From contig NC_135243.1 in assembly GCF_947623445.1 (NCBI RefSeq), positions 17,678,479 to 17,742,478 of the forward strand: a stretch of 64,000 nucleotides of DNA, read 5' to 3'. The DNA is from Clavelina lepadiformis. Lineage: Eukaryota; Chordata; Ascidiacea; Aplousobranchia; Clavelinidae. Under the pieces are notes generated by a model that saw only the letters and a list, made by a program, of their open reading frames with translations, made no database searches and was not told the origin of the DNA. The position numbers and the translations under genes are program-made. The first letter of the stretch is position 1; each line of letters opens with the position of its first letter. Positions 1 to 64,000 of the stretch are shown piece by piece.

Positions 1-49
1 CCATACTGCAAAACAATAAACATAGCCACAAAATAAAAAAGCAACATAC

Positions 50-2357
50 ATTCGAATTTGTCGGAGTGCTCCATATTTTCCAAAAATATCATACATTTCT
101 TCTGCAGTGATTTTATATGGAAGATTCCGAACATACAGAATTCGGTTTACTTCAGGAGGTAACCGAACCTGTAACATATCACCGGATACATAGTTAATAG
201 GCTTATCAAAATTATGGAAATGATATATTTAACTGATGATGATTATAATCGGTATTGGGAGAGCGAACAATCATGCTTCTCTAAGAATCAGTATCAAAAC
301 ATCTGTAATAAAATTTAAATGCATATGCTTGCAATTTCAGTCAGTCAGTCAGTTGTTCAATAATTAAATTGACTGGAAATTTGTTTATTTCAAGATGAAA
401 AAGCACATTTAAATATTCTGTTAGTAACCCCTGTTTGAATTAGATGCTATGAAAAAATACAAAACGAACTGTTGCACACAACTTATCTATGAACAGTGAC
501 TAGTATATTAAATTTCAAGAATTGGAATCGCTATTTTTTGAGGCATCACTCACTTGAATCAGTATTAATCTGAAATTGACTCACTAATATTTATTAGACT
601 AGTAGCTAAATGCATATTTATGTACAGCATCTGTGTTAGTCATTCAAAATTTGTTATTACATCATTGTTCTGGTTATTGCTTAACATCACAAATAAAAAA
701 TATTTTGTAACAAATGTTTATGTTTTCAACTATGTGGTGTAGAAGTATGTACAAGATTTTCCTTCAAAGTGGCACTTATGTTGGGGGTATATATTGTGAA
801 TTATGATATAACAATGATTTTAATATAGGATAGTCAAAATGTTACTTTTGGTTAATGCAAGCCAGTATTATCATCAGCCAAAGCCTTTGAATCATAACAC
901 CATACCGGTCTGATACAATATTTAGTTGTCCATTGCTAGCTACACCACAAATTCAAAATACAGTAGAATTCGCCTATATCGACACCTCAAGGGGATGAAG
1001 AAAAAGTGTTGATATAGTTGAATCAATATAAATTGTTCCTACATTCCGGTTTTAGTTCAATGTAAGGGCTTGGTAAGGGTTAAATGTGTACTCTAATCAG
1101 CACTGCCGCTTAATTTTATGTTTTTGCATACATTACGGCAAAGAACAACACAAACAAGATCGTAAAAACTAATGGTAGTTGTATATACACGTAATACGCA
1201 CGCAGATGGTATTGATGCGGAGCAATATGGCGTTACTACAGTAAGGTGACATAGTGACATCATAATTGCCTCAAATACAACTAGGCAACCTAAACCGTCA
1301 TATAATAACGTCAAAAAGTCATAAGTGGGATTAAGTCTCTGAGTGAAAAGAAGAGCTACAACTGTCACTATAAACAAACAAAATGCTCTGGGGGATCAAA
1401 AAAACTGTCGATATAGGCGAATTCTACTGTATCTTTTAATTAGTTTCTCACTCATCTTATGTGATCAAAGAATTGTTTTGTTGCACCTGGGTGTGAATAT
1501 ATTAACGCCTGGTGATTGTTATCGGATGAAAGAGGTAGATGGAAATAAACTAAGTTATACCTAAATATGGGCCAAACATAAAACAATTCCGATCAATAAG
1601 TAAGCAATATAGAGTGCAGTATATTGAATGTGTCTGCATTTATATAACGCAGAACCACAACATCTGGCAGTCTGACTTACTACTCTGTTTAGCAATTAAT
1701 AACTATTTTCACTACAGCGCATTTTCGAAAGCTGATCGTATTCATTTGTTGCAAATTTAAGAGGTGTGTGTAACTGTAGCCTAATAATTGCATATTATTA
1801 TTTGTTGTAAATTAAATGGTAGGAAATTTTATGGAATCTGATGCTGAAAAGTTTTGTTTTCATGTGGTGTGCTTTCACAGCATGGTGTTTAATGTGCCTT
1901 CACAAAGTGTTTGCGCATATAGATATTCAAAATACAACAACACCAGGCACCATGTACGATGATATGAACTTGGCAACAACCAAATGGATCAGAGAATTGG
2001 AAATACACCAATACTCAGTCAAGTATTTAGGTTCAATTCACCCCACCCTTAATGCTTAAATGTTTTCCATTAGCATAAGTTAGTAAATGCAAAAGTAATA
2101 TATATGTACAAAAGGGTAGATTTTATATGATATCATATATATTATAGACTGTCAAAACATAGCATACAAAAATGAATGATTGCTATAACTACCGGTAAAG
2201 CGATCACGGACTAGCAACATAAATGCTACCTGCACACCTTTTTCACAATGGTAACTATTAATCCTATAGCAAACGAATAACTGACATATGGCTTCGCATA
2301 CGATACAATAATAATACAAAAACTTACATTGGCACGACGAGCAGCTTGCATAGCCAT
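50..2357 (-). CDS. SF3B6: SF3B6 (SF3b14/p14), first two coding exons, 3' part off the left edge
   Basis: Encodes the start of the U2 snRNP/SF3b subunit that sits by the branch-point adenosine during pre-mRNA splicing in the nucleus. Exon 1 coding part is complement(2328..2357): [10 protein letters not shown], then a GTAAGT donor. Exon 2 is complement(50..168), 119 bp after a TTACAG acceptor, reading [19 protein letters not shown] and then [13 protein letters not shown], the start of the RRM with the RNP2 strand ILYVRNL. It ends in phase 2 at a GTATGT donor, as needed to continue into the next SF3B6 exon. The match to the metazoan protein is nearly residue for residue, so identity is secure. 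The intron (169..2327) holds a pogo-like inverted-repeat element. Remaining exons must lie to the left of base 1. No promoter element was recognised upstream of 2357. Confidence 0.95.
961..1429. mobile_element. pogo/Tigger-like MITE in the SF3B6 intron
   Basis: A 469-bp non-coding element with terminal inverted repeats of about 24 bp, starting CAGTAGAATTCGCCTATATC at 961 and mirrored at 1406-1429. It is flanked by TA on both sides (959-960, 1430-1431), the target duplication of Tc1/mariner-type elements; the CAG ends with a TTCGC core resemble pogo-like termini. The interior has no transposase reading frame, so it would have to be moved by an autonomous relative in trans. Confidence 0.8.
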
Positions 2358-5144
2358 CTTGGTATTACAGATAGCTTTACAACGTACAAAGAACTTTTAC
2401 AATGTATTAAAAACTTCTGCAACAAAATGCTTAGGATAAATCGAAGAAATTTATATTCTGTATGAAAATTTGAAGGTATGTATATATATCTATATATTAT
2501 GTATCTATGAAAATAGATTACAAAAAACAGCAAACCACACATACCACAACTAGCTCATTAGGCTGTACTTGCCTGTACATAATGTAGGTTATATATCACA
2601 ATAGAAAAGATTTTACACGCAAGGCTTATATATATCAAATCAGTAGCCCCTAGAACTAAACACAATATGAATATAAATATATTTATACATAGATCGTTTG
2701 GAAAAGTCATTGAATAAGCAAACTTGCAAACCCGGGGCCCAAATAGAAAAGGAAAAGATCATAATAATTAAACACATGCAAATTTTGAATCAGAGCTGAA
2801 CAGAACCACTGGGGCAAGTTTAGATTGTGCAGGGCTACATTTCTACCACGAAACCTGGCATCCGGCACTCACGAGTTTTCTGCGGTGCACGTGAGAGCAG
2901 TCTGCATGCAGCAGCCTACCAGTAAGAAGTCGTTACAAATATATTACTGAATTTAGTTTAATTCTAGAAAGTTTGTAAATCCTGCGCAGAATGTTCGCTT
3001 ATGAACCAATTTTCTGGTGTACAATTGCTGTATTGCCATATACTCTATAAGTATTACGTTGGCGTGGCACAAATTTTGACATTACATTTGTTTGGCATAT
3101 TTATCCAGCACACAGAAAGCAAACTTTCCAATAACGGTATAAACACCTTTGCTGGAGTATGGCTATTGTTTCTTCACAATTATACTTTGTTAAAATCTTG
3201 TGTGGATGTTCAAGCGAATACGATTTGTATGGCTTGGAGTTGAATCATAGTTGAAACTTGCTTTCAACTCAATCATTTGCGTTTAACCATGGGAAAAAAT
3301 AGGATGAACACGCTCTATCTAATGTCCATTAAACACAGTAAATTATATTGATAAACTATTTTGATGTAATACTGATGTTGGCAAGAATTATTTTGGCGGT
3401 TGGCCTTTGGTGGACAAAGTTCGTGAATTCAACTATGGCTGTGCATCAAACATCATCATACCATTGCCTTCGAGATTTTGATGCTCTGATTGAAATGACA
3501 AATAACTGGCCAATCTAAATTCTTGCCTTTGAGTTCACAAATCACAACTTACATTTTCGCATTTTAAATAAGTGCTACCCATAATAGTTATAATAGATAT
3601 GTAAGATTTTGTTTGTCTCACATAATTCATTTATTGTTACGATGTCTATGTTTGTGTTGTTTAACAGATGGCGTCACTTTGTTTTTTTGCTAGTAACTTG
3701 CTAAATAACAATACTCTACTGAAAAGTTTGCTTTCAGTGTGCCAGATAAATATAAAGCCAAAATTTGTAATACTGATATTAGGGACAGGTTGAATCAAGT
3801 GTGCATAATCAACCAAGTATTAGACCATTTGCATTGCAAGCATTATTCCAGTACTCTGTGTTATCATTGCAACTTAGAATCACTGTAATTGGCCTCTACT
3901 AGCGTAATTCGTTAGCATAGTTTGGTGTGAAATCTATTTGGACACTCCTTCACACTTATTCGAGCTAGTTTTACTGTTTACTGTTTGGTTAATTTTAATT
4001 AAATAAACATCAAATATATTCATTAGGCTTAAAGCCCTGCCGACCTTTTGCCATAAAAAAGACATTTTCTAAAAATAAACATACGTATAGTACATTATAT
4101 ATGTCTCAAACAGAAACCATAACCTTTATTCTTAAGTATTGTATGCTGATTTTAAGCAAAGGCGCCTTCAAAACGTATCGTTAATTTTTCCCATTGACTG
4201 TAGGGAGCGAAAAGTAAGTTGCTATTCTTGTTAGAGCATGCTCAAACATGATACGATAGATATTTTTTCTAGCCATACCGGTAATACATATATTTGACAT
4301 ATTGGCCATATTTGACATATTGTATATTTTTAGTATTATCTTGATGAAAAAGAAGGATAAATTCCTAGGTAGAAACTTGAAATGTTAACAGAAAAGGGTT
4401 TTAAAATGTTACATACAAAATTTCATTTAAAAATAATTAGCCTAAAACTAAAACTTTGATTAGCAATTTTTGGTAAATCTACGCTTACTGGATATTTTTG
4501 CATACAGTACTGGCTAATCTACCCTACATGTGACTTTTTCACAACAAAACTATGTCACACTTGCACGTTTTTATAATCGACACATTATGTTTTACTGAAA
4601 ATTAGGACAAAAATGTTGTTTTGTATACTTAGAGCATATAGGCTATAGCTGACCGTTTATTATCTATAGTTAGCTAAAACAGAAATATCTGGATAGTAAA
4701 TATTATTGATATCCGAACTAACCCTAATTGTACACCTAAGCGCATACTTCCGTTGCGTCTGAGCATTTTTGCGCACAGTAGCCTTCTGGGTTCTGGTCAT
4801 GGACTGGCCTAATCGCCAAACAAAATAATCGCGCTGTACTAACCTGACTTTTTACTTGTGACTGGCGCCTACTAATTGTGGCGCTAGCAAAATAGTCTCT
4901 AGAGTCTAGACTCTAGAATAAGACAGTTCTGTCACTCCTGAAGCGTTACAAAAAAGCAAGCGCCAAAATACTTGTACTGTAGTAGGTTGGCCAAGAGTTT
5001 AATATTGTATTGTATTGTATTATTGTTTTGTTTATATTTCGTCATTAACTGTGCGGAGCGAAAATTACGTTGCTAACCGTTGTAGTTATAGCACAACAAA
5101 ATACATGTTAACAAAAAGTTAACGACCAGGAAAAAATGGCAAAG
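2358..5144. other. Intergenic stretch upstream of SF3B6, no gene seen
   Basis: AT-rich sequence with short random frames only. It should hold the SF3B6 promoter and 5' UTR near 2360-2600, but no element is distinctive. A segment of about 45 bp around 4190-4235 (GGAGCGAAAAGTAAGTTGCT) recurs in diverged form at 5055-5100 (GGAGCGAAAATTACGTTGCT), marking a small dispersed repeat. Confidence 0.5.
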
Positions 5145-5152
5145 CCCTAGAG

Positions 5153-5514
5153 CAGTGGTTCTTAACCAGGGGGGCGTGAAGCATCTCTCAGGGGGGGCGC
5201 GAGCTCTACAACAATTTCAATTTTTGAAGCTGAATCTGAAGTGAAGCTGCATTTTCTGCTCTCGTTGCTATCAAGACCAAGTACAGAAACAGGCTGAGTG
5301 TTGAAGGAGACTTACGTTGTTCACTCTCTGGAGTTAAACCTCGCATTAAAAATCTAGTCGCTAAGAAGCAGTGTCAAGTATCTCACTGATATGTACAATA
5401 AACAGACAAAACTGCAATTTTGTTAGTATGATACTTATTTAAAATCTAGGGGGGCGCGAGGCAAATGACCATTATTGAAGGGGGGCTTGATAGAAAAAAG
5501 GTTAAGAACCACTG
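5153..5514. mobile_element. hAT-type MITE with exact 8-bp target duplication
   Basis: A 362-bp element with terminal inverted repeats CAGTGGTTCTTAACC / GGTTAAGAACCACTG, flanked on both sides by CCCTAGAG (5145-5152 and 5515-5522). Eight-bp duplications and CAG...CTG ends are the hAT signature. The interior has G-runs (GGGGGGCGCGAG) and no transposase. Confidence 0.9.
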
Positions 5515-5522
5515 CCCTAGAG

Positions 5523-7749
5523 CTTAAAACATGCAAGATAGTATGAAGTTTTATTTTGCTCAGTCGTATTTGACGTAATTATGATGTCATTATGACTTAT
5601 TACGATGTGGCGTTCGTGATAATAATTGCAATAATTTATACAAATTGGCATTTTGCATGAGTTTTTGTATTTTCTCCAGTTTAGATAATGTAATGTTTGC
5701 AAAGCTGCGTATTTCGTGCTAAGCTCTTATTCAAACAAGGAATTCTAAACCGACATATTTGACGCAGATATAAGTATTTCAAGTACCTTGTATTTACGGC
5801 GTAAAGTTTGAAGTGTACTTGATGAAATGTTTGGATGACGAAGAATAATAGATATTACACATACATACGTAGCAATGATAAATATAACATGGCGTTAGCT
5901 GATTGGTTGAGGTGTATGATATAAAAGGTTAAGCTTGGTTCAAATGGTTCTGCTCTGGCTGGCTGGCTAGTCTCTGAGGGCTTGTCTCTTCAGGACTGGC
6001 TAGCACCTCTCTGTTTCAATTTGGATCTGTTGTACTATTTTGGTTTACTCATTATTCAATGGAAGTAAATGTTTATTTCTAATGTGGAACGGTGATGAAA
6101 TTATTTCTGATTTGACTACGACTATTTGGACAATATAACAATTTAGACCTTATGAAGTTGTGCTGACTTAAAGAGACAAGCAGAAAATAGAAAACGCAAC
6201 GGAGTCAAAGACAATTGTCTATAGGAGTCTAAAGGAAAGACTAATAGCCTTGGCTTTAGGCCAACCTAAAAGCAATCCACACCATCATCCCCATAACGAC
6301 TTAAGCAGTATCCACAAATCGTCACGTTGGATAGCTGTCTTTGATTTAGCTATCGTCTTTGTCGGCTGATGAGTCTCTCTCTTCTGACCGTGAAATTTGA
6401 TTGCTCCGTTTATAGCAATATGTAAATGCAATTTAACGCACACTTACTTATCGATTAGATTGCCTGCAAAGAAATGAACAACACAGCAGCAAACAGAACA
6501 CCACTTTTATTTGCAGCTTCCAGTCGCCTGATAATATGTAATGAAATCGTTGTTTATCGTACCTTAACCTGTAAGGTTGATCACTTCACTACAATGTTTG
6601 TTAATAGAATTGTTTATTGCGCTTGATGATATATGAGTCTCCAAGGTCGTTGTATGCTTTTCTCAATCTTGGACTTAATTGTTCACCTTAACGAATTATT
6701 GTCTTATGAAGGTGACAACAAATTTGTCTAACTTGATACTGAACTTCTTCAAATTGAATTCACAATTGTAACACAAGCATGACAACTGTATATACTGATT
6801 ATATTGAAGCTTCTTTGAACGAATACATCTAAATAAAACATTGGGACAGCAACAGCATAAAGACGTACATGTTACGGCGTTGATCGTAAAAGCAAGAATG
6901 AATAACTCAAAGTGCACACACAATAACCAGGAAGTAATCGAATACGTCACACAGTGTTATGCTTCGCTGACTCGATAGACGAGAATTTTATGTCTTACAG
7001 ACTTACACAATCTTATATTACATTAATTTATAATATTATCACATATAATCGAGGTATTTACGTTTGCTTTGAATGTATTCAGTTCACTATATAAAAATTA
7101 ACTTTGCAGACTCGCGAAATAATAATTGATTCCTTCCAGCATAAATCATCTCTTTGATTGTTACTTAAGTTAGTTTTCGCGTTTCTCTTTTCAGTTCTCT
7201 ATTTTCTGTTTTTTGTTGCTTTGAAAATGGAATGCATCGCTTATTTATATGCTTACATAACTTTTTTGTAATGCATAAATTTCTTCTGTAGGCTATATTT
7301 CGTTGTTGAACTCCGAACATTGCACCATCTTGGTTGATTTTGACGTCTGAATTCTGACGTATGTGTTTTCCAAATTCTTATACCAGTTCAAGCGAGGTAA
7401 GGTCTGCAGAGCTTATTAATGCAGATGCAGAGCTTATCTGTCTTAACTTATGCTATGTTAACTTAATTTACCTGTTGAATTAATTTTCTGACTCTATTGT
7501 TGCGTGCGGTTAGAATTCTCCAACCTCTTGTCAGCCGAAAGTTTTTAATATTACAACAGATATAGTTTACAAGAAAAGGTTTTTATTGTAGGTGCTGTAC
7601 ACTTTCTCAATATCACGCATAATCAAAAACATAGTAATACCACTGCTTATAAGATGTCTATTGAGTTGCAAACACCATGACTAGCGTAGTAAGCTCATCT
7701 GGCTCTTTCTGTGTCTCTCCGTCTGGCGAGGTGATAAATGCTTCTGTCT
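5523..7749. other. Intergenic stretch, no gene seen
   Basis: No convincing coding exon, RNA gene or element boundary was found. The few open frames are short, hydrophobic and AT-driven. A short TGGCTGGCTGGC run lies near 5955. Confidence 0.4.
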
Positions 7750-7757
7750 GTAACTAC

Positions 7758-8180
7758 TAGAGATGGGCCGATACGAACCCAAACTCGAATAGATTCGCCG
7801 AATATCACCTTTATGGAAGATTCGAGCAACACGAATACCAACAATGGCGAATCCGAATACAATATTATTTATAAATTTACTGACTTTTGTTAAAAATAAT
7901 GATCTAGTTTCCAGACAAAGCTAAACTAGAGTCAGCAGTACTTATAATGAAGGTCGTTTTCTTAACGATTTTGCTTTTTCAATCGTTTTTTAAACACTAT
8001 TTTTCAAAAGAAACCGATTTGTTTATCGATTACATCATGTTACAAGCAAGACTTGACAAATTTCGGATAAAATTTTATTGTTTGGTTCTAATACGAATAG
8101 ATTCGGGATTCGTTCGTGTCGACCTTCATGATATTCGGGTTCGCACGAACCCGAATTATCTTCCTCGCGGCACATCCCTA
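7758..8180. mobile_element. hAT-like MITE with exact 8-bp target duplication
   Basis: A 423-bp element with imperfect terminal repeats TAGAGATGGGCCG (7758) and, on the other strand, TAGGGATGTGCCG (8180). GTAACTAC is duplicated at 7750-7757 and 8181-8188. The interior has mirrored ATTCG/CGAAT-rich segments (AATAGATTCG near both ends) and a 101-codon frame (7947-8252) that runs past the element end and is not a transposase. Confidence 0.85.
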
Positions 8181-8414
8181 GTAACTACTACTGGTATAAT
8201 GTGCTATTGTGCTGGTATATATTGTGCAAGACTTATCAGATTGTGGCTATGAAGTATAAGATCCTTTTTTACAGGGATCAAACGATATCAGCAAGTACTT
8301 TATGTAGTGAACAAGAAATGAACTCAACGCCCCGTTAAACTGTGACAAATGCTAATGTAGACAACCTTGCCTGCAATATTGTGTTAATGTAGTATCTATG
8401 CTCAAAATTACTTT

Positions 8415-8530
8415 TCACAGTTTCTTGTTAACTTAACATAGTAACCTAAATCTACCTTCTAATCTAATTCCAATAACACCTTAAATACACTTTTGCATGA
8501 CGTTTCTCCTAACCTCTCCGCCTATCTTTC
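8415..8530 (+). repeat. Dispersed repeat, first of three copies
   Basis: Starts TTTTCACAGTTTCTTGTTAAC and continues through AACCTAAATCTACCTTCTAATC and ACACCTTAAATA to TTGCATGACGTTT. The same order of blocks occurs at 63838-64000 and, inverted, around 16075-16185. No coding potential, TSD or tail recognised; class unknown. Confidence 0.6.
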
Positions 8531-8698
8531 ACAACAAGCGGCATGACCTACTTACGATGAAATAGTCACTCCCAATCAATAATCGCGTAACGTGGCGCGT
8601 ATAGCGTAACGTCACTTCTTGTCTATACTCTAGTGATCTAGTCTATAGGTTACTCATCTCTCTTATTAAAGGAAAGACTGTAGGTCTTCTGTATACAT

Positions 8699-8902
8699 CA
8701 GGGGTGGGTAAACTTGTTCAATGAAAGAGTCACTTGCGGAAAACTATAAACACCAGCGAGCCGCAAAATCAGGAGTGTTTGTCAATTTGGTTATTATAAT
8801 ATAATATATAATATTGTATAATTAGTATTTAATTTGGATAGTACTATTCAGCTAGAAGAGCCACAAAAAATATGTCGGCGAGCCGCAGCTTGCCCTCCTT
8901 TG
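8699..8902. mobile_element. Short hAT-type MITE
   Basis: A 204-bp element starting CAGGGGTGGGTAAACTTG and ending GCAGCTTGCCCTCCTTTG. The flanks GTATACAT (8691-8698) and GTATATAT (8903-8910) are an 8-bp duplication with one mismatch. GCGAGCCGC occurs near both ends. Non-coding, AT-rich interior. Confidence 0.75.
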
Positions 8903-8910
8903 GTATATAT

Positions 8911-10042
8911 AATCGTAACAGCATATGTAAGAAGTCGGGACCAGTACGAGAAATAAAGGAAACACTAAAAGTGGTATACCTTTATGCGAAACACGGTTCA
9001 TATGCTAAGAAGGAAAAGGTAATTAGCAAGATTTGTATTTGCTTCTAATTCACACTACTTCAGCAATTAGCAGTAGGTGTCGCATTGATTGATAAATGAT
9101 TTAATTAAAATAGCAGATTAGCAAATTTTAATAATATCATACCTAATATGGAGAAAAGAAGAAGGCAATAAATTTTGAGCGATATGTTTGCAACAAAGTA
9201 ATAAGATTTTACCGAGGTAAATAATATTGGAAGACAGATAGCCTACATTATGTCATCAGAATTTATGATGTTAACAACGTGACAAGTTGGTAGCGACAAA
9301 CAGTTGTTAACAAAGCAATGGAGCCCTGTGAATTGATTCAAACTCCTGCAAATATAAATTACCAGTACTTATCCGAGATTTTTTAGGTTAGATAACTTGT
9401 TAGTTGACAAAGCATTTAACGACAAAACCGCCAATTGGCAAATGAAGTTTGTTTACATGCAATTGGTTGTGTCGGGCAATCAATGTAATTAAACCGGTTT
9501 TCAGTGAGTGATTTCAATGTTCTCATAAACGTCTCGATGCTTGAACCTGGGTAGATTTAAGTTTCGCTATAATGGCTACCAATGCTTTCCAATTAGTTTG
9601 TCCAGAACAATCGCTTGAAAACGAAAAGTATGTTTATGCAAAAAATGTTGATCGTACTTTGTGCATGCTATGGCTTAGAATCACATTCTGTGGGCTTTAA
9701 ATGTCTAGTTGTTTACTGTAACTCGAAAAGTTTTGTCAGATAAACTATCTCTCGTCAACCATCTATAGCCAAAACGTCGACCCATCAGGAATAACCGCAC
9801 TGCCATAGTATACTGTGTTGTGTTAACACTGGCGCAGATATCTGAAACCACTCGACAAAAGCTCTTGGTAACCTCATACTGTATAACTGGATTGGCATGA
9901 AGGACTCATTTTTCGCTCTTGTCTTCTGGGTTTAAACATTTGTTTCAGGTTACAGTGGTGACTGACTACAAGTTGGCTAAGTCAGTGGTTTATTTGATCA
10001 ATAAGTAATTTTTGGTAGAAGACACTTTCACCATATACTGTA
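8911..10042. other. Upstream region of the intact MFSD6-like gene
   Basis: Holds the presumptive promoter of the gene starting at 10043. The last bases before the start codon (CATATACTGTAATG) resemble the positions before exon 1 of the second copy (TCATATACTGTGATG) and of the relic at 15000, so this short block is ancestral. No TATA box or other factor site can be asserted. A short frame starting ATGGCTACC at 9571 is not claimed as an exon. Confidence 0.4.
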
Positions 10043-13000
10043 ATGGGAGAAACTTATGGCGAAAGGGAAAGTTCAGGTAGGGCGAGTAATAGCTATTGCT
10101 GTTTATGCATGGTCAAGTTGTGGCAGCACTATAACAATTACGAAGTTGGTACGTTAATTACTATAGTGGTGAGTAATCTGTTTGATAATTAACTTTGTTT
10201 TTCTTAGGTATAGGCTCAAATAACCTGAAGCAATGTTTCAGCATAAACACAGCATACCTTCCGCTAAAAGTGCTCTACTTTCTCTACCTCGCAGGTGCTT
10301 GTGTTGTTATAATTGCGGTCTTTTAGTATATGCCTTCACTCCGTAAATCAATTAGTATGTATCCAATCATTTTCTGTTTAGGGGAAGCTTCCTTTTTGGT
10401 ATTTTTATCTGTGTTCATGAGACATCTTGGTTTATCCACTCAACAAAGCGGCATTCTTTTTGCTGTACATCGTTCTCTCGGTATTATAGCTTCACCTGTA
10501 TTTGGGGCCATTTCCGACAAAACGGGTCGACCTAAAACTGTGCTAATAGCGCTGCTGCTTGCAGCTTCTTTCACATCTTTATCTTTGTTAAGCGTTCCTG
10601 TACAATCCTATCAGCGGGTGGTAGAGTCAGGTAAAATGTTTTGTATAGATCTGTGCGTAGCCATGGCGGTTCGACTACTGGATAAAGTTTCTAAAAAATT
10701 GTTTATGTGTGTTGCTTTTATAAATTGCAATATGTTTTTATTTCTACCTTTAGTAAGACTTGAAACCCACAATACGAAGGAAATGAAATATAACATAACA
10801 ACTGAAAACATGAAAAACCTGACCATCGAAGTGAAGGTAATTCAAGCTATAACTTTTACAAGTTGAATGCAGACATAATTTCGTAATATATGTATACACG
10901 CATATTGTTACATTTACATAGACCTTGCTCAATGTTATAAAAAACATTACAGTAGATTTAAAATCTTTGTTTTTACTAAAGGGATTTCTTGCCCAATGCA
11001 ATTTTAATTGGATGAAATAAGACTAACATCGTGAATAAGAATAGCATATAAATAGCTGTATCGAAACATAGAAAAACGTCAACTAACTTATCCTCACTGT
11101 ATTATGAAATTATGAGTTTTTGAAGTTATTGGTACTGAGATAGTAATATTTTTCTGTTACTGTTATTGTTATAAAAATACATGCGTTGCCAATCTAACAG
11201 AGCTTATCTTACTGGCCCAACCTTGGCATATTTTACTGTACTATAAATAGCCTTTTTTTTCTTTGAAACCATTAACAGTAACGATAAAATTTTATTGCTG
11301 ACAGAGTTTCCACTTGCTTTAGCAGACTGAGCAGTACGACATTACATTTTGGGTTTCATTATCACTGCTTACAGTGGCTGCATTTTTCTACACTAGCCCA
11401 ATATCAATCATTGAAGCTACAACGTACAAAATACTTGGTGCTAAAGACAAGCATAATTATGGACTACAAAGGCTTTGGGGGTCCATAGGATTTGGTATTG
11501 CATCTGTTCTTAGCGGATATTTAAAAGGTAGTCTTCTTCTTTTAAAGTTGTTACTTGTTAATATAACCTAAGACAAACCTGGTGAAATCAAAAACGTTCA
11601 ACCACAGGCAGGACAATACGCACGGTATAGGCTGCCATAATCTCTTGATCACAAACAAAAACAGGAAAAAGCTGCCATATGTTACCTACGCGATAAGAGC
11701 TAACTCATTTCAAGTATCTAAATAAAAATAAAAACTCTTACCAAAGTTTTCTGTTAGATTTCTTTACTTCCTTTTCCGATGCCACTACATCCAACATACA
11801 ATTCATTCCTTCGTTTGGAGGGGCGTGGCTCTTTTGGATTCTATCAGCTGTTGTTGTTTCTAAACTTCCTGTTGCTAATTGCTTGAGCGAGCCAATTCTG
11901 CTTCGAAACATTAAGGTGAGATTTTAAATGGTTGTAATTAAGTATAACATGCATTTTTTGTTTTGGAGGGGAGCGTATGTTTCATTGACAACATGTCGTT
12001 CTACGTTATGTTCTGAATGATCCATAATTAAAGCGTTTGAGCATCCATGGAAGTGACCGAACAGTAGGTCTATATTCTCGAGCAATATTTTTACCTTGAG
12101 GAAATGTTATTATGACGTCATTTTAACAGGTACAGTATCAAACAAAGAGCTTAGTATGCCATGTTTCTTGAACAAAGTGTTGTGTGCTTGCACGTCATTT
12201 GTAAAACGATAATACTGTAAGAACCAAAACAGTAGAAAATATTTCATTATTCAAAGAACCAACTATACCATATTAATAAAAAAGTCTTTTCTACTGTTTT
12301 GGCTCTTGTATTTGTTCTGCAGTACGTATGAGTCGTAATTCCCAACACTTTGTTCGTATGTCATTGTTTTAGAAAGGAATATTTTACGGTTATACAGCGC
12401 AATGCAGAAAGAGAAGGGGCATGTTGCCAAATAATCATAGTTTAAGACGAACTGAACAAAGCTGCTACTCAAAAACCAGCAAATCAGCAAGAAAAGGCAG
12501 CAAAATTGTAAATTTTGTAAACACTTATCCTGGAAGTTGCCATGTTTGATTAATCAATTATAATTGTGCTGCCGATATTGATCATTTCATCCCCTATTTG
12601 CCGTGGTTTATTTTAGCTCTTATTTGCCTTGTATATGCTCTCATAATTGAACACTATCATAATAAGCCACAAGTTGAACAGTTTTAGGCTCAGATTGTAC
12701 CAATCTAACTCAAATATTGATTGATGTGGTGCCAATTCTACTGGGTTTAGTCTAAATCTTGTGTTGAATATCGCGACTTCAGTATTTTAATGTTTACTCC
12801 ACTCGTTTCAGCAAAGCTTGTAAGTACGTACGTGTGTATACTGTACTGTATAATGTCACTGTAGAAACAAGATTTTATGTAAACTCCCAACAACAAAAAA
12901 CATAGTTACCCTTTGGTTTAGCAATTTCTCTAAACACATTTTTAACTGTTATCATCTTTTAAATGTTTACCAATCCGATTTGATTTTTGAGAATGTTTGT

Positions 13001-14560
13001 CTTTTTTGCAGGGCGTCATTACAAGCCAAAAATTTGTGTCTTTTTTAACGCTTGTTGCGTTTTTCTATGGTTACGCACTATCACTGTCATACAGGTTAGT
13101 TGATCAATAATATAAATAAACGTTTAAAGTCCATTTGCAGTGGCCTATGTAAATACCTATAAGACTGTCCACAAAATATTGATTTTATCTTCCTCGCTTT
13201 GGAGCTTAAAAGCAATTATAAACCAATATTGGCAGCTGCATATCAGCTGCATATCATTTGTATTGTGCTGTATATGCTGTGCTTTATGTTTAGTTATGGA
13301 TATTGGCTTGCAGAAGAAAAATTGAATGCTTCATCTGCAACACTGGGAATTGCATCCTTATGTGGGTCATTAGTTGACATTCCATTTTTTCTGGGATCAG
13401 GTTTCCTTATACAAAAATGTGGTCACTTGTCCTTGCTGCTATTTTGCCAAATAATATTTGCGGTAAATTTCAAACTCATTAAGTGATACGAAAAAATGGT
13501 GTTCTAATAATAAAGTTTAAATGGTGTTAATTTCCAGATGAACACCAAATGTTTTGCGAAAGAACTTTCTTCAATTTGTTTGCAAGATATACTCGATTAG
13601 TGTGTCAATTAAAACTGACATTTCAGTTTCCCTAAAAAGTTGCAAGCTGGTTATTTTAATATACATTTACACTTTAGATTCGCCTTTATTTCCTTTCGAT
13701 AATAACTAAAGCGTGGCAATTTATAATTCTGGAAGCTATGCGGGGTATCAATTGGGGGTTGATGTGGCCAGTTGCTTGTTCTTATACAGTATGTATAAGC
13801 CCGAAGAAACTGGAAGCAACCACAATGGGAATCATGTACGCCACAACTCATGGGTTAGGTATGTTTCTGTTACTTTTGTTTATATATTTTATCATACCCC
13901 ATCACCAGGTGTATACAAGTTTGAAAGCTGTAAAACTAGCTCAGTGGTAATTCTTCAGCAAACCACATAAACGATATGTATGCTGTGTTGCATATAGGAC
14001 AGATTTTGCAAGCTCAAAAATTAAAATCAATCACCTAAAAACTGCGTTGGAGCCAACTTCGACATAAAACAATAAAAATATACTACTAACTTTGATTTTA
14101 AAGATTGTCGTTATGCATAGCTGAATTATTTCGTATTTTTAGGATACAGCTTTGGATCGCTGTTTGGTGGATATCTTTTTAAGGAATTTGGGAGCGAACA
14201 AATGTTTTTTATATCGTTCGTGCTGGTGCTGTCATCAAGTGTTTTGTATCTTTTGATTACTTTGCTGGTGAGAGTCTTTTTCCAAAAGGACACTTTGTCC
14301 AGTGAGTTCTAACTTTTCATTGTTTGTTCAAAAATTGGACGAAGACAAAATATTGCTTTTATATTTGGGCGACAACTTTTATAATAATTGTTTTAATACA
14401 CCAAGACGTTCAAGTCGATGAAAACGAAGAGCTGAAAAAACTTTCCAAATCAGGTAATCATAAGCTGGGTCCTGTAGAACATCGCGCACATAGAGCGGAT
14501 GAAGATGACAAAATTCAACAGCAGCAAAACTTTATAACCCATGAAACTCGAGCGCTCTGA
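10043..14560 (+). CDS. MFSD6-like major facilitator transporter, intact, 11 exons, 520 aa
   Basis: Predicted 12-helix plasma-membrane carrier of the MFSD6/MFS_1-like family; substrate unknown. Exons: 10043-10076, 10208-10294, 10382-10630, 10754-10836, 11323-11527, 11758-11915, 13012-13094, 13294-13462, 13678-13858, 14143-14301, 14406-14560. They total 1563 bp, all phases agree and all introns are GT-AG. TM1 spans about residues 28-53 (YLPLKVLYFLYLAG). MFS motif A is at about 82-92 (GAISDKTGRPK). The family-typical YGLQRLWGSIGFG is at about 197-209. Exon 4 (about 124-151) is a short loop with two N-glycosylation sequons (NIT, NLT), so probably extracellular. The C-terminus is hydrophilic and glutamine-rich. 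I chose the ATG at 10043 because the 34-bp first exon, its phase and its context recur in the second copy. Family assignment is firm; orthology to one vertebrate MFSD6 paralogue is not claimed. Confidence 0.92.
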
Positions 14561-14789
14561 TAGTACAAACTAAAAGATACAATTTTGTGCCAATATTTTG
14601 ACCTCAGTATTGCGCCAGTATACATTTCTTTTGCACGTGTACTTTTGATTTTAATAATTGCATGCTGTTACTGTTTTTGTTTATTTTGATGGATCTCAAG
14701 GCTTTGTGTAGTAAATTACTTTCAGTTACTAAATATTTTGGATTTTGTTCAAACATTTGCTAGTAGCAACTGAGCACAGATTTTATATG

Positions 14790-15062
14790 CCCACATGTCT
14801 ATAGCGCGCCGACGTCAAATGTTTGTGATCACTGGCAGTGTGTTTTTGTCACTTTATCGAAGTTGGTATGAAATGTATAGAACTTATTAATAGCTCATAA
14901 TTGATGCTGGATTGGACATTTTTTATCAGGAAATGGAGCTGTCAGTGTTAACGTTAACCAAATTTAATGAAATTTGTTTTCAATTGTTCATGTCAGAAAT
15001 ACACTATATACTGCAATGTAAAAAAGAAATTACAACAAGAACAAAATTCCAGGTAGGGCAAA
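14790..15062 (+). pseudogene. Relic promoter and exon 1 of a further MFSD6-like copy
   Basis: Aligns block by block with the region upstream of the second copy (18490-18729): GACGTCAAATGTTTGTGATCAC vs GACTTCAAATGCTTGTTATCAC, GGATTGGACATTTTTTATCAGGA vs GGATTGGACATTCTGCATCAGGA, and an exon-1 equivalent ending AAAATTCCAG before GTAGGG. The would-be start codon is followed directly by TAA (ATGTAA), so it cannot encode the normal first exon. No exons 2-11 follow, so this is the 5' stub of a duplicate, or a duplicated promoter. The 230 bp before it (14561-14789) are the 3' flank of the intact gene. Confidence 0.7.
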
Positions 15063-15069
15063 ATATTGG

Positions 15070-18037
15070 TGGCCAGTTGAGAATACAAGAGTGAAGTTTG
15101 CTATGTAGGCTTGGGCTATGACCACGTATCAATAAATTAATTCATGAAAGTTTAATTAATTGTTTATAACTTGGCGCTAATCTTGTTACAGCATAATGCA
15201 ACAAAAACATGATCACTAACAAACTCTGAATGCGAAAGAAGTCGTAAAACCTAGAGGGTTTAAAACGTGCAGCAAGATATTCGTTATACTGTATTTCATG
15301 GTATCGTGTATTAGTGGCGCAGGGATCATCATCACCACACGATTTGATAAGAAAACTCGGACCGTTTAGAGAATTGATGCTAATTGTTATAGTTAACCCC
15401 TATTTCTAACAGACATTCTGTGCAGATCTGATACTATTTCAATATTAATAGTGATGTATATTTTTTGTTTTACTCTTTAACGCTGTGATACATTTTGGCT
15501 TTGTTCAGTGCGCGTTCCATTTGAATTACTTCCAGATTTTCTAAACCTATTACTACCACCCGCGCATTGCGTTTTTCTGTCGATCAGTCTAGTTTTTCAA
15601 AGAACGTTTTCCCTAAACAATGTGTTCAAAAAACAATATTCCGTTTGATATGAACAAATAATGCAGTATATCAACATCAATCCTTAAGCTTGGTTAACAT
15701 ACAGTATTGTTCAGAATGCATTAAGCGGATAACGGATACGGCGTATCCGATACGCCGCCTTACAGGTTCACCACAAGATTACTTAAGTTTTGTTGAAACG
15801 TTTCGGATGCTCCCAAGCACACCTTAATAAACGTTTTCGGCTGGACCACAGCTAATTGACATACGAGTCACCCACTCAACTAATTCTCTATATAGACCAA
15901 TTAAACTCACTTTACATACACTTGTACAATAAAGGAAACTCAAACTCTTCAAAGGAAAGCACATTTGACGAACCAGCCCTATATACGTTGCATCATGAGG
16001 TGATGGTTTTCGTATCCAATGTTACAGCGACGTAGATCAGGACACTCAGCCTCAAAATTAACATGACCGTCGTATTGTGAATTGATGTTTTGATTTTAGC
16101 TATTTCAGGTTTTATCGGTGTAAGATTTAGGTTAGGTTTAGGTTATTATGTTATGGCATTTAAGTTCAGAGCTAGATTTAGACTGTGATGGACCTGGGGC
16201 TAAAAGGTACCAAGGACCTAGGCGGAATTTTGTCTCTACCATTTAACATAAACCAAAATGCAGACAGAATATTCACAAACAGTATTTCACCAAACATGTG
16301 ATACAAATTACCTATTTTTTAAATATTTAATCAACACATTCCCTATAAATCATAATAAAAATTTTGATTGTTTAATAGAAAAAAATATGTTATACCTCTA
16401 TTATTATTGGTTTAGGAATTTGAACTGCGACTGCAGGAGAATTACCTGCCCACGCAATTTTTTATTGTTTCTTTGTTAATTAGAATCAACTAATTACAGT
16501 ATTCGTTGACATATGCCTAACGTATGTTTTTAATAAACCAAGGTGTTTGTTTGCTAAGTTTTCGGTATGTTGCTCAACATTCTATACTTTGGAGTGAGCG
16601 CTTATGCACGAATTCTTTCTACAGTTTAATTCTTGTATTAGCTATTCTTCTACTTCAATATGATGCTTAGTGGCCTGACTTCATCATGCAGCGCACGCTA
16701 CAAATGAAAGCCACGAACCAAGTTTGATTTAAGAAAAAACAAGTGATATTAAAAAATTAAGTTCCAAACAAAGCTAATTTTGCAAAACAAACATGCAGTT
16801 AATAAATGCAAGTCAAACGGAGCCTAAACAAGATATTTTTCATAGCTTATGATAGTTCATCGCTAATCATGAGATTAAACGTGGTGTAAAAATGGGCCTG
16901 CAATACATAGGTTGGTATTTTTGTCTATCTTCTGCAGACACGACAGCAAATAGCAATAACTAGATCATTAACGATTTATAGCTATACTCTTTGTACCATT
17001 TTCGATGACAATTTCAAAGAAAAACACAGAATGGAAACGGAAATACCAAATCGATCAGGAAATGCCCGCTCTGTAGCAAGGACTCGAAAACGTTAGACGG
17101 CTTGCTCCGTATGATCAGTGAATTATCTCCGAGTTTCAGTTGTGCAAAAACTGTTTTCAGTCCAAATATAACAAAGGTAGATAGGCAGGAATCAATAAAT
17201 AAATCACAGAAATTCCAACACCAGCACAAAATTTACCGTTGTAAAGTGTAAAAAGTATTTTTTAAGTACTGCAATCTTTGTTTAGGTTACGAAATTTATA
17301 ACTAAGCGTTAAAAATTATAGTTCCTCTCTTACTTCTAAGCAAACATGTGAAAACTAACATAACCGGTGCAGACTTAGGTCTGAACTACAATAAGTGAGT
17401 CAAGTCAAAATAAGCTATAAACTGTATATGTGAGGAATTAAAATATCTAGCAGTCAATTACTTATTTTTACTTGGAACAGGTGTTGATAAGTCACTTCAG
17501 ATAAATCAAGACTACGCTGTGTATTATATTTGCGATATTAATTTAATTTGTTTACGATATCGTTGTTGTTGCAATAGTTGCATTTCCACGGTCACCGAAC
17601 AATTTCCTGTAAAATTGCGAATGAAAAATCAATTGAAAAACTTTATATATGTCCCATAATGTCAAGGTTTTTGAAAAAGCAATCACTTCGACTAATACAA
17701 GAACACGATTAAGGCATGTAAAATTTTCAAACAACTATGTAAGCCTATTTCCTATAGTCACCCGACGAAGCAAACTCAAGTATGCAAAAGTTGATAGAAA
17801 TAAATTCAAACTAACTTTTAAGGTGCTACGTTATTCAACTATTGTTTTTATACTGTAATAGTAATACTAATACTGTCTGCTTTGAATATTTCATGTTTTA
17901 TTTGCATTTCGCCATACAGGATTTGCCTGATAGTACGTCAAGCAAGTAAATATTTGACAAACAAACTACACACCTACAAACTTTTGTGGTAAAAATGCAT
18001 ACAGTATTTTTTTATAAAGACGTACGTATTCCGGTGA
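15070..18037. other. Spacer between transporter copies, no gene seen
   Basis: AT-rich and non-coding as far as I can read. An inverted copy of the AACCTAA-bearing dispersed repeat lies at about 16075-16185. A short self-complementary stretch built on CGGATACG/CGTATCCG lies at 15730-15765. The block TTTACCGTTGTAAAGTGTAAA (17232-17252) recurs at 60207-60227, downstream of the second copy's last exon. Confidence 0.45.
16075..16185 (-). repeat. Dispersed repeat, inverted copy
   Basis: Read on the minus strand it gives ATAACATAATAACCTAAACC, then TAACCTAAATC and AACCTGAAATAGCTAAAATC, matching blocks in the same order at 63868-63955 and more weakly at 8415-8530. Function and class unknown. Confidence 0.55.
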
Positions 18038-18102
18038 GCCTTTTTTGCGTGTGGACCCAGGGACTGCAGCCCCATCAACCCCCACCTTAATCCGCTACTG
18101 TT
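18038..18102 (-). mobile_element. Isolated terminus of a hAT element
   Basis: On the minus strand it begins CAGTAGCGGATTAAGGTGGG and runs through GGGGCTGCAG and GGTCCACAC. This matches the left end of the complete hAT element at 42368 (CAGGGCCGGATTAAGGCGGG... GGGGCTGCAGCCCCAGGTCCACAC). Only the outer 60 bp or so is recognisable, so it is a truncated copy or solo end. Confidence 0.7.
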
Positions 18103-21100
18103 TAAGAATTTAGGTTAATAGGAAACTGAAAAATAGCTTTGAATGCACGATTTCTTCCGTGGAAATAGTGTTGACTGTTGACCTTTCGAAAAACCCGAGG
18201 GGCGAGATACGAAACAGTTTGTGCTAATTGTCAAATTATCTCTTGTGTCTCACGGAATTCCTGTGCATATATAATAATAATTAAATAACTTTTAATAAAT
18301 GACGCGTTGTTAATGGCACTCATTAATCAACATAAACATTGTCACTGCCTATTACTTGATTGCTTACTATTACCTTTTCTGTTTTTTTTAATGACTTCCA
18401 AGGTTTTGTTGAGTGTGTGTTTTCAGTTAATAAATGACTTTTCACGGAATGTGCTGATCATCATTGAACAATGTTGGTACACCTTTGTCTAGCGCTGACT
18501 TCAAATGCTTGTTATCACAGAATGAGTGTTTTGCTACCTTATCGCAGTTGTTATGACATGTGGAAATTAAATGCAGTTTTTAGTTGTTGGATTGGACATT
18601 CTGCATCAGGATAGGGAGCTACCAGTGTAACTGTATATCTCAACTAAAGATATAATTTATTTATTGCTTATGTTTATAATAAATCATATACTGTGATGAA
18701 GAAAAGTTATGATAAAAACAAAAGTCCAGGTAAAGGTGAAAAATATAGTTATTGGTTATTAGTTGAAATTAAAAGACGAATTTTGCTGGTATGAGCTATA
18801 CGATTGTTATGCGTAAATAATAGTAATTCATGGTTATTTTTAAATATAGGATCAACTAAGCTATGGCTATGTTTGAGCATAAATACAGTCTACCTTCCGA
18901 TCAAAGCACTGTACTTCTTTTACTTGGCAGGTGCTGTTTTTTACCTCATGTGTATAGGCTACTTTTCTTATACACTATATCTTATACGGTACGCAAATTT
19001 GCAGGCTTATTACAAATTAAAAGCAAAATTTTCGATTAAGTTCTACTGAGTCATTTACTTACATAGGTCAAGCTTGCTTTTGGATCTTTTTATCTGTGTT
19101 CATGAGACATCTTGGCTTGTCCACTCATCAAAGCGGCATTGTTTTGGCTGTACATCGTTCTGTCGGCATTATAGCTTCACCTGAATTTGGGGCCATTTCC
19201 GACAAAACGGGTCGACCTAAAACTGTGCTGATAGCGCTGCTGCTTGCAGCTTCTTTCACATCCTTATCTTCGTTAAGCGTTCCTGCACAATCCTATCACC
19301 AGGTGGTAGAGTCAGGTAAAGCTTGAACAATTAACTTGAACATGGCTGATTCAACTAACATATAGGAGTAAACAAAAACTTTAGGCATTTTGTGCACACA
19401 ATTACTCAATATTTCATTTAGCAAAGTTGGAAAATCAGGTAGCGATAGTAGAAACTTTCAACATTATTGCTCAACAAACCAATGCATCAACACACTCCAA
19501 CCAGACATCATTTGAAAAGGTATTTTATGTTTACGGTATAGCCTAAAGCTCAGGCTATCTTCTGCCAAGTGCTACAGGTGCGCCGAAAATCACAAATAAA
19601 CGGAACCGCTTAACATAAATTTAAACCTACGACACTTTTCTTCGAAAATGGTGACGTTATGTCTATGTACGACGTAGGGAGAATTAAAGCATTTTAAATT
19701 TTCCTCGTCGCTTCATCATCTGGCCACAAATCGCAATACTGGTTGCTAAATCAAAAAATTAAGTTCAGACTTTTAAATCCACAATCATGTTGTTTTAACA
19801 TGTTTATGAAAACCACTACAATTTTTTCTTCACAAATTTATCCTTCTTATTCAGACTCAAACCTCAAATCTTGATAACAAATCGCCAGATGAAATGAACA
19901 TTTCTAACTTCGGAATAATTTTGGTCGCTTAAAAACCTTAATACTATGTGACTCATATCAAACTTTTTTTCTGCAATTCGTACACAATTTCTAATTTTCT
20001 TTTTGAATTTAATTTCTTTAATTTTTTAACAGTTAAATTTATTTTTCTAATTTTCAATTCTGATTTAATACAACTTCTAATTTTCATTCCACAAAATCAT
20101 CCCGATTCCGGGTGCAACTATTGTGGTTATAGGTGCAATAAGAATATCTATACACAGAAACATACTTACTGCATATTAATATGTTGTATAAATAATAAGT
20201 TCTATAAAAGGATTTTTTATTAATGTGCATTTACAATGTGCAGTATAAAATTATAAATACTTTTACTGAAAGAAATAATGCGGGGACTGCATTTATGAAA
20301 ATGAAACTTAAGTCATCATGGCTATTTCGTAATCCAAATATTGCCTTGTTAATTCAATGTCACATGCCCAGATTATTTTTGGCCGTAGTTGTAAAAATAA
20401 AAGAGTATCGCTGAAAAAAAATTATGTCTACTTTAGCAACGGATGGAGCCGTATGACCTGACATTTTGGATTTTGGTATCGCTTATTGCACTTTCTGCAT
20501 TATTTTACACAAGTCCTGTACCAATTATTGAAGCTACAACGTACAAAGTACTCGGTGCTAAAGACGAGCATAAATACGGACTGCAAAGGCTTTGGGGATC
20601 CATAGGATTTGGTGCCATGTCTTTGCTGAGTGGTTATTTGAAGGGTAGGATAATTGTGTGCTGTTGCCTGTTTAAAGAAATTCTGGTTAGAATGATAAAA
20701 CAGTATAGACAGTATAACGTGTACAATATAGCTTAAATATTTTATTTTTACGCATAATAATACTACCCTATCGAGTTAAACTCAGTCAAATTATTTTGCT
20801 ATCTGTTAGATGTACTGTATTTTCTTTCTTTTCCGATGCCACTACATCCAACGTACAATTCATTCCTTCGTTTGGAGGGGCGTGGCTCTTTTGGATTCTA
20901 TCGGCTGTTGCTATTTCTAATCTTCCTGTTGCCAATCGCTTGAGCGAGCGAATTTCTCTTCTAGATATTAAGGTGAGATTTTAAATGGTTGTCAAAGGTG
21001 TACTGTTTGAGAGGCGTAGGCTATATTTTATGATTATTGCAAGTTATCGTTTTCTTCTTTTCTCGGTATGGAAGCCATTTCAAAAACAAACAACAAAAAC

Positions 21101-21572
21101 CATTTCTGTTGTTCAGTGGATACTTCAATAGCAGTAAAAGTAATAATAAATAATTTATTACAAATAATGTTTTAATAATAATAATAATAATAATGAAGGG
21201 AAATAATTTCTATCTTAGAAGAGATTTCTCTGTATCGACAGGAGGCTATTACGAATCAGAAATTTATTTCATTTTTGGTCTTGATTTTATTCTTTTATGG
21301 CTACGCATTGTCAGTATCATTCAGGTAAGCCTGTCAATGTTATGTTTTTTCTTAAGTATTTACCTTTATTTACCACGCATAGAAAAAAATTCATTTAGAC
21401 AAATCTAACTTATAAGGACATAGGCAATGTAAAGGCTAGTGGGGCAAAAAAGTCCGAATTGAATTGTCTTCGTACCTGCTTATGTTATCTGCGATATAAC
21501 TGCTGTTATATAATTGTACTGTAACTGATACAAATGTTGTTGTATCCATTACTTTGAGGTAATAACTAATAG

Positions 21573-22010
21573 GAGTGTGCCGAACCCGAAACCTCGACAC
21601 GGATGCCATCGTTTTTAAGTGTTCTCACGATTCACGAACATTAGCTTTACTCCAGGTTTCACCTGAACGCTTGGTTTTTCGACCTAAAAACAAAAGTGAT
21701 AAGTAATGAATTGTACCAATATTCGCTGCCGAGAATAATTTGTAATCTTCCATCAATTACATCAATTATAGAAAGACTACATCACTACAAATCACATCAA
21801 AGAACTACGCATGTCGAGGACATATAGACATTGAATGTATTCTAGCCAACAATAGATCGATAAAGACTTTTCTTCCTTCAGAAATCAGTTTGTTTGTTTA
21901 TTATGACGTTATAGGTTCGAAGAGCTATAACGTTATAACTCACAAGAGCTTCAAGTTCGAAAGCTCGGTTTCGTACAAGTCGGAGCTTTTTTCGTTTTTC
22001 TACAACCCGG
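21573..22010. repeat. Candidate inverted-repeat element in intron 7 of the pseudogene
   Basis: The start TAGGAGTGTGCCGAACCCGA resembles the TAGGGATGTGCCG end of the element at 7758-8180. The interior has TTCGA/CGAAC motifs such as AAGTTCGAAAGCTCGG. I could not place the right end or a target duplication, so the limits are approximate. Confidence 0.3.
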
Positions 22011-24401
22011 GTTAACTCTAACTGCAGATAACTAGTAACTCTTGGTTTCAACTGTTAGTATATAGTCTGTGTTATAGGCTTCAACGATTTTGTAGTTTCT
22101 GCTTGTACTGTTACATTAAGCAAAAATTAACTTCACATGATACGTAACCACTCAAATTTAGAGAACGTTTATATGTTCAGTTATGGATATTGGCTTGCAG
22201 AAGAAAAATTGAATGCTTCATCTGCAAAATTGGGAATTGCATCTTTATGTGGATCATTAGTTGACATTCCACTTTTTCTTGGATCAGGTTTCCTTATACA
22301 AAAATGTGGTCACTTGTCCTTGTTGCTATTTTGCTAAATAATATTTGCGGTAAATTTCAAACAACATAAAGTGTGAAGGTTGATGAATAAAAAAGCGATG
22401 GCACAAAATACTAGTTTGTTAATAGTAAAGTTAAGAGGGTATAATTTCCTAAACTATTCATATATTTCACAAAAGTATTTTTTTTTACTACAAGAACGCA
22501 TAATGCGAGATAAATCTGTGAAATTATAGCTGAAGTTTTAATTGCATTAAAACTCTTACATGTTTTTTTTGTACAATTGCCATTTAGATTCCTCTTTATG
22601 TCCTAACGGTAATAAATGAAGCGTGGCAATTTATAATTCTGGAAGCTATGCCGGGTATCAATTGGGGGTTGATGTGGCCAGTTGCTTGTTCTTATACAGT
22701 ATGTATAAGCCCGAAGAAACTGGAAGCAACCACAATGGGAATACAGTAATGTACGCCACAACTCATGGGTTAGGTATGTTTTTGTTACTTTTGTTAATAT
22801 ATTTTAACAAACCTCATCAGCAGGTAAAAACAATTGAAACTAGTAAAATTAGTGCAGCGGAATCTCCTCTTTTCAAGTGGAAAGCATTGTACTGTACAAT
22901 GCATGTCAGATCGATATAGCACTAAATAAACAATAATTATTGTTGAAAGTGCAACAGCCAACGCCACTACTATAAGTGAAACTGAGAAGACCGGTTTCGC
23001 TAGAATTTTCCATACTCGAGTTTTTTTGAGTTATAGACGTTTGGATCCTTGGACCATACTATTTACCAAAATGTACTCAGTCGATGTAGCTACAAAATAC
23101 CAAAATGTATTTGCACAATATTTACATTGCATTTAAGCATATAGTCGACGATATGTATTCAAGTTCATGCATATACTATGATATGCATATGTATATACCA
23201 TATCTATACCTATAAAATATTTCAAAGTGATAAAGCAACGAAGTTGTAATGCGCTATAGAACTAAATACATTATGAAACGATACAAGAAAACGATGGTTT
23301 CAAGCTTACGAAACGTTTTTCGGGTCAGGTTAATAAATTATTGTAATTTAAAAATAATTGAATGCATAGCGTTTGTGATTCTTTTTTTTACAAATGCCTA
23401 ATAAAGCCGCAACAAAGCAGTTCACTGTCCAGTGTTCACATATGTTTTGACCTGCGGTAACTTGTAGCAGGACCTTAACAAGGGCAAAAATCGCACTTGC
23501 ACTGACTGTACTAGAATCCGCTATACAAAAAGTTCCGGTACCAACAAAGTACGGAACTACTTTTTTGAAATAATGTCGACTATCGCCACTATCGTTTTTT
23601 GTTTTGCTAGGTACAGTTATCTATGGTATACTTACAAAATACCGATTGTCCACCTCTGTTGACGGTTACAGAATGCAGCTCTAATTATATGATACGTAAT
23701 CGCAGTAAAAAGAGTATAAGTTAGTTAAAGTTACAAAAGTTTTGATATGAAATGAAAAAAAATTAATTTTTTTTTTAGATATTTGTACTACAGTAGTTAC
23801 CGCTTTATAAATCACCTCGCGACCGGACTTCTTTCACACTCATTGACCAAATCTATTTCTCGTGTTTGTTAACCTGCTGTTAGGTCCCCTCTTGTTCTAA
23901 AATTGGGGGAGATGGCTCATGAATATATAGGTCCTTGACTACATTAGTTACATTTCGGTATTTAGTAGCTACCTTAGTTACATCAGCTACATTTTGGTAT
24001 ATAGAACGACCCCCACTACAATAAGTGGAATGAGAAGGACAATTCGTCAGAGATTTCCATGCTCGAGTTAATATAGACGTTGGGATTCTATTGGTTAAAT
24101 TGTACATTACTTTCTAGGTCCAAATGCAAATATTGTTTACCAAGCGTTTGTCTGAGACGTGTTTGTAGTCACTGAAAATTTGTTGCAGCGTAAGATTTTA
24201 AAGTTCGTCAGTCTGTATAATTAAGTTGTTTGATCTGTTAAGGTTTCATCTTTCGCTCACTCCTTGGTGGATATCTTTTTGAAGCATTTGGGAGCAAGCA
24301 AATGTTTTTTGTATCGTTCGTGTTGGTGCTGTCGTCAAGTTTTTTGTATCTTCTGATTGGCTTACTAGGGCAGAGATTTTTTCGCAGCAACTCCTTTTCA
24401 A

Positions 24402-25030
24402 GTGAGTTAGTTATATGCAAGAATTATACAATTTTTTTGCACTAGCGTTGATATTTATGGAAGGAAGCTCGTTGACTCCAATTTTCTTATTTTGTGCTTT
24501 CGGGTACCGCGAACCAAATTTGCGATTCCGGACGAATTATATCGATCACAATGCAGGCAATAGGTAAACAATTTACTTGTTGGTATTTAACTCGAATTTT
24601 TTGTTAACTCAAAAGGTATATTTGGAGTCCCAATATCGACAATTTAGTTGAAAAAAACTGCATTTTAGCTGATTTTGTTAATGGGTTCTTATATGAACTA
24701 GAGACTTCGTACATTAAATGTTCGTTCTGTAATTTGATATCTCTTTACTTTAAAACTCTTTCCTGAGCACCGGCTTACATTTAAAAATCCGACACCATTC
24801 TGGCATAACTTGTAGTTAAATCGTTATGCAACAGTAGAACTAAGCAAGTGTGATTTGAGCAATTCAAAAAGCTTAATGAATGAGGTAGAATCAGTTAAAC
24901 TTGTAAGGTGACTCCAGAAAGGTACCAGTCATTTAATTTATGACAACCTTGTAGGCTATTTCGTATAGGCGAGGTCGGGAGTATATATTTATATAAATCT
25001 TTATTAGCCTCCAATAGGTCCGAAAATGAG
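24402..25030. other. Left end of the expanded intron
   Basis: Begins with the GTGAGT donor of pseudogene exon 10 at 24402. AT-rich, no element end recognised before LINE-like coding similarity starts after about 25100. Confidence 0.4.
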
Positions 25031-25148
25031 CGTGAGTTGTTTGTTGAAGATGTATCTATTATCCCCAGGTACGTTTTCAGAATCAATCAATCTAGAATTT
25101 GTGACATAGACAAAACAAAATTTAGAATTTGTGAAATAGACCCTCAAG

Positions 25149-25418
25149 TCACTGAGGATAAATTCCGCATGGATTTACGTCCGTCCGGCGATGCCCGAGT
25201 AGATGGAAACCCAGACGTATCAGGTGATAGATGATGTGGTTGGCACGTCCACGCTGAATGATGAAGCACCGATCACTGCGCAAGAGGTCAATCTCAATGT
25301 AGGCCCGGCTCCTGGCCCGGATGGGTTGACGTACGGCTTTTGGAAAGATCTCGACCTCAGGGGAGCAGAAGGGTTTTGTACCCACAGAAGGTGTCTACGA
25401 GCACATGACATCTTATAA
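25149..25418 (+). pseudogene. R2-like LINE reverse transcriptase fragment (N-terminal side)
   Basis: The frame from 25203 reads APITAQEV then GPAPGPDGLTYGFWK, the PGPDG block at the start of many LINE reverse transcriptases. The stretch is GC- and CpG-richer than its surroundings. The frame stops at 25416-25418, before the catalytic YADD region. A matching C-terminal piece lies at 27622-28040, so this looks like one R2-type element whose middle was lost or displaced when other sequence arrived. Clade assignment is tentative. Confidence 0.55.
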
Positions 25419-25431
25419 ATGACATGACATC

Positions 25432-25986
25432 ATGACATCCAAACATCTTATAAAACAGATGATGACAAAATTTTCAATGCGCAAGCAAATAACCAAAGCA
25501 AATGGTGCTTCTTTCACCATGTGGGTAGAAGAACCATCTCCTCCACCTATCACCATCACATTGTACCCGGTCCCCCTCGACATCCCAGATGAGGAGATCA
25601 TTCATCTCGTCCAGTCCAGAGACTGGGGTATTCTAAGAAGATTCAAATTTGGCTCCCACAAAGGTTTCCCACAATTTCACAATGAGTATCTTCACCTTCA
25701 AATTGACAAACTAAAGGAAGACCTGCTTCCTAATAAAATCTCTATCAACGGGCAATCCGTATCAATATCTCTTCCGGCAACTCCTATCCTGAAATGCGCA
25801 TACTGCAGAAACTTCGGTCACCGAATCGAAACCTGCAAAAAAATAAAAATCAACCCTCCTCCTCAGTCAATTCAGCACTCTCCCCAAACTCAACATGGGG
25901 TAATCAACAAACAACACCCAATCAAACCTCTCCATCATCCACTGCTCCGACAGATCAACCCAACCCTCCAGCAACGCCTCCAATGA
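25432..25986 (+). pseudogene. LINE-A copy 1, ORF1 zinc-knuckle protein, 5' truncated
   Basis: Nucleic-acid-binding ORF1 of a non-LTR retrotransposon. After a short leader it reads ASFTMWVEEPSPPP, YPVPLDIPDEEI and FKFGSHKGFPQFHNEYLHLQ, then a CCHC knuckle (CAYCRNFGHRIETC, C-x2-C-x4-H-x4-C) and a basic, Pro/Gln-rich tail. Sister copies (56652, 29499, 31351) begin with an extra FFKQ(T/K)RTLLCHFD domain that is absent here, so this copy starts inside ORF1. A Ser/Thr-rich acidic tail continues in other frames to about 26770. Confidence 0.75.
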
Positions 25987-26805
25987 CAGAAGAACAAGGA
26001 ACCCCCACACCGGAACAAACTCCAAAATGACCAAAGATCATGACACCACCGCCATCGTAAATTCGGAAACCCAAAACCCATCCACTACAGAGGAGTCCAA
26101 CAGCTCATCTGACTTTCAGACTGTCTCTTCTCTAGACACCTCCGAGGCTGAGAGGATCTCAAGGGAAACGTTCCCCCATACACCATCCAGCAACCTCAAA
26201 GAAAACAACAACTAAAACCAAACATGGGAGTAAACCCAAAGGCAAGCGAGTTTAAACACTCATACCAAGAACAATCTGTATCAGACTATTAAATCCGATG
26301 ACTACAATCCAAAACATAGACAACTCTTTAACCCTAGCTACCATAAACTGTAATGGTCTTACCAAATCCCTTCAGCATATCCCCTTTTTCATCCAAAAAT
26401 ACCACATCCACCTGCCCAAAAGACTGATGAACGAGTAGAAGACAATCTACAAATCCACTCCGATATCCAACTTGATGTCCTAGACACTCATAAATCTGAT
26501 GACATTGACTGTCTCTCGTCCAATGATGCGACGTCTTCCGCTTTTGAAACTGTAGCTGAACTTGCTTTACACGACTCGGATAACCCCTTGTCCATCCCAA
26601 TCTCACAGCCCGATCATCCCTTTCATAACAACCATCTGCAACAATCTGGTGATAAGAGGAAATTGCTGTCTTGTTCCTCCGAAACAAATAGCGAAACAAA
26701 TCTGGATTGGACTATCGTTAAATCTAAACATGGACAAAAGAAACCCAAAACTTCTCTCACCGACACTCAATAACCGTATACCTCAGCTTCTTGTAAAACG
26801 TAATC

Positions 26806-27590
26806 ATGGCGATTAAAGTATGCTCTTTCAATTGTAATGGGATTCGATCCTCCTTAAAAATTTTACCTGCCTTCATGCATAAGTATCAAATAAATTCAAC
26901 TCCTTCTACTACAGGAAACGCATCGACTATGTCACAAAACTGTTCATGCATGGGCCAGTTAATATCACTTTCAGGCCTTCGTTAATTTCCCCGCTACTGA
27001 TGAAGCCAATCAATACTTTAAAGCTGGCACCTGTATATTAATCAATACCAACCTCCTGAAAATATCCTCAGTGCAGCACACTATAATCTACCAAAATCGT
27101 TTGCATTACATTTCTATGCGAATCAAGGATATCACCATCACTGTATATAACATCTACCTTCCTTCCGGGACATCTGCTAAAGCTTCCAGACTCCGAGGAA
27201 ATCTGCTGGATCTCCTACAACAACCTCTGCATACCTCGACTGGCAGCACCATCATTGTAGGGGGTGACTTTAATTTTGTTATTGACGATATAGACTCACT
27301 CAACCCAAAACAGACGAGAACGGATAAAAAGATACTATTGGACATACTCAATACATTTTACTTAACTGATACTTACCGGCACCTCTTTCCCAACGTTAGA
27401 ACATATTCATACATCCGATCCAACTCTGCGTCCAGGATAGACAGACTATATATTAATTCTCACAATACTGTTACCATTCAAGAAGCGACGTACCTTCCGA
27501 TTAGACATTTCTCTGATCATTCCTTTGCAATGAACGCTAATACCCCCTTTTTGGAAACCGTCAAGGAGGGTGCGACGTCTGTTCACATCC
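26806..27590 (+). pseudogene. LINE-A copy 1, apurinic-type endonuclease of ORF2
   Basis: ORF2 opens at the ATG at 26806 with CSFNCNGIRSS, the endonuclease N-terminal block, then shifts frame. The readable part 27071-27590 holds VYNIYLPSG, IIVGGDFNFV (GDFN catalytic block), SASRIDRLYI and FSDHS, the motifs of an APE-type endonuclease that nicks target DNA for reverse transcription. At least one frameshift around 26880-27060 inactivates it. Similarity stops near 27590, where R2-like sequence begins. Confidence 0.8.
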
Positions 27591-27621
27591 TTTTTGACTC
27601 CTCACCAAAAAGCTCGTCGCC

Positions 27622-28040
27622 TTGAAGTCCATTGTACTTCCGTCCGTGTTCTTTCAGTTGAGACTGCGGTCGTTCACTCGTGGGTCGCTACAGGAGTTTG
27701 ATAATACTGTCCGGCACTGTCTGAAGGTGGCGTTCCGATTGCCCAAGCGGGCATGTAGGGAGGTATTCCATGACTCTCCCGAAACAGGAGGCCTGGGCGT
27801 GACCTCGGTAGTCAAGTAGTACGACCTCCTCAAGATCTCCCAAGCCTTCAAGGTGCTGACGTCACAAGATGACCTCGTCGCGACCGTGGCATCAAATAGC
27901 GTCGCGGCTTATGCGAAACGTTTCGGTCGTCTATCAACTGTTAGCGCCAACGATAAGGCGGCCTACCTGAGTGGACAAACCGTTGGAAACTCTGAAGTTC
28001 GCCCTCCGGGGTGTCGTCTGGCCCAGAGTGTATGGACCCA
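27622..28040 (+). pseudogene. R2-like LINE C-terminal region
   Basis: Reads LQEFDNTVRHCLKVAFRLPK, then ETGGLGVTSV and, after one stop, VLTSQDDLVATVASNS and AAYAKRFGRLST. The R..LKLP...GGLG pattern followed by a helical tail is typical of the region after the RT in R2/NeSL-type elements. An in-frame TAG after VTSVVK makes it dead. It is CpG-rich like the fragment at 25149. Confidence 0.55.
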
Positions 28041-28770
28041 GGTAAAAATACAATGCTTAATTAATGACAGAGGAGAAAAGGTCACACACGGAGAAGGAAT
28101 CAAACAAATTGCTCACAACTTTTACCAAGACCTCTCGAATCAGGACATCCAATACTCAACGGAAGAATGCTAAGAATATTTATCATCCATTCCACCGATA
28201 ACAACGAGCACCGAAGAAACAACACCACCGTTCATATCTGAAGAAGAAATTAAATTAGCAATACCGAATCTAAATAATAATAATTCTCCCGGAACTGATG
28301 GCTTAACCTCGGAATTCTACGTAAAACAACCCTAATCCCAATATTTCAAGAAATCTATAACAACAGTTACATGAGAAGAGAACTCACTGAAACACAAAAC
28401 ATGGCTATGATAACGTTAATACCAAAGTAAGGAAATAGAAAGGAGATCAAGAATTGGAGGCCGATATCACTCTTAACACAGATTACAAAATACTGAGCAT
28501 AATTTTAAAAAAACAGGCTCATACCATATCCTTCCAAACCAACAATGTGGACGACTTCCGGGAAGAAACATACGAAAGATTCATTTTAACATACAGGCAG
28601 CAATTGAGCAATCTAAAGATAACAAATCAAGGCTGGCAATATTACAGTTCGATTTCAAGAAAGCCTTTGACAATCTCAATCATCAATTTATATCTGACAC
28701 CTTGGAACATCTATTAAAAACATAATTGCTCCACTTGCAATAAACCCCATTCTAGCCAACCATCAATGTG
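28041..28770 (+). pseudogene. LINE-A reverse transcriptase core, decayed
   Basis: Broken RT homology in shifting frames: NNNNSPGTDGLTSEFY (28270-28325), LIPK and KEIKNWRPISLLTQ (28415-28480), and FDFKKAFDNLNHQFIS (28650-28690). These are RT blocks of an APE-type LINE. Stops and frameshifts are frequent. The YADD block was not found, so the copy ends before or inside the catalytic core. Confidence 0.7.
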
Positions 28771-29091
28771 AATCCCCGAAAGTTCACTAGAGACCAACCT
28801 GCTCAATATCCAAGCTGCACTAGAAGGGGGGACCGGATAAAACCTGGACACGACCCAATCCACAGATCGTTAATGGACGGTTGCTGAAATAGGTTTAAAT
28901 CCGTTGGTTTGCAACAAAGCGTCCATGGGTCGGCTTAAGGATAAGTTTAAAGCAGTCGTTTCGAGAACGTCCATGGACGGTTTAAACAGTGAATACGATG
29001 AAACTTTTGAATATTGTAAGTGTAGGCTATTTACAATTTTTATGTGCTAATGGCAAATGTTTTCGTGGCACTTGGGGTAAATGGATGTTTC

Positions 29092-29460
29092 AGCATATAA
29101 AACATGAAAGGCAACAAGACAGTTTGAGTTGTGGCCCACTTGCTTTAAAGGTATTTTTAGAAATGATGTAACCACATTTGTGAAGATTAAGTATATTATC
29201 ACTAATCAGTAATCACTATTTCAAACTATTTGGCATCACAATGTACAATTGTGTAAATTCGTAAAATAAAATTGGATTTTAATCAATTGTGAAAAATTGC
29301 TAATGTATCTACAAGTCGCATATTCCGGGAGCTCAAAGAATCCTTAACGAAAATTCTTGCGATCAACAGATCGACTTCGATACTGATAGCGATTCCTGCA
29401 AAAATTATCTAATGGACTTCGGTAATTTACTGCTTGGTTCAACAGGTGAGAGGTTATTGG
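29092..29460 (+). pseudogene. Ulp1/SENP-like (C48) cysteine protease fragment, copy 1
   Basis: An exon beginning after TGTTTCAG at 29092 reads IKHERQQDSLSCGPLALK and ends at a GTATTT donor. QQD...SCGPLAL is the Gln/Cys active-site block of Ulp1-type SUMO proteases. The following piece (about 29330-29440) reads ENSCDQQIDFDTD, then LMDFGNLLLGST and a GTGAGA donor, and aligns with the next exon of the copy at 52142-52256 (ENFGNLLLNMT). The His- and Asp-bearing exons are not seen here, so this is a 5'-truncated relic. Just before it, 28860-28990 has mirrored GTCCATGGACGG/ATGGACGG motifs of unknown origin. Confidence 0.65.
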
Positions 29461-29498
29461 GTTTTTAATTAGAGCTGCAGTGTTTGTAGCATTTCACC

Positions 29499-30607
29499 AT
29501 GGTTCCTTTCAAACAAACGAGAACTCTACTTTGCCACTTTGATGTGAGAGAAGTTACAGAGACATTTGACATCACCTCCTTTATGGACCTGTTTATTGAT
29601 TATGGTCCCTTTAACTCCCTGTCTAATAACATCTTCGGAATAACCCAACCCAACTTCAACGAAAAGATCTTTGCCATGACTTTCAAGGCTGACGATGACT
29701 CTAAAATGCTATCAAACGAATTTTAAAAATATACTCCCAACGAAAACCTATACAGACCAAAATTGATACTGTCCTCCAAATGTGGGTGTTCGACGAACTC
29801 CCCTATCCCTAAGAATCACTCTTTACACTCTCCCCCTAGACATCCCGGATCAAGAGGTCATTCACCTCGTACTTCCTCTCAAGGATGGGACACCCTCCGT
29901 CGATTCAAATTCGGATCGCATTAGGCTTTTCCACAGTTCCAAAATGAGTAGCCTACATACATATAGAAATTGACCAAAAAAGAAAACCTTCTAACCAAGC
30001 AAATCATCATCAACGGCATACCCGTGTCAGTAACTATGCCAGGCAAACCAATTCTGAAATGTGCATACTGGAAAAATTTCAGACACAAATTGCAAACGCT
30101 AAAATTGAAATAGAAAATACTTACTTAGCTGCTATATAACTTACACCGGAGTGGTCTGTACAAAACATATATATTTTTTGTTTCTTTTCACCCTAACAAA
30201 TATTTAGGCCTAATTCTTGTTTTTAACTTTTACTTGGAGCACGGTACTGCTGAACCAAATATTTTCATAGATCTAACTTCTTGGATATTATATCACCCTT
30301 CGTTCAAGAAAATTTCAATAACTGCTAGTTTAACTCCAAATTTACCGAATCACAACGCTCTGCAATCATCCGTCTTATCCCTAAATCTTGAAATAAAAAA
30401 CTGGAGACAGATATCCATTCTCAAGATGGATTACAAAATACTTAGTATTTTGGAAACCCAACAAAGTGGAATCCCTGGTGGATCACTTGAAACCCTACTA
30501 CTCAACATTCCAGCCGCCGTGGAACAAGAACAAGATGGACTTGCCATTTTGAAACTGGACTTTACAAAAGCCTTTGATAAAGTAAATCACACCTTCTTCA
30601 CCAAATG
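29499..30607 (+). pseudogene. LINE-A copy 2, ORF1 joined to RT, internally deleted
   Basis: Starts with the ORF1 N-terminal domain (FKQTRTLLCHFDVREV, DITSFMDLFIDYGPF), then the MW...LDIPDQEVIHLV region with frameshifts, and a damaged knuckle near 30060 where CAYW replaces CAYC. From about 30230 it jumps to RT sequence with EIKNWRQISILKMDYKILSI and LDFTKAFDKVNHTFF. The endonuclease is missing, so this is an internal deletion rather than the usual 5' truncation. An inverted-repeat element follows at 30637. Confidence 0.7.
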
Positions 30608-30636
30608 AAATTACCACCCACCTTGATAGAATAGAT

Positions 30637-31057
30637 CAGGGCTTCCCAAACTGGGGGTCGCGACCCCGCAAGGGGTCGCAGAGCGTATACCAATTTTACA
30701 CGAAGTACAAAATACAATCAAAACAAAATATCTTTCCAGCCTAATCAACATTAAAACCGCCTTGAGACCAGCATTAGTAGATGTTGAGCCACGGCTGGAC
30801 TTGCTTTGTAGCAGAAAGCAGTCGCACCAATCACACTGAATAAATGTGTGTGCTTTTTTGTTTCCAGTGGCCTACATATGTGTAAAGTAGTAAGTAGGCT
30901 TTGAGTACTGGTTGCTTGAATTCAGTCTTTGCATCTCAATAAATGTCACTAATGACAAAGGTATATTTCGCACTGCTAATCAATTTAAACGTGAAGGGTC
31001 GCGGAAAACTTCAGAAGTTTGAAAGGGGTCGCGAGCAAAAAAGTTTGGGAAGCCCTG
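30637..31057. mobile_element. hAT-type MITE inside a LINE, exact 8-bp target duplication
   Basis: A 421-bp element with ends CAGGGCTTCCCAAACT / AGTTTGGGAAGCCCTG, flanked by GAATAGAT at 30629-30636 and 31058-31065. Mirrored GGGGTCGCG motifs lie just inside both ends. No coding capacity. It split LINE-A copy 2. Confidence 0.92.
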
Positions 31058-31065
31058 GAATAGAT

Positions 31066-31610
31066 CACCATCGTTTATGATAGCCCTCTTGCCTATGATT
31101 ATCTTCGGAGAATACCAGGAACAGTTTTTTTTGCAAACTGGGCTAAACACAACATAGGAACAAAACTGATGCAAATTTCCCCAAGTTCATTCTTCAATGT
31201 AATTAAATACTGGCCAAATCCAAATTATACATGGACAAAGACACTCTAAATCTACGACCAAGTGAACAACAATGATATTCTCCTACTTGCAGACCTCAAT
31301 TTCCTATTGCAGAACCTGCTGCTTCGGCCCATCTCCAACCCTGGTTGGATGCTCATACCAAAAAGTATTTTTCAAACAAAAAAGAACTTTACTTTGTCAC
31401 TTTGACAAGAAACTGGTTCCAGAAGATTTCGATATCACCTCCTTCATAGAATTGTTTATCGATGATGGTCACTTCAGTCTTTTGTATCAACACATCTTTG
31501 GAATGACCTAACCTAACCACAGAGAAAAAATCTTCTCGCTCACTTTCAAAGCTGATGATGAATCCAAAAATACCAACAAGCACATGCTGAATTCTTTCTT
31601 TCAGTTTGGC
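31066..31610 (+). pseudogene. LINE-A copy 2 tail and a further LINE-A 5' fragment
   Basis: Bases 31120-31250 read FANWAKHNIGTKLMQ and PNPNYTWTKTL, the extreme C-terminal ORF2 segment also present at 58740-58870. At about 31351 a new ORF1 N-terminus begins (VFFKQKRTLLCHFD, FDITSFIELFIDDGHF), has a stop at 31509-31511 and is recognisable to about 31600. So the 3' end of one element abuts the 5' end of another. Confidence 0.65.
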
Positions 31611-31617
31611 TCAGTAG

Positions 31618-32188
31618 AGCTATGAAATGCGCCAGAGGCTTTCTAACTAGGTTGGTATGAAGGGCGTGAAAATATCGAGTGAGCTATGAGGGTTTTATTG
31701 CTTTGTTTGAAAGTATGTTCGTGCAGACTAAGCACATGGGCAGTGATACAGTTTCACTGCTAGGAGCAATAGTAAAGCCAAACCCTAAATACTTACGATC
31801 ATTCTGCGTAATACATGTCAGCATTGCATGATCGCTTAAAGCCATGTTGTAAAACTGAAGTACAGGGTACTTCCTCTGTCCTGTTAAAACCACCAACTTC
31901 ATTTTCACTGTTGGGTTTCTTTTGAAAGAAAGGCATAAATACTTTCCTGTTTTCTAGACTCCATTATACAGTAACATTTCGTTAATGTTTGGTTAAAAGT
32001 CTTCTTAGCTTTCACATACAACTGGTGTTAAAACGAGTAGTAGTAAAGTAGACCATGTAGGCCTACTCCATGTTACGTTACACTGATGCAAATTACAAAA
32101 GTGATAAAGTTCTAAATCAGTTTAAAATTGGTTGTTTTATTTCTTTTATCAATGGACAATCCTGATCCACGGTTGAGAACCACTACCT
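31618..32188 (-). pseudogene. 5' end of a ZBED-type hAT element
   Basis: The minus strand starts with a terminal repeat resembling CAGTGGTTCTCAACCGTGG (about 32162-32188; first bases changed). A frame from 31908 then encodes a BED-type zinc finger with CLVCTNILSNKAIKPS, a stop codon, LTRYFHALHTN and LVRKPLAHF. The C-x2-C...H-x4-H layout followed by N-L-V-x-K-P-L matches the N-terminus of ZBED5/SCAND3-like hAT transposases. The rest of the transposase is missing. Confidence 0.6.
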
Positions 32189-32189
32189 T

Positions 32190-33240
32190 AAACCGTACAG
32201 GATACCAGTCATTTAGGGACCTTAGGCCTACTTGATGCAGTGGTTCCAGAGAAATTTACAGTTTTAACACAACCCTACATTATACAATGTATTTGTAGAA
32301 GTACTTTGCATACATGTCACTTTTGTTTTGGAATAGGAATTCAACAAAATTAAGCCACATTAGACCGCCCCACCATTAATTCCGAATGAGTGAACACCTG
32401 GCAGATGGTAAATTGTTTTACCGGTGTCAGGTCATAAGCTCCCTTGCGTATTTTGTTTACCTGCCATGTTGAACTTGTCAGTAGTTCAATTTCGCCTATT
32501 GTTTTTTTTTTTTATATCATTCCATCAAGTAGTTTAAGAATTAAAAATGTTCACTTCTAGTAAAAATAAAAAGTGCTGCAATGACCCACATGATTTCTGC
32601 CCAAACATTTGCCAAGTCAGAAATGCAACATTGAACATATCTTGGTTTTTTCAAAATAATCTTTTTTAGGAAGGTAAAGGGGTTGGTACTGAATGAAAAA
32701 TACGCAGCTACGATCCGGAATGCCTGTGAATGTAAGTGATAAAAATGTTGGGTAGTACCCCATAGCAATTAGACTCTGGAGATTATCAGTGACTTCGACA
32801 TTGACCTACATATTGCACTAACAAGAACACTCACTCGTGATTACTCTGCCAGCAGTATTTCCGCCCTATGAAAATCGTCAGGTGAACCAATCGGCAAGTT
32901 GACGTCCTCTACCAAAAAGTTGATGGTATCTGCAGTTCAACAAGTCGATGATAAAGAGACTGAAGCATTAGGGTGTTTTTTTACCTGACCCTAGATTCTC
33001 TCCAGTAAAAGAATAGTACATTGTCCATTACTGTTGAAATATTTGCATTACATTACCAACAGCTTGTGGCACATGATAAATAAATAGTTTCATGTTCAAG
33101 CAATTTTTTCAATAAAAATAATTACAAATATTGTGCCGCGTCTCAAAAGTTCTATATTGCTTGAGAGAGAAGCCTCACTGTCTCAGCCTTGGCCTAAAAT
33201 AAAAGACAAAAAATGGAGAACAAATGTATTAGGCAAATAA
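32190..33240. other. Unassigned intron sequence
   Basis: AT-rich, no convincing coding block. It must contain the left terminus of the old minus-strand hAT element (coding region ends at 33257), but I could not find a terminal repeat matching its presumed right end at 47178-47194. Confidence 0.35.
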
Positions 33241-34154
33241 AAGATCAACAGCCGCCTCAAAATTGAACTTTTTGAGCTTTCGCCGAAGCAAAATCAGCGA
33301 TAATATCTTCAAAATCAAGTTTCGGAACGAGGTCTCTTTCTATAGAAAGAATCGATAGAGCTGATAGCCGATCATCATTCATGGTAGAAGGTAAATAGGA
33401 CTTTATCATTTTGAGCTGTGAAAAACTCCTCTCAGAGCTCGCAATTGAAACATTGAAACACCAATGTTAAGATTAAAATTTCAGACACAAGCATAAATAT
33501 GGTGTCGTATCAAGTACTGTAGTTGTGATTTAGCTAGCCACTGTAAAACATCAAACGCTGTAGCATTACCATCAAACGTGGTTTCACTGCTTCGCACCAG
33601 CCTCTTAAATCTGTCAATTTCCAAAGCTAACTCCAAAAAGTTCACCTCTTCGTCATAAGTGCTTTTAAAAGCGTTGGTGAATCCATTGTGACTTTCGCTT
33701 TGCAGCAGCGCATGAGGATTCAAAAATCCAAACATATCATTCAAGTGGTGTATGCCGGTAAGCCTAGTTTCAGCTTCAAGTTTAAATCTGTCCAATGCTT
33801 GAAGCATGCATCTTCTGCGTGTTCACCAGGCACTCTATTTTTTCTGCGAACTCTTCGATCTTCAACTGGAATCTCTAGCTCTGTGCATTTTTTGATCACT
33901 GCATCCACAGAATATTTAACAAGATTAGGCTATCTCGTTCTTCCTCTAAAATCTAGAGCATCCATAATCTCATCAAAACCTACGTGAAGGGCCTTTACAG
34001 CAGCGTGACGATCTCCATCGCTTATCAATCACTTGCTTCAGCGCGATTGGCGCATGCTTTAGTTCAGAACAGAGGTGACGAACCTGCGGGCCGCCAAACA
34101 ATTTGAGGCGGGGAAGTGATCCATTTATGACTCGCAAGCCAGGCTTGAAATTCA

Positions 34155-34757
34155 GAAGCCTGGGTCGAGATTACAGAGGCCATGGTTCGTATAAATTGAA
34201 GCCTGGGTCGAGATTACAGAGGTCATGGGTTCTGTAGATTGAAGCCTGGGTCGAGATTATAGAGGCCATGGGTTCTGTAGATTGAAGCTTGGGTCGAGTT
34301 TGGAAGGGTCATGGCTCGTATAAATTGAAGCCTGGGTCGAGATTACAGAGGTCATGGGTTCTGTAGATTGAAGCCTGGGTCGAGATTATAGAGGTCATGG
34401 GTTCTGTAGATTGAAGCCTGAGTCGAGTTTGGAAGGGTCATGGCTCGTATAAATTGAAGCCTGGGTCGAGAATACAGAGGTCATGGGTTCTGTAGATTGA
34501 AGCCTGGGTCGAGATTGGAAAGGGTCATGGCTCGTATATAATGAGGCCTGGTTCGAGATTACAGAGGTCATGGCTCGTATAAATTGAAGCCTGGGTCGAG
34601 ATTACAGAAGTCATGGGTTCTGTAGATTGAAGCCTGGGTCTAGATTGGAAGGGTCATGGCTCGTATGAATCGAAGCCTGGTTTGACATTGGAAGGGTCAT
34701 GGCTCATATAAAATGAAGCCTGGGTCGACATTACAGAAGTCATGGGTTAGGCTATGT
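34155..34757 (+). repeat. 43-bp minisatellite, left array (about 14 units)
   Basis: Unit begins GAAGCCTGGGTCGAG. Two variants occur: A (ATTACAGAGGTCATGG then GTTCTGTAGATT) and B (TTTGGAAGGGTCATGG then CTCGTATAAATT). The first units repeat in A-A-B order, i.e. a 129-bp higher-order period. Divergence between units is low in the middle and higher at the right edge. The same unit forms an inverted array at 38887-39504. Confidence 0.92.
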
Positions 34758-35438
34758 AGCCTACGACTGGAAAGGTCACAGGTTTTTTTACTAAAGGTTT
34801 GATCGACAATAAAGAGGTCATGCCTAAAAGGCTGGTTTGAAATGAAATAGATCATGTTTTTTAATTAAATCCTGTATCACTAAGTTTGCGTTGTGCAGTA
34901 AATTATCATACATTTCCATATATTACGGAAATTAAGCCCCACAAATTACACACGAAGTTAAATTGAGTGCCACAGGAATGTTGAGTTATGCAAAACCACA
35001 ATACATTATGCAAGTACATGATAAAATTATTGTTGAACTACTTATTTGTGGTGTTTCTGATAAAATGCCTGCTACCAATTCCTTTTTTTCTCCTCACATG
35101 TTAATTACCCTACTGTCTTAGTTGTACTTTACAGGTATATAGTGATTTGCTTAGTAAGCTATTGAAGAACATAAAAATGGAGTGGTTTGACCATACATTA
35201 TTACTGCATGTTAGGATTTTTGATGCAGACCATTTCACGTTGCTCCTAGGATTGTGAAATCATTCACGTGACCCACGTTCAATTGGGAAGTCTCCTGACT
35301 GCACGAGTTAAAGAAAACACATTTACAGATAAACGTCTTTGTAGTTAGGAAATTGTTTAAAAGTACTTTCTTCAACACCCTCCTTTCCGCTGATATGCTT
35401 CAATTCAATAAATCATTTACAGTGAACGCTTGCTTGAC

Positions 35439-38311
35439 TTATATTTGTACCACAAACAGGTTAAGAACTGGAAAGAATTTTATTACAGTACATGAATTAA
35501 ATTGTGCAATGTTTGCATAGGAACTGTTCGTTTTCTGCCGGTTCAGCGGAGCAGGATTCGTGGATCCAGCGGCAGCATTGATCACATGCATACTAAAAGA
35601 TAAATAAGCAAAACAGTTTGATATTGCTGTAATAGAAGCAATTTCAAGTTTATAATATTTTGTCACAATGTACAAGATATGAGTTAGGGGGTTCATCTTG
35701 TATGATTGAACACTTACCATGATAGAGAGGGGCCCACAACTGTGGGTATCTTGTTTTATATTGTGGCTGTGTATTACCACTTTTGCATCTTCGTAAGATG
35801 CATTGAGTTTATGCAATTTCATGTTGTAAAACTTCTGGAAGGATCTATTTAGAATTGAAATATATCAGTACAGTATAAATACTTGTAAAGTACCGAACCC
35901 GAAATGTAAGCTCATGTGAGCCCGAGTGATAGGCGTGATAATATTACAAACATTGAAATTTATTTGTGAAAGCACAAATGTCCTTATTGACTCACTGTTG
36001 GCTACATTAAAAATCCTATATGTCCACGGTATACCACCTGCGTATTTCTTAATAGTAATAAAACTTCTTTGTCAATCACTGGCAAATTTCATGCACCGTT
36101 CCATGACAGATTACAAGCCAATGTTTTAATCACAGCTTCAGCTTACGTTAAATTAGTTGTAATGGTTGGAGCGATGGTATTTTCCCTCCCAAGTGGATCA
36201 TATATGAAAACCTCAGCGTTAGCAACATCAATTGCCTGCAAATAATGTAATGGTAGCTGCATGGTGATAGTTGTCAGGCAGATAGCTAGTGTTACGAATA
36301 ATCTTAATACATTGAATTTGAATCTCACCAAAAACACCCAGTGTGCTCCAGTATTTATAATAGTTATAACTGGTTTCATGAAACGTGCAGTACCTAAAAA
36401 CAAACTTCATAAACAACATGTCAAAGTAAAAAGGAGCAAATTATGGCTTTAACATACCCAGTCACTATTTCTGCGGGTAAATCTTCTTTTGTGAAACCAA
36501 AAAGTACCATATTGGGATGAAACAGTATTCCAATCCTCATTCTTTGAAAGAAGTTTTTAAACCACATGTGAATTCAAACGTGAAATACACACAATTTCAA
36601 AGTAAACCAATAACAACTGTATGGCGGTAGAATACCTTATATATGTTTTACAGTACAGCACATTAACTACACTAATTCAAATACAACATGTCAGTTGTGC
36701 TGCTAAAATCAAGTTCAAAGTACAGTATATTGTTTTTGCTCAATTTTACTTTATTTGTAAGCTGTGAACAGGAATATTTCCTAATGTGAAGTAGAAACAG
36801 TTATATATATAAATGAAAATATCAAAGCATACCTCAATACATAGGGCTTCTAGTGCCGCATCAATGACCTAAAGATAAAGAGATATACCTACACTTAGCC
36901 TGTTTACATACAACCTATTCCATAAAGAAAAATTATTAGATCAGCAGAAAATTTCAGCTTGCACATGTCATGGGTAGGGTTGGGTTTCTCAAAAATGCCT
37001 AAGTACTGTTCAGGTTAACATTGTAGTATAGCCCTATGCGTATAATGACTATAAGAACAAGGGCTGCTCATGCTCACAACATCATCGAGCCAATTGCTTC
37101 CTTGAAGAAGACATATAACGTCTTTTCAATTGTGTAAGTTTTGTGCAGTGTTTGGTGAAATAAATTTTCTCTGTCTCTCTATAAACTTGTGTGAGAATTT
37201 AATTCATGTTATAACATACTGTATCTGAGGATGCTGATAATTTCAGTATGCATGCATTCTGCATAATTTACTGGCTTTGTAGTGCTTCACAACTAATGTT
37301 TTAACCAAAACTTAAAATGTTTTTATTTACTTTTTCGGCCTGACTTTGCAAAGCAGTCGCTAAATATTTATCAGATGACCTTAAGCAGAAAATAGCTGCC
37401 CACCCTTGACCCAGCTATTACTATAATCTATCTGTTCAGCAGTTACAAACTGAAAAGTTATGTTTATAATACAAGATATTTAGCCCAAAACATTTATATA
37501 CCTGTTGATGTAGATGGCAGTTGTATTTCGCTGGACGATTTTATTGATCCACATTCCCCTGGCATAAAAATAGCTCTTACAGCATGACCACATAAAAACT
37601 ATCAGTACTGACCAGGCAGCTGTATATACTGCACAAGGTATAAGTGCAGTAAAATAGAAAAATATCAGCATTGGTTATATTGACATATTAGAATCATTTC
37701 CAGAGTCCGAGTTACAGTACATCCATTAAAACTGAGCAGTATTTGTTAGCCCAGATAATGAAATTTGAAAATGACTAAATGCAAAAAGCTACCAGGTCAT
37801 AATTAGTATTCATAAATCTTCATAAACAAAAATATGTTTATACATAGACTAGATACTAAGTAATTAACTTACCATTTTTTGTAACGAGGTGGTGTTTTAG
37901 AGGCCTACTCCGACCAAACACATGAAGACAAAAAGGGCAATGAAAATGACTTCGTCGAGCCTCAGTTTCACTTTTTCTGTTCAGGCATTCTTGCTTGCGG
38001 CAAGGAAGAGAAAAACCTTAACAAATACAAACATAACATTTTATAATCTAACAATGCCTAACTATACATTATCAAGATAATTAAGAAATACTTGCACACT
38101 TACCCTTTCTACCTTTTACTTCAAATTCCACGGCGTGGTTGAAATGCTTTTTTATAAAATGATCTGAAATATTCTAATTAGAAGAATTACAATTTTCAGA
38201 TATTTCTGGATTGCATAAAATACAACTTTTTCCTGAAAAGCTTTCTATTTTTTCAAAAATTTCATCTTTTCGGCCCCAAAACACCGAAGAGAAATTCTCT
38301 TTTGACTCCAT
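35439..38311 (-). CDS. Zinc-finger plus Ulp1/SENP-like (C48) protease gene of a transposable element, copy 2
   Basis: A spliced minus-strand gene between two inverted minisatellite arrays. Exon complement(38104..38311): MESKENFSSVFWGRKDE, then CILC...HFIKKHFNH, a C2H2/BED-like finger, GTAAGT donor. Exon complement(37873..38016): HCPFCLHVFGRSRPLKHH, a second finger, phase-compatible, GTAAGT donor. Around 36400-36340: VITIINTGAHWVFL, active-site His. Exon at about 36238-36150: VFIYDPLGRENT, active-site Asp. Exon ending about 35720: HNIKQDTHSCGPLSIM, the Gln and catalytic Cys, GTAAGT donor. A C-terminal exon follows. The first exon has an in-frame TAG (about 38185), so this copy may be dead or has an unrecognised splice. 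Exons between the fingers and the His block (36400-37870) were not resolved. C48 enzymes cleave SUMO-like modifiers; the role here is unknown. Confidence 0.65.
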
Positions 38312-38886
38312 CTATTTAAAATCGGATTGTATAATAATTTTGTATTTTATTAAAAATATTTGTTTATATTAAAATTTTGATCAGTATATAAAAAGCATTC
38401 ATCATTCGTACAAGAAAGGCTGATTCCGTAAATCAGTCATTTTTTCAGTATGGCCTATTACTACTAATAAAGTAGCTAACCTATCACCCAAATAATACCC
38501 GGCAACCAGGTTACGGTAGTCAATGAAAACATTATGTCAGTATGCAACTTTGGGACCACATACCAGTATGTACCGGTATCCTACTATAAGCTACAACCTA
38601 TAATATTCGTTTCAGATTGCCTAAAAAAAATTTCGCCTCATACAGGCCTAGCCTAACTTTCAATGCAATCAAAACCCATGGCTTAAAATATTTCAATAGT
38701 GAAATTTCAATATTCAATGCCTACACACTGACACAGTAATTTCTTTAACAATAATAATCAGCGTCAGCAGTCTGCCAGTCCTAAAAAAACAGCAAAAGAG
38801 CTCGACTAACCCTCCTGCTTTCTGATTCAACATATTTAACTTCGACTCCAGGTCTCAATTCTATTCGAATTCACAATTTTCTTATA

Positions 38887-39504
38887 TCGACCCAGGCTTC
38901 AATTTATACGAGCCATGACCCTTCCAAACTCGAACCAGGCTTCAATCTATAGAACTTATTACCTCTGTAATCTCGACCCAGGCTTCAATTTATACGAGCC
39001 ATGACCCTTCCAATCTCGAACCAGGCTTCAATTTAAACGACCCATGCCCCTTCCAAACTCGAACCAGGCTTCAATTCAAACGAGCCATGACCCTTCCAAA
39101 CTCGACCCATGCTTCAATCTACAAAACCCATGACCTCTATATTCTCGACCCAGGCTTCATTATTTTCGAGCCATGACCTTTCCAATCTCGACCCAGGCTT
39201 CAATCTACAGAACCCATGACCTCTGTAATCTCGACCAAGGCTTCAATTTACACGAGCCATGACCCTTCCAAACTAGAACCCAGGCTTCAATCTACAGAAC
39301 CCATGACCTCTATAATCTCGACCCAGGCTTCATTATATATGATCCATGACCTTTCCAATCTCGACCCAGGCTTCAATTTATACGAGCCATGACCCTTCCA
39401 AACTCGACCCAGGCTTCAATCTACAGAACCCATGGCCTCTATAATCTCGGCCCAGGCTTCATTATATACGAGCCATGACCTTTCCAATCTCGACCCAGGC
39501 TTCA
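38887..39504 (-). repeat. 43-bp minisatellite, right inverted array (about 14 units)
   Basis: The reverse complement of the left array: units read CGACCCAGGCTTCAAT with the alternate tails ACGAGCCATGACCCTTCC and AGAACCCATGACCTCT. With the left array it forms arms of about 600 bp around a 4.1-kb loop. Outside it, TCATTAAATAATCACTTCCCC (39645-39665) mirrors GGGGAAGTGATCCATTTATGA at 34110-34130, giving the unit true terminal inverted repeats. Confidence 0.92.
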
Positions 39505-40289
39505 TTTGTGAGGCCTGTCTTTTCATTGTGGGTTGCAATAGTGGCCTGTAGAAGATGTGACCTGTAAGTTGTGGGTTGGCTCCTATGGAACGTGACCTTA
39601 GAATAGTGGCGTCTTTTCAAATTTTCATGACCTGGGTTCGAAGTCATTAAATAATCACTTCCCCTATTGAACAATTTTGTGCGGCCCACCAAACGCCCAT
39701 ACATGCAAGGCATATATATCCGGATATAAATCTGCCGGTTAACCGGTTAAAAGAGTATCGTTGCTTATGCGTTTTACACTTTTTAATAAGTTTGAACATT
39801 CTTTGTTACGTAGAGTCTGACTCCCGCTGAGCGCAATTAAACCTTTTTTCACACTTCTATTGTCTTATAGTTATACTTTCAACTACGGTACTCGTGAAAT
39901 GCACGAGTGAAATTTACTATCACGTCACAAAGAAAGCATAATGAATGATTCTTTTAATAGAAAACTGCATTCTCATGGCAAGGGTAAAGTCTGTGAAGTG
40001 TCAGTTGAAAAGCTTTGACTACAAGTCTACAACCTAGTTTGAAGTTTGTTGATTGAATTGAGTTGTTGATTAATTAATTGAGTTAGGCTAATTGAAGTTA
40101 AGTACGTTAGGCTTAGCCTATTTCTGTTTCTGTATTAAGTTGTCAGGTCGGCGTGGTGAAAATTTGCATTTACTAATTTATTTTTTTTTAAACATTTTAA
40201 AGCCAATTTTTTACTAATTTACAGATTAAACATAATATTCATTATTCTGCAAAATTTTAACCTAATTTAACAATTTAATACAAATTTCA

Positions 40290-42084
40290 ATGTCTTCAGC
40301 AAAGACAAGAAAGATTGCAGATGAGAAAAGGGTATTTCAGGAGGAATGGACTGATATGTTTTTCTTTATCAAGAAAAAAGAAAAACCATTTTGTTTGAAG
40401 TGCAAAAGGGAATTAGCAGTCATGAAGAAAGAAAATTTAAAACGTCACTACGAGACCAACCACTCTGAGTTAAAAAAACTTGGATGGGGAACTCAGAAAA
40501 ATGAAGATAAAAGAACTCAAGAAAGATTTGCATGCTCAGCAAAGTGTCATGACTTCCTTTTGCAGCACAAATGATGCTGTGCTCACTGTAAGTAATGAAG
40601 TATCGGAAATGATCGCTAACAAGTTCAAGCCGTATGACGATGGGACAAGGGCCAAGGAAATACTTGTAAAAGCAGCTGAAAAGTTGGCTCCTAAGTCGGT
40701 TCATTTGTTCCAGAAGTTGAGTTTATCCCGGCGCACTGTTTGTGAACGCATACAAGAAATGGGACAAGATATTGAAGATAATCTCAAAAAAAGAGCTGGG
40801 AAATTCGTTAACTTCTCCTTGTGTCTCGACGAAACAACAGACATCAAGAACATTGCGCAGCTGGCAATCTTTTTTCGAGGGATAACATCAGATTTCCATA
40901 TTGAAGAGAACTTATTATCTCTCGAGTCGATACACGGAACTACTCGTGGAGAGGATCTGCTGCAGAAGCTTCTCCAAGCTTTAGGCAAGTTCAACCTGCC
41001 ATTAGATAAGCTGTGTGGTGTTGCTACTGATGGCGCACCAGCAATGGTTGGGAAACAAAGGGTTGGTATCATTGTTGAAGAAGGAAATGGGTGCAAAAGG
41101 AATTAGACATGATGGATTGGTATTTTGCCATTGCATTATTCACCAGCAAATCCTTTGTGCAAAATCGGTGAAGTTTGATCATGTGATATCGGTAGTTACG
41201 GACTGTATTAACTTCATTAAAAAAGGGATCTAAACAACCGCATATTCAAGCAAGTTCTCAAAGATTTTGATGCTGACTATGATGATCTACTTTATTACTG
41301 TACTGTTCGTTGGACAAGTTGTGGTAATATGCTCAGACGCTTTTATTCTCTTCTACCAGAAATTATTGAATTTAGAAATTTGAAGAAGTGTCCTCTCACT
41401 GAGATAGAAGATGAAAACTGGTTGTGCGATTTAGGATTTATGGTAGATTTCACGAAATATTTAAACGAATTAAATGTACAACTCCAAGGGCCAAATCAAC
41501 TGTTGCACACGATGTTTTCCAAGATCAAATCTTTCATGTCAATGCTGAGCCTTTGGGAAAATCAGTTGAAAGATAACAACTGCACACATTTTCCCACATT
41601 AAAACAACACAATCCAACTTCATGTACTCAGTATGCTTTGGAATGTTCAAGTCTTTTGGAGAGCTTTAAAGCTAGATTTCAGGATATCAAAAGCAAACAA
41701 CTGGAGCTTGATATCTTCTCTATCCCCTTTAATGTTACACCTGCTTCTGCACCCTCTGAGCTCCAACTTGAACTGATAAAACTACAGAGTGATGACGCGC
41801 TAAAAGCGATGTACCTGAACAAGCCGCTGCTTGAATTTTATCGAGTATATTTTACAAAGGAAGAGTTTCCAAACTTGAGAGCTTTCGCTCTCAAATGGTT
41901 ATCTGTTTTCGGCAGCACGTACCTATGCGAACAGTTCTTTTCTAAACTGAACATTACAAATAGTCGTTACAGGTCGAGGTTAACAGACGAAAATCTTAGT
42001 ATGCAGTTGAGAGTTGCTACATCGTCGGTTCGACCTAATATTGAACGCTTAGTCAAGAGAAAAAATTTCCAAAAATCTCACTAA
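40290..42084 (+). pseudogene. GTF2IRD2/ZBED5-like hAT transposase, frameshifted
   Basis: Starts at the ATG at 40290 (MSSAKTRKIADEKR), with a BED-type finger KPFCLKCKRELAVMKKENLK...HYETNH. After a frameshift near 40540 it reads VSNEVSEMIANKFKPYDDG, KLSLSRRTVCERI, LCLDETTDIKNIAQLAIF and LCGVATDGAPAMVG, the DDE/RNase H-fold landmarks of hAT transposases. More frame changes occur near 41090 and 41230. The C-terminal frame 41329-42084 ends with KWLSVFGSTYLCEQFFSKLN and SRYRSRLTDENL, the dimerisation domain. About three frameshifts inactivate it; otherwise it is nearly full length, which suggests moderate age. Confidence 0.85.
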
Positions 42085-42367
42085 GCAAGAAACTTTATTA
42101 AATCTTTCTTTTTATTTTTTGTTATTTTATGTTTCAATACTACATAAAATAGCTTCAACTGTATGATTCGCATGGGATTTTTATTACTTTTGTTTGTTGT
42201 TCCTAATTGTTGATAAACTATTTCTAATCGTTTATAAAAAAACTACATAGTCATATGACTTAAAAGTTGTGCGGCCCGCTTACTCAGCTGTAACTAATGA
42301 AGTGGCCCGCGACAGCGAACGGGTTCGTCACCACTGGTTTAGAAGGACATCCCATCTATGCGTAGAG

Positions 42368-45300
42368 CAGGGCCGGATTAAGGCGGGGGCTGATGGGGCT
42401 GCAGCCCCAGGTCCACACCCAAATGTAGGCCCACCACTGCACTAAGTCAATGAAACAACTAAGGTAGCCTAGGCTAATGCAAATCTCCCAGCTATTATTG
42501 AAAACACAGTCCATGCACTGTAAAACCCAACCTGGTCACTATGACGCAACAATCGCTTTTTCTCGGCTGTTAGGCAGGATTGTTAGTAGCCAAGTCAAGT
42601 CAAGTTTATTTCGCAATAACGCACATAACAATATTGCGCATGCAGGCAGTAGCGAAAGACCACTATAGGGTCATCTAAATCTAGCTCGCCTAGAGACTCT
42701 AGGCGTAGCTAGAGTAGCTGTTGCTATAGTGTAGGCTAGAGTATAGCAACATGTTGTTTTTAGTTGTTTTGTTTTTAGCTTGGCTAAATTAATTTAAAAA
42801 TAAAAATGAAGAAGTATAAAAGCGGTTGGGAAAAGGAGAAATCTAGAAGAGAAGCAGAAGCTAAATTGAAAAAAGTTGTAGCAGGTTCAAAAAAAGTGAC
42901 TGATTTTTTTGATGTTGTAAGCGAACCGAAAAGCAACATTGCAGAAACGACGCCCTGTAGGCCTAATGCAACTGCTTTGCGACCATCTACTTCGAGTGAC
43001 TGTATTGCAGAGCCACATATAAATATTGTTTCATCGGAACCAAATTTAAAAACCAAGTCATCTAATGTTGCTGAGGATGAAACACATGGGGTAAAAGAAA
43101 CTATTCAACACGACATGGATGTTGGATGCTGGGGAGGAATTTCTGACCAGCTGAGAGATTACTGCTGCCAAATAGGAAGTTTAGAATTTCAACATCTTGA
43201 TGCAGATTTTTCAACTTCAGAGACACGTATTACTGGCGATAAATTTAAACGGCGTTGTTCTAAATCGCTATTTTGGCGAGAACAATTGAACGGCGAAATA
43301 GTGAAACGCGAATGGTTGTGCTATTCGCCTTCAACCAAGAAACTTTACTGCTTTTTTTGCAAACTTTTTGCGTCTGATTCTGAGAAAATCATGCTGCAGC
43401 TGGCATCAGTTGGTTATGGCGACTGGAAACATGCACCACGCGACCTGGCCAGGCACGAATCTTCTAACAAACACTTAAGTTATCTTTCAACATATTTCTT
43501 TCGAAGAGCAAAAAAGGAAGCATTTGCAAAGATTTGGAAGAGCAAAAAGAATCTGACAGAAAATATTGGTGCAAAGTATTAGCTCGAGTTTTAAGCGTGA
43601 TAAAATTCCTATCATCCAGAGGGCTGGCCTTCCGCGGAAGTAGTGAGAGGGTTGGTTCTCCACAAAACGGTAACTTCCTTGGAATTTTGGAGTTGTTGGC
43701 AGAATACGATACTTTCCTTGCTGAGCATATTCAAAAGAGAGTGAACAAAGGCAAGGGACACGTTTCGTATTTCTCATCGACTGTATGTGAGGAATTCATT
43801 GACGCAATTGCAACAAAAGTATTACATATTATTATTTCCGAAACAAAACAAGTAAAGTATTATTCAGTGTCCGTGGACTCAACACCTGACATTGCAAATG
43901 TTAACCAGTTAACAATAATTTTTCGGGATGTTTCACCTGATGGTCCCGTGGAACGATTTGTCAAATTTATGCCCACCCGTGGACACACTGGTCGCCAATT
44001 GGCTGATATACTTTTGGAGTTTATAGAATACAATGGGATCAGTTTGAAAGATCTCCGAGGACAATCTTATGACAACGCTGCTAACATGAGCGGAAAATAT
44101 AAAGGTATGCAAGCTATAATAAAAGAACGCAACCACCAAGCAGAATATATTCCTTGCGTAGCACATTCCTTGAATCTTGTGGGAAAATGTGCTGCTGAGT
44201 GTTGCCAATCCGCGGTTCGTTTTTTCATGTTTGTTCAAGGACTCTATGTATTCTTTTCAGCTTCAACACACAGGTGGAATCTTCTTGTTGATGCACTGAA
44301 ACCACTTAAATGTCCAACAATTAAGCCTTTGTCTGATACACGTTGGGAGGCGCGATATGATGCGCTACATGCACTAAGAAAAGGTTACCAAGCGGTTCTT
44401 CAAGTCTTGACGGCAATATCTGATGACAATGATGAAACATATCAAACTAAAGAAACAGCCAGGGGTTTTGTTTCATCGATGAAAAAGCTTGAAACTGGTA
44501 TTTTAGTCGAGGTATGGTCGTGCATAATGGAACGGTTCCATAAGACGAGTCAGGCTCTGCAGGACAGCAACATGACTTTGAATAAGGCAACAAATTTGCT
44601 TCAGGGTCTACAGAACTTTATTCAACTTCTCAGACCCCAATTTCAAACATTTGAAGGAAGAGGTCAAGCATTAAGTGGCTGTCATCATTACACTGAAGAA
44701 ATTTCAAGAAAGAAAAGATGAAAAGTAGGGTTGGATAGCGAAGGTGAATCTGAAGACACATCACTTGATCCATCGAGCAGATTCAAAGTAGACTCATATC
44801 TGCCGATCATTGACCAAATTCTTTCGTCTGTGAAAACCCGACTAGAAGCTTACGACGGTCTCCAAAGAAAGTTTTCGTTTCTGATAGAATTGAAGCAAGT
44901 GCGAAATCGTTACTTCAATATTATCCAGATGATCTGGAGGAGTCATTGCCTGAGGAGATGATTCATTTTTCTACACTGATAAAACAACACCATTTCAACA
45001 GTGAATGCAAAGAAATTCAGATGTTTAAATTCATAAATGAAAATGAATTCGCGCATGCATTTCCTAATGTATCGGTTGTTTTCAAGCTTTATCTTTGTCT
45101 GATGATTTCTAATTGCTCTGGCGAGCGCTCATTTTCAGCACTAAAAAGAGTAAAAAATCATTTGCGTTCGTCTATGAGGCAGAAAAGGTTGAATTCCTTA
45201 GCTATACTCTGCATCGAAAACGACATTTTGCAAAAAATAGACACCGATGACATAATTAAGAGCTTTGCATTGTCTAAATCCAGAAAATGCGTCATTTGAA

Positions 45301-45454
45301 TGTGTGCATACAAAGTAAATATATACTTTGTTTATATATTAATATTTGTTTTTCGTTTCAATTGTGGTTAGTTTTTAGTACAACGAATAGAATAAAAAAT
45401 AGGCCTCTGACTATCATAGAGCCCCAGGCCCATAAAAAGCTTAATCCGGTCCTG
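42368..45454 (+). mobile_element. Third hAT element, complete with exact target duplication
   Basis: A 3087-bp element with ends CAGGGCCGGATTAA / TTAATCCGGTCCTG and perfect 8-bp flanks GCGTAGAG (42360-42367, 45455-45462). It inserted into the coding region of the old minus-strand hAT, 15 bp from the duplication left by the second hAT element. An isolated copy of its left end lies at 18038-18102. The left 400 bp are non-coding and contain GCCTAGAG/CTAGGC-type short palindromes. Confidence 0.95.
42806..45299 (+). pseudogene. ZMYM1-like hAT transposase, two frameshifts and one stop
   Basis: Transposase of the element above. Segment 42806-43582: basic N-terminus, KRRCSKSLFWREQLNGE, a TTF-type finger (YCFFCKLFAS...HESSNKH). 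Frame change at about 43540-43580. Segment 43534-44718: LLAEYDTFLAEHIQKR, YYSVSVDSTPDIANVNQL, GQSYDNAANMSGKYKG, PCVAHSLNLVGKCA and FFSASTHRWNLL, then TGA at 44719-44721 with the same frame continuing. A second frame change near 44940, then LMISNCSGERSFSALKRVKN, the dimerisation domain, to TGA at 45299. With only three lesions in about 830 codons and a perfect TSD, this is a recent inactivation. Confidence 0.88.
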
Positions 45455-46959
45455 GCGTAGAGGCAGCAAAAAAAACATACAATCTTTCTAAAACGGCGAA
45501 AAATTTGTCGCTTAATTGCGACGATCCGACGGCATGAGCACCTGCAAGATTCAGTGTGTGATTTCCACAGGGTGCGAATATTGCTTTTGGATTTATGTTT
45601 TTGATTTTTTGCTGAACTCCAGTATGAATTCCCGATATAGTAAATGCGTTATCGTAGTCTTGTCCCCTACACATCATCGCATCTGAGTTGTTTAGTTCAA
45701 GTTCATCTAGAATAGATTAAGAAATTTCAGCTGCCGTTTTTCCGCTCAACGGAAAGAAATTCAAAAACGATTGCTTCAATTAGGCAATACTTTTTTTGAT
45801 TGTTACATATCTGACTATAAGAGTCATTTGATCAGTATGTGATATGTCCGCAGTACTGTCGCAAATAATCGCAAAATATTTAGCTTCGCGCACCTCTTTA
45901 AGAACGATATTTTGGACTTTTTTACTGAGAAGCAAAATAAGCTCATTTTGAATAGTGGGAGAAAGATAAGTAGTTGTCATCTTCTTAGAAATACGAATAT
46001 CAGAAAGGTGTTTGCTGAGTACGGGACTATATTTTGCCAGAAGCTTCACGGTCTCAAAAAATTCCCTTGGTTGTTGGATTCAAAAACTTCACGATGTCCT
46101 CGAAAAGAGAGGTTTTGCTTACTTAGAAATAATATCACATCAACATCGCTTTCTAAAATTACTTTTCACTTTTTTCGCTCTTCATCCATATGTTTCTGCA
46201 TGTTCTTGTCAATTGTTTGTTGCAATTGTAGTCTCATTGCAAGTTCTTTCAATTTTCCATGCATTCTTGTGGATTTTGGAATTCTCATGCTCAAATATGC
46301 GTGGATTTAAATGCCAAAAATTATTGAAATATTTTGTGATAAATAAAGCATAGCCAGTAAAGTGGAACAATAACAATACAATCCCGATTCCTTTTTCGAA
46401 AATAATAACCAACTTCTCAAAATTCTGTCACCGTTTTCGAGTATTAAAAAGAACCATTCTTCGTTCAAGCTTAGTGCAATCTCCAACTTTAATTATTCTG
46501 CTGCTGGAAGCTAATGGGCCGACCTTGTTTTGATACTTTTCTGGTCCTGCTTTGACTAGCTCAACTCTCAAATGGTGATCTATAACTTTAGGCCAAGAGG
46601 CCACATCATTGGGCAAATTGTTGACTACTGCAACTGCTTCGTCGTTATTTGCACCTTCGTCTCCATCTATAACGGACAATGCATAATTGATTTCATTGGT
46701 ATTACTTTTGATAGACCCTGTTTCTTGCGTTTCTGCTGATAAGCTGATCTTTTCAGTATCCCTCTGGAGCTCAGCGTTATTGTCAGGGTTTTCATTTGAA
46801 TCGTTCTCTGGTAATGTTGAAGAAAGAGTTGAACCAGAAGAGGTCACAAATTTTAGCATAGCTCCCTTGTGCTTTTTTAATTCTGCTTCTCTTGCTTTCT
46901 TTTTCTTTTTAAAAAAAGCTCAACTCTCTTTGACACGTTTCATTTTCGAGTCTTAATTA

Positions 46960-48190
46960 ACACTTGAATAAATTTAACCACAACCTGTCATTTAAACGTT
47001 TACAATTAAACGTCATTTCTAAATGCCCAGCACTGGTTCACCTTCCACAGTTTCCTTGATCTGCGGGACCAAATCGTAACAAATTAGCTTGTTTATCGCT
47101 CCATTTTTTTTAAAATTCTCTGTGCAGCCTCATTTTCCGCCCCCTTGCATCCTGGCGCAGAGCCAGAACCGCCAGCTGGCTGCTACGCCACTTGTAATAT
47201 CTCGTATAAACTTTGCTGGTCAACAAAATGGCCGCATATTGCAGCCTAAGGCTAAGATTGTGACGATTACGTCACGATTCACGAGTTGTTTTGAGCTATT
47301 TGGAATTTAATTTAGAATCCTATAATTCAGTTGTTTATCAGACTTGCGTTCTCCTTAATGACGTCAGATAATATCCTCGCTTGAACTAGTTTGCCACATA
47401 TATATACTGTTGTAATGTTTACGGTCTTCCCTTTTACCGTCTCACGTGTTACTGAGCGCGATGTAACATTCAGCAAGATTTGCCCAAAGGCGAAAGCCTT
47501 TGTGTTATAATAAATGAAATGGGAACTTTTTAATAATTTGTATAAGTTAGACAGAATCAAGCAACTAACAGCATAGTCACGCAAATTTGAGAAATGAGAA
47601 CTCATCCATCGAAGCAGAAGCAAAACAAATCACCAACCATCAATCGTCCTTGCTCATATTCAAACAATTACCGCCAGTATATGCGGTCTTTATGACAGAT
47701 ATGTTCATTGTGTAATACCTCACACGAGTAGTGCACAAGCGAATTATTAAATGTCATAAGATCAACTGAAGAATCTGTCGTTTTCGGACGTATTTTTTCG
47801 AGCTCCTCAGGTCTCGATCTATATCTTAGCTAAACTCAACGATCAGACAGCTTTAGACAGCCAATTATAGTTTAAAATCTTTATGAACAGAATATCTACA
47901 ACTTTCTCACTGAAAGTTTACGCAGGTTTTAGCAAAAAGCTCTTATAATAGCTATACCCAAAAGACCGGCAAAATTTGCCGGCTTTTCCTTTTTTCTTCG
48001 AAACTCAGGTTCTGCCCTGTCCCAAATTCTGAAATTTGGTGGAAACGCTGATTTAACATTGTAATATTTAGAAAACCTGAGTTTTCTACGTTTAAGTACC
48101 TTTTCAAGGCTTCTTAGACCCCACAGCTCTAAGCCTAAATTGCTACCATTTTCCCGCCATTTTGTGGGGAATCCCCAATTACACAACAAT
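46960..48190. other. Right flank of the old hAT and LINE 5' flank
   Basis: Contains the likely right terminus of the old hAT (GGCTGCTACGCCACTTG, 47178-47194), then AT-rich sequence without a gene. At 47965-47985 an imperfect palindrome (CCGGCAAAATTTGCCGG) could fold as a hairpin. The segment just before 48202 is the likely 5' UTR of the next LINE-A fragment. Confidence 0.4.
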
Positions 48191-48201
48191 CCTAATCAGA
48201 A

Positions 48202-48335
48202 ATGTTCTTTTTTAAACAAACCCGTACTCTGTTATGCCACAATAAGTTTGGCTCCCACAAAGCTTTCCCACATTTCCACAACGAATATCTCCATCTTCAA
48301 ATTGATAAACCAGTTAGTACAGGAAAGAGGTTGAT
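48202..48335 (+). pseudogene. LINE-A ORF1 fragment with internal deletion
   Basis: Reads MFFFKQTRTLLCH and then directly NKFGSHKAFPHFHNEYLHLQ, joining the first domain to the middle domain of LINE-A ORF1 and skipping about 120 codons. The remainder is lost. The host sequence of the piggyBac element begins shortly after. Confidence 0.7.
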
Positions 48336-48868
48336 TTCAAATTATGAAAGGTTTTGTGGAAAACACATAGAGTTATTTTACAAAGTCTTGTAGGTTAGCT
48401 AGAATCTAAAAAAAAAACTAGAGCACCTGGCAGCCTTACTCAAGTATATGCTAGACAACTGAGTTTTAGTTGGCATAAAGCCGCTCTCTCAGGCAGAAAA
48501 CGCAGCAGAGCACACAGGCAATTCGCCTTTATCCTAAGTTAGTCGATCATTACTTTTTTTTATAAAAGAGTTGTGGACATGTCCAGTTAGTACTGACCCA
48601 TTTTGGTTCCACAGTTGAAATAAGTTTCTTGAGAAAAAAAAAACTTAGTCAAATTTATTGCATCATGTCTGATAGACGAAAGCGCTTCACTGCCCAACAA
48701 GCTTCTGCTATGTTCAGATCAATAGCCGAGCATGATTCTGGAGAGGAAAGTGAATTTGATGAAAGCGACGTGTTAATATTGGGAACTCTGCTCCTCAGAT
48801 GAGATGAAAGACGATGCAGAAACTGAGCAACTTAGTGATACACAACAACCCATTGTTCATGTAGGTCA

Positions 48869-49251
48869 TAGGTGTCAAACTCCCGGCCCGCGGGCCACAT
48901 CCGGCCCGCTTCACAATAAAACTTGGCCCGCAATGCTATTTTATACATTGAACTATTTCCGGCCCGCGAGATCATTGTGCAGTATAACTTACTTTTTTCA
49001 AGCAAGAAACAAGATTATAACAAATCGCACAATTCAGCAGCACAACAGTTGCCTCATCATACGATAGAATAAATCGATTTATTCCCAGCCAAAACCGTCA
49101 AAAAAAACAAAAATTTGGTGCTGTTTCGCTGACTGTTCCAATTCATGTACTCGTGTCACGAAACGTTCAATCAACTTTTATCCTTACGGCCCGCGACGTT
49201 AAATAAGTTTTGAGTTTTGGCCCCTGGTGCGATTGAGTTTGACACCCCTGA
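48869..49251. mobile_element. hAT-type MITE inside piggyBac
   Basis: About 383 bp with inverted ends AGGTGTCAAACTC / GAGTTTGACACCCCTG and flanks GTAGGTCA (48861-48868) and GTAGGTGA (49252-49259), one mismatch. Mirrored GGCCCGC motifs lie inside both ends. No transposase. Confidence 0.82.
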
Positions 49252-49730
49252 GTAGGTGATTCACAATCTGCTGATACTAACGTAGAATCCCATTCGACTA
49301 CATTCTGTAACGGTGATTCTTGTTTGGGTGCTGCTGTAAGTCTAATCAAAAACGAGACAGCATAACATGGCACACAATGGGAATTTATGGAATTCGGTGT
49401 AGAAGCACGAGGAAAGCGTGCAGCTGAGGATGTTCTTACGGAGCAATCAGGTCTATCACGCTTTGCTGTTAGAATGGCAGACTTCCCCGTTGGTGCTTTT
49501 CAAGTTCTTTTTGATAACCATATGCTCTAACACAGTGCTTTTCAACCTGTGGGACGGTACGCACTTGTGCGGTTGAAAAAAATTGCAGTGCGGATGACAA
49601 ACGCGGTGCGGATGAAAATTGTGCATATTTTTTACTTTTTCTGACTTGGAATTATTCAAACAAACTTATTTATTGTGATTTTTTTCTTGCAGAATCTATC
49701 TTGTTGTTCTAATGCACACACAAGCTATAG

Positions 49731-50224
49731 CAGGGGTGGCCAAACTGCGGCTCTTTGAGCCTTTAATTGCGGCTCTTTAATGAATTTGCATTGTTGAATT
49801 AGACATGCATTTTCCCGGTCTAGACGAGTTGTTTGATCAGATTATGAAACAATGCGTTCTATCACAGGTAGTAACAATGGACTCATCGTTAGTAATTATC
49901 AAATTACAATCCAAAAAGGACATTATTGTACAGAAGTGTTGCTAACTTGTACACTGTAGTTAAGTAAACTGTCAGTTTGAAGCTGTACCTCAGGGCTGAC
50001 CTAGTTTTAAGTCTCGTTTACGGTTACACTAATAATTGCAAAAAGAGTTGGTGAAGCCCAGGTGGAGACTCATAGTATCACCACGCAGCACTAATGTTTA
50101 TCAATAGCTACACTTCGTTGTGAGTGAATAAATTCGTATTTTTTGTTGTGTTTGTGTTGCGGCTCTTTTAAAGCTCGAATTGGTAATATGCGGCTCGAGC
50201 ATGAAGCAGGTCTGGCCACCCCTG
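49731..50224. mobile_element. hAT-type MITE nested in the protease-bearing element
   Basis: A 494-bp element with ends CAGGGGTGGCCAAACTGCGG / GGTCTGGCCACCCCTG and exact 8-bp flanks AGCTATAG (49723-49730 and 50225-50232). GCGGCTCTTT motifs repeat near both ends. Third nesting level: MITE in protease element in piggyBac. Confidence 0.93.
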
Positions 50225-51636
50225 AGCTATAGTATTTATATCTATCTTAATGAAGTATTGTTCTGTGGGACTTGTGCTTTTGTCACAACCAAGCATTGTT
50301 AATTTGGTTCATTGTTCTGTCACAATAAAACAATTGGTAAAATTTGTTCTCGACTTTTCAATTACAGGATTGATGTTGATCTGCACTACGTAGAACAAGC
50401 TGCAGGCTAGGCTAGCAAGGTTGCAAATACTTACAGATTTGTATAGAACAGCTCTTTTAGCAATGTTTTTGTGCCTTTGTGAATGTCAAACCTTGACAAG
50501 TGATTTTTAAGTTACATGTGGTAGGTAGCAGTTTGCGTGTGAAGTGGACAAATTTACTCTGGCCTAGCCTTAGCCTAATTTTAATAACATGTGGTAGGTT
50601 CATTGATTTTTAATAGCTGCACGGCTTAATTTTTTCTTCTTAACTCAGAAATATGCGTGTGAAGTGAAGTGGACAAATTTACTCCAAGGTGAGGTAGGCC
50701 TAGCCTTAGCCTAATGCTGGCAATGGGTGGCAGCATAGGTTTGCAAGGCTGGTTAAGCAGATTGAGAAGAGGTTTTGAAAGTTGTTAAATTTTACGTGAA
50801 GACCTCGTTAGTTGTGAAAAAATATATATCTGGCCGAATTTATCTAGCCTACTTACTTTCTTACCTCTTGTCTGGGTTGTATTCCCAAAATAATAACGTA
50901 CATTGAAGTATTAATTTAAATGCTAGGTTATACAGCAATTTAATCTACATACACTACCAGGCCTGGCGCACTGTAATTAGCACTGGATAATTCACTGAAG
51001 CTTTTTTGCAGACGGACTGTGGACTTGAGCTTAGCTTGTTTAGTCGGAGTCGGCAGTTTCGTGCCTGTAAATTTATATTGTTCATATTAGCAATAGGAGT
51101 GCTTACTGAGCACATGCTAAAATGTCTTTGTGACGTCACGAATGGCAGCCTGCTGGTTTTCATGAGCAACCTGCTATCCGTGACTCACGTGGTTGCCTAT
51201 CGGTATACCACCCTGCTGTTCGTGACGTCGGCAGCCTTTATTTTTTTACTGTTGGTTTTTCGCCGTTGGCTGTTGGGAACTTGGGAGCGAAAAATGTATA
51301 TAAGCTAGGCTAGGCCTAGGCAGAAATGAGGATGTTGTTAGAAGCTGCCTATACAGCTATGCTGTTGCTGAGGCTGCAAGATTCGGAAAATCCGGTATGT
51401 AGTGGAAAATCTGTGATGCAGAGACACATTTAGTTGTGATGTTGTACATTGACACCTCAAGTCAATTGAAGCAGTCGTGCAAAAAACCATAACTACTGGT
51501 ATGTCTGTATGACTGTATGTGATATGTTTGTTTAGATCAAGGGTGTCAAATTGAAATGTAGGATCGCATTTCAAATTTCAGGTAAGATGTGGGCTGCACC
51601 AACATTTCAAAGACGAGCTTTGCCAAATTTTTGTAG

Positions 51637-52566
51637 GCCAATGCTATGATTGATCAGTCATTTATCACTGTGGTGAATGTCCATGAAAACCACTGGTTGT
51701 TGATGGTCAGTAAAATTTGATAAATATTGAAATGAGGAAACTTACTGGCTGACTGCTAACCAATTACAATTTTACTTTTCAGGTTAAAAGCAATGACACT
51801 AAAACTATTTACGTTTATGACTCGTTTGGAAAAGAACCAATGGAATATATTCCTCGAATAAAAAAACACTTTGGGTATCACTGTAGTTGTCATGTTAGCG
51901 CCTGTTTCATAAATATAAATTTATGCAAAAAGTAATTCTATTTGTAAAACAATAGATCATTTTTTCGACACTATTGAAAAACAACATCTGAGTGGAGATA
52001 CTGCTGCAGAAAGCATAACGAACAAAAGGACTTTATGAATTGTGGCCCTCTTGCATTAATGGTAAAGTTTCAAAACACTGTTTTAGTTTTCTATAATCCA
52101 CTTTGGATCCAGAATATTTTTAAACCATTAAATTGTTGTAGGAAGCAGAACGTTATTTGTGCCAAAATTTGTTTGAAGACGCAGATTTCAAAGCGGATTC
52201 AACATCGTGTACTTTGTACAGAGAGAATTTTGGCAACTTATTGCTCAACATGACAGGTAAGCATTATTTCAAGTTCAAACAGCTAGGGTTTAATGGTGCT
52301 ATTGCAGTGCTTTTCTCCTATTTTACATAGAATTAGAAATCATTGTACATAGTGTCGACCATTTTGACAAAATGCTAACGCAATAATGGAACATTCTTGT
52401 AATGTAGATAATTAGATACACCTGTGCTGAATTACAACAATAATATGGAAAGCATGGTTGTTGCTTAATGTGACATGTTTCAATTACATTGTTAGATGAA
52501 AGTTGTTCGGAAAATTACTGTCTGATGTTGCAAAACCACCAAAATCATTTCATGGAGACACAATAA
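51637..52566 (+). CDS. Ulp1/SENP-like (C48) cysteine protease gene, 3' exons, copy 3, apparently intact
   Basis: Five phase-compatible GT-AG exons: 51637-51705, 51783-51874, 52010-52061, 52142-52256 and 52496-52566 (TAA). Exon 1 shown reads ITVVNVHENHWLLM with the active-site His. Exon 2 reads IYVYDSFGKEPMEY with the Asp. Exon 3 reads HNEQKDFMNCGPLALM with the oxyanion Gln and catalytic Cys. Exon 4 ends ENFGNLLLNMT. Exon 5 is a short Cys/His-rich tail (CSENYCLMLQNHQNH). No stop or frameshift in these exons. Upstream exons, including any zinc fingers, were not resolved between 50230 and 51636. C48 enzymes remove SUMO-like modifiers or process precursors; here the gene rides on a transposable element. 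The fold call rests on the H-D-Q-C layout and spacing. Confidence 0.7.
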
Positions 52567-54934
52567 ATTGGGTATGATTCCTATGAAGTATGACAGAAAT
52601 GTGCCATTGGCGCATTTGTTTTTGAACAAGTTGTGTAATGTGATAGTGATAAGAATCCATTAAGCTAATGAAAGTGTGAAATTCAATTCATGTAAATTAT
52701 AAGAGCGATCAATTTTGCTATGAACATTAATTAGTGCAAAGGTTACAGTGCTTGCATTTCCAGGTTTTTGAGGATAAATACATTGAGAGATGTGATGGCA
52801 AAAAAGTAATCCTATGTACTGTTTTCTAAGGTGTCCTATGAAGAATGTAGAAGGTGGTGCCATGAGATTTGTCTGAAAGGTTGCTGTTTAAAGAACACAT
52901 TTACATGTCAGCATCACTAACAGAAAAGTTGATTCATATGCACATTTGTTGTATTATTGTATTATCACATTGATTGTATTCTTTTTCGAAATAACTTTTA
53001 ATAAACATCATCCACAGAAACCTAAGATAAGCAGTTTATAAACGAGGCAAACAGGAAATAAAGTTGAAATATTTTACATGCATCAGAGAAAAAACTGCAT
53101 AAATACCATTTGTGCTTGCAAAGTGCTCGTACTGAACAGAAAAATCCATTAAAATGAAATTGCATAGTTGACAAATAGTTGTTCCAATGGAAGACCGCAA
53201 ACAAACTTGGTACATTTCAATACAACACAGTGCGACAAAAGGTTTTCGCATCAAAATTAAAATGTTCCTTAGTTGATGCTAAACCTTTAAGAACTTTATT
53301 CAAAATCATTCCAAGAAAAGATACGCACCCAAGAGGTTCATGAAAGGGAACTCCGATTTACAATAAATAAAGAAGAAAAGCTGGTGAAAGTTATAATAAA
53401 TAAACAAAGAATTACGGCTTCAGTGAACGCACGATTTGTTGTCAACAACTGCCATAGCCTACTTTCAAGTTGGCCTACCGTCCGTACCTGCACATGTCCT
53501 ACGGTCCAAGGGGCAAAAATAAACAATACTACAAAATAAAGATACTATCAGCAAATCAATATGTGCTACAATATCAGTAGGCTATACTTTGTTAATGTAA
53601 ATTACACTTTGGGTACTTAAATGAATATAATAACTTCTTTTGTGCACTTTTTTTCTGTCTCTTCATTTTCTTTTGTGTAATAATTTTCGGTTGGTTTAAA
53701 GTGCGGATGAAATTTTTGCGAAAAAAAATGTGCGGATGGTTCTCAAAAAGGTTGAAAAGCACTGCGTCTAACACATTCAAAAGTGTACCAATGTGGAAGC
53801 TCAAAGGGTCCTAGGAAATGAAGACTGGGAGGTATCACTTTGTGAGCTGAATGCATTTATAGCATTGCTATATGTACGAGGAGCGTATGGTGGTAAAAAC
53901 TTCCCCCTTCATAATTTTTGGAAAAAAGAATGGGGCGTATCCTTTTTTTAACAAACCATGTCGAGAAATCGTTGTCGTGAAATTATGCGTTTTCTACGCT
54001 TCGACTTGCGCAGCACAAGGTCAGCAAGTTTGCAAACTGACAAATTTGCTCTTATCTCGGATATTTGGAATAGATTTGTAAACAATAGTATCAGTTGTTA
54101 CAAACCTGCGGAAAATATTATGATTGATGAACAGCTGTTTCCAACTAAAGCTCGTTGTAGATTCACCCAATATATGCCAAACAAAACAGACAGTGTGGCA
54201 TAAAGTTCTGGCTGGCGGTCTAAGCCCAAGAAAAGCGTTTGCATTCTTAGTTCTCTGCACCATACTGTTGACTTTGGCACATCTGACAAAAAGAAACCGG
54301 AAACAGTTGAATTTTATAACAAGACCAAATGTGGTGATGACGTGGCTGATGAAATGGCCAGGCAGTATTCAGTCAAGGCAGGTACACGTCGGTGGATTTA
54401 GCAGGAATCAATGCTTATGTGCTGTACAAAAAACGAACAGTTGACAAGGTATCAAGACGAGAATTCATCTTTAAGCTTGCTACAGAACTACGTGAATACT
54501 ACATCGATGAATGATCAAGCAGCAACGCTACGATTGCAAGACCTCACACACTGCCGAGTGCTCTTGAAAACCGAATTGCCAAGAAGCATAAACAGTGTGA
54601 AATAGCTGCAAACTGCACACAAAACAAAACCAAGAAGCGTTGTTTGGAATGTAGCAAATCCGTATGTGATAAGTGTACCGCAACGGAGCTTTTTGAGTGT
54701 ATTAGATGTGCGACAACGCAAATGTGAAAAATCTTCCAATTTCTTGTCCAGATTTTTGCCGATTCCTTGAAATAAAAATACTTTTGGTGGATAAATTGAT
54801 GGAGTTATGTCATACAACTATTAGTTCAATAATTAGGCTGCAAGCACGCAAGACAATTCCTATAAAAAACAAATTTTCGGATAAGCGGTCAAAATGACGG
54901 CTAGTAGCCGTTGAGGGCTAAACGCAACTCTGGC

Positions 54935-55640
54935 CGTTCATTTCGACGTACAATGCCCAATCGACTATCCTTTCAACATCACAGACTTCATGAACCTGTT
55001 CCGGGCAGAAGGACCATTCTTCTACGCCACAAAAAGAAATTTTCGGTATAACTCAGGTCAACCATATCAGAAGAATCTACTCCATCACCTTCAAGCCAGA
55101 ACAAATGCACTTCTTCAAAAAAAGATATACAGGAAAACAACTCATCCATCTACATTCTACATGATGGAACTCAAATCGACATCACGGTGCAAGAGCCAAG
55201 GCTCCCAGCAACAACAATCACCCTCCACCCAATCCCATTTGAAACACCATTGGAAGAAATCACCAATATCGTCACACAAAAACAATGGGGCAAGCTTCTC
55301 CGTCAACAATTAGGTCACTATCGAGACTTCCCGGAGTTTCACAACTCATACCTGCACTTCCTTGTTGAGGACATCAAAGAAAATAATATTCCCGAAAAAA
55401 TTACAACCAATGAAAAGCCAGTTGAAATAATTAGGGTATGCCAACAAGGAAACGAAACAAATGCAATTACTGCAAAGCAATAGGACAGAACATCCAAGAG
55501 TGTCCAAAAAACAACTCCACCAACACAATCCGAGCCGACGGGACAGGGAATCATCTCCTATAGAAATGCCGTTCTCAACACATCCTCCAAAACCATTATA
55601 TACATACATTCCCGGCTCAATTTTTTATTTTTGCCAGCTT
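54935..55640 (+). pseudogene. LINE-B ORF1, copy 1
   Basis: A second zinc-knuckle LINE family, related to LINE-A but distinct. Frames around 54935-55483 read VHFDVQCPID, NITDFMNLFRAEGPFF, then PATTITLHPIPFETPLEEI and LGHYRDFPEFHNSYLHFL. The knuckle region (about 55440-55510) is damaged by a frameshift. The rest of the element is absent. It begins directly after the piggyBac right end. Confidence 0.65.
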
Positions 55641-55819
55641 TGAGATATCATTGCAATATTCGCAAATTGATAAACGTAGACCACGCAGCAGCTAAGTAAC
55701 CGCGTAGCGGACACTATTCAATTATTAATACCTAACTGTCTGCTTCACATATTACACCCAAGTGGTCTGAACATATTATATATATTTTTTATCTGAATCA
55801 ACAATTAGGCCTAAATTTT

Positions 55820-56270
55820 CTCCAGAAAATTCAGACCTCCAGCAACAACCGTCACCCTCCACCCCATTCCATTTGAAACCCCGCTGGATGAAATTGCCAA
55901 TATCGTTACAAAACAACAACGGGTCAAGCTCCTTCGTCAACGTTTTGGTCACTACAGAGATTTTCCGGAGTTTCACAACTCCTATCTCCATCTCCTCATT
56001 GAAGACATCAAGAAGGAAAACATTCCGGAAGAAATAACAATAAACGAAAAGCCAGTAGAAATCATAATACCAAGAAGAGAACGAAACAAATGCAATCACT
56101 GCAAGGCGATAGGACACACCATCCAACAATGTCCCAATCCCAAACGAAACGCCCAACCATCGCAATCTACACAGATTGGACCAGGGAATTCCCATTTCCT
56201 ACAGAAATGCCCTCCTTGGCACATCCCTAAAAAAAATCGTACAATACAAATCAGCAACCAAATCAACAAA
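55820..56270 (+). pseudogene. LINE-B ORF1, copy 2, with intact knuckle
   Basis: Starts within ORF1: RPPATTVTLHPIPFETPLDE, GHYRDFPEFHNSYLHLLIED, then CNHCKAIGHTIQQCP (C-x2-C-x4-H-x4-C). The C-terminal tail is basic and Gln/Asn-rich. The frame reads for about 125 codons without a stop. There is no upstream domain or ORF2. About 89% similar by eye to copy 1 in the shared block, implying recent activity of this family. Confidence 0.65.
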
Positions 56271-56918
56271 CCCACAAGCACAAACCACCCACACTTTGTC
56301 TAAAATTTAACATAATTGTAGATATTTGTGTTTCTGTGAAACTTCCTGCTCAGTAGGCTAAGCCCGAGTGGCACACCTAACTACGCTTTTCAGCGCTACT
56401 TTTTATAGTTTTTAGGTCACGGAACTCAATATAGTGGTCAAACTTACTTCAAATTGTTGTTATAGTGTATTTTTTGCTGTTTTTCGCGCTTTTCTAGCCA
56501 AACACGCGGTTAACCCGAAATGGCAATTTCCCCAATTAATTCTTTGGTAACCGGCCACTGTTTTTTTTAAATTTTGTCGGGATCATCACAATTTCCCAAA
56601 TAAATTGCTCTGCCAACTTCAGCGAATTACTGCTGCGTCATTTTAACTGCAATGGTATTTTTCAAGCAAACCCGCACCTTCCTGTGCCACTTCGACAGCA
56701 ATGAGGTCACCGAAACCTTTGATATCACCTCCTTCATGGAGCTATTTATTGACGACAGTCCATTCTCATCGATTTCCGATAACATTTTCGGAATGGCACA
56801 GATAGACCACAAAGAGAAAATTTACTCAATAACGTTTAAAGCTGATGACGCCTCCAAAGGCGTCATTAAGAAAATGCTAACCAAATACTCTCAACGACAA
56901 CTGATTGCACCAAAAAAT

Positions 56919-57448
56919 GAGAAATGAAATGCAAAAAATTCTATTTGAATAAGGTTATAATAATGACTAGGAGGCAAAAAGCAGCTGGTGAAATGGAAAA
57001 GGTCATCAATGAAGCCAAGGATGGGACAAAAGCACTCGGAGACCTTGGAAGACGAATAGACCAGATTGCTAATGGGCTCGGTGGAATAAAAGAAGAGATA
57101 GAAAGTTTGAAGTCAGCAGCATTCGCCAATGCAGAAAGAGCCGGCGAGTTAGCTGTAAAAAATATCCAATCACATAACCAGACGTCTGAGAATCTCAAAA
57201 TTGTTGGAGAAGAAATCTTAACAAGAAGTGAAAAACTCTTCAAGGACGTCAGCGAAGCTATAGAGTCACTACATCAAAGGCTTTCAGGCCATGAGGCTAT
57301 GCTACGTGCCATCGACGCGAGTGTGAATGCATTGAAAATACTTTTAATCATGTGTTAGAATTGCACAATTCTTGATGTCTGTGTGTGAATTATGTGTATA
57401 TCCATGAAATAATTTGTAATATATTAATGTATGTAAAAAAAAAAAAAA
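56919..57448 (+). mobile_element. Poly(A)-tailed retroposed insert with an open 144-codon frame
   Basis: About 530 bp inserted in LINE-A ORF1 between LIAPKN and GASFRMW; the uninterrupted LINE-A copy at 25490 shows the empty site (AAAGCAAATGGTGCTTC). It ends in 14 A (57435-57448), the mark of L1-style reverse transcription. Frame 56924-57358 (a second ATG at 56963, MTRRQKAAGEMEKV) encodes a hydrophilic helical protein: DLGRRIDQIANGLGGIKEEI, GEEILTRSEKLFKDVSEAI, LSGHEAMLRAIDASVNALK. Long heptad-like runs predict a coiled coil. I do not recognise the family. No AATAAA is seen before the tail. It could be a processed copy of a host mRNA or a SINE-like element with a chance frame; the coding-like composition favours the first. 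Confidence 0.6.
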
Positions 57449-57988
57449 TTGGTGCGTCTTTTCGCATGTGGGTTGACGAACCGGCTCCTCCACCAACTAC
57501 CATCACTCTGTACCCGGTCCCTCTCGACATCCCCGATGAAGAGATTGTATACCTGGTTCGCTCCCAACGTTGGGGCATACTGCGCCGCTTCAAATTCGGC
57601 TCTCATAAGGCGTTTCCACAATTTCATAGTGAATATCTGCATCTGCAGATAGATCAACTCAATGAGGATTTGCTCCCTAGGCAAATTACTATCAACAGCC
57701 AGCCAGTATCGGTGACCCTTCCGGGATCACCTATTCTTAAATGCGCCTATTGTAGGAGCTACGGACATCGCATTCAAAATTGCAATAAAATAAAAAATAA
57801 AAATCCACCTTCCTCCCCGAAACAATCAGCCATCCCTGCAAACGCAACGTGGGGTCAACGGAATACATCGCAGCAGAACTTCAACCAAAACCCATCATCA
57901 ACCCCCTCGCAAGGACCTACCGATGACCCCCCTTCTCAACCTGAGATGACCGGGCTCTCAGCGGTACCAGTGTCTAATACCAACACAA

Positions 57989-58008
57989 CCCCCCCCCCCC
58001 CCCCCCCC
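57989..58008 (+). repeat. Homopolymer C20 tract
   Basis: Twenty consecutive C within LINE-A ORF1, where they encode proline. On the minus strand it is G20 and could form a G-quadruplex; length errors in assembly are likely here. Confidence 0.9.
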
Positions 58009-59000
58009 AATCCGAGAAGCACACTCTTCAACCAGACAACAACGATTCAGAAAACTGGAAAGAAAATCAAAATAACAATAACACTAATAATATAGACCTA
58101 TCCGAATCTGATCAACAGGAATCAGCTTCAACCGGAGCGGACAGCTCGACTGACCTTCAATCAGTTAACTTCCCTTGAAACCTCTGAGGCGGAAAGACGC
58201 ACCAAAAAACAACAAGGAAGTCAACTCAGCATAAATATTTCACAGTCCCCTAGGAAAAGGGGGAACAAATCAACTTTCTATGTCACGACACACACTCTTC
58301 AAAGCCAAATCAGCCAAAACTTCCCACATATACCCATAAGCTCGACCATAGAAATACTTGGAACCACCTTCTCTCAATCGGACGACGACGCTACCTTCAA
58401 TTGGGAAAAAACATTGCTTACCATCAAAAAATTAAACAATCTTCACAAAATGAGAAGATTGTCCATCCTCGGAAGAAAATATATAATCAACTCCCTCTTT
58501 CTACCCCACATCAACCGAACGGCCCTATTCCTACCGCCCACCAAAATCCTCAATCAAATTACCAATATCATCTTCAAATTCTTATGGTATCCAAGAACGT
58601 TAGAACCCCTAGCAAGAAACAAAATGATCTCCCCCATCAATCTAGGAGGTCTCGGAATCTTACATGCTCCCTCCAGGATACAAGCCACCTTTCTATATAA
58701 AATGAAACGCATAACCTCGGACAACAATAAAGACGGCTTTTTCGTCAAGTGGGCAATACATAATATCGGAACAAAATTAATGAAAGTCTATCCAAACTTA
58801 GTCTCCAACACAGTGAAACACCGACCCAATCCAAACAAAACATGGGAAAAAAACTTTACTCTCGTACAATGAAATCTGCAACAACAACTTTCAACTTGAA
58901 GATTCCACCCCCAAACTTCTATACCTCCTACTACTTCAAAAATACCAATCTCCATCCCTGATTCATAACCAAAACCGGGAGATAATCTCCTGGAAAAACA

Positions 59001-59836
59001 TCAATTTAAAACAATTTTCGACTTGGACACCCACCTATCTGAATCAACAATTAGGCCTAAATTTTTTAAATTTTGTTTCCCACCCTGTTATACAATTGTA
59101 ACTGCTTGAGAACTTGTACATTGTGCTTGTTGATCTTAAACGGTGGTTAGGCCTAATTTTTTAAAAGTTGAATTTTTGTTGTTTTTTACACCTTTTGCTT
59201 TTTATATTTCATAAATGGTAAGTAGTCGGAGGTAAGTACATTAATATCTTTGCGCGGTACTACGGTGTAGGGAACCTGTCATTTTTCTGCCCGATCGAAG
59301 GGTGTGATCACTCATATGCAACATCTCCTCCCCTGTATAAACACTTAGTTAAAGTGTATAGGCTAGTTAGGTTAGTCCGGTTTACTCGCTCCGTACAATT
59401 GTGAACGGTTACCATCAGGGATCGTCTGACCTCGCAAAGTTTTTTGCCGATTTGGAGTGCTGGACGGCTGCACAGAGTGCCCGGAAAGACAGTCGCAAGG
59501 ATGTCCTTCACTTCAACCGCGGTGCGAAAGCCAGGTCTCAGTGAAACCGAAGGCGGGGTCGCCGTCGTCGGGACGGTGACCAAACTGAGACCCGGTCTAG
59601 AAGAGGTGCGGCCCTTTGCGCGGCCTTCTGGAAGGACATGAAAGGCACCGTCCGGAAAATTACCGAAGGTTGCGTTAATGGGCTCCGTTTTCATGGTCAC
59701 TGATCCTTTTCCGCCATTTTTGCTAATTTCGGATAACTAAAATGGTATTGATCTCTTTAATTTTGAGTTAACGAGCTTCCACTTATTTGTATCTGTGAGA
59801 AATTTGGCACAGTTAATAATTGCTTCTAAAAACTAG
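59001..59836 (+). other. End of the expanded intron, with a GC-rich patch
   Basis: Bases 59440-59660 are clearly GC- and CpG-rich compared with the rest of the window. A 130-codon minus frame (59308-59700) and a plus frame (DLAKFFADLECWTAAQS...) cross the patch. The plus-strand reading looks LINE-like in composition, similar to the R2-like fragments at 25149 and 27622, but I cannot assign it. The stretch ends at the AACTAG acceptor of the pseudogene's last exon (59837). Confidence 0.35.
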
Positions 59837-59988
59837 ATGAAGAGGGCGATGAAAACCAGAGGCCAGGTAAAATTTCCAGAACAAATAATCGCGAGTTAAG
59901 CGCAATAGGCGATACATCGACAGCGGATGAAGATGAGGGAATTCAGCAACAAAACACTCTTTTTACCCATAACAGTCACACGCTCTGA

Positions 59989-60458
59989 CAGTGTTAATGT
60001 AAAGGTTTAACATAAACTTACAACTTCATTCATATTTCTAGAATGTTTAAACATTTTATTGCTGTTATGCTCAGACAAAGTAAGTCATATTGTTGTTAGT
60101 CTATATTTGATATTTCGTGCTGAAAGTATAAGCTTATAACTTGTACATTGATTTGTATCTTTATTCGGTCATTTACGTGCTTTTAGCTTTAAGGAATGCT
60201 TGAATTTTACCGTTGTAAAGTGTAAAGGAGAAGCGAAATTATTTCTTCAACAAGAAATTTAACAGGATTAAATTCTTTCATTTTGTACCAGCGTAAAATT
60301 AGGAGCAACATTCCATCAAGTGCCTCTCATCCTTCTTACTGCAATGTCACAACCTTGTACATCATGCTTACATGACAGATCCTGCCTAAAGTGCTTTACA
60401 AATTCTAAAATGAGCCAATTTTCACTGAATGGAAGTCATTGTTGCAACAATTCTTCTG
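59989..60458. other. Convergent 3' flanks
   Basis: Shared downstream region of the plus-strand pseudogene and the minus-strand receptor. TTTATT at 60055 and 60157 would be AATAAA-type signals for the receptor gene. The block TTTACCGTTGTAAAGTGTAAA (60207-60227) repeats a block at 17232. Confidence 0.4.
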
Positions 60459-62398
60459 TTAATTTTCTGCTTTTCTTGCACAATTTGCTATATCTCCACT
60501 TAGCAGTTCTCTGGTTTCTTGGTGGCTGTTACTTGGACTTATAGTGGCAAGCTTATGGCTTGATCCTGAACCGCCTGAAGACAGAGATGATGTCAAAGAT
60601 GACCCCGCTCCATCATTCGCTTTTCGACATCTGTTTGGTTTTGTGTAAGAGATGATGAAAGCTGGAAGCAAAATACATGACAAGCTTCCCTGGACAAAGC
60701 TGTAGTCTCTTAAATCGTTGCACGAATTCGGAGTTATATCAAGTCCAATTATGCGTCCAATATGGTAAACGTGCAACGGTAACCAACATAAGAAATAGCC
60801 GAAAGCTATTAACCACACCCAGGTTCCCGCAGCCGCAAGACCTCCAGCGAAGTTAACTTTGTGTCTAGCGTCCGGAGCTGTTTTCTTAGTAATTGTTTTC
60901 TTATGTTGGCCTCTAATCGAATTGGGGATAAATGGAATATTTCTATGAGCAATCCACAAGCTGAATGCTATGAAGAGAGGCACGATGTAGGATAACACAA
61001 AAACGCAAATGACCCAGACGAAATAGGACCGTTTGTAATAGTACTTGCATCCAAGGTTGTCATCAAGTTGAAAAATGTCCGTACTGTCATAATATCCGTA
61101 CGCATACTCGTTCTCTGTAATGTTCCATTTTTGTACCGGGATAAAGATATCAACATCTTCCGAAGTTGACTGCAAATCGTCCCCGATAACAAGCTGACAA
61201 TTTTCCTCAGTTTGGTTCTCATCATCACCAAATGAAATAGTGTTCGCAAAGGCCTAAAACAAGTAAGGATTTAACGGTTAACACATAAAGCACCAATACG
61301 ATATCAGCAAAGAGGGTAAAAAACATGCCGCAGCAAATACAAACATGCCTCGAGAACTCAGTTAAAAATAGTCAACACCTACTCTGAGGATATTTGTTGA
61401 AAACACCACAAAAGAACGTTATTCTGCCTCATTGTCGTTCAATAACGTAACCGTTAAAAAACTTGTCTAGCAAGTTTTCGCTTCAAGCATGGCAAACCTG
61501 ACACCTCGCGTTCGTAGGTAAGCAAACAAGCGCAACTTACCAATATGGGCGAGGCAAAACTGACCGAAAACACCCAACCAAAAATCAGCACAGATATCTC
61601 CAATATGGTCCGCTTGGTCTCGGCAAACCGAGGTTTTCTTTTCAAAACAACATAATCAGTGCAAAGAGTAGTCACGAAAAACGACTGCGCCAAAATGCTC
61701 AAGCTCTTCAAACAGCTGACAATCTTAAAATAACATAAAAATATTATTTTACGTTGTTTAACAATGATTGAAATAGGCTACATCTTCACATATGTTTGTG
61801 GCAATTATCATTCAGCCGATATACTGTAAATGAACAACACTTAAACTACTGTATACAAAAGGCTACGGTTAAAAATTACCGCCGTTAACCGTAAAGTAGA
61901 GTGTACGAATAACTACAAAATATTCCAGAAATTTAACCTATACAAGTATAATGAAATGAAAAATTACACCACCTTACACATGACCGATCCAAAGGGCCAC
62001 TGGTCGGCAGCACGATGGTACGACGAAAACCCAAGAGTGACAATCAAGAGCAGTGAAGCAATGCAAATATTTTGCATGAAAAGTCTTTGAGAATATTGGA
62101 CTGCGCGACACTTTTGTGTCGATATCAAAGCATAAATGTGCAACAGAAAGCCAAAGAAAGCAATGGCCACATATATGGCACTCATCACAACCTGACGTGA
62201 TGACGTCTGAGCTACATCTTGCTTTTTCATTTCTTCGTCCAGAATTTTGGCAAAATTTTCGTAGTCGCCATCGTATATCGGAAGATCAACTTCGTGATCG
62301 GAAAAATCTGATTTAAAACCTTCGGATAAAGTTTTTCTGTTGGCAAAAGTAAACGAAAACAGGCAAAGGATAAAGAATCCAACTGTGTTCCGGAACAT
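60459..62398 (-). CDS. Rhodopsin-like GPCR with atypical motifs, intact, 3 exons, 467 aa
   Basis: Exons complement(61973..62398), complement(61541..61723) and complement(60459..61253), all phase 0, GT-AG; 142+61+264 residues. A signal peptide (about 1-19, MFRNTVGFFILCLFSFTFA) is followed by an acidic ectodomain (SDHEVDLPIYDGDYENF). TM1 is about 69-95, TM2 107-130, TM3 from CKIVSCLKSLSILAQSFF, TM4 LEISVLIFGWVFSVSFA. Extracellular loop 2 is long and acidic (about 204-280, sequons NQT and NIT). TM5 SYFVWVICVFVLSYIVPLF, TM6 with CWLP, TM7 SFVQGSLSCILLPAFIISY. Kept: CWxP and the TM3/ECL2 cysteines (VMCK, LGCK). Missing: Asn1.50, Asp2.50, DRY (TDY here) and NPxxY. The tail is Ser/Gly-rich. Probably plasma membrane; ligand unknown, and the long acidic loop would suit a peptide or protein ligand. 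Start chosen because it yields a signal peptide. Confidence 0.85.
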
Positions 62399-63837
62399 GA
62401 TTTCAAATAATAATAATAATTTAGCTTGAACCTGGAATGTAGGAATGGAAACATTTTTTGATCTTTTGGTTCAGTGTTTTTGTAAGCATTACCGTCGTAA
62501 ATACTTTACGCATGAATTCATTTACTAAAACTGTTTATAGGCTATAGATAGGCAGTGCAAATTGATATCTAGTTTTTTCATCAGATCATTGTATACTGTA
62601 GGGCGTAAGCCTAATATAGCAGAAACAATGTTCTGTTTTGATTGATTTTCACCACACATATTCTTGTCAAAACGTTTTCCAGTATGTATTGTAAAGATCT
62701 TATAAACACGAATCATGCAAAAAAAATGACAAAAAATAATGTTTATTTGTGTAAAACCTAATATCAAATAAAATGCCTGATGAACCCATACGCTTTTACA
62801 TATCGATAACCACCTTTAAGCTCGTGCCCCGGCTAAAGTATATTTAACACTCGACATAAACACAAGGCATGGTACAACTGCAGCATATTATCACTCATCC
62901 AAATTTCAATACCACAATACCTGTTGCTGTTTGTTCAAGTTTTAAGCTTATCTTTATATACTAATTCAGTCTGCCAGTTGATGAAAGACGAACGGTTGTC
63001 AGCAGTTGTTGACAGAAAACATTCCGCGAACTATAATCAGTTTGCCTGCTCACGATGATGGAAGACCCGCTTTTAAAATAGTTATTTTTCAACACGCACA
63101 GGATAGAATAATTTACATGAGTGGTTATAATTATAACGAATTTTCTGCTTCCGATTTTCAAAACCAGCAGTGGGGTTTTGGAGAGACGTTTTCTTTCACC
63201 AACGCAAGGTGAAACATATACAACAAACTATTTTTCCTGGATTTAATTTTGTTTGAAAACTTCAAATTTTTCATCGAATTAACAACGTTCTTTGTGTTTA
63301 TGCAAAACTTTTAACCAGGTAATTATAAAGAGTGACTAGTTTATCGGCAGGTTGCGTTGTTGGAGATTAATTTCATCTGATCGTTTTTGTAGGTAACTTT
63401 AATCTGATTGTCAGCTTATTTGCGAAGCCCAGATATGTTATAACGCTTTTCACCACATTAATATAAATTTTATTTATTTAGTGGAATTAATTATGACCGT
63501 GGGATCGTCATCGTAAAATTGATACTCTAGTTAGTAGTAGAACTGAAAGTTTGCTACTGTGATCTTTTTGATGTTTTGGTGTTTTTCAAAGTAGAATGCT
63601 TAATTGTTTTTATGATCACAAGAAAGAAAAAATTTTACGATTAGGAAGGATATTTATCAAAACGTTTTCTTATAAACATCATGTCCAGTCATACGAAATA
63701 GCGCACTTACATCATTATCCCTTCAGCAACACAATATATTTATATATCCACTTATAGTCTACAATTGCAAACATAGCAACAACACTGTTTATGGGCTGTC
63801 GCTATTTCACCAGAAGCAATCGTGCGTTCTAATCTAT
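62399..63837. other. Upstream region of the receptor gene, no other gene seen
   Basis: AT-rich. The receptor's promoter should lie just to the right of 62398; an AATAATAATAATAA run at 62406-62419 is directly upstream of its start codon. No distinctive factor site or further exon was found. Confidence 0.4.
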
Positions 63838-64000
63838 TTTTCACAGTTTTTTGTTAACGTAACTTAAATTTTATAACATATTAACCTAAACCTAACCTAA
63901 ATCCAGCTTCTAATCCAAATCAAACTCCATTAAAACCTTAAATAGCTAAAATCAACTTCTTGCATGGATTTTTCCCTAACCTAACCGCATATCCAACAGG
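63838..64000 (+). repeat. Dispersed repeat with AACCTAA motifs, third copy, cut by the window edge
   Basis: Blocks TTTTCACAGTTTTTTGTTAAC, AACCTAAACCTAACCTAAATC, CCTTAAATAGCTAAAATC and TTGCATGG follow the order seen at 8415-8530 and, inverted, 16075-16185. The short AACCTAA tandem is not a metazoan telomere repeat. The copy may extend beyond base 64000. Confidence 0.6.

Follow-up and report, generated by a model that had tools for sequence, protein, structure and literature searches.

The foldback elements FB and TU have long inverted arms of tandem repeats, a variable middle, deleted copies and target-site duplications of 7-10 bp. To our knowledge, visible transposases have long been lacking from foldback elements, and most of these elements have been assigned to the Mutator superfamily. 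A C48 protease domain is carried by Zisupton transposons. According to the accessible part of one source, Tetris and Galileo likewise have long inverted tandem-repeat arms, a variable middle, many deleted copies and 7-10-bp duplications, described foldbacks belong mostly to Mutator and Galileo to the P superfamily, and transposase-binding sites have been reported within the tandem repeats of the Galileo arms (PMC4079207). As far as the available portions of the respective sources go, KDZ transposons generate 8-bp duplications (PMC12730594) and have multi-exon genes (PMC9297572), and Rehavkus elements contain a PHD finger and a minisatellite that precedes the 3' terminal inverted repeat (PMC6446971). 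Here, we analyzed the window, a 64-kb stretch of contig C4 in the 209-Mb assembly (95 contigs) of the ascidian Clavelina lepadiformis, together with related copies across the whole assembly. The element in the window is probably a deleted copy of a foldback cut-and-paste DNA transposon family that is moved by its own CxC4-C48-PHD protein.

Ends, arms and insertion site of the element in the window

The two facing arrays of a 43-bp unit that a sequence-only reading had described were recovered by TRF, at a 43-bp period with 13.7 copies (score 636) and a 129-bp trimer period (score 853) in the left array, and at a 43-bp period with 14.3 copies (score 686) in the right one (Table 1). The arrays pair as inverted arms, the longest pair extending over 465 nt at 81% and another over 230 nt at 90%. 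Outside the arrays, the core GGGGAAGTGAT and its complement occur at 34110 and 39664 only, with at most one mismatch, in the 64-kb window, and comparison with other copies places the true ends of the element 5 bp beyond this core, with GAGGC starting at 34105 and TATTG ending at 39669. The left and right ends can be aligned to each other over ~45 bp. The matching termini of the sequence-only reading thus stood, but its unit of 34070..39700 had to be corrected to 34105-39669, position 34070 being the left end, CAGAGGTGACGAACC, of a hAT transposon into which the element is inserted. The right end of this hAT lies at 42322-42336, its duplication matches at 7/8 positions, and a hAT dimerisation domain in the ORF at 41221-42084 (9.3e-7) is part of it; the same domain was not matched in the gene pieces of the element itself. 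Beyond the element-bearing hAT, further hAT-like ORFs lie on both strands at 42788-46079, including one with DUF4371 (43468-44721, 2.9e-16), forming a nest of transposons.

Table 1. Positions in the window of the element, its parts, its gene remnant and the transposon around it
Feature	Position	Strand	Remarks
Whole element	34105..39669	-	gene on minus strand; GAGGC tip at the gene's 3' side, type I
Target-site duplication AACAATTT, left copy	34097..34104	.	8 bp, exact
Target-site duplication AACAATTT, right copy	39670..39677	.	8 bp, exact
Left terminal domain	34105..34154	+	tip GAGGC, then core GGGGAAGTGAT, then stretch alignable to right terminal domain
Left array, 43-bp units in 129-bp trimers	34155..34757	+	TRF 34155-34745
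Right array, 43-bp unit of left array, inverted	38887..39504	-	TRF, arm pairing
Right terminal domain	39505..39669	-	tip CAATA (read inward), core GGGGAAGTGAT
Surrounding hAT transposon	34070..42336	+	element inserted in it; duplication GTTCAGAA / GTTTAGAA
Exon 1 remnant, zinc-finger exon	38104..38311	-	stop at codon 46
Exon 2, C2H2-like finger	37873..37989	-	
Exon 3, shorter than in copy A	37502..37558	-	comparison with copy A
Deletion junction, intron 3 to mid exon 12	37106..37127	.	exons 4-11 gone
Exon 12 (beginning of C48), retained in its 3' part only	37078..37127	-	one-base gap
Exon 13, C48	36833..36868	-	
Exon 14, C48	36458..36541	-	
Exon 15, C48	36329..36391	-	catalytic His in GAHW
Exon 16, C48	36147..36235	-	catalytic Asp in YDPLG
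Exon 17, C48	35718..35844	-	catalytic Cys in KQDTHSCG
Second deletion junction	35640..35671	.	exons 18-19 gone; these encode the C48 end and the first half of the PHD-like finger
Exon 20, second half of PHD-like finger	35497..35592	-	

A query of 218 bases, made of both flanks of the element joined over a single AACAATTT, identified an empty site in a paralogous hAT at C5:3348035-3348252 (99% over 218/218 bases); among the 40 matches listed are also the right flank in the window itself and numerous incomplete hAT copies. Since the C5 site is uninterrupted, the whole unit, arrays included, was inserted precisely.

The terminal domains bear some resemblance to the array unit, and the inner stretch of the left domain holds a unit-like CCAGGCTT in reverse orientation. 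When compared with the reversed unit, the left terminal domain was equalled in 2/1000 and 14/1000 shuffles, above chance in two of four tests, and the right one weakly (49/1000 and 422/1000); comparisons with forward units yielded 55-335 of 1000 shuffles at both ends. Across these eight tests of 1000 shuffles each, the resemblance between unit and terminus appears modest. An Rfam search of 34000-39800 returned no match.

A dispersed family with two arrangements of loop and tips

In the 209-Mb assembly, the left and the right 16-base end patterns each had 33 matches (24 exact and 9 with one mismatch), compared with a single match for the reversed control of each; some of the one-mismatch matches may be chance occurrences. 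Facing ends within 12 kb formed 22 pairs, every one of a left and a right end and none left-left or right-right, which leaves 11 left and 11 right matches unpaired. The 22 two-ended elements are 178-8447 bp long, and 17 of them are flanked by exact 8-bp duplications, with 7/8 bases matching at L050 and no target duplication at the remaining four (L021, L054, L060 and L058/L059). About 15 different exact duplications adjoin common ends, and the ninth base beside the duplications differs when the flanks are compared. Short derivatives that lack the gene and keep the arms or their remnants are also present. The family thus has fixed ends with inverted 43-bp arrays inside them, inserts precisely with an 8-bp duplication and has dispersed as one unit, as had been proposed for arms and gene together from the window alone; the pairs with unlike tips, the exact duplications and the empty site agree on this, and the genome copies speak against the independent dispersal of arrays and gene that had been named as refuting it.

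The opposite view, that the arrays and the gene constitute no mobile unit and became neighbours accidentally or through segmental duplication, draws on the duplication of some loci: the same insertion site, CAATCTGC, is found for L010, L011 and L050. This sharing points to one insertion within a duplicated region, shrunk to 561 bp in L050, and the empty C5 site together with the many unlike duplications at common ends refutes this explanation, which we regard as wholly improbable. The shared site is present in triplicate on C1 (C1:2421622-2428507, C1:4011686-4018657 and C1:3503383-3503943), with two of the three mirrored, which points to either an extensive inverted duplication or residual haplotype sequence in the assembly.

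Copies A and B, which keep most of the gene (described below), are 100% identical to L018 and L021 over ~820 bp, and B and L018 are flanked by exact duplications that differ from each other, which indicates recent movement of the family. Copy B additionally contains a segment of ~356 bp that is missing in copy A (L019:3352-3707); with hAT-like ends recognized by eye, it is apparently a later insertion into the element.

Nineteen elements could be oriented by the GAGGC tip, of which 14 contain gene sequence. In nine of these (type I: the window element, L009-L013, L015, L025 with only 87 bp of gene sequence, and L026), the GAGGC tip lies at the 3' side of the gene, and the number of independent type I cases is slightly lower, L010 and L011 being one insertion; in the other five (type II: L014, L018, L021, L022 and B), it lies at the 5' side. 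Both terminal domains of type II correspond to the left one, with the 5-bp tips as the sole difference between them, whereas the right terminal domain of type I is distinct and missing from type II. The tips are one GAGGC and one CAATA in 22/22 elements, even where the terminal domains are otherwise identical. Because a simple inversion would have swapped the terminal domains as well, the two arrangements likely arose by inversion combined with homogenisation between the arms. Tentatively, the family could also represent a separate, undescribed superfamily with a SWIM-like finger, CxC4, a DDE-like core of its own, C48 and PHD, in which the inverted arrays would render the loop invertible relative to unequal 5-bp tips; we think this possible rather than likely. 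If true, the transposase would seemingly have to distinguish its two ends by five bases.

The gene in fuller copies and its remnant in the window

The fullest gene is found in copy A (from position 1917448 of C1, at 1.92 Mb), for which no second tip was found; most of the gene is also kept in copy B (C1:22823035-22831481). Twenty exons of copy A were assigned manually on the basis of reading frame and splice sites. All 19 introns are GT-AG and 18/19 junctions are in phase, the exception, between exons 9 and 10, being due to a missing exon that L010 retains, with a phase-2 GT donor and an in-frame join to exon 10. A further exon preceding the extra exon of L010 is kept by L014 (L014:6264-6409), there with a GC donor. 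Exon 7 was found in A and B only, and L014, L010 and L011 alone were found to keep the two extra exons; none of the copies found has all exons.

The spliced protein of copy A, searched in two parts, contains zinc fingers, a SWIM-like finger, CxC4, a C48 protease and a PHD-like finger. CxC4 (PF18717, 6e-9, 36.3 bits against a cut-off of 26.9) and C48 (PF02902, 2.1e-10, 41.3 bits against a cut-off of 20.7) were identified with Pfam models, the latter bearing out the protease assignment made from the window, and the blocks of the C48 catalytic triad (His, Asp and Cys) are legible in both copy A and the window. The PHD-like finger scored below the Pfam cut-off (0.023) and matched the PHD of KDM5B (PDB 2ma5) at 9.4e-5, the C2H2 fingers had Pfam scores under the cut-off, and the SWIM-like finger was read by eye from a CxC..CxH pattern that no model matched. 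Pfam searches of single-exon ORFs yielded no clear transposase and no clear C48, the splicing of copy A being needed, and an exon-by-exon genome search with the CxC4 model gave 0 matches, which we attribute to the introns.

The copy in the window is defective and internally deleted, and its gene is a decayed remnant. The minus-strand zinc-finger exons and the GAHW, YDPLG and KQDTHSCG blocks noted from the sequence alone are there, but in a gene with a stop in exon 1, in which exons 4-11, 18 and 19 were not found; the first deletion junction removed the SWIM-like, CxC4, DGN and following exons. The sequence-only reading was likewise right that no transposase is visible in this copy, but the absence belongs to this internally deleted copy: about ten more exons, CxC4 among them, are present where the gene is fuller.

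In three protein searches, parts of the gene were confined to copies of the element and decayed relatives, so that no host parent gene was seen. The protein search in which the two extra exons were located also listed 13 matches of lesser strength at other places (E 4.8e-7 to 0.118), and seven rows from four family copies; the weaker matches look like decayed relatives, and one such relative on C2 keeps the second proposed catalytic motif (see below) and a C48 block in pieces. On C9, an array of 37-bp units in 111-bp trimers (C9:3674683-3675486, L043:2683-3486) lies beside a decayed relative with 38% identity and has a three-unit higher order as do the arrays in the window. No inverted partner was found in the surrounding 15 kb, and array arms are thus not shown for the C9 relative.

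When copy A was compared with the other copies, dN/dS was 0.24-0.32 in 10/11 comparisons, those with L014 and L018 resting on few changes; L021 had no synonymous change relative to A, and its ratio could not be computed. These values show that the gene was formerly under purifying selection and thus functional through most of the divergence.

Placement among known transposons and candidate transposase

The build is that of a foldback element, with inverted tandem-repeat arms, a variable middle and a mobile unit with a duplication. Inverted array arms, a variable middle and deleted copies are shared with FB, TU, Tetris and Galileo; in contrast to described foldbacks, the middle here contains a gene for CxC4, C48 and a PHD-like finger that is split into at least 20 exons, and the 43-bp unit is arranged in trimers. 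What is unusual is the combination of foldback arms with this gene and the two arrangements of the loop. The initial statement that the architecture could not be matched to a named superfamily needs qualifying: a name for the build exists.

Among known groups, the gene is nearest to the KDZ-associated CxC4 group, and CxC4, typed by Pfam as KDZ-transposase-associated (PF18717), points to a KDZ lineage; 8-bp duplications and many exons are further likenesses. The family differs from KDZ in its array arms and in that the KDZ core PF18758 was not matched by the gene pieces up to E = 10, and we therefore do not file the element under KDZ. We found no transposon combining Zisupton with Ulp1, or CxC4 or KDZ with Ulp1, in one open-access library of papers; a database entry for the family may exist.

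A placement in the Mutator superfamily, as a foldback near Rehavkus, fits worse than the KDZ lineage. The family has a PHD-like finger and a minisatellite, as does Rehavkus in the available part of its description (PMC6446971), and Mutator is the assignment of most foldbacks in the accessible text of PMC4079207. However, the duplications are 8 bp rather than the 9 bp of Rehavkus and Mutator-like elements, the arrays lie at both ends, C48 and CxC4 are present, and no MULE domain was matched in the gene pieces up to E = 10; we regard this placement as very unlikely.

As candidate catalytic acids, we propose, by eye, a D/D/E assignment to VGDGNWK (exon 7; A and B), PVVFISDISSQ (L014) and INTSIAEQTN (L010 and L011); none of the copies found carries all three motifs. 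The core pieces had no Pfam match to KDZ, MULE or other transposase families up to E = 10, no match to PDB structures up to E = 1, and no match to the genome's own KDZ exons in single-sequence hhalign comparisons, and the N-terminal part had only weak finger-type matches in the PDB. The CPHG..E..RD..D and AEQ.N motifs may resemble those of HMGXB3-like proteins of animals.

A young KDZ family is present at L045 (C4:17620001-17629000) and elsewhere in the genome; a 1.5-kb probe from it matched 22 times at 98-100%. Among the 20 matches listed for a 9-kb probe, 10 span all 9 kb at ~100%, and the unit is therefore longer than 9 kb.

The absence of any match to the catalytic core also bears on whether the gene mobilizes the family at all. 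An unrelated transposase, for example of hAT or KDZ, could act in trans on the ends, with the CxC4-C48-PHD gene as long-held cargo in the role of, for instance, an anti-silencing or SUMO protease gene. The 8-bp duplications would suit hAT too, and the young KDZ family would be at hand in the same genome. However, of the 31 genomic matches to the KDZ model, none is located 12 kb or less from any of the 22 elements, and the L045 family was rejected as autonomous partner since the element termini are missing there at up to two mismatches. Moreover, CxC4 is the very domain associated with KDZ transposases, and no host gene of the CxC4-C48-PHD kind was seen. Purifying selection would fit cargo as well and does not decide between the two. 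On balance, we consider mobilization by such an unrelated enzyme unlikely.

In the reading we prefer, the product of the CxC4-C48-PHD gene is the transposase of the family, with its candidate acids in DGNWK, ISDISSQ and INTSIAEQTN. It would bind the terminal domain as well as the arrays; the array units, by analogy with Galileo, would most likely serve as additional transposase-binding sites, and deleted copies such as the one in the window would be moved by it in trans. The C48 domain might cut a SUMO-like target or one in the element's own protein, and the PHD-like finger might read histones at target or donor sites.

If this reading holds, the window contains a foldback element with remnants of its own gene, of a non-Mutator lineage, in a chordate, and its family includes copies so young that they are identical over ~820 bp. 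The family makes the proposed role of the array units as transposase-binding sites testable, and opens to testing the questions of why the tips must differ and what a PHD-like finger and a protease of SUMO type may contribute to transposition.
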